A DNA stretch of 64,000 bases, taken from an uncultured Pelagibacteraceae bacterium (GTDB taxonomy: Bacteria > Pseudomonadota > Alphaproteobacteria > Pelagibacterales > Pelagibacteraceae). The stretch is taken from contig CACKXA010000003.1 in assembly GCA_902604055.1 (NCBI GenBank), forward strand, positions 1 through 64,000, in the 5' to 3' direction. Both the position numbers and the translations under genes were made by a program. The notes beneath the pieces were generated by a model. The model ran no database searches. It was not told the origin of the DNA and was given only the letters and a program-made list of their open reading frames with translations. Shown in pieces: positions 1-64,000 of the stretch (positions within the stretch are counted from its first letter, which is position 1; the number at the start of each line of letters is the position of its first letter).

Positions 1-1
1 A

Positions 2-1300
2 TCTAATGAAGTATTAAAAAAATTACCTTTTCGTTTAACTAGTAGTCAAAATAAAGTTTTAAATGAGATCAATTCAGATTTAAAATCAAATATAAGAATG
101 TTTAGGATTGTTCAAGGAGATGTAGGGTCAGGTAAAACTATAGTATCACTATTGTCCATTTGTAACGTTATTGAAAGTAAAAAACAATGTGCGCTAATGG
201 CACCTACTGAAATTTTAGCTAGACAACACTTTGCGTTAGCTCAAAAACTATTTAAAGATAAATTTAAGGTTTCTTTTTTAACCGGAAAAACAGAATTAAA
301 ACAAAAAAAATTAATAATTGAAAATTTAAGAAAAGGTATTATAGATTTAATTATTGGTACACACTCTTTATTTCAAAAAAAAATAGATTTTAAAAATCTT
401 GGATTTGTTGTTATTGATGAACAACATAAGTTTGGGGTTAAACAAAGATCAGATCTAGCAAAGAAAGGAGGTGATAACTGTGATGTTCTTTTAATGTCTG
501 CTACACCAATTCCTAGAACTATGATGATGTCTCTTTACGGGGATATGGATATCTCTAAAATAACTGAAAAACCATCTAACAGAAAAAAAATAATTACTTT
601 AAGCAAACCAGAAAAAAAAATAAATGAACTATGGCCTTTTATAAAAAAACAAATTATTTCAGATAATCAAGTCTTTTGGGTTTGTCCTCTGATAAAAGAA
701 TCTGCTTTTCTAGATTATTCATCTGCAAAAGAAAAATTTGATATTATCAATAAGAAATATCCTAATAAAGTGGGATTAATACATGGAGCTTTAAACAAAA
801 TTGAAAAAGATTTAATTTTAAAAAAATTCTTGGAAAAAAAAATTTCTATCTTGGTATCTACAACGGTAATAGAGGTTGGTATTGATTTTCCAAATGCAAA
901 CTTAATTGTAATCGAAAATGCAAATAAATTTGGTTTAGCGCAATTACACCAATTAAGAGGTAGAGTTGGTAGAGGAAAAGAACAGGGATTGTGTATTTTA
1001 TTATTTAAAGAAAGTTTAAGTAAAAATGCAATTAAGAGAATTAAAATACTGAAAAACTCAGATGACGGATTTTATATAGCAGATGAAGATATGAAATTAA
1101 GAGGTTTTGGTGATTTAATTGGATACCAACAGAGTGGGGAGAAAAACTTTAAATTTGCGGATCCTGTAATACATCAAGATTTATTTATCTTAGCAGAAAA
1201 TTACATTAAAAACTTAGATTTCAGCGTAAATGAAAGTAGGTTTACATTTTTACTAAAATTATTTGATAGGGCTGAAATTATAAATCAAAAGATAGATTAA
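2..1300 (+). CDS. recG: ATP-dependent DNA helicase RecG, C-terminal part (5' end outside window)
   Basis: Frame 2 is open from the window edge through the tracked ORF; Walker A GDVGSGKT, DEQHKFGV, SATPIPRT and QLRGRVGRG helicase motifs. Confidence 0.95.
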   Translation, partial: SNEVLKKLPFRLTSSQNKVLNEINSDLKSNIRMFRIVQGDVGSGKTIVSLLSICNVIESKKQCALMAPTEILARQHFALAQKLFKDKFKVSFLTGKTELKQKKLIIENLRKGIIDLIIGTHSLFQKKIDFKNLGFVVIDEQHKFGVKQRSDLAKKGGDNCDVLLMSATPIPRTMMMSLYGDMDISKITEKPSNRKKIITLSKPEKKINELWPFIKKQIISDNQVFWVCPLIKESAFLDYSSAKEKFDIINKKYPNKVGLIHGALNKIEKDLILKKFLEKKISILVSTTVIEVGIDFPNANLIVIENANKFGLAQLHQLRGRVGRGKEQGLCILLFKESLSKNAIKRIKILKNSDDGFYIADEDMKLRGFGDLIGYQQSGEKNFKFADPVIHQDLFILAENYIKNLDFSVNESRFTFLLKLFDRAEIINQKID

Positions 1301-1911
1301 TCGATATTTGAAGTTCCGGCAGAAACTATGAATTTTGATGCTTGTTCGAAAGTTACATCTAAATAAATTAACTCTTTTTTGGGAACCATTAATAAAAAAC
1401 CACTAGTAGGATTAGGGGTTGTAGGAAGAAAAACATTAATTATTTCTTCGTTAACTTTTTCAGCTATCACACCTTTATTTTCTTTAGTGGCAAAACCAAC
1501 TGCCCAAATTCCTTTTCTTGGGTATTCTAAAAGTACGACACTACTTTTATTTTTCTCATTTTTTGTAAAACTTTCGGTCATTTGGCCTATAGCAGAATAA
1601 ATAGTTCTTAAAATAGGTATTTTTTTTAAAACATTATTAAATAACTCAAAGAATTTTTGTCCTAAAAAAGATAATGAAAGCCAACCAACAAAAGTTATCA
1701 AAATTAAAGCAATAAGTATCTCTAAGCCAGGTATGTCAAATGGTAAATAATTATTTGGATTGATTTCTTTGGGAATTAAATTAGTCGATAGTTTAATGAT
1801 AAATAAAGTTAAATATAAAGTTATACCAATAGGAATTAGAGCTACGATTCCAGCTATAAAATTATTTCTTATTCTTGAAAATATAGATTTTTTTATTGTA
1901 TTTTTTGACAT
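1297..1911 (-). CDS. DUF502 family membrane protein
   Basis: N-terminal TM segments and the YSAIGQMTESF / VVLLEYPRKGIWAVGFAT / FLPTTPNPTSGFLLMVP signature; neighbour of recG. Confidence 0.85.
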   Translation of the reverse strand: MSKNTIKKSIFSRIRNNFIAGIVALIPIGITLYLTLFIIKLSTNLIPKEINPNNYLPFDIPGLEILIALILITFVGWLSLSFLGQKFFELFNNVLKKIPILRTIYSAIGQMTESFTKNEKNKSSVVLLEYPRKGIWAVGFATKENKGVIAEKVNEEIINVFLPTTPNPTSGFLLMVPKKELIYLDVTFEQASKFIVSAGTSNID

Positions 1912-2000
1912 TTATGAATAGCTAGAAAAGATAATAAAGGCTATTATCAATATAAAAATTGCAATTAATAATTTATTATTTAAAATCATGAGTCTCGATT

Positions 2001-2834
2001 ATGTATAACATAAATAGAAGGAAATTTCTTGGCTTATTTGGATGTAGCTGTTGTTCACTAGTCCTACCTTCATGTACTACTGTACCTATTACTGATAGGA
2101 AACAATTATCAATAATTCCAGAATATAAAATTAATGCTCAAGCAGCAAAAGCTTACGAACAATTTAGATCAAAAGCAAAACTAATTAAAACAGGTTCTCA
2201 ATTAAAAGAAGTAATAGATATTGGTAAAAGAATAGAATTTTCAGTTAGTTCTTTTTTTCAAAACAAAGGTAAAGAAGATCCCACGAAAAATTTTGGATGG
2301 GATTACGTATTAGTTGATAATGATAAAGTTGTAAATGCCTGGTGTATGCCTGGAGGAAAAATTGCTGTTTATACAGGTTTATTAAAAGTCACAAAAAATA
2401 CTAATGCTTTATCTATCGTTATGGGTCATGAAATTGCTCATGCTGTTGCAAAACATTCTGTGGAAAGAGCAAGTCAAGCTATGACAATTAATTTAGGTAC
2501 TACAGTTGCAGACATTTTTCTTGGGGGAGCAATAAATAGAACAAGAAACCAAATTGGACAAAATACAGGAATGGATATATTTAGAATTGGAATTTTTAAT
2601 CCGTTTGGGAGAAAACAAGAAACAGAAGCTGACTATTTAGGATTAATATTTTCGTCTTTGGCAGGATATGACATAAGAGAGTCTGTAAAACTTTGGGAAA
2701 GAATGTCAGAAAAAAATAAGGGTAAAGAACCTCCAGTTTTTTTAAGCACCCATCCTTCAAGTAAAAAAAGAATTGCCAATCTAAAAAATTGGATTAATAA
2801 AGTAATTATAGAGTATCCGCCAATAAAAACATAA
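2001..2834 (+). CDS. M48 family metallopeptidase, lipoprotein-like
   Basis: N-terminal LFGCSCCSLVLPSC lipobox-like signal; zinc motif HEIAHAVAKH; downstream ETEADYLGL. Confidence 0.9.
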   Translation: MYNINRRKFLGLFGCSCCSLVLPSCTTVPITDRKQLSIIPEYKINAQAAKAYEQFRSKAKLIKTGSQLKEVIDIGKRIEFSVSSFFQNKGKEDPTKNFGWDYVLVDNDKVVNAWCMPGGKIAVYTGLLKVTKNTNALSIVMGHEIAHAVAKHSVERASQAMTINLGTTVADIFLGGAINRTRNQIGQNTGMDIFRIGIFNPFGRKQETEADYLGLIFSSLAGYDIRESVKLWERMSEKNKGKEPPVFLSTHPSSKKRIANLKNWINKVIIEYPPIKT

Positions 2835-2839
2835 ATATT

Positions 2840-2915
2840 TGGTGAGCCCTGATGGACTCGAACCATCGACACCCTCCTTAAAAGGGAGGTGCTCTACCAA
2901 CTGAGCTAAGGGCCC
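2840..2915 (-). tRNA. tRNA-Lys(TTT)
   Basis: Cloverleaf on minus strand: acceptor GGGCCCT/AGGGCTC, anticodon loop CTTTTAA, T-loop GGTTCGAGTCC, encoded CCA. Confidence 0.95.
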
Positions 2916-2964
2916 TCAAAGAAATACTCTTGTATATATATATTAAAAGAATTTCAAATAATTA

Positions 2965-4080
2965 TTAGTTAAAATAGTCAATATATTTTTTATAAAAAGT
3001 AGCAAAAGTGCCACTCTTAATATTTCTTCTTATTTCTTGCATAAATTGTTGGTAAAAATTGATATTATGTAGAGAAATAAGCATAGAAGCCATCATTTCA
3101 TTAGATTTAATTAAATGATTTAAATACCCTTTAGAATAATGATTTAAGTCCCTAAGTTCATAATTGACGTCTAAAGGAGTTATATCATTTTGATATTTAG
3201 AATTTTTCAAATTTAGTTTTCCACTCCAAGTAAATGCTAACCCAGTTCTACCTGATCTTGTAGGTAAAACACAGTCAAACATGTCTATTCCATAATTAAC
3301 TGCACCTAAAATATCTGATGGCGTCCCCACCCCCATTAAATATCTAGGTTTATCTTTAGGTAAAAAATCAGTTGTGTCATTTAAAATCTTAAACATGTCG
3401 CTTTGGGTCTCACCGACAGCTAATCCACCCATAGCATATCCGTCAAAACCAATTTTTTTTAAATCATAAATGCTATGTTCCCGTAAATCTTTAAATAAAC
3501 CGCCTTGAACGATTCCAAAAAGTCCTTTAGATTTGTCTTGACCAAATTCAACTTTACATCTTTTTGCCCAACTTGTGGAAACTTCTATAGCTTTCGATAT
3601 AATTTTTTTGTCTTTGGTGAGTTTAGGACACTCATCTAAAACCATAAATATATCGGAATTTATTGATTTTTGGACTTGAATACTTTTTTCAGGACTCAAA
3701 ATTATTTTCTTACCGTCTAAATGTGATTTAAATATAGCTCCAATGTCTTTGTCAATTTTATTAAATTTTGATAAAGACATAATTTGATATCCACCAGAAT
3801 CTGTCAAAATTGGTTTACTCCAATTCATAAATTTATGAAGACCATTATATTTTTTTAAGGTATCTATGCCTGGTCTTAACAGTAGATGATAAGTATTTCC
3901 TAAGATAATTTGCGTGCCCGTTTTTAATAAATCTTCTACAAAAACGCCCTTTACAGTACCTTGTGTGCCAACGGGCATAAAGGCTGGTGTTTCTATATCT
4001 CCTTTTGGAGTAGAAATTCTTCCTAACCTAGCTTTGTTATTTTGAGTAATTAACTCAAAAAAAAATTCTCGATTAGGCAT
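2965..4080 (-). CDS. tgt: tRNA-guanine transglycosylase
   Basis: TPAFMPVGTQGTVKG, GNTYHLLLRPG, TDSGGYQ, MGVGTPSDILGAV, DMFDCVLPTRSGR motifs. Confidence 0.97.
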   Translation of the reverse strand: MPNREFFFELITQNNKARLGRISTPKGDIETPAFMPVGTQGTVKGVFVEDLLKTGTQIILGNTYHLLLRPGIDTLKKYNGLHKFMNWSKPILTDSGGYQIMSLSKFNKIDKDIGAIFKSHLDGKKIILSPEKSIQVQKSINSDIFMVLDECPKLTKDKKIISKAIEVSTSWAKRCKVEFGQDKSKGLFGIVQGGLFKDLREHSIYDLKKIGFDGYAMGGLAVGETQSDMFKILNDTTDFLPKDKPRYLMGVGTPSDILGAVNYGIDMFDCVLPTRSGRTGLAFTWSGKLNLKNSKYQNDITPLDVNYELRDLNHYSKGYLNHLIKSNEMMASMLISLHNINFYQQFMQEIRRNIKSGTFATFYKKYIDYFN

Positions 4081-4085
4081 TTAAA

Positions 4086-4646
4086 TTATTTTGATTTAAT
4101 ACTGATAATCTTATCTGGATCTGAAACGGCACCACTATTTGGATCGCCTTTTTTAATTTGATCAATAAACTCCATGCCCTTAATAACTTTTCCAAATGCT
4201 GAATACTGACGATCTAAATGAGGGGCTGAGTCAAAACAAATAAAAAATTGGCTGTTTGCACTATCAGGATCAGCAGATCTTGCGGCTGATAAAATACCTC
4301 TAGTATGAGCAATGTCAGAAAATTCAGCTTTCACGTCAGGAAGATTTGATCCACCTGTGCCAGCTAAAGATAAATTAAATTCAGGATTAGACATGTTTCC
4401 AAACTTAACATCTCCTGTTTGAGCCATGAAACCATCTATCACTCGGTGAAAAACAACGTTATCGTATTTACCTGAATTGGCTAAATCTTTGAATCTTTTT
4501 ACATGATTAGGAGCTTTTTCAGGATAAAGTTCTATTTCTACATTTCCATATTTTAATTTTAGTATCATATAATTATTTTCAGCTATTAGTTGTGAGTTTA
4601 ATAAACTAAAAAACAATATAAATAAATAGATAATTTTGTTCATCAA
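4086..4646 (-). CDS. Peptidylprolyl isomerase, cyclophilin type, with signal peptide
   Basis: VVFHRVIDGFMAQTGD, NSQFFICFD, LDRQYSAFGKVIKGMEFID motifs. Confidence 0.95.
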   Translation of the reverse strand: MMNKIIYLFILFFSLLNSQLIAENNYMILKLKYGNVEIELYPEKAPNHVKRFKDLANSGKYDNVVFHRVIDGFMAQTGDVKFGNMSNPEFNLSLAGTGGSNLPDVKAEFSDIAHTRGILSAARSADPDSANSQFFICFDSAPHLDRQYSAFGKVIKGMEFIDQIKKGDPNSGAVSDPDKIISIKSK

Positions 4647-5131
4647 AATTTATTTTTTAGCATTTTCATTGTTGATTTTGTAACAAACTTGTTAATTTTT
4701 CCATCTAATTTGCTTATTTCCTTAACAAATTTAGATGAAATAATTTGGTTTTCAACATCCGACATTAAAAACATAGTTTCTATATTTGAATTTAGTTTTT
4801 TATTCATACCAGCAAGTTGAAATTCATATTCAAAATCAGAAACCGCTCTAAGCCCTCTTATAATTACAGTTGCCTTGTATTTTTTACACAAATTAATTGT
4901 CAAAGTATCAAACGGAATTACTTTAATTTTGTTTTTTTTAAATTTTAGGTCTTTAAAAAGTGAACTTTCAATCATTGAAAGTCTATCTTCAATTGAGAAA
5001 TGATAATTTTTATTACTATTATCTGTTGTGGCAACTACGACTTTATCAAATATTTTCAAGGACTTCTTAATCACATCAATATGACCATAAGTAATAGGGT
5101 CAAATGTACCTGGGTAAATCGCTGTTTTCAT
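4643..5131 (-). CDS. coaD: Phosphopantetheine adenylyltransferase
   Basis: YPGTFDPITYGHIDVI, IRGLRAVSDFEYEFQLAGMN, ISSKFVKEI motifs. Confidence 0.97.
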   Translation of the reverse strand: MKTAIYPGTFDPITYGHIDVIKKSLKIFDKVVVATTDNSNKNYHFSIEDRLSMIESSLFKDLKFKKNKIKVIPFDTLTINLCKKYKATVIIRGLRAVSDFEYEFQLAGMNKKLNSNIETMFLMSDVENQIISSKFVKEISKLDGKINKFVTKSTMKMLKNKF

Positions 5132-5133
5132 AA

Positions 5134-7704
5134 TTATTGAATGTTATCTTCTATTTTTATTACAGAGACAACTTTTTCATTTCCTGATAATTTTTTAATT
5201 CTTACACCTTGAGTATTTCTTCCAGCAATTCTTATTTCCTTTACAGCACACCTCATTATACTTCCTTTGTCAGTGGATAGAATAATTTCATCTTCATTTC
5301 TCACCACTAATGAAGCTGATATATTTCCATTTCTTGGGGAATTAATGATTCCGATTATACCTTTCCCACCTCTATTTGTAACTCTATAATCTTTATATGA
5401 AGATCTTTTTCCAAAACCATTTTCAGAAACAGATAAAATAAAATTATCTAGATCGTCTTTATTTTTTTGATCTTTTTTAATTATCTTATTATTTATGTTC
5501 TGATTGTCTAAAACAGACAAAGAAATTACTTTATCTTTATCATTAAGTTTAATACCTTTAATTCCTTTTGATGATCTACCTTTAAATAATCTTAGTTTTT
5601 TTGATTTGAATCTAATACATTTACCAAACTTAGAGCTTAATAAAATGTCTTGATCATCTTTACATATCTTGACACCTATTATTTTGTCATCTTCATCCAA
5701 TTTCATAGCAATTTTTCCACTATTATTAATGTTAACAAAATCTTCTAAAGTATTCTTTCTAACATTGCCTTTTGCAGTAGCAAAAATAATCATCATATTT
5801 TTCCACTCTGTTTCATCTTCTGGCAAAGGCATAATAGAACTTATTGAATGATGATTTTTAAGTGGCAATATATTGAATATAGATTTTCCTTTTGATGCTG
5901 CAGTTCCCTCAGGTATTTTGTGGGCTTTTATTTTATAGACTAAACCTTGTGTTGAGAAAAACAAAACTGGAGTATGAGTGTTAGCTGTAAATATTTGAAT
6001 AACAAAGTCTTCCTCTCTTGTTGATATACCTGATTTTCCTTTACCACCTCTTTTTTGAGCTTTTAGAGAGCTTAGCGGACTTCTTTTTATATATCCTTGA
6101 TTAGTTATACTAATAACTACGGACTCTTTTTGAATTGTTTCTTCAATATTATAATTTAGTACAGCATCAATAATCTTTGTTTTTCTTGGTTTTCCGAACT
6201 TGTCCTGGATATGTTTTAATTCTTTTACAATAAGTTTATAAAGTTCTTTTTTAGAGTTAATCAATTTTTTAAACTCAATTATCAAATTTGATAACTTGTT
6301 CAGCTCAGACTCAATTTCACCAATTCCAAAGGCTGTAAGTTTTTGAAGTTTTAAATCTAAAATAGCACTGACCTGAAACTTTGATAGCTGATAACTTGAT
6401 ACATTCTTTTTCTTCTCTATTAGGTGAATAAGTTTAACGCTTTTTTTAATCTTCCATTTTTTTGACAATAAATTTTTTTTTGCAGTTTCTGTGTCTTTAG
6501 AATTTTTAATTATCTTTATTGTTTCATCAATATTTTCAACTGAAGTAGCTAAACCAATTAAAACATGAGCTCTATCTTCTGCTTTTTTTAAATCAAATTT
6601 AATTCTTTTTGTAACAGTATCTTCTCTAAAATTTAAAAACTCAGAAATAAATTCTTTTAAATTTAATATTTTAGGTTTATTTTTTACTATAGCTAATGTG
6701 TTAAAACCAAAAGAACTTTCTATATTAGTTAATTTATACAGCTGTCTTCTTATAGTTTCAGGTTCAACGGCTTTTCTGAGTTCAAGTACAACTCTTATTC
6801 CTTCTCTATTTGACTCATCTCTTATATCTCTTATGCCCTCAATTTTTTTATCTCTAGCCAATTGGGCTACTTTTTCAATTAATAAAGATTTGTTAACTTG
6901 ATATGGAATAGATTTGATGATCAAACACTCTCTGCCACCTTTCTTTTCTTCTAAATCTATCTCTCCTCTGATTTTAAATGAACCCCGACCTTTATTGTAT
7001 CCTTGTTTCAAAATATCTTTTCCAATAATTATTCCTCCAGTTGGAAAATCAGGGCCAGGAACATGTTTCATTAATTGCCCAATAGTGATATCTTTATTTT
7101 CTATAAAGGCTACTGTCGCATTAATTATTTCATTTAAGTTATGTGGAGGAATACTTGTAGCCATTCCCACAGCAATACCCCCTGCTCCATTTACAAGTAT
7201 GTTGGGATATTGAGAGGGTAAAACTTCAGGTTCTTTCTCTGTTTCATCGTAGTTATTTCTAAAATTTACTGTATCTTTTTCTAAGTCCTCAGTTAAATGT
7301 TGTGAAATTTTTCCTAGTTTTGTTTCTGTATAACGCATTGCTGCAGGAGGATCTCCATCGATAGAACCAAAATTTCCTTGTCCTGAGATTAAAGGTAGGC
7401 TCATAGAAAAATCTTGCACCAACCTTACTAAAGCATCATAAACTGACTGATCGCCATGCGGGTGATATTTACCAATTACGTCTCCCACTATCCTAGCAGA
7501 TTTTCGAAAAGGTTTAGACCAATCATAACCACCTTTATACATTGCATATATTATTCGTCTATGAACTGGTTTTAATCCATCTCTGACATCAGGAAGAGCC
7601 CTACTTACAATTACACTCATTGCGTAAGACAAATATGATGAACTCATTTCATCTTGAACAAAAATTGGTTTAAAAGATTTATTCTCTATAGTTGATTTTT
7701 CCAT
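5134..7704 (-). CDS. gyrA: DNA gyrase subunit A
   Basis: [44 protein letters not shown]-terminal beta-pinwheel repeats; GyrA box-like [10 protein letters not shown]. Confidence 0.97.
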
Positions 7705-7709
7705 GAATT

Positions 7710-8171
7710 TTAAAATGGAATTTCGTCATCTAAATCAGTATTTTCTTGATTTAAATTTTCATTTGGTAAAGAACTTTTATTTTCTTTAATTAAATTTGAA
7801 TTATCACTTTTATTATTTCTGCTGTCTAGCATTGTAAGACTAGAATTATAACCTTGCAGAACTATTTCGGTAGAATATTTATCTTGACCAGACGACTCGT
7901 CCTTCCATTTTCTTGTGCTAAGTTGGCCTTCTACGTAAACATTAGCTCCTTTTTTCAAATATTGTTGAACGACATTTACTAAACCTTCATTAAATATTAC
8001 TATTCTATGCCACTCTGTTTTTTCTTTTCTTTCACCAGAAGATTTATCTTTCCATGATTGACTTGTAGCAATACTCAATCTAGCGACATTTTTGCCATTT
8101 ACCATTTGTTTTATGTCTGGATCTGCGCCTAAACGACCTATTAATTGTACTTTATTTAAACTGCCTGCCAT
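7710..8171 (-). CDS. ssb: Single-stranded DNA-binding protein
   Basis: N-terminal [22 protein letters not shown], acidic C-terminal tip DDEIPF. Confidence 0.97.
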
Positions 8172-8270
8172 AATAATTTGACTATATTTTTGATTTTATT
8201 CTTTAAAAGTAGAATAACTATATCATAATTGATTAATAAATATAAGTTCATTATTATTTTATAAAAAAAT

Positions 8271-11150
8271 ATGTTGAAAAAAATCGTTGTAAAAGGCGCC
8301 AAAGAACACAATTTAAAAAATGTTTCTCTAGAAATACCAAAGGAGAAATTGGTGGTAATAACTGGTCTTTCAGGATCAGGTAAATCTTCTTTAGCTTTTG
8401 ACACAATATATGCTGAGGGGCAGAGAAGATATGTAGAAAGTTTATCTTCATATGCTAGACAATTTTTAGATAAGATGAAAAAACCTAAAGTGGATTTAAT
8501 AGAAGGTTTGAGTCCTGCTATTTCAATTGAACAAAAAAATACATCTAAAAATCCAAGATCTACTGTAGCAACAGTAACGGAAATTTATGACTATATGCGA
8601 GTACTATTTGCTAGGGTCGGTATTCCTTATTCTCCATTCACTGGTAAACCCATAGTGTCTCAACCCATAAGTGAGATGGTAGATAGAATAAAGAAATTAC
8701 CAAAAGATAATACTATATTTCTTTTAGCACCAATTGTTAGAGGTAGAAAAGGTGAATATAAAAAAGAAATTTCAAATTTTAAAAAAAGAGGATTTAGTAA
8801 AATTAAAGTTGATGGTAAATATCTTAATATAGATGATTTTCCTAACCTGAACAAAAAAATTAAACACGATATTTCTATAGTTGTAGATAGAATCGTCCTA
8901 AACAAAAATTTAGGTAATAGATTAGCAGATAGTGTTGAGACTGCCGTCAATCTCTCTAACGGTTTACTAATAGTGGAATATGAAAATGAAACTTTACCAA
9001 AAAAGTTTAGAAAATTAGAAAGTGTCACTTTCTCATCCAAATTTTCTTGTCCAGAAAGTGGTTTTACTATTGAAGAAATTGAACCTAGATTATTTTCGTT
9101 TAATTCTCCATTTGGAGCTTGTGAAGAGTGTGAAGGAATAGGACATAACCTTAATGTAGACCCTAATTTAGTAATTACTGATATAAAAAAAAGTTTACAA
9201 GAGGGAGCAATTGAACCTTGGGCAAAATCTTCATCAATGTATTATGCTCAAACTTTATCTTCACTAGCAAAACATTATAATTTTTCTCTTACAGATCAGT
9301 GGAGGAAAATACCAAAAAAAATTCAAGATATACTTTTATATGGTTCAGATGAAGAAGAGATAAAATTTACTTATGATGATGGATATGAAAAATATAGTAC
9401 TAAAAAAACTTTTGAAGGTGTAATAAATAATTTAGAAAGACGTTATTTGGAAACAGATAGTGAATGGAAAAGAGAAGAAATTTCACAATATCAAAGTGAA
9501 TCTAATTGTGAAAAATGCAAAGGAATGAGATTAAAAGATGAAGCACTGTGTATTAAGATAAACTCTTTAAATATTAGCGAAATTACAAAAAAATCTATTG
9601 ATGAAGCACAAAAATGGTTTGCAGATTTAGTAAATATTTTAAGTGAGAGAGAAAATAAAATAGCTCAGCATATTCTTAAAGAAATAAATGAAAGACTAAA
9701 TTTTTTACTTAACGTTGGTTTAAATTATTTGACACTATCAAGAGAATCTGGAACGCTATCTGGAGGAGAAGCTCAGAGAATAAGACTAGCTTCTCAAATT
9801 GGCTCAGGTTTAACCGGAGTATTATATGTTTTAGATGAACCATCAATTGGTCTGCATCAAAGAGATAATAAAAAATTAATAACTGCACTAAAAAAATTAA
9901 GAGACTTGGGAAATACTGTTATTGTTGTCGAGCATGACATTGAAACGATGGAAAGCTCAGATCATATTATAGACATAGGACCTGAAGCAGGTTTAAATGG
10001 TGGACAAATTGTTGCTCAAGGAACTGTAAAAGAAATTATTAAAAATGAGAAAAGCATAACTGGTAATTATTTATCTGGAAATAAATTTATTCCAATTCCA
10101 AGAAAAAGAAGATTAGCTAAAAATGGAAGATTTATAGAAATATCAGGCGCGAGTGGTAATAATCTAAAAAAAGTTAACTTAAGAATACCAGTGGGAACTT
10201 TCACTTGTGTAACAGGTGTTTCTGGTAGTGGAAAGTCTACTTTGATATTACATACTTTGTACAATGCATTAAATTTAATGCTTAACAAAAATAAAAGTAG
10301 AAAAGTACCTAAAGCTTTTACTGGATTTAAAGGTACCGAGCTAATAGACAAAATAATTGATATAGATCAGTCTCCCATAGGAAGAACTCCTAGATCTAAT
10401 CCAGCAACTTACACAGGGGCTTTTGGTCCTATAAGAGATTGGTTTGCAGGATTACCTGAGTCAAAAGCAAGAGGATATAAAGTTGGTCGCTACTCCTTTA
10501 ATGTAAAAGGAGGAAGATGTGAAACGTGTGAAGGTGACGGTGTAATAACCTATGAAATGCACTTTTTGCCAGACGTATTTATTCCATGTGATACCTGTAA
10601 GGGAGCTAGATATAACAGAGAAACATTAGAAATTAGGTTTAAAAATAAAAATATTGCTGACATTCTTGACATGACCGTGGATGAAGGGTGCGTATTTTTT
10701 GAGAATATTCAAAATATAAAATCTAAATTAATTACCTTAAAACACGTTGGTCTTGGTTATATGAAGATTGGTCAGCAAGCAACGACTTTATCAGGAGGTG
10801 AAGCTCAAAGAATTAAATTGGCGAAAGAATTGTCAAAAAGACCGACTGGTAGAACATTGTATATATTAGACGAGCCAACTACAGGATTGCATTCTCATGA
10901 TATTAAAAAACTTTTAGAAATTTTACAGGCTTTTGCAAATACAGGGAATACAGTTGTAGTTATTGAACATAATTTAGATGTTATTAAAACGGCTGATCAT
11001 ATAATTGATATGGGTCCTGAAGGTGGAGTTAATGGAGGTAAAATTATTGCTGAAGGATCACCTGAAAAAGTATCTACAATAAAAGAGAGTTATACTGGCA
11101 AGTTTATTAGAGAAATAATTGGTAATAGCTCTATGAAAAAGACTGCTTAA
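8271..11150 (+). CDS. uvrA: Excinuclease ABC subunit A
   Basis: Two ABC ATPase modules ([18 protein letters not shown]), CxxC zinc motifs, LSGGEAQRI twice; 959 aa. Confidence 0.98.
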
Positions 11151-11177
11151 AAATAAATTTTATGTTATAAAAGAATC

Positions 11178-11780
11178 ATGACGAGTATTTTACAATCACT
11201 TTCAAAAACAGTACATTTATCTTTAGGTCTGGCAATTATACTACTTTTAGGATTACATTTTTTCAGTGATGGATTTGCTTTTGATAGATATTTCTTAAGT
11301 TGGCTGTTCAGATACCTGCATGTCTTAACGGGAATAATGTGGATAGGATTATTGTGGTATTTCAACTTTGTTCAAATTCCTTCAATGCCAAATATACCTG
11401 ATGAACAGAAACCAGCTATAGGAAAAGTAATAGCGCCTAAAGCTTTGTTCTGGTTTAGATGGGCAGCGTTAGGAACTATAATTACTGGTTTGATAGTTTC
11501 ATATCTTCAAGGATATGTTCATCAAGCAATGATTTTAGGTATAGGAGGTGGAGACCCTAAATCTACAGCTATAGGAATTGGAATGTGGTTAGGAATAATA
11601 ATGGCTTACAATGTTTGGTTTGTTATTTGGCCTAATCAAAAAAAAGCTTTGGGTATCGTTGATTGTTCTCCGGAGGAAAAAGCTAAATCAGCAAAAACAG
11701 CTATGTTGTTTTCTAGAGCAAATACATTGCTTTCATTTCCAATGTTACTTTCAATGGTTGCGGCTCAAAATCTTTATTAG
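11178..11780 (+). CDS. Urate hydroxylase PuuD-like membrane domain protein (no cytochrome c domain)
   Basis: WLFRYLHVLTGIMWIGLLWYFNFVQIPSM and YNVWFVIWPNQKKALG resemble the PuuD membrane domain; 200 aa, no CxxCH. Confidence 0.7.
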   Translation: MTSILQSLSKTVHLSLGLAIILLLGLHFFSDGFAFDRYFLSWLFRYLHVLTGIMWIGLLWYFNFVQIPSMPNIPDEQKPAIGKVIAPKALFWFRWAALGTIITGLIVSYLQGYVHQAMILGIGGGDPKSTAIGIGMWLGIIMAYNVWFVIWPNQKKALGIVDCSPEEKAKSAKTAMLFSRANTLLSFPMLLSMVAAQNLY

Positions 11781-12686
11781 TTAAGGAACAATTTTTTCAT
11801 CTTTTTTTTCTAAAGTTTTATAACTGACCTTAAAAAACTTAAGTACGGGTGAAGCTACAAAAATTGAGGAGTATGTTCCAATGATAACTCCTAAAATCAT
11901 AGCAAATGAAAAACCTCTTAATATTTCACCGCCAAGAATATAAATTGACACTAAAGCTAATAAAGTTGTAACTGAAGTTATTATTGTTCTCGTCAACGTT
12001 TCATTAATTGATATATTAGCTACATCACTAATACTAATTTTAGTATATTTAAATAAATTTTCTCTAATACGATCATAAATAACGACAGTATCGTTCATAG
12101 AGTAACCAACTATGGTTAAAACTGCTGCTATAATTGATAAATTAATCTCTAATGATAATGCTGAAAATATTCCTAAGGTTATTACTACATCATGAAATAG
12201 TGCAATTATGGAACCAACACTAAATTGCCATTCAAATCTTATCCAAATATAAAAAAGCATAGCAGCTAATGCCAATGATATTGCAATTATCGAAGACTCT
12301 AACAATTCAGAACTAACTTTTGGACCTACGTTTTCTACTCTTCTGAAATTTACCTCAGCATTTAAATTATCTGTTAATTTTTTTTTTATTTTTGGAATTA
12401 GATCATTGCTATTAGTTTCTTTTTGCTCAACTTTTATTAAATAGTCGCCCTCCTGCCCAAATTTTTTTACGTTGACGTCTCCTAGATTCATTGAATTTAA
12501 AGATGACCTGATTGAAGAGGCGCTTATCTCGGCTTCTGTTCTTAGTTCAATTAAGGTTCCTCCCTTAAAGTCAATTCCATAATTTAAACCCTTAAAAATT
12601 ATAATGCATATACTTAATAAAAAAATTGTAATCGAAGCAATATTTGCTTTTTTAAAATTTGATACAAAATTAATACTTTCAGCCAT
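11781..12686 (-). CDS. secF: Protein translocase subunit SecF
   Basis: GIDFKGGTLIE, VGYSMNDTVVIYDRIREN motifs. Confidence 0.96.
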   Translation of the reverse strand: MAESINFVSNFKKANIASITIFLLSICIIIFKGLNYGIDFKGGTLIELRTEAEISASSIRSSLNSMNLGDVNVKKFGQEGDYLIKVEQKETNSNDLIPKIKKKLTDNLNAEVNFRRVENVGPKVSSELLESSIIAISLALAAMLFYIWIRFEWQFSVGSIIALFHDVVITLGIFSALSLEINLSIIAAVLTIVGYSMNDTVVIYDRIRENLFKYTKISISDVANISINETLTRTIITSVTTLLALVSIYILGGEILRGFSFAMILGVIIGTYSSIFVASPVLKFFKVSYKTLEKKDEKIVP

Positions 12687-14230
12687 TATATTTTAATTTC
12701 TTTATTGTTATTCCTAAGAACTATTATGGATGTTAAATGTCTGGCTAAAAAATAAGCTGTAAATAAAGTAGTAACAATACCTATGCCTAATGTAATTGCA
12801 AAACCCTTTACCGGACCTGACCCAAAAGCAAATAATATTATCGCAGCAATTAAAGTAGTTATGTTAGCATCAAGCACGGTAATTTTTGCTTTAGAATAGC
12901 CTGTATCAAAAGCATGAATTATAGACTTTTCAGTTTTTAATTCTTCTTTAATTCTCTCAAAAATTAATACATTTGCATCAACTGCCATTCCGACTGTTAA
13001 AATAATTCCTGCTATACCTGGCAATGTTAAAGTTGCTTCCAAAATTGTTAAAACACCGACTAACATTAATAAGTTTGCAATTAATGCGATATTAGCGACT
13101 ATTCCAAAAATTTTATATTTATAAAGCATAAATAAAATTACTAGTACAAATCCAACAATTAATGACATTACTCCTGATTTGATAGAATCTTCACCAAGAT
13201 CAGGTCCAACAGTTCTTTCTTCAACCACATTAAGTGGAGTTGGTAACGCTCCAGATCTTAATAATAAAGCTAGATCAGTTGCCTCTTGAAAACTGAAATT
13301 TCCTGATATCATCCCGCTTCCAGATGTAATTGGCTCATTTATATTTGGAGCACTAATTATTTTACCATCTAAAACTATAGCTAGTCTTTTACCAACATTG
13401 TCAGTAGTAGCACGACCAAACTTTTGAGCACCGATTCTATCCAAAGTAAATGACACTGTAGGTTCGTTTCTTTGATTTTGAATACTTGGCTGAGCATCAA
13501 TAAGATTATCACCGCTCATTACTATTCTTTTGCTTATTTCTAATGTTTCTCCTGTTTCTGAAATTAGACTGTCAACGCCAAATTCTGAGTTATCACTTAC
13601 TAATCTAAAGTTAAGTTTAGCAGTTTTTCCTAATAATTTTTTAATTCTTTCGGGATCTTTAAGACCTGGTAATTCTACTAATATTCTTTTTTCTCCTCTT
13701 TGTAATATTGTCGGTTCTTTTGTTCCAACATCATCTATTCTACGTCTAACAATTTCAATAGATTGTTTTAGAGCAGAATTATTAATGCTTAACAATCCAT
13801 ACTTGGAAAATAAAATTTCAATAAAATTATTATCTAAGGAACTATATTCTAATTCAAATGATCTATAATCATCAATATAAGGATTAACTAAATTATCTTT
13901 TTTAGAAAAAAAAAGTGATTCAAATTTTTCTTTATCATCTATTTTTAAAGACAAACTTCTATCATTAATCTTAAAATTTGAATAATTTAAATTATTTTTT
14001 TTTAAGAGTTTTTTGATTGGTATTACTTTTGACTGAATTTTTTCTTCTATAAGAGAATCTGAATTAATTTCCAGTAAAAGATAAGATCCACCTTGTAAAT
14101 CTAAACCTAAATTCACTTTTTTATCAATGAATAAATTACTTTTATTTTGTAGATTTAAAGTAGCAAAAATCGAAATCAAAAAAAAAATTAAGTAAATTAA
14201 AAAGATATTTATTTTTGAAAAATTTAACAC
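12686..14230 (-). CDS. secD: Protein translocase subunit SecD
   Basis: LGLDLQGGSYLLLE, VGMAVDANVLIFERIKEEL motifs; adjacent to secF and yajC. Confidence 0.97.
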   Translation of the reverse strand: MLNFSKINIFLIYLIFFLISIFATLNLQNKSNLFIDKKVNLGLDLQGGSYLLLEINSDSLIEEKIQSKVIPIKKLLKKNNLNYSNFKINDRSLSLKIDDKEKFESLFFSKKDNLVNPYIDDYRSFELEYSSLDNNFIEILFSKYGLLSINNSALKQSIEIVRRRIDDVGTKEPTILQRGEKRILVELPGLKDPERIKKLLGKTAKLNFRLVSDNSEFGVDSLISETGETLEISKRIVMSGDNLIDAQPSIQNQRNEPTVSFTLDRIGAQKFGRATTDNVGKRLAIVLDGKIISAPNINEPITSGSGMISGNFSFQEATDLALLLRSGALPTPLNVVEERTVGPDLGEDSIKSGVMSLIVGFVLVILFMLYKYKIFGIVANIALIANLLMLVGVLTILEATLTLPGIAGIILTVGMAVDANVLIFERIKEELKTEKSIIHAFDTGYSKAKITVLDANITTLIAAIILFAFGSGPVKGFAITLGIGIVTTLFTAYFLARHLTSIIVLRNNNKEIKI

Positions 14231-14239
14231 GAAAAAGAA

Positions 14240-14524
14240 TTATTTTTTTATTTCTTCTTTTTTTAGTAAGCTTGTAATAGTGGATCTAATAATTTGTACT
14301 TTAACATTTTCATCAATATTAACTTCGATACGATCATCTTCCATGACCTTTTCTATTGTACCTATTATCCCACCTGAAGTTATTATCTCATCACCTCTTT
14401 TTAATGACTCTACCATAGCTTTGTGTTCTTTAACTCTTTTTTGTTGTGGTCTAATCAAAAAAAAGTAAAAAATTACAAATATTAAAATTAGTGGTATGAA
14501 TTGTGCTATTCCCTGACCGCTCAT
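14240..14524 (-). CDS. yajC: Preprotein translocase subunit YajC
   Basis: FFLIRPQQKRVKEHKAMVESLKRGDEIITSGGIIG. Confidence 0.96.
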   Translation of the reverse strand: MSGQGIAQFIPLILIFVIFYFFLIRPQQKRVKEHKAMVESLKRGDEIITSGGIIGTIEKVMEDDRIEVNIDENVKVQIIRSTITSLLKKEEIKK

Positions 14525-14571
14525 TAAGGGATAAATATAATAAAAGAGTTAGTTTAACAAGTGAATAATAT

Positions 14572-15819
14572 TCAAATTTTGTCTAAATTATTCATGTATT
14601 TTTTTAAGTTATTAGGAATTGAGATGGAGCCGTCTTCATTTTGATTATTTTCTAATAAGGATATCATTAGTCTTCCAACAGCTAAACCAGATCCATTTAA
14701 TGTTCCAACAAATTCATTGCCATTTTGAGACTTATATTTTGCTCCCATTCTTCTTCCTTGAAATGTTCCACAAGATGAACAGCTTGATATTTCTCTATAT
14801 TTTTTCTCAGATGGTATCCACGCCTCAATATCAAAAGTTTTTTCTGCACTAAAACCCATATCTCCAGATGATAAAAGAACTACTTGATAGGGAATTTCTA
14901 ATTTAATTAAAATTTCTTCAGCACAACTTAACATTCGATCTAATTCTAATATACAATTTTTAGGGTCTACAATACTCACAAGCTCAACTTTATAAAATTG
15001 ATGCTGGCGAATCATTCCTTTTGTATCTTTGCCATAACTTCCAGCTTCCTTTCTGAAACATGGAGTGGAGGCTACAAATCTTTGAGGCAAATCTTTTATG
15101 TCTATATTAGATTTTCTTACTAGATTAGTTAGCACAACTTCTGCAGTTGGGATTAAAAATTTTTTTTGTGTGGAATTTTCAAATTTGATCTCAAATTGGT
15201 CTTCTCTAAATTTTGGCAATTGGCCTGTACCATACATTACATCTTCATTAACAATTAATGGGGGTGAAATTTCAGTGTATTTAAACTGATTTACATGGAT
15301 GTCCAGCATAAAATTAATTAACGCTCTTTCTAGTAAAGCAAATTTATCCCTTAAAACTACAAATCTGCTTCCTGAAAGTTTAGTGGCAGTTTCAAAATCA
15401 ATATTGTTATTTTTTACACCTAGTTCTACATGAGATTTTGTTGTGAAATTAAAACTCTTAATCGTTCCGACTTTTTTAATTAACTTATTTTCTTTTTCAC
15501 TTTTTCCTACAGGGACGTCTTGATGAGGAATATTTGGTAATACTTCAATAATTGAGTTCAATTCTTTTTGAGTTTTTTTTTGACTTTCTAAAATTTTTTC
15601 TATTTCATTGGAAATATCTTTAGATTTATCAAAATTTAGTTTATCCTTTTTTTTAGATAATGATTTCTTTTCATTTTCTAATTTTTCTTTTTTAGCGATT
15701 AACTCCCTATTAATTTTATCTATTTTGTTAAAATTATTTGAATTAAAATCTATATTTCTATCTTTAAATTTTTTTTTATATGTTTCAAGGTTTTTTCTTA
15801 AATCTTTAATATTATGCAT
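14572..15819 (-). CDS. serS: Seryl-tRNA synthetase
   Basis: N-terminal coiled coil; FRKEAGSYGKDTKGMIRQHQFYKVEL; EISSCSSCGTFQGRRM; NGSGLAVGR. Confidence 0.97.
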   Translation of the reverse strand: MHNIKDLRKNLETYKKKFKDRNIDFNSNNFNKIDKINRELIAKKEKLENEKKSLSKKKDKLNFDKSKDISNEIEKILESQKKTQKELNSIIEVLPNIPHQDVPVGKSEKENKLIKKVGTIKSFNFTTKSHVELGVKNNNIDFETATKLSGSRFVVLRDKFALLERALINFMLDIHVNQFKYTEISPPLIVNEDVMYGTGQLPKFREDQFEIKFENSTQKKFLIPTAEVVLTNLVRKSNIDIKDLPQRFVASTPCFRKEAGSYGKDTKGMIRQHQFYKVELVSIVDPKNCILELDRMLSCAEEILIKLEIPYQVVLLSSGDMGFSAEKTFDIEAWIPSEKKYREISSCSSCGTFQGRRMGAKYKSQNGNEFVGTLNGSGLAVGRLMISLLENNQNEDGSISIPNNLKKYMNNLDKI

Positions 15820-16579
15820 CGGCTGAATCTTTGTCTTTAGCTTTTTTTTCAGTAAATCTAACAGTTATAATTGACAATTCATAAAGTAATAATAAAGGTA
15901 TAGCTAGACCAATTTGTGTGATTGGATCAGGAGGTGTTAATATAGCTGCAACGGTAAATATAATTACAATTACATATCTTCTTGTGTTTTTAAGATAATT
16001 CGAACTTACTATGCCTATTCTTGCAAGTAAATTAAGTAATATTGGAAGTTGAAAACTTATACCAAAAGCAAATATAAGCCTCATAATCAACGATAAATAT
16101 TCATTTACTTTTGCTTCTAACTGAATAGGCAAATTAGTGCTAGAACCTACTGTTTCAAATGATAAAAAAAATTTAATAGCCAGTGGCATAACTAAATAAT
16201 AAACCAATAATCCACCAAATAAAAAAAGAATTGGAGTAAAAACTAAATATGGAAGTATGGCTTTTTTTTCATTTTTATATAAACCAGGAGCAATAAACTT
16301 ATAGATTTGAATAAGTAAGATTGGACTGCCTAAAAAAATAGCAGCAAAAAAAGCCACTTTCAAATATGTAATAAAAGTTTCGTGGAGGGCAGTAAAAATA
16401 AGTCTTCTCTGATTTTGATCATCTTTTACCGCATTAGCATAAGGTTCCACCAAAAAATTATAAATTTGTTCGGCAAAAGTATAGGATATAACGAAAATTA
16501 TTATGATAAATAAAATTGATTTAATTAGTCTAGATCTTAATTCGACAAAATGACTTGTGAATGAATTAGGGTTTGTCAT
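15812..16579 (-). CDS. tatC: Sec-independent protein translocase TatC
   Basis: HFVELRSRLIKS, six TM segments, AILTPPDPITQIGLAIPLLLLYELSI. Confidence 0.96.
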   Translation of the reverse strand: MTNPNSFTSHFVELRSRLIKSILFIIIIFVISYTFAEQIYNFLVEPYANAVKDDQNQRRLIFTALHETFITYLKVAFFAAIFLGSPILLIQIYKFIAPGLYKNEKKAILPYLVFTPILFLFGGLLVYYLVMPLAIKFFLSFETVGSSTNLPIQLEAKVNEYLSLIMRLIFAFGISFQLPILLNLLARIGIVSSNYLKNTRRYVIVIIFTVAAILTPPDPITQIGLAIPLLLLYELSIITVRFTEKKAKDKDSADA

Positions 16580-16805
16580 TTTCCTTTTCCTTTAATTCTT
16601 TTTTTTCATCTTTAGAAATATCTTTATCTAAATCAATGTTATCTGTTACTGAAGAAACTTCTCTTTGAAGACTGCTAAAAGTATTTTTTATTTTACCAAC
16701 GTAAGAACCAATCTTTTTTAAAGCTATTGGAAATTCTTTGGGGCCCAAAACTAAAATAGATATTATGACAATCGCTAATATCTCTAACCAACCAATTTGA
16801 GGCAT
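16566..16805 (-). CDS. tatB: Sec-independent protein translocase TatB
   Basis: Short N-terminal TM (PQIGWLEILAIVIISILVLGPKEFPIALKKIG) and charged tail; between tatA and tatC. Confidence 0.88.
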   Translation of the reverse strand: MPQIGWLEILAIVIISILVLGPKEFPIALKKIGSYVGKIKNTFSSLQREVSSVTDNIDLDKDISKDEKKELKEKENDKP

Positions 16806-16810
16806 TTAGA

Positions 16811-17008
16811 TTATTTATTTTCGGAATTTGAATTATCTGAATTGTCGTTATTGTTGTCTTTAGAAGAGTTTTCATCAGACATACCTTTTTTAAAGCTTTT
16901 AATCCCCTTAGCTAGATCTCCCATAATGCTAGAGATTTTTCCTTTTCCAAAAAGTATAACAACCAAGATCGCAATAATTATAATACCTGTCCAACCAATA
17001 TTTCCCAT
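16811..17008 (-). CDS. tatA: Sec-independent protein translocase TatA
   Basis: [37 protein letters not shown]. Confidence 0.93.
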
Positions 17009-17048
17009 AATTAATATATATACAAATTTTTATATTAAATAAATATCT

Positions 17049-17735
17049 TTATTCATCCTTTTCAGGAGCTTTCTTTATCGCGTTATCTATATCTTCGTAA
17101 ATATTCTGATTATCATTCAAAGATTGTTCTTTAAAAAATTTTCCTGTTCCAAAAATTGATTTATCAATTGTAGAAGAATCGATCAAGCCAGCTGAGCTTA
17201 ATTCGTCAATAGTAGGTAAATCGGATAATTTTTGAATATTGAAATGATTAAGAAAATTTTCAGTAGTTGCATACATAATAGGTTTACCAGGAACATCTTT
17301 TCTACCTGCTGGTCTTACCCAGTCTAGTTCTAGTAAAATTTCTAAGGTATTTGATGCAAAACTTACACCACGTATTTCTTCTATTTCAGATCTAGTAACA
17401 GGTTGGTGATAAACAATTATGGCCAGTGTTTCCACAGTTGCTTTAGAAAGTTTTTTTTGAGTAGATCTTTGAAGAGACATTAATTTTGATAGATCATCTG
17501 CTGTTCTGAAAGACCACTTATTTTTAATACAAACTAAATTTATTCCTCGTTTTTTATAATTATCTTTAATCTTTTCTAATACTTTAGAAAGATTAGAATT
17601 AGTTTTTAATCTATCCTCTATTGTTTCAACATCAAGTGGTTCAGAGGCCGAAAAAAGTATAGCCTCAACTTGACGTTCAATTTTTGAAACGTTTGTAGGA
17701 AAAGAAATTATATTATTCTTGTTTTTATTTTTCAT
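17049..17735 (-). CDS. scpB: Segregation and condensation protein B
   Basis: EAILFSASEPLDVETI, ETLAIIVYHQPVTRSEIEEIRGV, GRKDVPGKPIMYATTENFLNHF. Confidence 0.94.
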   Translation of the reverse strand: MKNKNKNNIISFPTNVSKIERQVEAILFSASEPLDVETIEDRLKTNSNLSKVLEKIKDNYKKRGINLVCIKNKWSFRTADDLSKLMSLQRSTQKKLSKATVETLAIIVYHQPVTRSEIEEIRGVSFASNTLEILLELDWVRPAGRKDVPGKPIMYATTENFLNHFNIQKLSDLPTIDELSSAGLIDSSTIDKSIFGTGKFFKEQSLNDNQNIYEDIDNAIKKAPEKDE

Positions 17736-18472
17736 AAATCGATATTTTTTTTAATCATTACTTTATCAAATATTTTTTTTTGTAAAATTTTAATAGTTCC
17801 CTCTTTTGTTAATTCTAAAGAAGCAGCAAGGATTCCTGATAAACCAGTTTTTTTCTTCCCTTCAATAAAATATTTTGGGATCAATTCATTAATATTAGTC
17901 CAATCTTTAATTAAATCTAACTTTCTATTAATTTCTTTGATTCCTTCTTCAGTTGAGAAAACTGGTAACTTTGGTATATTAATCTTTTGAAACATTTTTT
18001 GCATTTGAACATTTGAATATGTTTTTAATAATTCATATAAAGATATATTGTATATCGGAGTGTTAATAGACCTTATTCCACCTTTCATGCCTCGTGTAAA
18101 AATATGAACACCTAATCTTTTTTTTTGTAACATTTGGTCAGACAGAATTCTTATTAATTCTAGTTTTTTTAATTGAAGTTTTAATTTTTCGGCAACTTCA
18201 GAAGCTTTAAAATCGTCCTCTTCATCCTCTGGTAGTAACAATTTCGATTTTAAATACGCTAGCCAAGTAGCCATCAATAAAAATTCAGATGCAGTTTCTA
18301 AGTTGAGATTTTTGTTATCTTTAATAAATTCTAAAAATTGATCTGCCAACTGAGAGACTGATATTTCAGCTAAATCTACTTTTTGAGATTTTGCTAAATC
18401 AAGTAAAACTTCTAGAGGACCGTTATAATTTGGAATATCAATTGAGATTTGACTATAATTTTTTGATTCCAT
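17732..18472 (-). CDS. scpA: Segregation and condensation protein A
   Basis: YNGPLEVLLDLAKSQKVDLAEISVSQLADQFLEF, EFLLMATWLAYLKSKLLLP; adjacent to scpB. Confidence 0.94.
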   Translation of the reverse strand: MESKNYSQISIDIPNYNGPLEVLLDLAKSQKVDLAEISVSQLADQFLEFIKDNKNLNLETASEFLLMATWLAYLKSKLLLPEDEEDDFKASEVAEKLKLQLKKLELIRILSDQMLQKKRLGVHIFTRGMKGGIRSINTPIYNISLYELLKTYSNVQMQKMFQKINIPKLPVFSTEEGIKEINRKLDLIKDWTNINELIPKYFIEGKKKTGLSGILAASLELTKEGTIKILQKKIFDKVMIKKNIDL

Positions 18473-18481
18473 AAAATGATT

Positions 18482-19426
18482 TTATCTTAAAAATTTATAA
18501 AATTCTGAAGTTTTTTTTGCTGTAAATTTGTCAATAAATGGAAGCTCTTTTAATAATTTGAGATTATCTTTATAATTCCCAGAACAGTATAAAACTAAAT
18601 TACAACCTGCAGAAAGAGATTTTTTTGCATTAGTCAATAAATCATACTTTAAAGCTTTCATTGATATATCATCTGATATGAGAATCCCTTTAAAACCAAT
18701 TTTTTTTCTGATTATTTCTGTAATAATTTTTTTGGAAAAAGTTGTGACATTTTTTTTATCAAGATTTTTATATAAAATATGTGAAGTCATAGCAAATCTT
18801 GAAGAATTTGATTTAAAAGGCAAAAAGTCAATTTTGTTTAAAACATGAAATTTTAATTCTACTTTAGGCGTCTTTAAATGACTGTCCGTAACAGTACATC
18901 CATGTCCGGGAATATGTTTAATAACTGTAGCTATTTTATTTGAAACATATTCCTTTACACATATTTGTCCAAGTTTTTTAACTATACTAGGGTCGTCAGA
19001 AAAACTTCTACTGCCGATAAATTTATTATTTCTATTTCTCAAAACATCAAGAACAGGGACAGTGTTAATATTTACACCTATTATCTTAAGGAAATTAGCA
19101 ATATTGCCTATATAACTTTTATAAAATGAAATACCCGTTGTATTATTTATCTTGTAAATATCGCCAAAAAATTTTTGAGACAAATCATTGTTTAATATTT
19201 TGCCCAGTCTTGAAACAGCTCCTCCCTCCTCATCTATCATTATTGGAAATTTTGGATCTTTAGATATACTTCTAATCGTCCTAGTTAATGTTTTAATTTG
19301 TTCTAAAGATTTAATATTTCTCTTAAAAAGAATTAACCCCCAAGGTCTTTCATTGAGAAATAATTTTTTTTCTTTTTCTGATATTTTAAAACTTTTAATA
19401 CTGATAATTATAGCCTTTTTTCTCAT
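18482..19426 (-). CDS. nagZ: Beta-N-acetylhexosaminidase, glycoside hydrolase family 3
   Basis: PIMIDEEGGAVSRL, VIKHIPGHGCTVTDSHL, LISDDISMKAL motifs. Confidence 0.92.
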   Translation of the reverse strand: MRKKAIIISIKSFKISEKEKKLFLNERPWGLILFKRNIKSLEQIKTLTRTIRSISKDPKFPIMIDEEGGAVSRLGKILNNDLSQKFFGDIYKINNTTGISFYKSYIGNIANFLKIIGVNINTVPVLDVLRNRNNKFIGSRSFSDDPSIVKKLGQICVKEYVSNKIATVIKHIPGHGCTVTDSHLKTPKVELKFHVLNKIDFLPFKSNSSRFAMTSHILYKNLDKKNVTTFSKKIITEIIRKKIGFKGILISDDISMKALKYDLLTNAKKSLSAGCNLVLYCSGNYKDNLKLLKELPFIDKFTAKKTSEFYKFLR

Positions 19427-19686
19427 TTCACCTTAAATAAATTCCAAAAATTTCTCGGTTCATCGTTTTTTATTTCTTCAGAAAATGAAGAATTAAATTC
19501 AATGATATCATTAGTATTATTTTCTAAAATTGGTATATTTGTGATTTTAGTTTTAAGAACATCTTCAATATTGGTTCTATTCAAATTTACTTTTTTGACA
19601 TTGTTATTAGAAGAATAAAATTTAAAAATATTAAAAAAAAATAAGATAATTACAATTATAAAAATAAAATTAATAACTTTATGCAT
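19423..19686 (-). CDS. Hypothetical single-TM protein in the position often held by a SPOR-domain protein
   Basis: 87 aa, N-terminal TM, lies between argS and nagZ; no SPOR domain evident. Confidence 0.55.
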   Translation of the reverse strand: MHKVINFIFIIVIILFFFNIFKFYSSNNNVKKVNLNRTNIEDVLKTKITNIPILENNTNDIIEFNSSFSEEIKNDEPRNFWNLFKVK

Positions 19687-21411
19687 TACATTTTGTCGGG
19701 AAGTGATACGCCTAGTATATCCATCCCTCTTTGTATTACAACAGCTGTGAGAACAATTATTATTAGAGTTTCTTTATTTTTAATTTTTCCATTATTAATA
19801 AATTTTAAACTATGGTCTTCATTTCCCTTACTCCAATAAGAGTGAAACAACGTTGCTAGATCAAATAAATAGTATGGTATTCTGTGAGGTTCGTATTTTA
19901 ATGAAGCTACTTCTATAATCTTTGGCCATTCAAATATTTTTCTCAAAATTTTTGTTTCATTTTCGTTGAGAGAAAATTCACTTTCATTTAAAGAAATATC
20001 GTCATTTAGATCTTTTTTTACTGTTCTAAATAAAGAACTTATTCTTGCAAAACAATATTGCACATAAAAAACTGGATTATCTTTGCTTTTTTCTAATACT
20101 TTATCAAAGTCAAAATCGAGTTCTACATCATTGCTTCTGTTTAACATCATAAACCTTATTGAATCTTTATTTACTTCATTAAGTAAATCTTGTGCGGAAA
20201 TAAATTCTCCAGACCTTTTTTGACATTTTAAAAGGTTCTCCATTTTTAAATAATTTAACTAATTGACATACTTTACAATCCAATTTAACTTTGTTTTGAG
20301 ATAAAGCCTCTACAGCTGCTTTGAGTCTTTTAATATAGCCAGTATGATCTGCTCCAAGTACATTTATAAGTCTTTCAAATTTTCTTTCTACTTTATCCAT
20401 ATGATAACCTAGATCATTAGCAAAATATGTCCAAGATCCATCATCTTTTTTAATTGCTCTATCTGTATCATCGCCAAATAAAGTAGATTTAAAAATTAAC
20501 TTTTTAGTTTTCTTCCATTCTTTGCTAATTTCGCCCTTAGGAGGATCTAAATAACCCTCTATTACATAATTTTTATCTTTTAAATAATTTACTGCCTTAT
20601 CAACCAATTTTTTTTCTACTAGCTTAGTTTCTGAAAAAAAATGATCGTGAACTATACCTAGTTTTTTTAAGTCAGATTTAATTAAATTCATAGAGTGCTT
20701 AAGAGATTCATCTTTAAGTAAATTGTAAGATTCTTCAAGATTTTCAAATTTTAAGCTTTTGTTTGAATATATAATCTTTTTACTAATTTCAATTATATAG
20801 TCTCCAGGATAAAGATCTTTTTCAGGTTTAAATATTTCCTTATATTTTAATTCTCTTATTCTTAAGAAAACAGATTTTACAAAATTTTTTATTTGAGAAC
20901 CATAATCATTTATATAATATTCTTTTACTACTTTATTGCCGTTAAATTTTAATAAATTTGCTAATACATCTCCATAAATTGCGCCTCTACAGTGTCCTAC
21001 ATGCATTGGACCTGTTGGATTGGCAGAAACAAACTCAATATTATATTTATTATTTGATATTTTTTTTCCATAGTCTTTCTTATTTTCTAAAATTTTGCTG
21101 ATAATATTAACAATTGATCTTTGTGAAAATCTCAAATTAATAAAACCTGGTCCCGCAACTTCAACTTTTTCAAAATCTTTTAATTCATCATTAATTAATT
21201 TTTTTATTTTTTCGGCTAAATCTTTAGGATTAACATTATTTTTTTTCCCTAAAATAAGAGCGACGTTACTAGATAAATCAAAATTAAAATGAGAAGGTGG
21301 AAGTTCTACTGTAACTCCCTGAAAATTTTTTAATTCCTTAAGTTGAAGTAAATTCTTATTTTTTTCAATTAATTGAGTAATTATTTTTATATATTCTTCA
21401 AAAATATTCAT
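19686..21411 (-). CDS. argS: Arginyl-tRNA synthetase, interrupted by a one-base frameshift (ORFs 20179..21411 and 19686..20243)
   Basis: Upstream ORF carries FVSANPTGPMHVGHCRG and GADHTGYIKRLKAAVEAL and ends in FKMSKKVWRI...; downstream ORF continues KRSGEFISAQDLLNEVNKDSIRFMML; removing one A from the A6 run at 20216..20221 gives FKMSKRSGEFI. Confidence 0.93.
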
Positions 21412-22538
21412 TTAGATTTATTGTATAAATTTATTGCAAACCTATCTGTCATTCCAGCTATAAAATCACAAATTGCCCTATCTAAATCAGACTTTTTTAC
21501 TTTTTCAATATCCATGTATTTTTCTGGTTTTTTTTTAATTTTTGTAAAAAGCCGTTTAATTATAACTTTTCCATAGTTCGTTTTTTTAATTACGCTTTTA
21601 TGAAAATACATTTTTTCTTTTAAAAACTTTTTTATACTTATATCAAATAGCTTCATTTTATCTGAAAAACAAACTATTGGATACTTAGAATTGTATACAT
21701 CATTAATATTACAGATTTTATACTTTTTAATATTTATTTTTGTATTTGAAATGATGTCTTTAACCATTTCATCAATTATTTCTCTGATTATCTGTCTTAA
21801 TATCAAATCCTGAGTGAATCTTTTAATATTTTTATTATGTTTTTTTATAATCCTTTTTAAGACGGGAATATCTTTAAGATCTCTTAAATTAAATAGTTTT
21901 GCTTTTAATCCATCCTCAAGATCATGGCTATTATAAGCAATGTCATCAGAAATTGAGGCCACCTGTGCTTCTAAGGAGGGACTTTTTTTAAAATTTATTT
22001 TTTTCTTAAAAAAATTTTTTCCTAAAATATTATTTATATTTCTAATATCATAAATTGGACCATTGTGTTTAACTAGTCCGTCAATAGTTTCTATAGATAG
22101 ATTTAATCCTTGAAAATTATAATATCTATTTTCCAAAAGTGTTACTATTCTAATTGTTTGAATGTTGTGATCAAAGCCACCCTTTTTTTTCATACATTCA
22201 TTTAAAGCTTCTTCACCTGCATGACCAAACGGAGTATGTCCAAGGTCATGAGCTAAACTTAACGTTTCACATAAATCTTCATTTAATCTAAAAATTTTTG
22301 CAAGTGTCCTTGCTATTTGTGAAACTTCTAACGAATGAGTAATTCTAGTTCTATAGTGATCATCGGTGGTATTAACAAAAACTTGGGTTTTATGTTTTAA
22401 TCTTCTAAAAGCTGTAGAGTGAATTATTCTGTCTCTATCCCTTTGATAGGGAGATCTCAAAATATTCTTTTTTTCAAGATTAAATCTACCTATTGAATTA
22501 GTTGAAACAGATAAATCAAAAAATCTATTTTTTTGCAT
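21408..22538 (-). CDS. dgt: dGTPase-like HD-domain triphosphohydrolase
   Basis: SPYQRDRDRIIHSTAFRRLKHKTQVF, RTRITHSLEVSQIARTLA, LAHDLGHTPFGHAGE. Confidence 0.93.
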   Translation of the reverse strand: MQKNRFFDLSVSTNSIGRFNLEKKNILRSPYQRDRDRIIHSTAFRRLKHKTQVFVNTTDDHYRTRITHSLEVSQIARTLAKIFRLNEDLCETLSLAHDLGHTPFGHAGEEALNECMKKKGGFDHNIQTIRIVTLLENRYYNFQGLNLSIETIDGLVKHNGPIYDIRNINNILGKNFFKKKINFKKSPSLEAQVASISDDIAYNSHDLEDGLKAKLFNLRDLKDIPVLKRIIKKHNKNIKRFTQDLILRQIIREIIDEMVKDIISNTKINIKKYKICNINDVYNSKYPIVCFSDKMKLFDISIKKFLKEKMYFHKSVIKKTNYGKVIIKRLFTKIKKKPEKYMDIEKVKKSDLDRAICDFIAGMTDRFAINLYNKSK

Positions 22539-22576
22539 AATAGTGTAATAAAATATATACTATTTAATAACTCATT

Positions 22577-22894
22577 ATGACAAAAAAATTAAAATTTACA
22601 ACTCAGGCAAAAGAACAAATTGAAAAAATTATTAATAAAGATAAAGCCAAAAAATATTTTAGAATATCTGTGAAAGGTGGTGGTTGCTCAGGATTTAAAT
22701 ACGATTTTAGTTTTGAAAATAATTTAGACAAAGATGATATTTTATTTGAAAATGTTATTATAGATAAAGTATCACTCGAAATTATATCTGGTTCAGTTAT
22801 AGACTTTAAAAAAGAGATGATTGGAGAATCTTTCGTAATTAACAATCCCAAAGCCTCAGCATCCTGTGGCTGTGGTTTATCTTTTTCTGTCTAA
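22577..22894 (+). CDS. erpA: Iron-sulfur cluster insertion protein, A-type carrier
   Basis: VKGGGCSGFKYDF and C-terminal NPKASASCGCGLSFSV. Confidence 0.87.
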   Translation: MTKKLKFTTQAKEQIEKIINKDKAKKYFRISVKGGGCSGFKYDFSFENNLDKDDILFENVIIDKVSLEIISGSVIDFKKEMIGESFVINNPKASASCGCGLSFSV

Positions 22895-23670
22895 TGAAAA
22901 TAGTCTCTTGGAATGTTAATTCAGTAAGAGCTAGAATTAATAATATAGTTTCTTACATAAAAGATGAGAATCCTGACATTCTTTTTCTCCAAGAAATTAA
23001 AACACAAGATGAAAATTTTCCTTATGAAGATTTTAAAAATTTGGGATATAAATCTTATGTTTTTGGTCAAAAAAGTTATAATGGTGTAGCAATAGTCTCA
23101 AAAAGTGAAGTTTCAAATATTGATAAAAAATTTATAAGTGACGATCTAAAGCAATCACGAATTATTACAGGTCAAATACAATTACAAAATAAAAAAATAG
23201 AAATAATCAATATATACGTACCAAATGGAAATCCTATTGAAACTAAAAAATACGATTACAAGAGAAATTGGTTAAAAAAATTTGTAATAAACACAAAAAA
23301 AAAACTCTTAAAAAATTCAAATTTATTGATAGCAGGTGACTTTAATATTATTCCTGAAGAAAAAGATGTTTATGATTTTAAAAGATATGAAAATGACGCT
23401 TTAGGTAAATTAGAAATCAGAAAAAAATTTCGTGAATTATTAAATCTAGGTTTTAAAGACGTTTATCGCTTTTTAAATAAAGATAAAGAAGAGTACACTT
23501 TTTGGGATTATTTTGCTGGTTCATGGCAAAAAAATTATGGCATGAGAATTGACCACTTTTTATTATCGAACAATCTGCTTGAAAATATTTCTTCGATAAA
23601 TATTAATAAAAAACCTCGATCTAAAGTAAAACCATCAGACCATACTCCCATTGAGTTAGAAATTAATTAA
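22894..23670 (+). CDS. xth: Exodeoxyribonuclease III
   Basis: SWNVNSVRARI, FLQEIKTQDENFP, AGDFNIIPEEKDVYD, RIDHFLLS, PSDHTPIELE. Confidence 0.94.
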   Translation: MKIVSWNVNSVRARINNIVSYIKDENPDILFLQEIKTQDENFPYEDFKNLGYKSYVFGQKSYNGVAIVSKSEVSNIDKKFISDDLKQSRIITGQIQLQNKKIEIINIYVPNGNPIETKKYDYKRNWLKKFVINTKKKLLKNSNLLIAGDFNIIPEEKDVYDFKRYENDALGKLEIRKKFRELLNLGFKDVYRFLNKDKEEYTFWDYFAGSWQKNYGMRIDHFLLSNNLLENISSININKKPRSKVKPSDHTPIELEIN

Positions 23671-24865
23671 CTCTGCCGTAAATATCTTTATAGCGAACTA
23701 TATCAGTTTCTTTAAGAATCATCCCTAATTGCGCTTCCATAATTTTAACGGGTTTTTTGTTCGGGTTTTCAATCCTATGGATTGCTCCTTGAGGTATAAA
23801 AATTGTCTCTTTAGGTTTAAGACTAAAATATTTTTTATTTAAGGTAATTTTTGGATTACCTTGAATAACGACCCAATGTTCTGATCTATGATAATGTTTT
23901 TGTAAACTTAAAATTCCTTTTGTATTAACGTATAATTCTTTTATTAAAAAATTTTTTCCATTAAACAAGTTTGTATATCTGCCCCAAGGTCTATAATAAG
24001 TATTTTTTTTATTAAAATATCTAGTTTTATTTCTGTTATACATTAAGAGAATTTCTTTCCAACTTCCCAGATCTGACCAGGATATATGAAGTTTTATCCC
24101 ATTAATATTTTTTACTTTTTCCAAAATTGCATAATCAAAAGATTTTGATAAATTTTTAGAAAAAATTTTTTTATTTAGATAATAAATATTATTTCTTAAT
24201 TTACCTTTTTTGACTGCTAATAAACAATTTTCATAAATATTTTTTTGATATCTTTTAAAATTATAAATTAATGAGTCTTTTCGTATAAAAAATATTCCTG
24301 AATTCCAATAACCACCATTTTTAATTATTTTTTTTGCTTTAAGGGTAGTAGGTTTCTCAAAAAATTTAATCACTTTATCAATCTTTTTATTTTTTTTACT
24401 TAAAAAATATCCAAATTGATCAGATGGGTTGTTTGGTTTTATCCCAAAAATAAAAATATTTTTATCAGTCAGATGTTTTTTATTTCTTATTAATTCTCTG
24501 TTAAATTTACCAACTTTATCTATTAAATGATCAGCGGATAAGAACAACAAAGGTTGTTTGGGAGGTATATCTTTTATCAATACACTAGATAATATAGCAG
24601 GCCCCGTATTTTTTTTTACTGGTTCTAATATAATTTTATATCTTCTAATTTTGTGTTTTTTTAAAAGTCTTTTAATTTCCTTAATATATTTAAAATTAGT
24701 ACTGATAATGGGTGTGTCAAAGAAGTTGTTCTTAACTCTTTCTAAAGTATTTCCAAGTAAAGTCCATCCTCCAAAGTCAATAAATTGCTTTGCTTGATTT
24801 TTTTTTAAATTTGACCACAGTCTAGTTCCAGACCCTCCACATAAAATAACAGGTCTAATCTTCAT
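23663..24865 (-). CDS. manC: Mannose-1-phosphate guanylyltransferase / mannose-6-phosphate isomerase
   Basis: PVILCGGSGTRLW, FFEKPTTLKAKKII, YRPWGRYTNL, C-terminal cupin SLQKHYHRSEHWVVIQG. Confidence 0.92.
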   Translation of the reverse strand: MKIRPVILCGGSGTRLWSNLKKNQAKQFIDFGGWTLLGNTLERVKNNFFDTPIISTNFKYIKEIKRLLKKHKIRRYKIILEPVKKNTGPAILSSVLIKDIPPKQPLLFLSADHLIDKVGKFNRELIRNKKHLTDKNIFIFGIKPNNPSDQFGYFLSKKNKKIDKVIKFFEKPTTLKAKKIIKNGGYWNSGIFFIRKDSLIYNFKRYQKNIYENCLLAVKKGKLRNNIYYLNKKIFSKNLSKSFDYAILEKVKNINGIKLHISWSDLGSWKEILLMYNRNKTRYFNKKNTYYRPWGRYTNLFNGKNFLIKELYVNTKGILSLQKHYHRSEHWVVIQGNPKITLNKKYFSLKPKETIFIPQGAIHRIENPNKKPVKIMEAQLGMILKETDIVRYKDIYGRVN

Positions 24866-26583
24866 TAAATCTTAGAGTATTCTTTAACTTCTTTTTTCTT
24901 GCCTGGATGAGTAGGTGCGCCAAGATAAGCAGGACCAACTGTTTGCGCATATTTCCACAATGTTCCTGAACCAAATGAAGATTTTTTTGCTTTCCATTTC
25001 TTCTTTCTAGATGCTAATTGAGCTTTTGTTAACCTGACATTTATTGTCCCTTTTTTGGCATCTATATCAATTTTATCTCCATTTTTAAGTAATGCTATGG
25101 GGCCGCCTAATGCTGCTTCAGGACCTACGTGCCCAACGCAGAAACCTCTTGTTGCACCAGAAAATCTTCCGTCGGTAATTAGAGCAACTTTTTCTCCTTT
25201 ACCCTGTCCATAAATAGCACCAGTGGTTGATAACATTTCTCTCATTCCAGGTCCTCCTCTAGGTCCTTCATATCTAATTATAATAACATCTCCGTCATTA
25301 TATTTTTTAGTTTGAACTGCTTTCATAGCATCTTCTTCATTATCGAAACATCTGGCTTTACCTGAAAATTGTAATTTTTTTAATCCTGCAACTTTTACAA
25401 TAGCTCCTTCTGGGGCTAAATTTCCCTTTAATCCAACAACTCCGCCATCTGGGGATAAAGGGTTTTTGTACTCTCTTAAAACTTTTTGATCTATATTAAA
25501 TCTCACATTCTTTAAATTTTCTTTCATTGTTTTTCCAGTGACTGTCATACAACTTCCGTGAATAAAACCTCCATCAAATAATGTTTTTAATAACATTGGA
25601 ACTCCCCCGGCCTCCCACATATCTTTTGCCACATACTTTCCTCCAGGTTTCAAATCTGCAAGATAAGGAGTTTTTTTAAATATTTTTGCAACATCCATTA
25701 AATCAAATTTAACTCCGATCTCATTCGCTAAAGCAGGTAAATGAAGAGCTGCATTAGTTGATCCGCCTGTTGCTGCAACTATTGTAGCAGCATTTTCTAA
25801 TGATTTTTTTGTTACTATATCTCTTGGTTTAATATTTTTTTCCAACAAATTCATTACTGTTCTTCCGCTTTCCAAAGCATATTTGTCTCTCTCTTCATAT
25901 GGAGCTGGAGTCCCTGCAGAGTAGGGTAAAGCCAAACCTATAGCTTCTGATACGCATGCCATTGTATTCGCTGTAAATTGTCCACCACAAGCTCCCGCAC
26001 TGGGGCAAGCAACTAGTTCTAGGTCTCTTAGTTCTTTAGATGACATAGAGCCTGAAGAATGTTTGCCTACAGCTTCAAATACATCTACAACTGTTACGTC
26101 TTTACCTTTATACTTGCCAGGTAAAATTGAACCACCATAAATAAAAACACTTGGAACGTTTAATCTCAACATAGACATCATTAAACCTGGTAATGATTTA
26201 TCACATCCTGCAATACCAACTAGTGCGTCATAACAATGTCCTCTCACAGTTAATTCTGCCGAGTCAGCTATGATTTCCCTAGAAATCAAAGATGATTTCA
26301 TTCCCTCATGACCCATTGCTATTCCATCAGTAACAGTTATTGTACAAAACTCTCTTGGAGTTCCACCGGTTTGTTTTACGCCTTTTTTGACAGATTGAGC
26401 CTGTCTCATTAAGGCAGTATTGCAAGGAGCAGCTTCATTCCAGGTAGAAACAACACCAACAAATGGTTTGGCAACATCCTTTTCAGTTTCGCCCATCGCG
26501 TAATAAAAAGAACGATGAGGCGCTCTATCTGGTCCTAGAGAAGTGTGACGACTAGGTAATTTTCTTTTATCTATTTTAGGCAT
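24865..26583 (-). CDS. ilvD: Dihydroxy-acid dehydratase
   Basis: [67 protein letters not shown]. Confidence 0.97.
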
Positions 26584-26585
26584 AT

Positions 26586-29234
26586 TTAATTAATACTTGA
26601 TACAATACTTCTTAATTTTGCATCTTCAATAGTTAATTCTTTAACTAATTTTTTATCTCCTTGTACAATATCTTTAGGGGCATTCTTTATATAGCCCTCA
26701 TTTTTAAGCTTTTTATTTAAATTATCAATTTGCTTTTTTAAACTCTCTATTTTCAACATGATTCTTTCCTTTTGAGACGTAATATCCACATTTTCTTTAA
26801 ATGTCAGAGAAATTTTTTCTTTTAAAACCAGAATATCAATAGAATTTGTATTACCTAACTTACCCTTTGTAATTTGATTTACTCGGCCAACTTGTTTTAT
26901 TAAATTAAAATTATCTTCTATTAATTCCTTAAGTTTTCCAGATTTTTCATAAAAAGATAAATCACAAAATAATTTTGGAGTAATTTTTAACTCAGCTTTT
27001 GTTGACCTAATATTTGATATCAATTCAATTAAAATATTAATTCTTTCTTGGTTTTTACCAAATTTTTTTGATTTTTTATAATTTGGCCAAGGGGAAGAAA
27101 TCAAGTCCTCTTTGAAAACTAGATTATACTTATTATTATGCCAAATTGATTCTGTAAAAAAAGGGATAAAAGGATGGAGCATTCTTAAAATATTAGCCAT
27201 CATAAAGGATGAAAATACCCTGGCCTCCTTAATATCTTTCTTATTTTTTGAATTAAATATTGGTTTTAAAAATTCTAAATACCAATCACAGTAATAATGC
27301 CATACAAATTTATAGGCTTGTTTTGCAGCTTCATCAAATCTAAATATTTCGATGTTTTTTGATACTAAGTCTTGTGTTTTGGTATACTCATTAAAAACCC
27401 ACTGGTTAATAGGAAGTTTAATTTTTTTTGTATTAATCATTTTATCTAATTTACAATTGTTTAATTTTAAAAAGTTATTTGCACTCCATATTTTAGTAAT
27501 GAAATTTCTATTTCCTGTTATTCTGTCCCTTGATAATTTTACATCTCTACCAGGTGAAGCCATAGAAATTAAAGTGAATCTTAAACTATCAGCTCCATAT
27601 TCATTAATGAGTTCTAATGGATCTATAACATTGCCTTTTGATTTAGACATTTTTTGACCTTTTTCGTCTCTAACTAATGCATGTACATAAACCTTTTTAA
27701 ACGGGGTTAACTTGTTAAAATAATTTCCCATCATAAGCATTCTCGCTACCCAGAAAAAAATTATATCAAATCCTGTAACTAAAACTGAGGTTGGATAAAA
27801 TTTTGAGAGTTCTTTTGTTTTCTCTGGCCATCCTAAAGTTGCAAATGGCCATAATGCAGATGAGAACCAAGTATCTAGAACATCTGTTTCTTGCTTTAAT
27901 TTAAAATTTTTATTCTTATTTTTTTTCTTAGCAAGAATTATAGCTTTCTTTTCATTTTCGGCTACATAGATATTATTATTTTTATCGTACCAAGCAGGTA
28001 TTCTGTGACCCCACCAAATTTGTCGAGATATACACCACGGTTCAATATTTTTCATCCATTGATAAAATATTTTTGTCCAGTTGCTAGGAAAGAAAGAAGT
28101 CTTACCAGCATTTACAACCTTAATTGGTTTTTTTGATAATTTCTTCGCGTTAACAAACCACTGCTCAGTTAAAAGTGGTTCAATAATTGTATTAGATCTA
28201 TCTCCGTAAGGAACTTTATTTTTGATATTTTCAATTTTTATTAGACTTCCTTTTTCTTTAAGTTTTTTCACTAAAAGCTTTCTAGCTTCTAATCTGTCTA
28301 ACCCGATAAAATCTTTAATTCCATTTTTATTAATTTTTCCATCTTTTTCAAAAATATTGATTATTTCTAATTTATTTCTTTTACCAACATCATAGTCATT
28401 AAAGTCATGAGCTGGTGTTATTTTAACTGCTCCAGAACCTTGTTCGGGATCAGCGTAATTGTCTGCTATAATTTTAATCGTTCTATTGACTATTGGAATT
28501 ATGACTTTAGATCCAATTAGTTCTTTATATCTTTCATCTCTTGGGTTAACGGCAACAGCTGTGTCTCCCATCATGGTTTCAGGTCTTGTAGTAGCAATAG
28601 TTATAGTTTTCTCTAAATTTTCAATTTTATAGTCAATATAATATAATTGTGATTGAACATCTTTTTGAATAACCTCTAAATCTGAAATAGCAGTTTGAAG
28701 TTGAGTGTCCCAGTTAACTAATTTTTTGTCTTTATAAATCAATTTATCGTTATAAAGATCAACAAAAACTTTCATTACAGTTTTAGAAAGTTCTTTATCC
28801 ATAGTAAATCTCGTTCTGGACCAATCGCAGGAACATCCAAGTTTTTTAAGTTGATTTAAAATTATTCCACCAGACTCCTTCTTCCACTGCCAAACTTTTT
28901 CTATGAATTTATCTCTACCTAATTCGTTCTTTTTTATTCCATCTTTCTCTAAATTTTTTTCTACAATTGCTTGAGTCGCTATACCAGCATGATCAGTTCC
29001 TGGTTGCCATAACGTTTCTATACCTTTCATTCGGTTAAATCTAATTAACACATCTTGAAGACTATTATTAAGAGCATGACCCATATGAAGTCTACCTGTT
29101 ATATTAGGAGGTGGTATCACAATTGAAAAAGTATTTTTCGATTTACCTTTTTTCGGTTTAAAACACCCTTTTTTAATCCAATGATCTGAAATCCTTTTTT
29201 CCTCTAATAAATGATTATATTTTTTAAATTCCAT
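26586..29234 (-). CDS. valS: Valyl-tRNA synthetase
   Basis: [44 protein letters not shown]-terminal coiled coil. Confidence 0.97.
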
Positions 29235-29346
29235 TTTTTTGAATATTTATTAATATAGTTTATATCAAATGGCTAAAAACCTAAAAGACATAGATTTCGC
29301 TTTATTGAACGCTATAAATGATTTAAATAGCTTCTAGGTTTAATTA

Positions 29347-29420
29347 GGCCACGTGGCGGAATGGTTACGCAGAGGATTGCAAATCCTTTTATTCCAGTTC
29401 GATTCTGGACGTGGCCTCCA
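29347..29420 (+). tRNA. tRNA-Cys(GCA)
   Basis: GGCCACG/CGTGGCC acceptor stem, anticodon loop TTGCAAA, T-loop GTTCGATTC, encoded CCA. Confidence 0.93.
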
Positions 29421-29467
29421 AAAAATTGGTTGTTTTTTTTTTTCAAAAAAAGTATGTTCACACACAT

Positions 29468-29543
29468 TCCTCGGTAGCTCAGTTGGTAGAGCAGTTGACT
29501 GTTAATCAATTGGTCGCAGGTTCGAGTCCTGCCCGAGGAGCCA
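29468..29543 (+). tRNA. tRNA-Asn(GTT)
   Basis: TCCTCGG/CCGAGGA acceptor stem, anticodon loop CTGTTAA, T-loop GGTTCGAGTCC, encoded CCA. Confidence 0.95.
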
Positions 29544-29550
29544 AATTATT

Positions 29551-29916
29551 TTAGCCAACTTTTTCAAATTTGCTAGTATTTTTAAGAATCTGAAGTATCT
29601 TTTCTTTTTGTATACTTGATAAAGATGAAAAAGTTCTGCTTAAGAAAGAATAGTTTAAATCTTCATTAGAATTTGTTTCAGAATTTAAATCTTTAAAGTC
29701 TTTGTAATCTTCAAAAAAATAAATAATAGGAACTTTTAAAAATTGTGAAAGTTGCATTAATCTATTCGAACTTACTCCATTGGTACCTTTTTCATATTTT
29801 TGAATTTGTTGAAACGTAACATTTATAGCTTGAGCAACTTTTGTTTGGGTAAGACCTAGAGACAACCTTCTAATACGTAGTTTTTTTCCTAAGTGAATAT
29901 TAAAGCTTTCTTCCAT
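29551..29916 (-). CDS. XRE-family helix-turn-helix transcriptional regulator
   Basis: GKKLRIRRLSLGLTQTKVAQAINVTFQQIQKYEKGTNGVSSNRLMQLSQFLKV. Confidence 0.9.
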   Translation of the reverse strand: MEESFNIHLGKKLRIRRLSLGLTQTKVAQAINVTFQQIQKYEKGTNGVSSNRLMQLSQFLKVPIIYFFEDYKDFKDLNSETNSNEDLNYSFLSRTFSSLSSIQKEKILQILKNTSKFEKVG

Positions 29917-30106
29917 CAGAACTCCCTATAATTATATTAGTATTGGCTCTCGTAATATTTATTTATACAACCCTAATTTTTAGTTTTTAGCAACAGTAAA
30001 AGTTCAAATTGGGTAAAAAAAAAATAGTCAATTTAGACCCCTAAAACCGCTAAAAAATAGATAATAACTATTGACTCAAAATGAAAATTTATGACGGAAA
30101 TATAAG

Positions 30107-30790
30107 TTATTTATAAGTTTTTAATCTATATTCCCAATAACCTGTCTTATCAAATGCAGCTTTAATCCAAAGATATGTATCTTCTTCATACCATACGTCT
30201 GTATTAAGTTTTTTATCTTTAGATAAACTAGGATCTGAAGAACTAAAATTAAATTTTAAAGTTTTGTAAATTTTATTTCCAATTTTTACTTCTTCTTTTC
30301 CAATAAATTTTACATTTTGTTCAATTATTCTTCCTGAAACAGCACTTATTTGAGCTTGCTTCTGAACAATTTCATGATTCCACCAAGTTCCAATAATTAT
30401 ATCATTGCTTGCTTTACCTTTGTACGAAGAACCATCTATAATTAAATCCGTGTTTGTTGAGTCAACATTAATGTTTACATATTTATTTTTTTTGTTTTGA
30501 TTTGTTTTTGACTCAAAACCAATAAAAACACCGTTTTTATATTTTTCTTCACTTTTGGCATAGTAATTATATAGGTCTATTCCAAGTTTAGTGATTTTAA
30601 AATTTACCTCACTATTTACAATTAAGTTTTCTCCACTTCTTGTAAATTCGTATTTATGATAGCCTATAGATTTATTGTTTCTGAATAGTTCATATTCGAG
30701 ATAATTATATTTATTATAATGATTTACATGACCAAAAGAATCCATGTTAAACAAAAGAATTATAGCAATTGAAAGTATAAATTTTTTCAT
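30107..30790 (-). CDS. Secreted protein, DUF6134-like
   Basis: Start moved to MKKFILSIAIILLFNMDSFG (signal peptide); body LEYELFRNNKSIGYHKYEF...GTWWNHEI...VWYEEDTYLWIKAAFDKTGYWEYRL. Confidence 0.65.
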   Translation of the reverse strand: MKKFILSIAIILLFNMDSFGHVNHYNKYNYLEYELFRNNKSIGYHKYEFTRSGENLIVNSEVNFKITKLGIDLYNYYAKSEEKYKNGVFIGFESKTNQNKKNKYVNINVDSTNTDLIIDGSSYKGKASNDIIIGTWWNHEIVQKQAQISAVSGRIIEQNVKFIGKEEVKIGNKIYKTLKFNFSSSDPSLSKDKKLNTDVWYEEDTYLWIKAAFDKTGYWEYRLKTYK

Positions 30791-30802
30791 ATATTTAATG
30801 AT

Positions 30803-31798
30803 ATGGATACTAAACAAGTTTTATCGCAAATTGGAAATACACCATTAGTACGATTAAAACAAGCCTCAGAATTAACTCAATGTAATATTTATGGTAAAGC
30901 AGAGTATTTCAATCCCGGAGAATCAGTAAAAGATAGAGCTGCTTTGTTTATTGTGCAAGATGCTATCAAAAAAAAACTTATTGAAAAAGGAGGTACTATA
31001 GTTGAGGGAACTGCAGGAAACACAGGGATTGGTTTAGCAATAGTTTGTAAAGAATATGGGTTAAAACTTAAAATAGTTATTCCAAAAACACAATCAATAG
31101 AAAAAAAATTATTATTAAAAGATTTAGGAGCAGAATTAATAGAGGTTGAAGCTGTTCCTTACGCAAATCCAAATAATTATATTAAGATATCAAAAAAAAT
31201 TGCAGAAGACTTGAATAAAAAGGATAAAAATGGGGTTTACTGGGCAAATCAATTTGATAATACAATTAACACTGAATCTCATTTAAAAACAACAGCAGAA
31301 GAAATTTGGAGCCAAACTAACGGTGAAATAAGTGGTTTTACCTGCGCTGTAGGTACTGGTGGCACTTTGGCTGGAGTATCTATGGGTTTAAAAGATAAGA
31401 ATAAAAATATTAAAATCGCTTTGTCTGACCCTATGGGATCATCTCTTTTTTCTTATATTACAAACAAAAAATTAGAAAGTACCGGAAATTCTATAACTGA
31501 AGGAATTGGAACTGGAAGAATAACAAAAAATTTTGAAAAAGCAATTATTGATTATGCGTTTCAAACTGATGATACAGAAGCACTTAAAATAGTTTTTGAT
31601 TTAATAGAAAATCAAAAAATTATTTTAGGTGGTTCTTCAGGAATTAATATAGCTGGTGCAATAAAATTAGCAAAAAAACTAGGTCCTGGAAATACTATAG
31701 TGACAATTTTATGTGATCATGGAAAAAGATATGCAAGTAAAATTTTCAATAAAGAATTTTTAAAAACTAAAAAATTACCAGTTCCAAGTTGGTTATAA
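30803..31798 (+). CDS. cysK: Cysteine synthase A
   Basis: [57 protein letters not shown] beta-family motifs. Confidence 0.92.
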
Positions 31799-32524
31799 TA
31801 TTTGACTTAAAAAAAGCTTTGTTCGATCGGACTTTGGATTATCAAAAAAATCTTTAGTTTTTGCTTTTTCAACAATTCTACCTTCGTCCATAAATATCAT
31901 GTTATCTGCTACCTCTTTAGCAAATCCCATTTCATGGGTAACAACAATCATTGTCATTCCAGCTTTGGCTAAATCTACCATTGAATCTAATACCTCTTTT
32001 ATCATTTCTGGATCAAGAGCAGATGTGGGTTCATCAAATAACATTATTTTTGGCTCCATACATAAAGCTCTCGCTAATGCACATCTTTGTTGCTGACCAC
32101 CCGACAATTGACCTGGAAATTTTTTAGCTTGATCAGCAATTTGAACTCTTTCTAAATTTTTCATTGCAACTTCTTCGGCTTGTTTTTTTGGCATTTTTTT
32201 TACCCATATAGGGGCCAGAGTACAATTATCTAAAATTGATAAATGAGGAAACAAATTAAATTGCTGAAAAACCATTCCAACTTCAGCTCTAATTTTTTCT
32301 ATATCTTTTGTATTTTCAGATATTTCTTTTCCGTCTACTATAATTTGACCTTTTTGATGTTCTTCAAGTCTGTTGATACATCTTATCAAAGTCGATTTAC
32401 CTGATCCAGAAGGTCCACAAATTACGATCTTTTCTTGTTGATTAACTTCAAGGTTTACGTCTTTTAAAGCTTGAAATTTATCAAACCATTTATTCACGTT
32501 TTTTAATTCTATAATTTTGCTCAT
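31793..32524 (-). CDS. aapP: General amino-acid ABC transporter, ATP-binding protein
   Basis: [46 protein letters not shown]. Confidence 0.93.
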
Positions 32525-33781
32525 TTATCTTTCAGTGCTCAATTTCCTCTCTAAATTCTGACTATATCTACTCATAGCATAACAAATAATCCAGAAAACT
32601 AAACCTGCAAATACGTAACCTTCCATGGCCATACCAAGCCATTTTGGATTAGTTTTGGCTAAATTAACCATTCCCGCTAACTCCAACAATCCCACAACAA
32701 AAATTAAAGGGGTATCTTTAACTAAAGCTAAAAAGGTATTTGCTACACCAGGTATAACTAATTTTAATGCTTGTGGAAGAATTATTAAAAAATGCATTCT
32801 CCAATAACCCATTCCTAGAGATTTTGCTGCCTCATATTGACCTTTAGGAAGAGCTTGCAGCCCTCCTCTAATAACTTCAGCCATGTATGCGGCTTCAAAA
32901 AGAGTAATTGCAATTAAAACTCTAATTAATTTATCTACATAAGTACCGTCGGGTAAAAACATTGGAAACATAACTGCAGACATAAATAAAACTGTTATCA
33001 ATGGAACACCTCTCCAAAGTTCAATAAAGCCTATAGAAGTATATCTGATTGCCGGTAGGCTCGATCTTCTACCCAAAGCTAGAAACATTCCTATTGGAAA
33101 ACACAATATTAAAGCAAAAGCAGATACAATAAATGTTAAGGATAATCCTCCCCAAGCACCTGTCTCAACATATTTAAGACCAAAATCACCTCCTGATATA
33201 AGCTTTAATCCAATTATTGGATAAACAAATAGTAAAAAAATTAGTAAATATTTTTTTAATCTTAAAGGAACAAAAAAGGACGCTCCTACTAAGGCGAATA
33301 GCATTATGAATGCTGAGTTGATACGCCATTGCTCAGCATCAGGGTACATCCCGTAAACAAATCTATTGAACCAAACTTTTACAAAAACCCAACAAGCACC
33401 ACTACCTGTACAATCTTCTTTTGTGTTTCCAATAAAATTTGCGTCAAAAAAGAACCAATTTAATATTGGTGGAATATATTTTATTAAGGCAAAAATTACT
33501 ATTAAGGTTAAAATAGCGTTAAAATTACTTGAGTTAAAATTTATATTAATTTTATCTAGCAATTTATTTCCACTAAACTCTATTCTTATCAAATATAATC
33601 CAATTGTTCCTATAATTAACGGTGCAAAATAACTTAATTTGCTTGGTAAAAAGGCTGTAAAATTTAGATTAAAGAAAGTGTTAGCTAAAACATCAAAAAA
33701 ACTAACAAAAATAAGAAAACTACCAAAAGTTACAAAACTAGTTAAATTTTCCTTAGATGGTTTTATTAAAATATTTTTCAT
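32525..33781 (-). CDS. aapM: General amino-acid ABC transporter, permease
   Basis: His/Glu/Gln-type permease motif EAYMAEVIRGGLQALPKGQYEAAKSLGMGYWRM..PQALKLVIPG. Confidence 0.92.
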   Translation of the reverse strand: MKNILIKPSKENLTSFVTFGSFLIFVSFFDVLANTFFNLNFTAFLPSKLSYFAPLIIGTIGLYLIRIEFSGNKLLDKININFNSSNFNAILTLIVIFALIKYIPPILNWFFFDANFIGNTKEDCTGSGACWVFVKVWFNRFVYGMYPDAEQWRINSAFIMLFALVGASFFVPLRLKKYLLIFLLFVYPIIGLKLISGGDFGLKYVETGAWGGLSLTFIVSAFALILCFPIGMFLALGRRSSLPAIRYTSIGFIELWRGVPLITVLFMSAVMFPMFLPDGTYVDKLIRVLIAITLFEAAYMAEVIRGGLQALPKGQYEAAKSLGMGYWRMHFLIILPQALKLVIPGVANTFLALVKDTPLIFVVGLLELAGMVNLAKTNPKWLGMAMEGYVFAGLVFWIICYAMSRYSQNLERKLSTER

Positions 33782-34959
33782 TATTTTTCCTTTATGGCTA
33801 TTTTTTTATTGTACCAGTTCATAAAAATAGAAATAGATAAACTTAAAGACAAATATGTGAGCATTGTAATAGAAATTATTTCGATAGCTCTACCTGTTTG
33901 CATCAAAGCTGTTCCAGCAAAAACTAAAACGATATCAGGATAAGCTATAGCTGCTGCTAATGACGAATTTTTTGTTAGGTTTAAATATTGGTTAGTTGTT
34001 GGAGGTATTATTATTCTTAATGCTTGAGGCATAACTACTAATTTTAAAATTTGGCCTTTTGTTAAACCTATAGATGCAGCAGCTTCTTTTTGTCCTTTGT
34101 TTACTCCAAGTATACCTGCTCTAACATTTTCTGCTATGAAAGTTGCTGTATACATTGACAATGCTAACGCTAAAGAAATTAACTCAGGTATGATGCTCAC
34201 CCCTCCTTTGTAAACATAAACTGTTGTAGATAATTGTTCTAATTCTGGTATTTCAAATGATAATCTTACTCCACCAAATAAAAAAGTTAACAAAGGCAAG
34301 CCAATTATTAGACCAAATGAAACGTAAAAAGTTGGCAGTTGTTTTCCAAATTCATCTCTTTGTTTTCTTGCATACTTAGTGAAAAATACTATTGTGATAA
34401 TTGCTACAATTATCGAATAAAAAAAAATTGAAAAATTAGTCCAAATAAATCTTGGAACATACCATCCTTTTACATTTAAAAAGCTAATATCGTAAAAATT
34501 TATTGAATCTACTGTTAAAGGTAATGCTCTTAAAGCAGCAAAATACCAAAAAAATATTTGTAAAATTAAAGGAATATTTCTAAAAATCTCAACATACCAT
34601 TCTGCAGCTTTAGCTATTAAATAGTTTTGAGATAGTCTTCCTATGCCGACCGTAACCCCCAATAATGTTGCAAAAAATATACCTATCGATGAAACTAAGA
34701 TTGTATTTAATAGTCCAACTAAAAATGCTCTGGCGTATGAGTCTGATCCATCATAATCAATTAAAGAAAATGTGATATCAAATGAAGACTCTTGTGAAAG
34801 AAAACCAAAACCAAAGGAAATTCCTCTATTTCCCATGTTGTCTTGAGCGTTAATAGTGAAGTATATAATTACTAAAACTAGCAAAAAGACTGTTAATACT
34901 TGAGGTATTAAATCCTTATTTTTGTTACTCAAATCTATCTTAAAATTTTTTAAATTCAT
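33781..34959 (-). CDS. aapQ: General amino-acid ABC transporter, permease
   Basis: TATFIAENVRAGILGVNKGQKEAAASIGLTKGQILKLVVMPQALRIIIPPTTNQYLNLTKNSSLA. Confidence 0.93.
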   Translation of the reverse strand: MNLKNFKIDLSNKNKDLIPQVLTVFLLVLVIIYFTINAQDNMGNRGISFGFGFLSQESSFDITFSLIDYDGSDSYARAFLVGLLNTILVSSIGIFFATLLGVTVGIGRLSQNYLIAKAAEWYVEIFRNIPLILQIFFWYFAALRALPLTVDSINFYDISFLNVKGWYVPRFIWTNFSIFFYSIIVAIITIVFFTKYARKQRDEFGKQLPTFYVSFGLIIGLPLLTFLFGGVRLSFEIPELEQLSTTVYVYKGGVSIIPELISLALALSMYTATFIAENVRAGILGVNKGQKEAAASIGLTKGQILKLVVMPQALRIIIPPTTNQYLNLTKNSSLAAAIAYPDIVLVFAGTALMQTGRAIEIISITMLTYLSLSLSISIFMNWYNKKIAIKEK

Positions 34960-34984
34960 TTAATGGAATATAATTTAGAATAAA

Positions 34985-35014
34985 AAAAAGGGCCAGATAA
35001 ATCCAGCCCTTTTT
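34985..35014 (-). terminator. Intra-operon hairpin between aapJ and aapQ
   Basis: Nine-base arms AAAAAGGGC / GCCCTTTTT around a 12-nt loop. Confidence 0.75.
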
Positions 35015-35028
35015 AATTTTATTAGCAA

Positions 35029-36075
35029 TTATCTTGCTGGTGGTACGTAAAGTATTCCACCTTTTGTCCATAATTCATTTGGACCTCTGTTTGGTAAAAT
35101 ATTTGTGTCAGCTATATGTTTTTTGTAGCTTTCACCATAGTTACCAACTTGCTCGATAATTCTTAAGCTCCACTCATTATCAAGACCGAAAGCAGCGCCT
35201 AGTTCACCTTCAGAACCAACTAATCTCTTAATAGCTGGGTTGTCTGAGTCTTTTAAGCCTGAAGCGTTTGATGAGTTAACACCATATTCTTCTGCTTCGA
35301 TCATTGTGTTTAGAGACCATCTTACAATATCTTCCCACACTGAATCCCCTTGTCTTACAACAGGTCCTAGTGGTTCTTTAGAGATTGTTTCTGGTAATAC
35401 TTTATGATCATCTGGAGCACTTAGCTTAGTTCTTTGAGCAGCTAATCCGGATTTATCAGTTGTATAAGTATCACATCTTCCAGCATCATAAGCTTGAACA
35501 ACTTCGTCTGCTTTTTCAAACGCAATTGGTTCATACTTAATGTTTTTAGAATTAAAGAAGTCTCTCATGTTTAGCTCTGTAGTAGTACCTGTGTTTGTAC
35601 AAGCAGATATGCCATCCTTGAAATCATTCACTGAATTAATTCCAGAATTTTTTCTAACCATGAAACCTTGACCATCGTAAAAGTTAACACCAACAAATGT
35701 TAAACCAATGTCAGCATCTCTAGATAATGTCCAAGTTGTGTTACGTGCTAGTACATCGATTTCACCAGACGTTAAAGCAGTGAATCTTTCTTTAGCACTT
35801 AAAGGAGTATATTTCACTTTGTCAGCATCACCTAAAACGGCAGCTGCAACAGCTCTACATACATCAACATCTATACCAGTCCAATTTCCAGACTCATCAG
35901 CATTTGAGAATCCAGGAAGTCCTTGTGAAACTCCACATTTCACAAAACCAGCTTTTTTAGTGTTGTCTAAAGTTTTAGATTTTTTTGATCCAGATCCTCC
36001 ACCGCCTTGGCCACATGCCACAAGCAAAGAAGAAGCAAGAACAACTAAAATCCAAGTTTTAATTGATTTCATCAT
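35029..36075 (-). CDS. aapJ: General amino-acid ABC transporter, periplasmic binding protein
   Basis: VKCGVSQGLPGFSNADESGNWTGIDVDVCRAVAAAVLGDADKVKY, RNTTWTLSRD, ISKEPLGPVVRQGD. Confidence 0.95.
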   Translation of the reverse strand: MMKSIKTWILVVLASSLLVACGQGGGGSGSKKSKTLDNTKKAGFVKCGVSQGLPGFSNADESGNWTGIDVDVCRAVAAAVLGDADKVKYTPLSAKERFTALTSGEIDVLARNTTWTLSRDADIGLTFVGVNFYDGQGFMVRKNSGINSVNDFKDGISACTNTGTTTELNMRDFFNSKNIKYEPIAFEKADEVVQAYDAGRCDTYTTDKSGLAAQRTKLSAPDDHKVLPETISKEPLGPVVRQGDSVWEDIVRWSLNTMIEAEEYGVNSSNASGLKDSDNPAIKRLVGSEGELGAAFGLDNEWSLRIIEQVGNYGESYKKHIADTNILPNRGPNELWTKGGILYVPPAR

Positions 36076-36102
36076 AATTTATGATTTCCTCTCTTTTTAT
36101 CT

Positions 36103-36116
36103 TATTGTTAACAATA
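36103..36116. promoter_or_regulatory. Candidate palindromic operator upstream of aapJ
   Basis: Perfect 14-bp palindrome TATTGTTAACAATA, 28 bp before the aapJ start; a second imperfect palindrome TTGAAA-ATAAA-TTTCAA at 36120..36136. Confidence 0.35.
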
Positions 36117-36260
36117 TTTTTGAAAATAAATTTCAAAACAATTTATTATGGATTAAACCCTCTTGGTAATCAATATGAGTTAAATTCACACTGAGACTTG
36201 GATGGACACCATATGTAGCAGTATCTTTTTTAATACGGATATATATACAAAAAAACAACC

Positions 36261-37304
36261 TTATAAAATTTTTGTTGCCGGGGAAGTAAGTTCAAATATT
36301 CTGCTCGATGTTCTTTTAAATGACTCGATTAGCCTTTTTGAGGATCCAATTTTATCAAGGGATTTTTCCATAGAAACCATTAAGTAAATTTTTTTTTCAT
36401 ATAGAATATCAATTAAAGTAATAAATCTTTGTTGTTGATTTGAGTTTTCCTCAGAAAAGAAAGGGATATTTTCTATTACAATAAATTTACAAATACTTGA
36501 AATTTTAATGTAATCTTCAGATCCCAGGTTTTCATCACATAGTTGTTTAAAATCAAACTTCGCAATACCATCATAAAATTCTTTTATAATCAAATCTCTA
36601 CCTTTTATATTAATTGTTGTTTCTTTTTTTATTGAATTTTTAGTCAACTCTCTAAAAAATTGATTGATTTTAAAAGTATTTTTTTCATTTATTGGTGAAA
36701 AAGCTCTTTGTAATTTATCTGAACCGACTTTTCTATAATCTTCATCGATGATTAATTCTTTTTGTATTGAATTTTTTTTAATTATTGAAATAAATGGTAA
36801 AAATTGTTCTCTTTGCAAACCTTCTTTGTATAAATTATCAATCTTTATATTTGTTGATATTAATATTTTAATATTTTCTGAGAAAATTGTTTGAAATAGT
36901 TTTCCTAAAATCATTGCATCTACAATATTAGTTACTTGCAATTCATCTAAATAGATTAATTTATTTCTTTTTAGTTTTTGAACGAATGAGTTTATCGAAT
37001 TAGATTTATTTGTATGTCTAAAATCATGAAAATTAATCATAAACTTGTTAAAATGAAACCTTTGTTTTGGGATATCTATATAATCGAAATAGTGATTTAA
37101 AATCATTGTTTTACCAAGACCCACTCCTCCATGCAGGTAGAAGCATAATTTTTCATTTGGGTTTGAAAAAAAATTAAAAATTTTATTTTTTGGCTTTATA
37201 AAGTCCTCTAATAAATTAATTATCTCGATTTGATTGTTGTTTTTTTCAAATTTATTTTTTTCACAATGTTTGATGAAAGAGTCTTTTAGCGAACCTTTAT
37301 TCAT
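36261..37304 (-). CDS. zapE: Cell division protein ZapE / AFG1-like ATPase
   Basis: CFYLHGGVGLGKTMILNHYFD, RFHFNKFMINFHD, LIYLDELQVTNIVDAMILGKLF. Confidence 0.93.
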   Translation of the reverse strand: MNKGSLKDSFIKHCEKNKFEKNNNQIEIINLLEDFIKPKNKIFNFFSNPNEKLCFYLHGGVGLGKTMILNHYFDYIDIPKQRFHFNKFMINFHDFRHTNKSNSINSFVQKLKRNKLIYLDELQVTNIVDAMILGKLFQTIFSENIKILISTNIKIDNLYKEGLQREQFLPFISIIKKNSIQKELIIDEDYRKVGSDKLQRAFSPINEKNTFKINQFFRELTKNSIKKETTINIKGRDLIIKEFYDGIAKFDFKQLCDENLGSEDYIKISSICKFIVIENIPFFSEENSNQQQRFITLIDILYEKKIYLMVSMEKSLDKIGSSKRLIESFKRTSSRIFELTSPATKIL

Positions 37305-37317
37305 TTATTTTAGAATT

Positions 37318-37394
37318 TGGCGCGCCCTGAAGGATTCGAACCTACGACCCTCGGTTTAGAAAACCGATGCTCTATCCAACTGAGCTAAGGGCGC
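37318..37394 (-). tRNA. tRNA-Arg(TCT)
   Basis: Acceptor GCGCCCT/AGGGCGC, anticodon loop TTTCTAA, T-loop GGTTCGAATCC, encoded CCA. Confidence 0.94.
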
Positions 37395-37418
37395 AATTAA
37401 ATTATTATGTATATTTAC

Positions 37419-38477
37419 TTAAAAACACACTAAATGGTCAATATAAATCGGTTTTTTTATACCAAATTTTTCTTTTATCTCGTGGTAATGTCCGTGATGT
37501 GAATCTACTGAAATTGGTATTAAATCATCATTTTTTGTTTTAACTAAATAGATAAATTCAGTGCCCCTAAATTTTCTGTCTATAACTTCCAGTTTTAAAT
37601 CACTTTTATCATCATGTTTTAAATCGTCTGGTTGTAAAAGTAGTTTTACGATTGTTCCTCTCTTAAATTTATTAACTAAATTACCTTTAATTTGGCCTAA
37701 ATCTGAATTTTCTAATGTTTCATCGTCAATAATCTTCGCTTTAATCAAAACACCTCTATTTAAAAAATTAACAATTTTAATAGATTTAGGATAATGATAA
37801 ATATTATAAGGTGAATTATACTGTTCTAGTTTTTGATCTAAAATTATCCCACATTTATCACCCATATAAAAAGCTTCATATGAGTCATGTGTAACCATAA
37901 TTGTAGTAATACTTAATCTTTTAAGAAGTTTTTTTATATTAGATTGTAGTTCTCCTTTTAAACTAAAGTCTATGTTAGAAAATGGCTCGTCGACTAAAAG
38001 TAAATCAGGTTTTGATATTAAAGATCTGGCTAAAGATACTCTTTGTGCTTCTCCCGCACTTATCTGATGAGGAAATTTATTTTGTAAATTATTTAAGTGT
38101 AAAATATCTATTAATTCATCTGCTGCAAGTTCATATTTTGATTGTGATTTTCTTTTAGATCCAAAATTAATATTATCAATTACGTTATAATGAGGGAAAA
38201 GGCTGTTATCTTGAAAAGATAGGGCAATATTTCTTTTTTCAGGTTCTATATGTACAGATTGGGAAGATATTAATTTTCCATTTAAAAAAATTTCACCTTC
38301 TGCAAGTTTTTGTAAGCCTGCTATAGATCTTAAAATAGTAGTTTTTCCAACACCTGATGGGCCAAGTAAACAAACTATTTCTCCTGGTTTATCAATTTTC
38401 AAATTGAAATTAATTACTTTATTTTGCTTACTGGCAAGAAAAGTAGAATTTTTTATTTCAAAAAAGCAATTAGACAT
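37419..38477 (-). CDS. fbpC: Iron(III) ABC transporter, ATP-binding protein
   Basis: LLGPSGVGKTTILRSIAGLQ, ISAGEAQRVSLARSL, LLVDEPFSNID; next to Fbp-type permease. Confidence 0.88.
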   Translation of the reverse strand: MSNCFFEIKNSTFLASKQNKVINFNLKIDKPGEIVCLLGPSGVGKTTILRSIAGLQKLAEGEIFLNGKLISSQSVHIEPEKRNIALSFQDNSLFPHYNVIDNINFGSKRKSQSKYELAADELIDILHLNNLQNKFPHQISAGEAQRVSLARSLISKPDLLLVDEPFSNIDFSLKGELQSNIKKLLKRLSITTIMVTHDSYEAFYMGDKCGIILDQKLEQYNSPYNIYHYPKSIKIVNFLNRGVLIKAKIIDDETLENSDLGQIKGNLVNKFKRGTIVKLLLQPDDLKHDDKSDLKLEVIDRKFRGTEFIYLVKTKNDDLIPISVDSHHGHYHEIKEKFGIKKPIYIDHLVCF

Positions 38478-38492
38478 AAAAATAATATAATC

Positions 38493-40106
38493 TTATTTTT
38501 CAGAAAGTATATATTTTGAAGTAATAAATATCATCAAACTAGCCCAAAATATTAAAAATAGTGACGGCAAAGCAGCGGCCTCTAAGAGATCTTGGGATGC
38601 GTATGCGTAGGCTTTTGTCGCGAATGTTTCAAAATTAAAAGGTCTTAAAATTAAAGTAATAGGTAATTCCTTTATTATTTCTATTGAAATTAAAACTCCA
38701 ATTAAAAAAATACTATTTTTTAAATAAGGAAAATGAATTTTTCTAAAGGTTTTAAATTTTGAAAATCCCAACAAGTACGAACTTTCATCGATTGACGTAT
38801 TTATTTTCAAATAAGTTGACTTTATTCCGTTAAAAGCAAGTGAATAAAATCTTATAAAATAAGCAACTATTAAACCAAAAACTGATCCTATAAAAATACC
38901 TTTCATGCCAACAAGTCCAAATGAAGAACTAACAAAATCACTCAGCCATGAAAAAAAGGTAATAAAAGCAACAGCAAGTATTACGCCTGGCAAAGCGTAT
39001 CCGGAAATGGAAAAAAAACTCAAATAATCTAGAACTTTACTTTTAGAGACTCTATTTCCAAAGTTAATAAAAAAAGAAATAGATATCAAAAAGATACTTG
39101 CTAATATAACTAATAGTAAAGTATTCAAATTTAGAGCAAGAATATCTACGTCTTGTAAATATTTTGGAAACTTTATTGTCCAGTATAACATTTGAATTGT
39201 TGGAAATAAGAAACTTAAAATAAATAAAATTGTACAAAAAGCAGTTATAAAAAAACCAATTTTCCTATTTAATTTAATTTTTGGAATAGGTTTAAATCCT
39301 TGAGTATTATGATGATATTTTGCTTCACCTCTTGATATATTTTCAATAAAAAAAATTATAAAAATGATTAATAACAAAAAAAAGGACAGTTGATTGGCTG
39401 TATTTAAATCATCAAAAGCGAGCCAAGAATTATATATACCAGTGGTCAAAGTCTGAACGCTAAAAAAAGAAACTGTTCCAAAATCTGCTAGACATTCCAT
39501 AGCCACCAAAGCTAATCCTGCAACAATAGCTGGTCTTGCTGAAGGCAATACAATTTTAAAAAAACTTTCTCTAGCAGAGAGTCCTAAGTTTTTACTAACC
39601 TCAATTAAATTATTGGATTGATGATAAAAAGATGCTCTTGTTAAAACATATACATAACCGAATAGAGAAAATGACATTGATAAAATTGCTCCTAACATTC
39701 CGTCGAATTTGGGAATTTTTGTATTATAATTCCCTTCCCCAAAAAGATTCGTTAATATAGAAAATAAAGTACCAAAATTTTCAAAAAAAGCGGTTAATGA
39801 ATATGCATATATATAAGCTGGTACTGCAAATGATAAAATTAAAGCCCATTTAAAAAAATTAACGCCCGGAAAGTCATAAAAAGAAACAAAGTAAGCTGAA
39901 AATACCCCAAAAATAAATGTTAAAATCAACACACCTAATAAGATTATCAATGATTGGTTTATATAAGAATATAAGAAGGTGTTTTTTAATAAATCAAAAT
40001 AACCACTTGTAGTACCAAAAAAACTTATAAATACTGTTAAAATTGGTAGCGCTACTAATAAGGAAATTAGTAGAGATGTTAAAAACCAAAAATTTACCTT
40101 ATTCAT
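38493..40106 (-). CDS. fbpB: Iron(III) ABC transporter, fused permease
   Basis: 537 aa, two permease halves; ASFYHQSNNLIEVSKNLGLSARESFFKIVLPSARPAIVAG. Confidence 0.9.
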   Translation of the reverse strand: MNKVNFWFLTSLLISLLVALPILTVFISFFGTTSGYFDLLKNTFLYSYINQSLIILLGVLILTFIFGVFSAYFVSFYDFPGVNFFKWALILSFAVPAYIYAYSLTAFFENFGTLFSILTNLFGEGNYNTKIPKFDGMLGAILSMSFSLFGYVYVLTRASFYHQSNNLIEVSKNLGLSARESFFKIVLPSARPAIVAGLALVAMECLADFGTVSFFSVQTLTTGIYNSWLAFDDLNTANQLSFFLLLIIFIIFFIENISRGEAKYHHNTQGFKPIPKIKLNRKIGFFITAFCTILFILSFLFPTIQMLYWTIKFPKYLQDVDILALNLNTLLLVILASIFLISISFFINFGNRVSKSKVLDYLSFFSISGYALPGVILAVAFITFFSWLSDFVSSSFGLVGMKGIFIGSVFGLIVAYFIRFYSLAFNGIKSTYLKINTSIDESSYLLGFSKFKTFRKIHFPYLKNSIFLIGVLISIEIIKELPITLILRPFNFETFATKAYAYASQDLLEAAALPSLFLIFWASLMIFITSKYILSEK

Positions 40107-40153
40107 ACAAAGATCTTTAAGTTAATTATAACATTAAAAAAGATCAATATCTT

Positions 40154-40324
40154 TTAATTTTTGCTAAAAATTGACGAAACAATATTTTTAATCTCTTTTG
40201 TCTTGATTTTTGAAATGTCTCTATTAGAAATTTTTTGTTCCATAATTTTAGCTTGATTAATACAAGGCGAACACCCAGTCTTTAACTTGTTTAAATTTAT
40301 CTCTTTTTTAGATATTCGCCTCAT
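40154..40324 (-). CDS. Uncharacterised 56-aa CxxC small protein (not in supplied ORF track)
   Basis: Hand translation: MRRISKKEINLNKLKTGCSPCINQAKIMEQKISNRDISKIKTKEIKNIVSSIFSKN; 17 nt after the fbpA stop, 47 nt before the fbpB start, same strand. Confidence 0.6.
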   Translation of the reverse strand: MRRISKKEINLNKLKTGCSPCINQAKIMEQKISNRDISKIKTKEIKNIVSSIFSKN

Positions 40325-40341
40325 ATAATTAACAAACTACT

Positions 40342-41358
40342 CTATTTCCAACCTGCATTTGTCATTACTTCTAATGCATCTGCTTGTCTTTTCCCGTAAT
40401 TAACAACTTTTGTTTTTAGATCCTGTTTAAAATCTAATCCCATGTTAACTACTAGAGGATGCGGAGAAATTCCTGCTATCATTGGATATTCAAAAGTATT
40501 ATTTACTATGTGATTTTGAGCTTCACCACTTAGTAAAAATTCAACCAATTTGATTGCATTTGCTTTATTAGGAGCTCCTTTAACTAAACCTGCGCCACTA
40601 ATGTTCATATGCGTTCCTCTTCCATCTTGATTAGGAAAAAATGGTTTCACTTTTTTAGCAGCAGCTTGTTGTTCTGGCCCTTTATTACCAGACAACATTA
40701 ACGCTAAGTAATATGTATTAGCTACAGCAATATCTGCTTCTCCGGCTGCTACCGCAAGTATTTGAGCTCTGTCGTTGCCTTTTGGAGCTCTAGCCATATT
40801 TGAAACCATCCCTTTTGACCACTCAGCAACTTTACCTTTTCCATTATTTTTGATTAATGAAGCTACAAGTGATTGGTTGTAAATATTATTTGAAGCTCTT
40901 ATTACTAATCTACCTTTCCATTTTGGATCAGCTAAACTTTCATAAGTTAAACCAGCCAGCTCTGCGCCGCTAACTCTTTCAGGAGCAAAATAAACTATTC
41001 GTGCTCTTTTGGCTATTCCAACCCATTTTGATGTTCTAAAATTACTTGGAACTGCTGATTTAATATAATCGCTAGTAAGTCCGCCTTGTAGATTTGATGC
41101 GAATGCACCTAACCTTCCAGCATCTGCGGTTATATATAAGTCTGCTAGACTGTCAGCGCCTTCCTCTATAATTCTTTTTTCTAAAGCACCTGTTTTTCCA
41201 GATATAACATTTACTTTAATTCCAGTTTTAGCTGTAAATTTTTCATAAAGTTGAACATCTGAATCGTAATGTCTTGCGCTAAATATGTTTACTTCATTCG
41301 CAAGAGCACTTGCTGTAAACATAAGTATTGAAAACACTGCTATTATTGATTTTTTCAT
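40342..41358 (-). CDS. fbpA: Iron(III) ABC transporter, substrate-binding protein (start corrected)
   Basis: Signal peptide MKKSIIAVFSILMFTASALA; EVNIFSARHYDSDVQLYEKFTAKTGIKVNVISGKTGALEKRI; tracked start 41430 would translate through the Fur-box region. Confidence 0.93.
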   Translation of the reverse strand: MKKSIIAVFSILMFTASALANEVNIFSARHYDSDVQLYEKFTAKTGIKVNVISGKTGALEKRIIEEGADSLADLYITADAGRLGAFASNLQGGLTSDYIKSAVPSNFRTSKWVGIAKRARIVYFAPERVSGAELAGLTYESLADPKWKGRLVIRASNNIYNQSLVASLIKNNGKGKVAEWSKGMVSNMARAPKGNDRAQILAVAAGEADIAVANTYYLALMLSGNKGPEQQAAAKKVKPFFPNQDGRGTHMNISGAGLVKGAPNKANAIKLVEFLLSGEAQNHIVNNTFEYPMIAGISPHPLVVNMGLDFKQDLKTKVVNYGKRQADALEVMTNAGWK

Positions 41359-41375
41359 ATTTTCCCTTTTTTTAA

Positions 41376-41390
41376 TAATGATTATCATTA
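41376..41390. promoter_or_regulatory. Fur box upstream of fbpA
   Basis: Perfect 7-1-7 palindrome TAATGAT-T-ATCATTA sharing the core of the classical GATAATGATAATCATTATC consensus. Confidence 0.75.
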
Positions 41391-41406
41391 ACAGGTAAAT
41401 TATGAT

Positions 41407-41425
41407 AATGATAGTAGTTATCATT
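41407..41425. promoter_or_regulatory. Second Fur-like box upstream of fbpA
   Basis: Inverted repeat AATGATA-GTAGT-TATCATT. Confidence 0.6.
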
Positions 41426-41492
41426 TGCAATAATGACGCACTCTTTACTAGAAGGCTGTTGATAAGTAAAGGTAAATAAGGTTTAAGTAATT

Positions 41493-41708
41493 ATGCTTCA
41501 GATCAATCCAAAAAAATTTAAACACATTCAAAATAAAACAATACCATCCCCTCTGAGGCCAAAATTTAGAAATAGCAAAGAAACTAATATTTATTTCTTG
41601 TCAAAACGTAAATACGACAAGAAAAAAAGGGATAAACTATTTGGAAGATTAAAACTGTTTGCTTCTCTGATAGTTTTAGGTGTTGGCGGATATTATTTAT
41701 CAAATTAA
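41493..41708 (+). CDS. Hypothetical small protein with C-terminal TM segment
   Basis: 71-aa ORF; basic N-terminus, C-terminal LFASLIVLGVGGYYLSN; divergent from fbpA. Confidence 0.5.
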   Translation: MLQINPKKFKHIQNKTIPSPLRPKFRNSKETNIYFLSKRKYDKKKRDKLFGRLKLFASLIVLGVGGYYLSN

Positions 41709-42481
41709 ATTATTTTGGCCTTAACAGAGCCAAGTATTTCAATTTTACCGGTGTATAAACCTTTTGCTAAAATAGGAACTACACCAACGGTAGATCCAGT
41801 AAAAACGTAAAATTTTTTATTAAGCAATATCTTATCCTTTTTGATCTTATTTAAAACAAAACATAAAGAATTAATTGGACTAATGTAGACTGTATTTGTG
41901 TTGCCATTTACTAATTGATTAGCCTTTGGATTTGAGATTTGAGTCTTTAAATTATTTATCTTAATATTTTTAAATTTTTTTTTATGACCAATAACAAATT
42001 TAACATTACCGCCAAAATCAGAACATAGGTCACCAAGATATTTTATGCCAGCTTTTTTTTGTCTATAACCAACAACTTCAATACAAGGTGCCATATGCGT
42101 TATAAATTTTTTAACGTTTTTCTTTGTTATTTTTTTTTTAAAATTAAAAAAATCTTTTTTAATCAAATAACAAACTTCTAACTCGATACCAAGAGTGTAT
42201 TTATTTATTTTAATTGAGCTTTTGTTTTTTAAAAAATTATTTTTATAAATAGATGAAAAAAAGGGTTCCTTTTCTTTTAATTTTTTTAAGACAGGGAAAG
42301 CTGTTCCTCCAGCCTTAAAGCCTATAGTAGGTATCTTTATTTTACTTTCACAAACTTTTCTTAACTCGTTGGCGTTAAACATATTTTTTGTATAACGCGT
42401 TGAAATTGACTTGATTAATTTCCCTTTAAGGAAAGCGTTTACCAAACTATCAGAAACAATATTTATATTTTTTTTAATCAT
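41705..42481 (-). CDS. 2-keto-4-pentenoate hydratase-like (FAH superfamily) protein
   Basis: IPTIGFKAGG, LGIELEVCYLI, APCIEVVGYR, LGDLCSDFGGNVKFVIG, FTGSTVGVVPI. Confidence 0.75.
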   Translation of the reverse strand: MIKKNINIVSDSLVNAFLKGKLIKSISTRYTKNMFNANELRKVCESKIKIPTIGFKAGGTAFPVLKKLKEKEPFFSSIYKNNFLKNKSSIKINKYTLGIELEVCYLIKKDFFNFKKKITKKNVKKFITHMAPCIEVVGYRQKKAGIKYLGDLCSDFGGNVKFVIGHKKKFKNIKINNLKTQISNPKANQLVNGNTNTVYISPINSLCFVLNKIKKDKILLNKKFYVFTGSTVGVVPILAKGLYTGKIEILGSVKAKII

Positions 42482-42545
42482 TATTAATGTTATAACATAA
42501 ATACTTTTTTTATTGAAAAAAAAGCATAAATATTTAAGGATTAAA

Positions 42546-42602
42546 ATGGAAGTAATATTAGCAGTACTTTTTGCTCTTTGGCTTGTTGGAATTACTGAAT
42601 AA
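42546..42602 (+). CDS. Candidate 18-aa hydrophobic microprotein (not in ORF track)
   Basis: MEVILAVLFALWLVGITE preceded by AAGGATTAAA; stop overlaps next start as TAATG. Confidence 0.4.
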   Translation: MEVILAVLFALWLVGITE

Positions 42603-42766
42603 TGGATCGCAGTTATAGTATTGATGAAATATTGGTGGCTGTAAACGATTTACAAAAAAATAAATCTATCGAAACGGTTGAAACTAAAATTAAAAAAACA
42701 AATAATTCTAATATTCCTATTAATACTCTAAAATTAATTGAAGAAGCTGAAAAAGCTAAAAATTAA
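42602..42766 (+). CDS. Candidate 54-aa small protein (not in ORF track)
   Basis: MDRSYSIDEILVAVNDLQKNKSIETVETKIKKTNNSNIPINTLKLIEEAEKAKN; TAATG overlap with upstream microORF; ends against the convergent gap stop. Confidence 0.5.
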   Translation: MDRSYSIDEILVAVNDLQKNKSIETVETKIKKTNNSNIPINTLKLIEEAEKAKN

Positions 42767-43767
42767 ATTAAAGCAGCAATTTGTATTGCTGTGTCGCACA
42801 TTCTATTCGAAAATCCCCATTCATTATCATACCATGAAAGTACTCTACTGAATTTTCCTTTAACAACTTGTGTTTGCGTAGCATCGAAAATTGAACTGTG
42901 AGGATTGTGATTAAAATCTTTTGATACTAAAGGTTTTTCATTTATATCTAAAATACCTTTTAACTCTCCTTTAGATGCTTGATTCATTGCATCATTAATA
43001 CTTTCAGAAGTTACTTCTTTTTCTGTTACTAGTGTCAAATCTATTAATGAAACGTTTGGAGTTGGAACTCTAATTGCAGTTCCATCTAGTTTCCCTTTTA
43101 AACTCGGTAAAACTAAGCTCATAGCTTTTGCTGCTCCCGTAGACGTTGGTATCATAGAACCTTCTGTCTGCCTCGCTCGTCTTAAATCTTTATGTAATGT
43201 ATCTAAGAGTTTTTGATCACCTGTGTAACTATGAATTGTTGTCATGTATCCATAGGTTATGCCAAATGTTTTTTCTAAAACCATAGCTACTGGTGCTAAG
43301 CAGTTTGTGGTACATGATCCATTGGAAATAACATTATGATTTTTTTTCAATTCTTTACTATTTACGCCCTGTACTAATGTAAAATCAACCTCTTTTGCTG
43401 GAGCAGAAATTATTACTTTTTTAGCTCCGGCTTGAATGTGTTTACCTGCCGAAGTTTTATCTAAAAAAAAACCAGTACACTCTAAAACAACATCAACTCC
43501 AATTTTCCCCCATGGTAACTTAGCTGGATCTCTCTCAGCAAAAACTTTTATATTTTGATCGCCAATTTTAAAACCATCGCTTGTCGATTGCACATTTTGG
43601 TTTAATACACCATGAGTACTATCATACTTAATTAGATGAGCGTTAGTTTCTATAGAACCTAAGTCGTTAATTCCTGCTACTTGAATTTTACCCTTATAGT
43701 TTTCTAATAAAGCCCTTAAAATTAAACGCCCTATTCTTCCGAAACCATTAATTCCTACTTTAACCAT
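42763..43767 (-). CDS. gap: Glyceraldehyde-3-phosphate dehydrogenase
   Basis: GINGFGRIGRLILRAL, ISNGSCTTNCLAPV, SWYDNEWGFSNRM. Confidence 0.97.
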   Translation of the reverse strand: MVKVGINGFGRIGRLILRALLENYKGKIQVAGINDLGSIETNAHLIKYDSTHGVLNQNVQSTSDGFKIGDQNIKVFAERDPAKLPWGKIGVDVVLECTGFFLDKTSAGKHIQAGAKKVIISAPAKEVDFTLVQGVNSKELKKNHNVISNGSCTTNCLAPVAMVLEKTFGITYGYMTTIHSYTGDQKLLDTLHKDLRRARQTEGSMIPTSTGAAKAMSLVLPSLKGKLDGTAIRVPTPNVSLIDLTLVTEKEVTSESINDAMNQASKGELKGILDINEKPLVSKDFNHNPHSSIFDATQTQVVKGKFSRVLSWYDNEWGFSNRMCDTAIQIAALI

Positions 43768-43772
43768 ATGTG

Positions 43773-44126
43773 TTATACGTATTTAAATACAACAATAAAA
43801 TAAGCAACACAAATTATTGATGCTATCCACAAGAGACTGCCAACTAAACCTAACCATGCCAAGTGAATAAAGGCACTGCCTAGCAAAGAAACAAATAATC
43901 TATCGCCCCTAGTTGTATCTAAACCTAAAATACCTTTTCTTGGTGATCCTCCAGGTACTTTTTTCTCCCAAATAAGCATCACCGTTATACATAATGCAAT
44001 AAAAATGAAGAAAGCTGCTGTTTGCCAAGTCCAAGCCATCCATGAAAATAAGTCAAAATCGAAAAGACCTTTTTCTTTTGCTTTACCAACTTCGCCCCAT
44101 GTAGCAGCATATAAATTTGTAAACAT
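43773..44126 (-). CDS. glpU: DUF2160 family small membrane protein of glycerol ABC transporter
   Basis: WMAWTWQTAAFFIFIALCITVMLIWEKKVPGGSPRKGILGLDTTRGDRLFVSLLGSAFIHLAWLG; last gene of the transporter operon. Confidence 0.82.
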   Translation of the reverse strand: MFTNLYAATWGEVGKAKEKGLFDFDLFSWMAWTWQTAAFFIFIALCITVMLIWEKKVPGGSPRKGILGLDTTRGDRLFVSLLGSAFIHLAWLGLVGSLLWIASIICVAYFIVVFKYV

Positions 44127-44926
44127 TATACCCTTCCCATCGCAAATCCTTTGGCAATATAATTTCTTACGAAATAAATTACAACTGCTCCAGGAATAAT
44201 AGTTAAACTTCCAGCTGCAGCTAATAAACCTAGTTCATAACCGGATGTACTTGACGTTCTTGTCATTATAGCTGCAATAGGTTTAGCTATAGTTGCAGTA
44301 AGTGTTTTTGCAAGTAACAATTCAACCCAAGAAAACATAAAACAAAAGAACATTGTAATACCTATGCCTGCAGCTATTGTTGGAATAAATATCTTAAAGA
44401 AAAATCTTCCAAAAGAGTATCCGTCTACATAAGCAGTTTCATCTAATTCTTTAGGAACAGCTGACATAAATCCTTCTAAAATCCAGACAGCAAGAGGAAT
44501 GTTAAAGAGGCAATGTGATAACGCTATAGCTATGTGCGTGTCAAATAAATTTACAGAAGAATAAAATTGAAAAAATGGTAAAGCAAATACAGCTGGTGGT
44601 GCCATTCTATTTGTTAATAACCAAAAGAATAGATGTTTATCTCCTAAGAATTTATATCTAGAAAAAGCATATGCAGCAGGTAAAGCTGCAGATACTGAAA
44701 TTATAGTATTAAAAACTGTATAAGTAATAGAATTCACATAACCCATATACCAGGTGCTATCAGTAAAAATTGTAACATAGTTTTCTAAAGTAAAATCTTT
44801 AGGCCATAGTGAGTAAACGTTAATAATTTCTGTAGTTGTTTTAAATGACATATTTAAAAGCCAATAGATTGGAAGCATCAAAAATATTATATATAAAGTA
44901 GGTACTAACCATTTAATTTTACTCAT
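44126..44926 (-). CDS. glpQ: Glycerol ABC transporter, permease
   Basis: MalG-type permease, LDETAYVDGYSFGRFFFKIFIPTIAAGIG; operon context. Confidence 0.88.
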   Translation of the reverse strand: MSKIKWLVPTLYIIFLMLPIYWLLNMSFKTTTEIINVYSLWPKDFTLENYVTIFTDSTWYMGYVNSITYTVFNTIISVSAALPAAYAFSRYKFLGDKHLFFWLLTNRMAPPAVFALPFFQFYSSVNLFDTHIAIALSHCLFNIPLAVWILEGFMSAVPKELDETAYVDGYSFGRFFFKIFIPTIAAGIGITMFFCFMFSWVELLLAKTLTATIAKPIAAIMTRTSSTSGYELGLLAAAGSLTIIPGAVVIYFVRNYIAKGFAMGRV

Positions 44927-45789
44927 GCTCTACCCTCATCTTTCATCATTATTGTGTAAAAAATCCAACATATTAAAAGTACAATTAAGAAATATATAAG
45001 AGACATTGCGGCAGCAGGACCTAAGTCGAACTGACCTAAGGCCATCTTAACTAAATCAAGAGATAAAAAGTTTGTAGCATTTCCAGGTCCACCACCAGTT
45101 AAAACGAAGGGTTCTGTGTAAATCATAAAACTATCCATAAATCTTAAAAGAATGGCTAACGTTAAAACTTTTTTCATCTTTGGAAGCTCAATGTATCTAA
45201 AAATATCCCATCTGCTTGCTCCGTCTATTTCTGCAGCTTGGTAATAAGCAGGTTGAATTGAATTTAAACCCGCGTAGGATAATAAAACTACTAAAGATGT
45301 CCAATGCCAAACATCCATTAAAATTGTTGTAAACCATGCGTCACCACTTTGTTGAGTAAAGTTATAATCAAAACCAATTGAATTTAAAGAATTACCAAGA
45401 AAACCAATATCTGGTAACGCAAATATATTCCACATTGCGCCCACTACATTCCACGGTATTAGTAACGGCATCGACATTAAGATTAGACATACTGGAACTC
45501 CCCATCCTTTTTTGGGCATGGTTAAAGCAATACCTATACCTAATGGCAGTTGAATTAGAAGAATTATAAAAGTAAATATAACTTGTCTTCCTAAAGATGC
45601 ATGAAATCTTTCAGAATGTAAAATTTCTTTGAACCATCTAGTCCCCTCCCAGGCAAAAACATTGCTTCCAAAAGTTTCTTGAAAGGAATAATTAACAACC
45701 GTCATTAACGGAACTGCAGCATTAAAAGCTACAAGAACGAATACTGGGATAACAAAGAACCATGCTTTCTGATTTAATGTTTTATTCAT
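44923..45789 (-). CDS. glpP: Glycerol ABC transporter, permease
   Basis: MalF-type permease, YYQAAEIDGASRWDIFRYIELPKMKKVL; operon context. Confidence 0.88.
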   Translation of the reverse strand: MNKTLNQKAWFFVIPVFVLVAFNAAVPLMTVVNYSFQETFGSNVFAWEGTRWFKEILHSERFHASLGRQVIFTFIILLIQLPLGIGIALTMPKKGWGVPVCLILMSMPLLIPWNVVGAMWNIFALPDIGFLGNSLNSIGFDYNFTQQSGDAWFTTILMDVWHWTSLVVLLSYAGLNSIQPAYYQAAEIDGASRWDIFRYIELPKMKKVLTLAILLRFMDSFMIYTEPFVLTGGGPGNATNFLSLDLVKMALGQFDLGPAAAMSLIYFLIVLLICWIFYTIMMKDEGRA

Positions 45790-46853
45790 TATTCAATTAT
45801 CCAGTTATCTCCGTAAGCATAAGTGTATTTTTGATCAAAAGAAATATGTGCACTTCCACTTGGTATTTTAGTTGAAGAATTTGCTAAAATTTTAATATTT
45901 CCACTTCTACACTCAACATCAACTACTTTATGTCTACCAGTGTCGCTTACTCTTTTGATTTTAACTTCTATTCCGTCTTTTGAAAAATTGATAAATTCAG
46001 GTCTAATACCTACTTGAGTTATCTTAAAATTATTCTTCATAGTGTTAATTTTGTTTGGTAATATTTTTCCCTCAAAAGTAATTTGTCCGTTTTTAATATC
46101 ACAAGGTAGAATGTTCATTCCTGGTGAGCCAATAAAATGACCTACAAAAGTGTGTTTTGGTTTTTCAAATAATTCTACTGGTGTTCCTGTTTGAACAATC
46201 TGGCCTTCATGCATTACTACAACCTGGTCAGCAAAAGTTAATGCTTCGATTTGATCGTGAGTTACATAAATCATTGTACGATTAATTTTTTGATGTAATT
46301 CTTTTAATTTTGATCGTAAAACCCATTTTAAATGTGGGTCAATAACTGTTAAAGGTTCGTCAAACATAATTACGTTAACATCAGATCTAACTAACCCTCT
46401 ACCTAAAGAAATTTTTTGTTTACCATCTGCGGTTAACCCAGCCGCTTTATTATGTAAAGTCGAAGTGAGTTCTAGCATCTCTCCAATTTCTTTTACTTTT
46501 GTATCAATTTCTATTTCTGAAAGACCTCTATTCTTCAGAGGAAATGCTAAATTGTCATAAACTGTCATGGTATCGTAAATAACTGGAAATTGAAATATTT
46601 GAGCGATATCTCTTTCAACTGGATTAAGTGAAGTCATATCTTTATCGTTAAACAATACCTCACCTTTGGTGGGTCTTAATAATCCTGAAATAATATTTAA
46701 CAAAGTAGTCTTGCCACAACCAGATGGCCCTAATAAAGCATATGCGCCTCCATCTTTCCAATCTATATTTATATCTCGTAGCGCCCAGTCTTCATTGCTA
46801 TTCTGTTTCGATACGTAGCTATGACTTAAATTTTTCAAAGTAATTTTAGCCAT
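45789..46853 (-). CDS. glpT: Glycerol ABC transporter, ATP-binding protein
   Basis: GPSGCGKTTLLNIISGLLRPTKG, MIYVTHDQIEALTFADQVVVM; operon context. Confidence 0.88.
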   Translation of the reverse strand: MAKITLKNLSHSYVSKQNSNEDWALRDINIDWKDGGAYALLGPSGCGKTTLLNIISGLLRPTKGEVLFNDKDMTSLNPVERDIAQIFQFPVIYDTMTVYDNLAFPLKNRGLSEIEIDTKVKEIGEMLELTSTLHNKAAGLTADGKQKISLGRGLVRSDVNVIMFDEPLTVIDPHLKWVLRSKLKELHQKINRTMIYVTHDQIEALTFADQVVVMHEGQIVQTGTPVELFEKPKHTFVGHFIGSPGMNILPCDIKNGQITFEGKILPNKINTMKNNFKITQVGIRPEFINFSKDGIEVKIKRVSDTGRHKVVDVECRSGNIKILANSSTKIPSGSAHISFDQKYTYAYGDNWIIE

Positions 46854-47910
46854 GATTTACCAATCTGTTATTTTGATCAAAGTATAAAAATTCATCAATA
46901 TTCATATATAATTTAGTATCTTCTCCAATATTTTTTGATTGAATGCCGTTAGATAAAGAAACCCAATTAAGGTTCCCATTTGTAAAATGTATTAAACTTT
47001 CAGAACCACTTAGTTCAGAAATTAAAACTTTGCCATTAATTTCAACTGAGTTATTTCCTTCTTTATATGTTGTGATATTATGAGGTCGTATACCTATCTT
47101 ATATTTTCCATCTTTAATCTTTAGATTTGATTTCCATTCTACGTTGTTGTCTTCTATTTTAAATATTTCTCCACTTTTATTTATTTCAGCTATATTCATT
47201 GGTGGATCACTAAATACTCTGGCTGAGATTAAATTTTCAGGTTTACTATAAACATCTAATGTTTTTCCATATTGAACAACTTTACCTTCCAATAACGTTG
47301 CTGTATTTCCGCCTATCATTAATGCGTCTTGAGGTTCAGTTGTTGCATAAACAACAATACAGTCTCTATCTTCAAATAATTTTGGCAATTCTTCTCTAAG
47401 TTCTTCTCTCAATTTAAAATCTAGATTTGCTAAAGGCTCGTCTAATAATATCAAATCTGAGTCTTTTACTAGCGCTCTAGCTAAAGCTGTTCTTTGTTGT
47501 TGACCTCCTGATAATTCATCAGGTTTTTTGTTAAGCATTGCTGATAATTTTAAAAGCTCAGCAACTTTTCCAACTCGTTCCTTTATTTCTTCGGTTTTTA
47601 TTCCAGTTATTTTTAAGGGAGAAGCAATATTTTCAAAGACAGTAAAATTTGGATAATTAATAAATTGTTGATAGACCATTGAACAATTTCTTTTTTGAAC
47701 TTCTTTACCAGTTACATTCTCACCATTAAACCAAATTTCACCTGTGGTTGGTTTATCTAAGCCGGCCATTATCTGCATTAAAGTTGTTTTACCAGCGAGA
47801 GTTGAACCCAGTAAAACATTTATAGTATTTTTTTCTAATTTAAGATTAGTTGAATGTATATGAGTCTCAATTCCTACTTTTTTTTCAACATCTTTTAATT
47901 CTAAACTCAT
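46846..47910 (-). CDS. glpS: Glycerol ABC transporter, ATP-binding protein (start corrected)
   Basis: Likely start [52 protein letters not shown]; tracked start at 47967 lies by the hairpin. Confidence 0.87.
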   Translation of the reverse strand: MSLELKDVEKKVGIETHIHSTNLKLEKNTINVLLGSTLAGKTTLMQIMAGLDKPTTGEIWFNGENVTGKEVQKRNCSMVYQQFINYPNFTVFENIASPLKITGIKTEEIKERVGKVAELLKLSAMLNKKPDELSGGQQQRTALARALVKDSDLILLDEPLANLDFKLREELREELPKLFEDRDCIVVYATTEPQDALMIGGNTATLLEGKVVQYGKTLDVYSKPENLISARVFSDPPMNIAEINKSGEIFKIEDNNVEWKSNLKIKDGKYKIGIRPHNITTYKEGNNSVEINGKVLISELSGSESLIHFTNGNLNWVSLSNGIQSKNIGEDTKLYMNIDEFLYFDQNNRLVNHG

Positions 47911-47937
47911 ATTAATAATTTGTAATTTGGTTTTAAA

Positions 47938-47964
47938 AAAAGGGGGCAGAAAGTGCCCCCTTTT
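47938..47964 (-). terminator. Intra-operon hairpin between glpV and glpS
   Basis: Perfect 10-bp arms AAAAGGGGGC / GCCCCCTTTT around 7-nt loop AGAAAGT. Confidence 0.85.
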
Positions 47965-47983
47965 CAATTAAATTAATCCTAGG

Positions 47984-49714
47984 TTATTTCCAAGCGTCTT
48001 TAAATGCTACGGTTTTTCCCTGAGGTTTCTCATTAACTTTAGCTTTTGGCGAACCTTTTTTATTTAACCAATAAGATGCTTCTCTTGGTTTATTAAGTCT
48101 AGGTCCACATCCACCGTATGCGTTACTACCTTTATCAGCAGCTTCCATACGAGACATAACTAAGTCCATCTCATCTGCAAGACGATCCATAGTTTGTTGT
48201 GGTGTAAATGTGCCAGAGTTAACTTCTCCAATATGCTGCCACCATAATTGTGCTAGCTTCGGATAGTCTGGAACATTGATACCTGTTGGTGACCAAACAT
48301 TTCTGTTTTTTGATCTGTAGAACTCTACTAGACCGCCAAGTTCAGGCGCTCTCTTAGTAAAGTGTTTGTGATTAATAGTACTTTTTCTCACAAATGTTAT
48401 ACCAACATCAGCTTTTTTAAGAGATACTGTTTTTGAAACAGCAAATTGAGCATACAACCATGCAGCTTTTCTTCTCTTAACGTCAGTAGACTTAAACAAA
48501 GTCCATGACCCAACGTCTTGATAACCAAGCTTCATACCTTGTTCCCAATATGGTCCTTTAGGCGATGGGCCCATTCTCCATAATGGCATACCGTTTGCAT
48601 CAACAACTTTATTGTTAGGATTTTTTCCTACTAAAGATGCTGTGAAAGCTGTGTACCAGAAAATTTGCTGAGCAACGTTTCCTGAAGATAATGATGGTAG
48701 AGACTGGTAGAAGTCCATTGCCGCAGCACCTGGAGGCGCATACTGCCTTAACCACTCGTCCCATTTTCTAATTGCGTAAACAGCGGCTGGACCATTTGTA
48801 GCTCCACCTCTTGATACGTTTGCACCAACTGGATTACATGAGCCTGGTTCCATTCTAATACCCCACTCGTCTACTGGAACTCCATTAGGTAGTCCTTTAC
48901 TTCCTGCACCAGCCATTGATAACCATGCATCAGTCATTCTCCAACCTAAGTCAGGTGCTCTTTTACCGTAGTCCATGTGACCGTATATTCTTACACCATC
49001 AATATTTTTAACATCCTCTGAAAAGAATTTAGCTATATCTTCATAAGCTGACCAGTTTACTGGTACGCCTAGATCATAACCATATTTTTTCTTAAATGCT
49101 TTTTGAATTTCTGGTCTATCAAACCAATCTTTTCTAAACCAATAAAGGTTTGCAAATTGTTGGTCTGGAAGCTGATAAAGATTTCCATCTGGACCTGTCG
49201 TAAATTGAAGTCCTATGAAATCGTCTAAATCTAAAGTTGGTAAAGTTACGTCCTTACCTTCTCCCTTCATCCATTCAGTTAAGTTTACAGCTTGTTGCAT
49301 ACGCGCGTGCGTACCAATTAAGTCTGAGTCATTTACATATGCATCGTAAATACTTACGTTTGTTTGCATTTGTGTTTGTACAGCCATTACAACATCACCT
49401 TCTCCGATGATTTGGTGTTGTACTTTTATGCCAGTTATCTCTTCAAACGCTTTTGTAAGAACTTTAGATTCATACACGTGAGTAGGTATTCCTTCTGATA
49501 CTACTTTTAAAGACATTCCTTTGAATGGCTTTGCAGCATTATGGAACCAATTTAGTTCTTTCTCTCTTTCTTTTGAAGAAAGTGTTGAAAGACTAAACTC
49601 ACCATTTGACCATTTCTTGATTGCAGCAGCGTGTCCGTCAGCTAATGCAGAAGAAATAGATACGATTGAAAATGAAACAGCAACAGCTAGAAAAGTTTTA
49701 AATGTTTTAAACAT
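47984..49714 (-). CDS. glpV: Glycerol ABC transporter, substrate-binding protein
   Basis: 576 aa with signal peptide; LKVVSEGIPTHVYESKVLTKAFEEITGIKVQHQIIGEGDVV; followed by glpSTPQU. Confidence 0.9.
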   Translation of the reverse strand: MFKTFKTFLAVAVSFSIVSISSALADGHAAAIKKWSNGEFSLSTLSSKEREKELNWFHNAAKPFKGMSLKVVSEGIPTHVYESKVLTKAFEEITGIKVQHQIIGEGDVVMAVQTQMQTNVSIYDAYVNDSDLIGTHARMQQAVNLTEWMKGEGKDVTLPTLDLDDFIGLQFTTGPDGNLYQLPDQQFANLYWFRKDWFDRPEIQKAFKKKYGYDLGVPVNWSAYEDIAKFFSEDVKNIDGVRIYGHMDYGKRAPDLGWRMTDAWLSMAGAGSKGLPNGVPVDEWGIRMEPGSCNPVGANVSRGGATNGPAAVYAIRKWDEWLRQYAPPGAAAMDFYQSLPSLSSGNVAQQIFWYTAFTASLVGKNPNNKVVDANGMPLWRMGPSPKGPYWEQGMKLGYQDVGSWTLFKSTDVKRRKAAWLYAQFAVSKTVSLKKADVGITFVRKSTINHKHFTKRAPELGGLVEFYRSKNRNVWSPTGINVPDYPKLAQLWWQHIGEVNSGTFTPQQTMDRLADEMDLVMSRMEAADKGSNAYGGCGPRLNKPREASYWLNKKGSPKAKVNEKPQGKTVAFKDAWK

Positions 49715-49812
49715 TAATTCCCCCGTTTTGTTGTTATTGTTATTATTTATTTTGTAATTGGACCAAAACAGAGCAAATAAGTAAAGTTTTAATTTTACAA
49801 CCTGTAGATGAA

Positions 49813-51294
49813 TTAATTTATTAAAGCTCGCTTTATGGCTTTAGACCATCCTTCAATTAGAATATTTCTTGATTTATTTTTCATTCTAGGGGAAAATTTT
49901 TTTTCGAGACTCCAGTTTTTAGAAATATCTTTAAGCGATTTGTAGCAACCAATTTTCAATCCAGCCATAAATGCTGCTCCTAATGCGGTAGTTTCGTGCA
50001 CTTTTGGTCTCAAAACCTTCACGTTAACTATGTCAGATAAAAATTGGGAAAACCAATTGTTCATGATCATTCCCCCATCTACTTTAACAATTCGGGGTCG
50101 TAGTCCATCGTGTTTCATTGCTTCAAATAAATCGTATGTTTGATAGGCAACAGACTCGATAGTAGCTCTGACAATTTCTCTTGGTCCAGTATCTCTTGTA
50201 AGGCCACTTAATACGCCTCTGGAATTTTGGTTCCAATACGGCGCACCCATACCTGTAAACGCTGGTACTAGATAAACATCTTTGTTGTCTTTAAGAGATT
50301 TTATCATCTTTTCAGTTTCAAAAGCTTTTTTAAAAAACTTCATACGATCTCTTAACCACTGCACGCCTGCACCTGCAATAAAGATAGATCCTTCCATCGC
50401 GTAAGTTGTTTTTCCATTAATTCTATATGCTATTGTTGTTAATAATCTATTTTTAGAATAAATCTTTTTATTGCCAGTGTTTAATAAAACAAAAGCACCT
50501 GTGCCATAAGTGCTTTTTAACGAACCAGGTTCAAAACAGCATTGACCTATCGATGCAGACTGTTGATCGCCAACTACACCCGTAATTTGAAATGATTTAC
50601 CGGTAATTGAAGGGTGAGTTGAGCCATAATTGTCTGCACTATTTTTTACTTCGGGAAGGATATGTTTTTTTATTTTTAAAATATTTAAAATTGTATCATC
50701 CCATTTATTTGTAGAAATATTATAAATCATCGTTCTACTTGCATTAGTAGCGTCCGTTGCATGAACTTTACCTTTTGTAAGTCTCCAAATTAAAAAACTA
50801 TCAATAGTTCCAAAGAGAAGTTGTTTTTTGTTCATAAGTTTTCTAGCTGAAGGAACATTATCCAATATCCATTTTATTTTCGTTCCAGAAAAATAAGAAT
50901 CAATTGGAAGTCCAGTCTTGTTAAATATAATAGTTTCTTTATTTTGTTTTTTTAATTTTTTGCAATACTCTGCTTGTCTACGATCTTGCCAAACAATAGC
51001 CTTATAGACTGTTTTACCAGATTTTTTATCCCATAACACTGTAGTTTCTCTTTGATTGGTAATTCCAATAGTTAATATTTTTCCTCTAAGTTTTTTAGCT
51101 TTTAAAATTGTGTCATTTAAAACTTTTTTTGTTGTCTTCCAGATTTCTTCTGGATCATGTTCTACCCAACCACTTTTTGGGAAAAATTGCGTAAACTCCT
51201 TTTGAGATGAAAAAACAGGTTTACCTTTTAAATCAAAAAGAATTGCTCTATTCGAAGTGGTTCCCGCGTCTATTGAAATTATAAATTTTTTCAT
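49813..51294 (-). CDS. glpK: Glycerol kinase
   Basis: IDAGTTSNRAILFD, WVEHDPEEIW, GITNQRETTVLWD, GVVGDQQSASIGQ, STYGTGAFVLLNTG. Confidence 0.97.
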   Translation of the reverse strand: MKKFIISIDAGTTSNRAILFDLKGKPVFSSQKEFTQFFPKSGWVEHDPEEIWKTTKKVLNDTILKAKKLRGKILTIGITNQRETTVLWDKKSGKTVYKAIVWQDRRQAEYCKKLKKQNKETIIFNKTGLPIDSYFSGTKIKWILDNVPSARKLMNKKQLLFGTIDSFLIWRLTKGKVHATDATNASRTMIYNISTNKWDDTILNILKIKKHILPEVKNSADNYGSTHPSITGKSFQITGVVGDQQSASIGQCCFEPGSLKSTYGTGAFVLLNTGNKKIYSKNRLLTTIAYRINGKTTYAMEGSIFIAGAGVQWLRDRMKFFKKAFETEKMIKSLKDNKDVYLVPAFTGMGAPYWNQNSRGVLSGLTRDTGPREIVRATIESVAYQTYDLFEAMKHDGLRPRIVKVDGGMIMNNWFSQFLSDIVNVKVLRPKVHETTALGAAFMAGLKIGCYKSLKDISKNWSLEKKFSPRMKNKSRNILIEGWSKAIKRALIN

Positions 51295-51295
51295 A

Positions 51296-51484
51296 CTAAT
51301 TATTTAAAATTTTTTTTTTTTCTTTTTCATATTCGTATCCGCTTAATGCACCAGATTTATAAAGATCTTGTAAAGTCTTAAGCTGATTATCAATACTAGT
51401 ACTAACTTTTAAGTCTTGGTTGTCATTAGCCAATACTAAAGAGTGAAAAATTAATATTAAGAATATTAAAAAAAACTTTTTCAT
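51296..51484 (-). CDS. Small secreted SHOCT-like protein
   Basis: Signal peptide MKKFFLIFLILIFHSLVLA; C-terminal LKTLQDLYKSGALSGYEYEKEKKKILN. Confidence 0.65.
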   Translation of the reverse strand: MKKFFLIFLILIFHSLVLANDNQDLKVSTSIDNQLKTLQDLYKSGALSGYEYEKEKKKILNN

Positions 51485-52527
51485 CTAAATAAATCCCAAT
51501 TTAGTTCAAGCTTTTTATCTTTTGTAATTGCATTGATCATAGCAAGCATTAAAGGTAGCTTTTTTTCATCGAAATCTTCATTGACTTTCTGTCCTATTTC
51601 TTTCGCAAGATCAGCCCCCTCAACGGTTATATTTTCCATCTTAGTTTTTTTTGCCTCGGAGAATTTTAATCCTTCCCCTATATATGCTCCCATTTTTGCG
51701 TTTCTGCCACCTCCAGAACTAACATATAAATCTCCTAATCCAGCTAAACCTTTTACTGTTTCTTTTTTTCCCTTGAGATGCTCTACGAAGATTTCCATTT
51801 CATAGATTGATTGCTTGATTAAGGCTGATGCAGTATTAAGATAATTTTTTTCTCTAACTTCAATAGATATATTTTTACTACATAATCCTTTAGCTGCCCC
51901 TACCGCCATTGAAAAAATATTTTTTATAGCCGCTGAAACTTCCACTCCCTTAAGATCATCAGATGAAGAGGTGTGATAATAATTAGTATTAAGCATATTT
52001 GCTATTTTTGTAGCAATCTTAACTTTCTCATTAGCAATAACTACGCTACTGTGAATTCTATTAGCTAACCCTGCTGCTAAACAAGGACCACCAACGGCAG
52101 AAATATTAACATTGGTTAATCCTTTTATTTTTAATAATCTTTTAAGTTTATCAACTAATAATTCGTATTTATTTTCATGTATACTTAATCCCTTTGTTAA
52201 CAAAAGAATATCAGGTAGTTTTTTATCTTTAGCTATTTTTACTAATTGTTCTGAAACCCATTCAATGCCTTTTGAACTAATTCCCAAAACTATTAATTCA
52301 ACTTTTGATTTAAATAATTCTTCAAATTCATCAAATTTAAATATCTTTATTTTATTGGGAATCTTAATACCAAGGCTAGGATGTAAATTGTTATTTTTTT
52401 TTAGATTCTCGATAAATTCATTTTCTAAATGAGTGCCAACAATATTTGTATCATGATTATTATCTAAACAAGGCAGGGCAAAAGCACAACCCATAGCCCC
52501 AGCGCCTATTATTATAATTTTAACCAT
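51481..52527 (-). CDS. gpsA: NAD(P)-dependent glycerol-3-phosphate dehydrogenase
   Basis: IIIGAGAMGCAFALPCLDN, LLLTKGL, VGGPCLAAGLA, LKGVEVSAAIKNIFSMAVGAAKGL, GLAGLGDLYVS. Confidence 0.93.
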   Translation of the reverse strand: MVKIIIIGAGAMGCAFALPCLDNNHDTNIVGTHLENEFIENLKKNNNLHPSLGIKIPNKIKIFKFDEFEELFKSKVELIVLGISSKGIEWVSEQLVKIAKDKKLPDILLLTKGLSIHENKYELLVDKLKRLLKIKGLTNVNISAVGGPCLAAGLANRIHSSVVIANEKVKIATKIANMLNTNYYHTSSSDDLKGVEVSAAIKNIFSMAVGAAKGLCSKNISIEVREKNYLNTASALIKQSIYEMEIFVEHLKGKKETVKGLAGLGDLYVSSGGGRNAKMGAYIGEGLKFSEAKKTKMENITVEGADLAKEIGQKVNEDFDEKKLPLMLAMINAITKDKKLELNWDLFR

Positions 52528-52528
52528 A

Positions 52529-53941
52529 TCAATCTTTAAAAAATATTTTTTTGATTATTAAAAAAATAGATATTAGCTCAATTTTTCCAATAATCATAAA
52601 TATAATCAAACTTATTTTAGAAGTTGTTAGTAAATTTATAAAATTTGTCTTTTCATTTCCAAACATAGGGGAGTTGGTAGTATTTGTAATTGCTAAAATA
52701 GATAATTTAAAAGACTCTTCAAAATCTATATTATCGACTATTAGTATACCTGAAAGAATAAAAAGACTGATAAAAAAAGATATAAATATTAAAAATGAAA
52801 TCTTAATATTTTCATCAGTAATTTTTTTTTCAGAACTAAAAATATTTTTATTAATAATACTATTTGGACTAATCAATTTTATGATTTCTGAAGATGCTGT
52901 TTTTAACAGAATATATATTCTAGTAAATTTGATACCTGAAGTATTAGATATTAAGGAACCTCCAATTGAAGCAATTAAAATAAAATATAAGCTTAAGTTA
53001 TTGTCAGAATCTATAACTGACAAGCCAGAATTGCTTAAAGAACTAATTACACTTATAATTATATCTAAACCACTATAATTGTTAAAATAAACAAGTAATA
53101 TAAAAATTAAAGCTAAAGATATTATGTATAAATCTTCACTGTGATTTTTTGTAAAATACTTTTTTTCAAAAATATTCAAAATTAGAAAAAAATTTAATAA
53201 TGAAATCAATAATGAAATAATGAGTACAATTTTTTGAATATTTGATTGAATGATTAAATTTAGTGAGTTAGTTGGTAAAAAACCACCAGTCGAAATTAAA
53301 CTCATGGAAAGATTAAGCGAATTAAACATTCTTACCCCAGAAATATTTAACGCTAAAAAAATAATTAAACTTAATAAAGAATAAAGTACAAAAATTTTAA
53401 ATAATAAATCTTTGATATTGTTTTCAGAATTCACACTACCATCTCCTGAAAATGTTAAATCATTCATTTTATAGTTAAATTGCTTGTTTGAAAAAATAAG
53501 TATCAAGAAAAATAAAAAGTACAATCCACCAATCCATTGAGATGTTGAGCGCCATAGAATTAATGTCGGGTCGAGATATTTGATATTTTCAAAAATTGAA
53601 AAACCAGTTCCCGTAATTCCGGAGATAGACTCAAAAACAGAGTTTAAAAAGGTAACTTGATAATTGCTTAGATAAAATGGTAATGAAATCAAAAATGAAG
53701 TTAATAAATATACTAAAATAATGAGGAGTAATTGCTCTATAAAATTAATTTTTCTTTCAGATTTTTTTCCAAAAATTAGAAGTACTATTCCAATAGTGAA
53801 TGAAATAATAAGTGTCATTATATAAGAATTAATGCTTAAAAAATAATCAAAATAAGACGAGTATAAAATATTTATAAAAGCTAAAATGCTTACTGGAAAG
53901 CAAAATAAGCCTAAAAAATAACTAATTCCTTTGAAATTCAT
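52529..53941 (-). CDS. trkH: Trk potassium uptake system, TrkH membrane subunit
   Basis: FESISGITGTGFSIFENI, WRSTSQWIGGLYFLFF, SLISTGGFLPTNS; next to trkA. Confidence 0.9.
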   Translation of the reverse strand: MNFKGISYFLGLFCFPVSILAFINILYSSYFDYFLSINSYIMTLIISFTIGIVLLIFGKKSERKINFIEQLLLIILVYLLTSFLISLPFYLSNYQVTFLNSVFESISGITGTGFSIFENIKYLDPTLILWRSTSQWIGGLYFLFFLILIFSNKQFNYKMNDLTFSGDGSVNSENNIKDLLFKIFVLYSLLSLIIFLALNISGVRMFNSLNLSMSLISTGGFLPTNSLNLIIQSNIQKIVLIISLLISLLNFFLILNIFEKKYFTKNHSEDLYIISLALIFILLVYFNNYSGLDIIISVISSLSNSGLSVIDSDNNLSLYFILIASIGGSLISNTSGIKFTRIYILLKTASSEIIKLISPNSIINKNIFSSEKKITDENIKISFLIFISFFISLFILSGILIVDNIDFEESFKLSILAITNTTNSPMFGNEKTNFINLLTTSKISLIIFMIIGKIELISIFLIIKKIFFKD

Positions 53942-53943
53942 TG

Positions 53944-55317
53944 TTAGATTGAGCTTACGCTAAAAATACTTTCAACTTCTTTTAGCTGTTCTCTTTTAGC
54001 TAAAAATACTACAAGGTCATCTTTCTCAAAGATAAAGTTAGACCTTGGTATAATTACTTGATTTTTTCTTACTATTGCTCCTATTCTTATATCTTCAGGT
54101 AAATTTGAGTCTCTTATACTTTTACTTAACAACTCTGACTTTTCTAAAATTTTTCCCTCAATAAATTCATACTCGCCATCTAGTAGTGAATAAACTGTTC
54201 CGATTGTTCCACGATGCACGTGTTCCATTATTCTAGAAACAGTTGTCATTCGTGGGTCAACAAGATCGTCAATATTTAGAGAGTCTTGAAGTAAGCTATA
54301 ATTAGTTTTATTAACTATCGCTATTGTTCTTTTTTTTAATCCTGTTTTTTCAGCCAGAACACAAGCCATCATATTATTTTCATCGTCATTAGTTAAGGCT
54401 AAAACTGTTTCGGAGTCCTCAAGATTAGCTTCTTTTAAAATATCTTCATCTAAAGCGTCTCCATTGATAACAATTGAAGAAGATAGTTCATTAGCTATTT
54501 CTTCAGCTCTTTTTTTATTTTTTTCTATTATTTTAACTCTTACATCTTCAAAGTTTAATTCAAGCATTTTGGCTAGATTTAATCCGATATTACCGCCACC
54601 AATTATTAAAATATTTTTTGCAATTTTTTCTTCATGTCCAAAAGACTTAAGTATTGGATTTAATTGATCGCTGCTCACAACTAAGTAAACATTGTCATCT
54701 TCTAAAATTTTATCATTTTTTTTTAAATAAATAAATTTATCTTTTCTAACTGCTCCTAAAATATTAGCTTTAAAATCTGGAAACTTTGAAGTTAAATCCT
54801 TTAAAGGAATATTTTTTATTGGACAATTTTTTTCTATCGCAATTTCTAACATCTTTACCTTCCCCTGACCAAAAGGAACGTTATCTAAAGCTCCAGGAGC
54901 CTCTAACCTTCTATATAAAGATTTTGCTACTTCTAGCTCTGGTGATATAATTACATCAATTGGAATATTTGATTTATTATAAATTTTTCCCCATTTTCCC
55001 TCTAAAAAATCTTTAGTTCGTATACGTGCAATTTTTTTTGAAATATTAAATAGTGAACTGGCTAATTGACAAACAATCATATTTGTTTCGTCATTTCGAG
55101 TAACAGCTATAACCATATCTGCTTTTTCAGCTCCAGCACTTTCAAGAACACTTGGTAATGATGCTCTTCCAACTATTCCTTTAACGTCTTGGGTGTCATT
55201 GATTTTTTTTATATCTTCTGAGGACTGATCTATAACTGTCACAGAGTGACCTTGCGCTGATAATTGTTTACTTATTGAAAAGCCAACTTTACCGGCTCCA
55301 CATATTATTATATTCAT
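53944..55317 (-). CDS. trkA: Trk potassium uptake protein TrkA
   Basis: Two RCK domains: MNIIICGAGKVGFSISKQLSAQGHSVTVID and NILIIGGGNIGLNLAKMLE. Confidence 0.95.
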   Translation of the reverse strand: MNIIICGAGKVGFSISKQLSAQGHSVTVIDQSSEDIKKINDTQDVKGIVGRASLPSVLESAGAEKADMVIAVTRNDETNMIVCQLASSLFNISKKIARIRTKDFLEGKWGKIYNKSNIPIDVIISPELEVAKSLYRRLEAPGALDNVPFGQGKVKMLEIAIEKNCPIKNIPLKDLTSKFPDFKANILGAVRKDKFIYLKKNDKILEDDNVYLVVSSDQLNPILKSFGHEEKIAKNILIIGGGNIGLNLAKMLELNFEDVRVKIIEKNKKRAEEIANELSSSIVINGDALDEDILKEANLEDSETVLALTNDDENNMMACVLAEKTGLKKRTIAIVNKTNYSLLQDSLNIDDLVDPRMTTVSRIMEHVHRGTIGTVYSLLDGEYEFIEGKILEKSELLSKSIRDSNLPEDIRIGAIVRKNQVIIPRSNFIFEKDDLVVFLAKREQLKEVESIFSVSSI

Positions 55318-55318
55318 T

Positions 55319-56686
55319 CTAATTGATACCTTTAATTCCTAAAGATTTAAGTTTTCTGTGAAGAGCCGATCTTTCCATTCCAATAAAATCAGCTGTTTTG
55401 GAAATATTCCCGTGATTTTTTTTTAATTGAGTTGTTAAATATTCTTTTTCAAAATGCTCTCTTGCTTCTTTTAATGGAGAAGAAAATGATTTTTCTAATA
55501 ATGAATGATTATTTTCTTTTGATGGAGCTGAAGATAAAATATCATTTATCAATTTATTTATATTATCTTTGCTTTCATTAGATGAAAGTATTGTTACTCT
55601 TTCCACTAAATTTCTTAACTCTCTTACATTTCCTGGCCAATGATATGTATACAAATTGTCATTTTTTATATCAATTTTTGGTTGTTGCACTCCATTGATG
55701 TCAGAAAGTTTTTCTTTAAAATACTCAATTAAAAATGGTATGTCCTCTGTTCTTGAACTTAAAGACGTGATTTCTAGAGGCACTACATTTAATCGATGAA
55801 ATAAATCTTCTCTAAATTTTTCTTTACCTACTAAATCTCTTAAATCTTTAGAAGTGGAAGAAATTAATCTAATATTTACATTAATATATTTCGAACCATT
55901 TAATCTCTTAAATTTCTGATCAATCAAAACTCTTAGTACATTAGCCTGTGTTTCAAATGGAATTTCTGACACTTCATCTATTAATAAAGTGCCCTTGTTG
56001 GCTCTTTCTAAAGCACCAAAAGAAACATTGCCATCTTCAAATTCTTCACCAAATAATTCTTTTTCATAAGTTTTTTCCTTAAGAAGTGCAGCATTTAAAA
56101 TCACAAAAGGTTCCTTAGAACGTCCAGAATTTTTATGGATTTTTCTAGCAACTAATTCTTTGCCAGAACCCGTTGGTCCTGAAATTAGAACCCTACTTTC
56201 TGAAGTTGAAAGTTTCTCAATTATTTTTTTTATTTTTATTATAGATGGGCTTTTACCAATGAGTTCAAAAGAATGAAAAAGCTTATTTTCTATAAAATCT
56301 TTTTCTAATTTTAAAGAAGCGTTTTCTAGAGCTCTGTTAACATAATTTAATATTTTTTCAGTAGAGAAAGGTTTTTCAATAAATTCATAGGCTCCTAATC
56401 TTATTGCTTCAACTGCTATTTGAACAGTAGCATGTCCAGAAATCATTATTACGGGTGTGAATTTTTTTTTACTAATTATTAACTTCAAAAGATCTATGCC
56501 ATCTTTGTCGGTCTTATCTAATTTTATATCAACGATCGCCAGATCAGGTAACTTTTTAGATATTTCGATTACAGCTTGATCATAATTTGCAGCTGAACGA
56601 ACGTTATAATTTCGTTCTTTTAAAATGTTACAAATTAAAAATCTTATATCTGGGTTATCGTCAATTACTAAGATATCTTTATGCAT
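55319..56686 (-). CDS. ntrX: Nitrogen-regulation response regulator NtrX
   Basis: Receiver domain DILVIDDNPDIRFLICNILKERNY, AAA+ SGPTGSGKELVARKIH, Fis-type HTH C-terminus; pairs with ntrY. Confidence 0.94.
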   Translation of the reverse strand: MHKDILVIDDNPDIRFLICNILKERNYNVRSAANYDQAVIEISKKLPDLAIVDIKLDKTDKDGIDLLKLIISKKKFTPVIMISGHATVQIAVEAIRLGAYEFIEKPFSTEKILNYVNRALENASLKLEKDFIENKLFHSFELIGKSPSIIKIKKIIEKLSTSESRVLISGPTGSGKELVARKIHKNSGRSKEPFVILNAALLKEKTYEKELFGEEFEDGNVSFGALERANKGTLLIDEVSEIPFETQANVLRVLIDQKFKRLNGSKYINVNIRLISSTSKDLRDLVGKEKFREDLFHRLNVVPLEITSLSSRTEDIPFLIEYFKEKLSDINGVQQPKIDIKNDNLYTYHWPGNVRELRNLVERVTILSSNESKDNINKLINDILSSAPSKENNHSLLEKSFSSPLKEAREHFEKEYLTTQLKKNHGNISKTADFIGMERSALHRKLKSLGIKGIN

Positions 56687-58460
56687 TTATTTTTGGAAAT
56701 GAAATTTGAATTACAACTCCTTTTTCATCTTTTTTATTTTTAATTAAAAATTCTCCTGAGTGCTCATTTATAATTTTACTTACTATAGGTAACCCTAAAC
56801 CAGTTCCCTTCGACTTAGTGGTAAAATACGGCGTCATTACTTTTTTTGTATCTAGTATACCTGTGCCATTATCTGCTAATCTAACCATTATATAGTCGTT
56901 ATTGCTAATAATTTCTATGTCAATTTTGCCTTTAAAATTAGGGTTTTTATCACTTAAGTCTAGAAATGCCTCTTCAGAGTTTTTAATTAAATTAATAAAA
57001 ACTCTATTTAATTGATCTGAGTCCCCATTAATTATCATCTTTTTATTGACTGAGATAAAACTGATTTTATTTTTTGATGACATTTTAATAAATTCTATAG
57101 ATCTATTTACAACCTCTACAATATTAATTTTTTTAAAAATTGGTCTTGGCATTCTAGCAAAATTGGAAAATTCATTTACCAGATTCTCAATATCTTTAAT
57201 TTGTCTGTTAATAGTTTGTAAATATTTCTCAAAATCTGATGACGTTCCAGATATTTTTGAAGAATATTTTTCTCTTAATCGATCTATTGACAATTGGATA
57301 GGTGTCAATGGATTTTTAATTTCATGAGCTAATTTTCTAGCAACACTCTCCCATGCCTCATATCTTTCTGTCACAAGTAACTTTTCCTGTTGTTTCTTAA
57401 GCCTATCTATCATTAAGTTAAAATTATTATTTAATTGTCGAAATTCTTCATCGGCTTCAATATTTGGAACTTTGACGTCTAAAGCACCTTTGCTTATAGC
57501 ATCTGAAGCTCCAATTAGATTTATAATAGGCTTAGTTAGTCTCGAAGCAAAGGTAATAGCTATAGATGTAGATAGAAATAAAAGCAATGTAACAACAATT
57601 ATATAAATAATTGCAAAAGTTACTTTTATTCCTGTTTGGCTATTTTCAACTGAATAATAAAAACTAACTGCTTGTTCAGTTTCATTTAGGTATCTTAATA
57701 TTTCAGGATCTATATTTCTTGAAATATAAAGATAAGTATCCACTAAAGACGACAACTTATTCATTACTGTTGTTTTATTTTCTAAATTATTGGTTATAAA
57801 AACTGGCTTTCCTTCTAAAGCTTCGTCGTAATTTTCATCAGATGGAATTATAAATTCATCGGTAATATCTCTTATATTCGATATAAGTATATTTCCTAAA
57901 CTATCTATTAAATATACATCGTCAATTTTTCTTAAAATTTTTTCAGAATTAATAATCGCCTTAAATTTATTTTCATTGGAGTAATAAATATTTGAAGACC
58001 TATTTAAACCGTTACTCATTAAAATAACATCTGATAAAACATTTTTTTTACTTTCTTCAAGATAATTTTTAGCGACGTCATATGAGTTATTAACTGCATT
58101 AGTAATTTGTTTGTCAAAATAATTTTGTACCCCAAAATTAAAAATAAAAAGCGAAAATATCGCTACAATCAATGAGGGGATTAGAGTAAAAACAGAAAAA
58201 ATAGAGATATATTTTAGATTGGTCTGAGAACCTTTTTTATCTCTTTTTCCAGCATAGTAGAATCTATAAAAATTTTTAAAAATTAAAGTAAAAAACATTA
58301 ATAGTAAAAGTAGGTCTATTATTAATAAGACCTGTAAATTTTGATCCGTTAAAGGTACAAATCCTTCGTTGATAAAGGTCAAAAATGTTACAATCCCCAT
58401 AAAAATACATAAAAATGAAGACAAAATAATCCAATTAAAGTTTTTTATAATTTTAAACAT
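56679..58460 (-). CDS. ntrY: Nitrogen-regulation sensor histidine kinase NtrY
   Basis: N-terminal TM region, HAMP, KLAHEIKNPLTPIQLSIDRLREKY, ATPase TKSKGTGLGLPIVSKI. Confidence 0.95.
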   Translation of the reverse strand: MFKIIKNFNWIILSSFLCIFMGIVTFLTFINEGFVPLTDQNLQVLLIIDLLLLLMFFTLIFKNFYRFYYAGKRDKKGSQTNLKYISIFSVFTLIPSLIVAIFSLFIFNFGVQNYFDKQITNAVNNSYDVAKNYLEESKKNVLSDVILMSNGLNRSSNIYYSNENKFKAIINSEKILRKIDDVYLIDSLGNILISNIRDITDEFIIPSDENYDEALEGKPVFITNNLENKTTVMNKLSSLVDTYLYISRNIDPEILRYLNETEQAVSFYYSVENSQTGIKVTFAIIYIIVVTLLLFLSTSIAITFASRLTKPIINLIGASDAISKGALDVKVPNIEADEEFRQLNNNFNLMIDRLKKQQEKLLVTERYEAWESVARKLAHEIKNPLTPIQLSIDRLREKYSSKISGTSSDFEKYLQTINRQIKDIENLVNEFSNFARMPRPIFKKINIVEVVNRSIEFIKMSSKNKISFISVNKKMIINGDSDQLNRVFINLIKNSEEAFLDLSDKNPNFKGKIDIEIISNNDYIMVRLADNGTGILDTKKVMTPYFTTKSKGTGLGLPIVSKIINEHSGEFLIKNKKDEKGVVIQISFPKINA

Positions 58461-58507
58461 CTTATTAAGCGTTAATTATTCATATAAATATAATATAAGT
58501 TTATATT

Positions 58508-59653
58508 ATGAGTTTTTGTTTAATCATTTTAGCTGGAGGTAATAGCCATCGATTTAGATCTAATATAAGTAAACCATATCAAATAATTGCTGGTAAATCA
58601 TTAGTGCAGATTAACATAGATAAAGCTCGTAAAATCAATCAAATTAAAAAAATAATTCTTGTTTACAACAAAAAAGACCTGAAAAGAGTTAAATCTTTAA
58701 AATTAAAAAATGTTAAATTGATTGTGGGTGGAAAAAATAGACAGTCGTCTGCTTTAAACGCCTTAAAATATTTAGTGAGTATTAAAGGAATTTCAAAAGT
58801 TTTAATCCACGATGTAGCTAGACCCAATTTTTCTATAAAATTATTAAGTTCTATAATAAGAAATATGAAAAATGCCAGAGCTGTTATTCCGACAATAAAT
58901 ATCCAGGACGCAGTAAAACAAAAAATAGTATCAAGCTTAAATGGATACATTTTGGGTAAAAATAGAGATGATTTATTTCTTACACAGACTCCACAAGCGT
59001 TTGATCTTAAAGAAATTTACCATCTACACAAAACTAATGCTGCTAAATATAGAGATGATGATGTCTCCTTATATATTGATTTAAATAACATTAAGTTTAT
59101 TGAAGGTGAAAAAGGTAACTTTAAAATTACAGATCAATCAGATTTTCAAAATTTAAAAAATATTTACAAATCCAAACAAAGCGTTGGAATAGGTTTTGAT
59201 GTTCACAGACTTGTTCCAAAAAGAAAACTTTATTTAGCAGGATTAAAAATTAAATCACCTTTAGGCACATTAGGTCATTCAGACGGAGATCCCGTATTGC
59301 ACTCAATCACAGATGCAGTTCTTGGAGCTTGTAAAATGGGAGATATAGGTCAGATGTTTTCAGATAAAAGTAAAAAATTTAAAAATATAAGATCAACAAT
59401 TTTGCTACAAGAAGTAATAAAAAAAATAAAAGCAAAAGGTTATTTTATAAATAATATTGATATTAATATTATTACTCAAACTCCAAAAATTAAAAAATTT
59501 AAAAACAAAATGACAGATAATATTGCTAAACTTTGTGAAATTTCAATAAATCAAATTAACATAAAAGGTAAAACAACAGAAAAATTGGGCGTTGTAGGGA
59601 AAGGGAAAGCTATTGCTTGCGAAGTAATAACTTCAGTGATCAAATATGATTAA
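58508..59653 (+). CDS. ispDF: Bifunctional IspD/IspF enzyme
   Basis: IspD part LILAGGNSHRF, HDVARPN, TQTPQAFDL; IspF part GIGFDVHRLV, LGHSDGDPVLHSITDAVLGA. Confidence 0.96.
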   Translation: MSFCLIILAGGNSHRFRSNISKPYQIIAGKSLVQINIDKARKINQIKKIILVYNKKDLKRVKSLKLKNVKLIVGGKNRQSSALNALKYLVSIKGISKVLIHDVARPNFSIKLLSSIIRNMKNARAVIPTINIQDAVKQKIVSSLNGYILGKNRDDLFLTQTPQAFDLKEIYHLHKTNAAKYRDDDVSLYIDLNNIKFIEGEKGNFKITDQSDFQNLKNIYKSKQSVGIGFDVHRLVPKRKLYLAGLKIKSPLGTLGHSDGDPVLHSITDAVLGACKMGDIGQMFSDKSKKFKNIRSTILLQEVIKKIKAKGYFINNIDINIITQTPKIKKFKNKMTDNIAKLCEISINQINIKGKTTEKLGVVGKGKAIACEVITSVIKYD

Positions 59654-60152
59654 GAATATAAATTTTTTATTTGTAACTTGTTTTGGCATTGGAACTATTA
59701 GATATGCTCCAGGTACAATAACTTCTTTAATTACTACTGTATTATTATTTAGTTCTTTTTATATTTTAAATTTATCCAAAGCCACTATCTTAATAATATT
59801 AATAGTAATATTTCTCTATTCCTTTGTAGCAGTTGCAAATTATATAAGAGAAATCCCAAACAAAGATCCTAAAGAAGTAGTTATTGATGAGGTAATTGGA
59901 CAGTCAATACCTATTTATCTTTATGAAATAGCACACGATACTAATAAAGAATCTAAAGAAGCTATTTTATTTTATATATATATTTTTATTTTATTTAGAT
60001 TCTTCGATATAAAAAAACCATTTCCTGTAAACTTTTTTGATAAAAAGTTTAAAAATAGTTTTGGTGTTATTATGGACGATGTTGTTGCAGGTTTTTATGT
60101 TGTATTAACTTTAATTATATTTATGGTTATTAAATCAAAACTTTTTACATGA
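59646..60152 (+). CDS. pgpA: Phosphatidylglycerophosphatase A
   Basis: FGIGTIRYAPGTITSL, VVIDEVIGQSI, FRFFDIKKPFPVNFFD, GVIMDDVVAG. Confidence 0.92.
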   Translation: MIKNINFLFVTCFGIGTIRYAPGTITSLITTVLLFSSFYILNLSKATILIILIVIFLYSFVAVANYIREIPNKDPKEVVIDEVIGQSIPIYLYEIAHDTNKESKEAILFYIYIFILFRFFDIKKPFPVNFFDKKFKNSFGVIMDDVVAGFYVVLTLIIFMVIKSKLFT

Positions 60153-60616
60153 ACGTAAATAAAAAAATCATATCACAGCTAAAAAGAAAAAAACTTAAAT
60201 TAGCTGTAGCTGAGTCTTGCACTGGCGGAATGCTTTCAAACGCTATTACTTCTGTTAGTGGTGCATCTAAAGTATTTACTATGGGTTTAGTCACCTACTC
60301 TAATCAAGCTAAAATGAGTATTTTAAAAGTACCTAAAAAAATTATTCAAAAGTATGGTGCTGTAAGTATCCAATGTTGTTTGGCTATGGTTAATAACTTG
60401 AACAAAGTTAGTAAGAGTAAAATATGTGTTTCTATAACTGGAATAGCTGGACCAAAAGGTGGCACTAAACAAAAACCAGTTGGACTTGTCTATATAGCTG
60501 TTAAAAATGGAAAAAAAAATTTAGTCAGTAAAAATCAATTTAAAAATAAGGGAAGATCTGCAATTCAAAAAGCCACAGTTAAAAAAGCTCTAAACTTAAT
60601 TTTTAAACAGATTTAA
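60149..60616 (+). CDS. pncC: CinA C-terminal domain protein (nicotinamide-nucleotide amidase)
   Basis: LAVAESCTGGMLSNAITSVSGASKVFTMGLVTYSNQAK, SITGIAGPKGGTKQKPVGLVYIA. Confidence 0.92.
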   Translation: MNVNKKIISQLKRKKLKLAVAESCTGGMLSNAITSVSGASKVFTMGLVTYSNQAKMSILKVPKKIIQKYGAVSIQCCLAMVNNLNKVSKSKICVSITGIAGPKGGTKQKPVGLVYIAVKNGKKNLVSKNQFKNKGRSAIQKATVKKALNLIFKQI

Positions 60617-60619
60617 TAT

Positions 60620-60934
60620 TTAGATTGGATAACTAAACCTTTGAAATTCCACTATAACATCTAACAAATGAGCTATAAAACTATTGAAAGTAAGAAATAT
60701 TAAAAAAACATTTATATAAAGAACGAATATTAAAGCATTCCTTTTTCTTTTCCTTTTTAAGAAACTACTATCTTCAGGAGACCAATCTTTGTTTTTTGAT
60801 TTAAAATCATAAGAAAACATCCAATAAGTTAAGTCACTTTCATTGGAGTCTCCAGTTCGTATTGCTTTAATGTAAGAGGCCAAAAATATACAAATTATTG
60901 ATAGAAAAATTAATAATAAAGTAACGCCTAGCAT
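60620..60934 (-). CDS. Hypothetical two-TM membrane protein
   Basis: 104-aa ORF, TM segments at both ends; tight spacing with coq10 gene. Confidence 0.55.
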   Translation of the reverse strand: MLGVTLLLIFLSIICIFLASYIKAIRTGDSNESDLTYWMFSYDFKSKNKDWSPEDSSFLKRKRKRNALIFVLYINVFLIFLTFNSFIAHLLDVIVEFQRFSYPI

Positions 60935-61377
60935 TATTTGTATACTTTGATAGCTCTTTCTTCAAAAGACTTAGCTATTTTATTAAGCCCCAATTCAAAA
61001 GATTTTTTCATAATTGAATTAAGGATAGGATTTTTTAATTCAAAATCAATAAAGAATTCTAGTTGTGTGGCATTATTTACCTCTTTAAAATTCCACTCAT
61101 TTTTCAAATGTTTCAGTGGTCCATCAAGATTAGTAACTATAATTTTATCTCTTTCTTTGTAAAAAGAGACATGACTTGAAAAAGTTTCGTTTAGTATACT
61201 TTTGCCTACTCTTAAGTCTCCTTTAAAAGTAATTAAGTCAGCACTTTCATTTTTGTCGTACACCTTTCCCTCAATACACCAAGGAACAAATTCAGGATAT
61301 TTTTCTATATCAAGAACCATTTCAATAAGTTGTTTTTTTTGACAGGGAATAATTTTTTTTATTGTAGCTGATGACAT
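60934..61377 (-). CDS. COQ10/RatA START-like domain protein
   Basis: [45 protein letters not shown]. Confidence 0.9.
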
Positions 61378-62303
61378 TCAAGTTTTTTATTTCTCGCATC
61401 TTGTAATTTTCTAAAGTCTTCATCAGCATGATAAGAAGATCGTGTAAGAGGAGAAGATGAAACTAATAAGAATCCCTTTGTTTTTGCGATATTATCAAGT
61501 TCTTTAAATTCATCTGGATGATAATATCGATGTAATGGGTGGTGTTTAGCAGATGGTTGTAAATATTGTCCGATTGTTAAGAAATCAACATTAGCTGATC
61601 TTAGATCGTCCATCACTTGAATAATTTCATCTTTGTTTTCTCCAAGTCCAACCATTATACCCGACTTGGTAAAAACTTTACTGTTGCAAACTTTTGCATT
61701 TTTTAAGAGCTCTAAAGAAGCAAAGTATCTAGCGCCTGGTCTTACTTTTGTATAAAGTCTTGGAACAGTTTCAATATTATGATTAAAAACATCTAGATCA
61801 GCTTCAAGAACTTTTTTATAAGCATCGCCTTTTCTTAAAAAATCTGGTGTTAAAACTTCTATAGAGGTATTTGGATTTTTTTCTCTAGTTGTTTTGACTA
61901 CTTTATAGAAATGATTGGCTCCTCCGTCTTCAAGATCATCTCTGTCTACAGAAGTAATAACAACATGTTTTAAATTCAATTTTTTGACTGCATTTGAAAT
62001 TTTAACTGGTTCAAAGATATCTAGACTTGTAGGTTTTCCTGTCTTAACATCACAAAAAGCGCAGGCTCTAGTACAAGTATCACCCATAATCATAAATGTT
62101 GCATGTTTTTTACTCCAACACTCCGTAATATTCGGACAGTTGGCTTCCTGACATACTGTTACAAGGTTATTTTGATTAACCACCTGCTTGGTTTGGAAAA
62201 AAACTTTTGAGTCTACAATTTTAGACCTAATCCATTCTGGTTTTTTTTTAATAGGGTTTACTGGCTTATTAACTTTTTCTGGATGTCTAGCTTTACTGCT
62301 CAT
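61359..62303 (-). CDS. lipA: Lipoyl synthase
   Basis: [56 protein letters not shown]. Confidence 0.97.
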
Positions 62304-62593
62304 TTCAATTTAATCAAAATTTCGTCTTTAGTTCCGTATTTGAGTTTTTCTCTGTATAACATATCTAAATAGTCTAAATCATTATTGGTTATTAATTTAA
62401 TCTTATGTTTTAAATCTTTAAGCTCTTTGTTAATAGATGTTTCTTCTTGTGAAAGATCTTTATGAATTTTATTTTTTTCAAAATAAGAAGCCATACCCCT
62501 TTCACCTCCAATGAGATTAATACCTACATAAAGAGTTAAAAATATATTTAATAGTACAAGTTTTCTCTTTTTAAAACTTTCAATAAGCCGCAT
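62300..62593 (-). CDS. FtsB/DivIC-like septum formation initiator
   Basis: 97 aa, N-terminal TM then coiled coil; between eno and lipA. Confidence 0.75.
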
Positions 62594-62595
62594 AA

Positions 62596-63852
62596 TTAGA
62601 TTTTAGCCATTTTGGCCTGATTTCCAAGTTCTTCTTCGATGCGTAACAACCTGTTGTATTTTGCCACTCTTTCAGATCTTGCCAAAGATCCTGCTTTAAT
62701 TTGAGATGATTCTGTGGCTACTGACAAATCTGCAATAAATGTATCTTCTGTATCTCCTGATCTGTGAGAAATAATTGTGTTAAAGTTAGCTTTCTTAGCC
62801 ATTGTAACGACATCCAATGTTTCAGATAAAGTTCCAATTTGATTGGGTTTAATTAAAATACTATTAGCAGATTTATTATCTATTCCTTTTTTTAATCTTT
62901 TAGAATTTGTTACAAATAAATCATCACCTACAATTTGAACATTTTTACCAATCTCAGCTGTAATTTTTTTCCAAGACTCCCAATCTTCTTCGGCAAAAGG
63001 ATCTTCAATAGATTTAATAGGATAGCTCGAAGTTAATTTCTTATAATAGTCAACAACATCATCAACCGAAGTAAAATTATTTGATTGAATTGAGTATTGA
63101 CCTTTTTTATCAATTAATTCATTAGCAGCTACATCTAGACAAATTACAACGTCTTTACCAGGTGTTAGCTTTGACTTTTCTATAGCATTTACAATTAACT
63201 CAAGCGCTTCTTCATTAGTATTAATTGATGGAGCAAAACCTCCTTCATCACCAACATTAGTAAGCATCTTTTTTGATTTTAATAAACTTTTTAAATTTTG
63301 GATAACAAGAAAACATTTTTCTACTGCATCCATAAAATTTTTTGCTGAATCCGGTCTAATCATAAACTCCTGGATGTTTAGATCGTTATCTGCGTGAGCG
63401 CCTCCATTAATAATATTCATTAAAGGACTGGGTAAAGAAAAAGATTTTCCTAAATTTTTATAAAGTGGTTTTTTATTTGATAAAGCTGCCGATTTTGAAT
63501 TAGCTAAAGACACTGCTAAAGTTGCGTTCGCTCCAAGATTTTTTTTATTTTCACTTCCGTCCAAATCTAATAAAATTTTATCAATTTTAGATTGATCAGC
63601 TGGATCCATTCCCTTTAAACTAGATCCAATCTTTTTACTAATATTGTCAACGGCTTTCTTAACGCTTTTACCTAAAAACTTATTTATATCTTGATCTCTT
63701 AATTCGTGAGCTTCAAAAGCTCCTGTCGATGCTCCAGATGGTGATATAGCTGTAGCAGAAATATCATTATCTAAAAAAACTTCTGCTTCAACCGTTGGGT
63801 TTCCTCTGCTGTCAAAAACTTGACGACCTTTAACGTTGGTTATTTTTGCCAT
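62596..63852 (-). CDS. eno: Enolase
   Basis: GRQVFDSRGNPTVEAEV, SGASTGAFEAHELRD, NIINGGAHADNDLNIQEFMI, SHRSGDTEDTFIADL. Confidence 0.98.
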   Translation of the reverse strand: MAKITNVKGRQVFDSRGNPTVEAEVFLDNDISATAISPSGASTGAFEAHELRDQDINKFLGKSVKKAVDNISKKIGSSLKGMDPADQSKIDKILLDLDGSENKKNLGANATLAVSLANSKSAALSNKKPLYKNLGKSFSLPSPLMNIINGGAHADNDLNIQEFMIRPDSAKNFMDAVEKCFLVIQNLKSLLKSKKMLTNVGDEGGFAPSINTNEEALELIVNAIEKSKLTPGKDVVICLDVAANELIDKKGQYSIQSNNFTSVDDVVDYYKKLTSSYPIKSIEDPFAEEDWESWKKITAEIGKNVQIVGDDLFVTNSKRLKKGIDNKSANSILIKPNQIGTLSETLDVVTMAKKANFNTIISHRSGDTEDTFIADLSVATESSQIKAGSLARSERVAKYNRLLRIEEELGNQAKMAKI

Positions 63853-63856
63853 CTAA

Positions 63857-64000
63857 TTATTTTTTAATTAAATTATCTATTTCAGTTAATCTTTTTAATA
63901 AATTTTTCATTTCATTTAATGGCACCATATTTGGACCATCTGATGGCGCGTTATCTGGATCTTGGTGAGTTTCTATGAAAATTGCTCCAACACCAACTGC
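63857..64000 (-). CDS. kdsA: 3-deoxy-8-phosphooctulonate synthase, C-terminal fragment (continues past window)
   Basis: Hand translation AVGVGAIFIETHQDPDNAPSDGPNMVPLNEMKNLLKRLTEIDNLIKK. Confidence 0.93.
   Translation of the reverse strand, partial: AVGVGAIFIETHQDPDNAPSDGPNMVPLNEMKNLLKRLTEIDNLIKK

Follow-up and report, generated by a model that had tools for sequence, protein, structure and literature searches.

The fbp Operon and Its Additional Reading Frame

SAR11 bacteria are the most abundant heterotrophs of the ocean, where iron is often growth-limiting. To our knowledge, the intracellular reduction of the Fe(III) delivered by FbpABC importers is poorly defined, and standard FbpABC/SfuABC operons are not known to encode anything between their binding protein and permease. 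The window, a 64,000-nucleotide stretch of DNA from an uncultured Pelagibacteraceae bacterium, carries an fbp operon in which fbpA and fbpB are separated by a 235-nt gap that harbors a short open reading frame (ORF) with a CxxC motif. Is this ORF a gene, and what could its product contribute to iron import? The features of the region are listed below.

37419..38477, minus strand: fbpC, ATPase, 352 aa (Pfam ABC_tran)
38493..40106, minus strand: fbpB, permease, 537 aa (Pfam BPD_transp_1)
40107..40153, minus strand: spacer between the microprotein gene and fbpB, with a weak hairpin (z −2.1); many relatives have a strong covarying hairpin here
40154..40324, minus strand: CxxC microprotein gene, 56 aa, stop codon included in the coordinates (ORF list, homologues, frame test, census)
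40262..40273, minus strand: codons of the invariant C18-S-P-C21 motif, which the AlphaFold2 (AF2) model places at the N-terminal end of helix 1
40342..41358, minus strand: fbpA (sfuC-type), periplasmic Fe(III)-binding protein, 338 aa (Pfam SBP_bac_6), the conserved upstream neighbor
41377..41389, no strand assigned: Fur-box-like operator AATGATTATCATT, exact match about 20 nt upstream of fbpA

The genes for the binding protein, the permease, and the ATPase occur in the order of an FbpABC ferric importer. In 52 of 60 relatives, the 130 nt that precede fbpA contain an exact 13-mer, AATGATNATCATT, while the best match in shuffled sequence has 3 mismatches; these matches suggest a putative Fur-like operator. 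In P. ubique HTCC1062, the sfuC, sfuB, and sfuA transcripts increase 16-, 10-, and 5-fold, respectively, under iron limitation (PMC2864753). The microprotein transcript would be expected to follow the sfu genes under such conditions; HTCC1062 itself seems to be without the gene. On the opposite side of fbpA, a divergent 71-aa ORF (41493-41708, plus strand) encodes a basic protein with one C-terminal hydrophobic segment and no Pfam match.

Conservation and Selection

The initial annotation had placed a 56-aa CxxC ORF in the gap, on the operon strand, and its coordinates, strand, and sequence all proved correct. The ORF begins with ATG 17 nt past the fbpA stop codon, and C18 and C21 are the sole cysteines of its product. 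Because 49 ORFs of at least 30 aa overlap positions 36000-45000, the length of the ORF alone is not significant; it is conservation that sets it apart from chance.

A scan of the genome collection yielded 60 loci with microprotein homologues, all from Pelagibacteraceae. The 64 distinct orthologues of the window's genus form a near-gapless alignment in which CSPC is kept in every sequence, along with N10, N12, S33, K46, I48, S51, and F53. The CxxC pair, singled out from the window alone, is thus the conserved core of the family. Among the homologues, variability is highest at codon position 3, the median pairwise dN/dS is ~0.18, and the pooled pN/pS is 0.28 in frame, compared with 1.21 and 1.90 for the two alternative frames. 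These substitution patterns indicate that purifying selection acts on the amino-acid sequence. The ORF at 40154-40324 is a genuine gene under selection, and the operon order fbpA-orf-fbpB-fbpC, which had been offered as a possibility, is supported.

Distribution and Loss

Of the 169 genomes surveyed in the window's genus, 121 carry fbpA and 95 of these also the microprotein, a count that takes in relics and one fusion; in all 95, the microprotein gene immediately follows fbpA and shares its strand. The expectation that orthologous gaps would be free of stops and frameshifts and would retain the CxxC holds for most loci, but 26 of the 121 fbpA-bearing genomes are without the gene. Frameshifted or deleted relics occur at five loci (L058-L061 and L169), and several fbpA-fbpB gaps of 14-65 nt represent clean losses or short remnants.

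An order-wide profile search found the microprotein in 179 of 297 genomes, mostly of a second genus (g7). Most genomes of that genus have the orthologue in the same fbpA-fbpB slot, and in the loci read it usually starts 0-7 nt past the fbpA stop codon. It was found neither in the sister-family loci that were read nor elsewhere outside the Pelagibacteraceae in a sample of the class. Outside the window's genus, CxxC is present in 52 of the 52 orthologues read and C-x2-C-x3-C in 48. The third cysteine follows the pair in the second genus (CSPCxxEC) and is placed differently in group 2 (LNTCKKGCKTC); C18 and C21 are the only cysteines invariant across all groups. Profile–profile comparison joins the window's group to the second genus (probability 98.8%, E 1.4e-16) and group 2 to the second genus (probability 93%, E 3.5e-7); judged by these profiles, the three groups are homologous.

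The model strain apparently lacks the gene. In one genome (G086), fbpA starts at 1181971, adjoining position 1181972, where the sfuC-SAR11_1239 intergenic region of HTCC1062 begins (1181972-1182071; PMC2704228). These abutting coordinates make it very probable that G086 is HTCC1062. Between fbpA and fbpB, this genome has a 77-nt gap with a hairpin and no microprotein. Since the gene is often lost while fbpA is kept, and since HTCC1062 appears to do without it, the microprotein is not essential for transport. Given its apparent absence from HTCC1062, the gene would have escaped the standard iron-limitation study. No paper on the gene was found in the literature; the misannotated-region list in the supplement of Meyer 2009 (PMC2704228) may mention it.

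Predicted Structure

The AF2 model, built with 56 homologues, consists of two helices (residues 19-33 and 42-53; mean pLDDT 78), the first of which starts at the CxxC. Foldseek returned no PDB match for this model, and searches of Pfam and of family and fold libraries gave no significant match to the sequence; the family is without a name in the libraries searched. PHROGs likewise gave no significant match, and a phage origin was discarded since the phage records gave no match. The sequence shows neither an apparent signal peptide nor an apparent transmembrane segment, which makes a cytosolic location probable.

A Hairpin 3′ of the Gene

Roughly two of every three loci read in the window's genus have, after the microprotein gene, a hairpin of 62-79 nt with an invariant UUUGACGUCAA leader. 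An alignment of 30 sequences predicts 18 base pairs, 5 of which show double compensatory changes. The element is defined as follows.

L018:3175-3245 and 29 other loci: structured RNA hairpin immediately 3′ of the microprotein gene; its TTTGACGTCAA leader is invariant

A model search of 51 genomes located one copy of the hairpin in each of nine genomes, and every copy coincided with the fbp locus. In relatives, this covarying hairpin was thus found only at the fbp operon, to which it appears to be specific. A permissive Rfam scan of three hairpin-carrying loci assigned no family to the element, and the window is without the conserved form.

Redox Genes in the fbpA-fbpB Slot

In several loci of the window's genus, the gap extends to ~700 nt and contains the microprotein, the hairpin, and a flavodoxin of ~150 aa before fbpB. 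The flavodoxin gene adjoins the microprotein in L122-L129 and others, whereas it stands alone in the slot in L121 (g5). The flavodoxins of neighbors and fusion belong to Pfam Flavodoxin_1 (E 1.6e-25) with Foldseek matches to 1ykg and 5veg; their closest NCBIfam models are of the CysJ/MioC type and score below equivalog cut-offs.

In one locus (L102, genome G026), the two are joined: the last 50 residues of a 198-aa flavodoxin hold the CxxC domain. This fusion was seen once in 169 genus genomes, at the level of the assembly rather than of reads. Standalone proteins of 54-55 aa in the fbpA-fbpB slot elsewhere are ~60% identical to the fused domain, and one of them is 38% identical to the window ORF; together with the 93% profile probability given above, these intermediates mark the fused domain as a homologue of the microprotein. 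In the model of the fusion, the flavodoxin fold is confident, while the C-terminal part forms two helices from the CxxC onward at low confidence because the alignment covered the flavodoxin part alone. At two loci (L134 and L190), the sequence just 5′ of a group 2 microprotein weakly resembles a flavodoxin tail with a stop codon, a pattern that might weakly hint at a standalone form derived from a fusion.

Most microprotein loci have no adjoining flavodoxin, a search with the fusion flavodoxin at E 1e-8 found nothing in the window genome, and co-occurrence of microprotein and flavodoxin shows no excess over the microprotein background rate. Related flavodoxins of the second genus (L130-L133) were rejected as part of the system because they lie at another locus; there they adjoin a COQ7-like gene and, in some cases, an MsrB-like gene.

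The slot also houses a Redoxin/AhpC-TSA (peroxiredoxin-like) gene in two distant lineages. In L163, a 977-nt gap contains this gene and the microprotein, and in L178 (family f2), a 710-nt gap contains it and no microprotein. With both flavodoxin and peroxiredoxin-like genes found there, the slot has repeatedly gained redox genes. The flavodoxin neighbors and fusion, the family-wide occurrence, the third cysteine elsewhere, and the frequent losses all extend what had been read from the window.

Proposed Function and Alternatives

The family is an unnamed, genuine small-protein family tied to SAR11 iron uptake, with a function that we infer. The initial annotation had suggested a possible iron-handling or transporter accessory role, and an iron or redox accessory role would fit the genomic context. 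We hypothesize that the microprotein is small, cytosolic, and accessory to FbpABC, the ferric-iron importer of Pelagibacteraceae. Its function would reside in the cysteine thiolates with which an α-helix begins, a pair here and a triad in many orthologues. The protein would serve as a carrier of electrons or of Fe/Fe-S and would probably be oligomeric in the two-cysteine lineages. It would receive electrons from the flavodoxin where one is present and assist in reducing or holding the Fe(III) that the transporter brings in. The preferred reading, in which a two-helix thiolate protein of the cytosol serves FbpABC-delivered Fe(III) by electron transfer or by binding iron or an Fe-S cluster, with flavodoxin as its partner, is advanced tentatively and at somewhat short of an even chance.

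The redox link is suggested by the fusion and the neighbors. We infer the cytosolic location, the two-helix fold, the metal or redox chemistry, and iron as the substrate, as well as the flavodoxin partnership where the genes merely adjoin or the flavodoxin is not at the locus. As flavodoxin mostly does not adjoin and shows no excess co-occurrence, another electron donor would be needed at most loci. Two cysteines per chain cannot alone complete a cluster, which counts against the proposal. A more ambitious version, in which the proteins constitute a new SAR11-specific family of mini Fe-S or iron-thiolate redox proteins and work with flavodoxin as a dedicated module for intracellular ferric reduction encoded within the FbpABC operon, is doubtful. 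Nonetheless, a cysteine protein tied solely to FbpABC and found fused to a flavodoxin provides a concrete candidate for the iron reduction step.

A purely metal-binding role can be envisaged, that of an iron metallochaperone or buffer whose cysteines, in a dimer or as a triad, take up Fe(II) or a different metal from the importer and hand it over. The position in an iron importer operon is consistent with this, and the third cysteine, present in the second genus and at another position in group 2, suggests metal ligation over a plain disulfide pair. The window's own group is without that cysteine, however, and the flavodoxin fusion and neighbors, as well as the peroxiredoxin-like gene in the slot, point to electron transfer; a chaperone with no redox role is considered unlikely.

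The placement of the gene between binding protein and permease could also reflect a small regulatory or assembly subunit that binds FbpB or FbpC, in which the CxxC would sense oxidation or metal and thereby gate transport. The product is basic, helical, and small, and in group 2 the stop codon of the gene lies directly against the start of fbpB. Such a subunit would leave the flavodoxin fusion unexplained, and many fbpA loci are without the gene; this role is likewise considered unlikely.

Protection against Fenton chemistry during iron import by a thiol-disulfide protein (thioredoxin- or glutaredoxin-like, e.g., a peroxiredoxin reductant) has a slim chance. Weak matches to TIGR00412 in 33 of 56 members (best E 8.6e-4) and the Redoxin-family genes in L163 and L178 speak for it, but the TIGR00412 score is far below the cut-off (16.9 versus 62 bits), the AF2 model has no strands, and L178 lacks the microprotein.

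Finally, it is very improbable that the ORF serves chiefly to adjust fbpB expression, as a leader or spacer whose translated peptide is incidental: although it is short, lies between two differently expressed genes, and is followed by hairpins in many loci, its amino-acid sequence is under strong selection with invariant cysteines, its domain is kept in the fusion, and pairing of the coding sequence with the fbpB start region did not covary. Translational coupling by pairing of TTCCGC in the coding sequence with GGCGGA at fbpB was dropped because the former persists where the latter is gone (L239, L247, and L248).

Comparison with Known Systems

Bacterioferritin-associated ferredoxins (Bfd/Fer2_BFD, PF04324) share with the microprotein a small size, an iron context, and a C-x2-C followed by a helix, as in the C-terminal half of Bfd. 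However, the C-x-C pair is absent, and the four-cysteine pattern C-x-C-x(about 32)-C-x2-C does not occur, as C18 and C21 alone are invariant. A Bfd half-domain was also rejected, the profile comparison being insignificant (hhalign probability 1.9%) with no Pfam match, in agreement with the initial statement that the protein is not a standard four-cysteine Bfd.

A local resemblance (IDLNK..GC..C...C) links the family to [4Fe-4S] electron-transfer subunits of the EbdB/HybA type, and the extra cysteines of group 2 and the second genus fall near ferredoxin ligand positions I and IV, which may serve as a lead. The scores are insignificant, however (PDB E 0.34; NCBIfam 0.02), and loop insertions before the CxxC break the spacing in several members. 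Assignment as a ferredoxin fails on the absence of C-x2-C-x2-C-x3-C, as there are two cysteines in the window's group and three in others, and no Fer4 Pfam match was obtained.

Thioredoxin-like proteins of the MTH895/ArsE type (TIGR00412) share the GCxxC at a helix N-terminus. The microprotein scores below the family cut-off, and no thioredoxin fold is predicted: instead of an α/β fold with CxxC and cis-Pro, as in thioredoxins and glutaredoxins, the model has two helices and no strand.

The fusion protein recalls flavodoxin-ferredoxin fusions of the EFR1 (NF038196) type in combining a flavodoxin with a C-terminal cysteine-containing domain. In contrast to EFR1, this domain has two cysteines and no Fer4 motif, and only the flavodoxin part matches, weakly. 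Apart from the microprotein, the operon of the window is a standard member of the FbpABC/SfuABC ferric-iron ABC importers.
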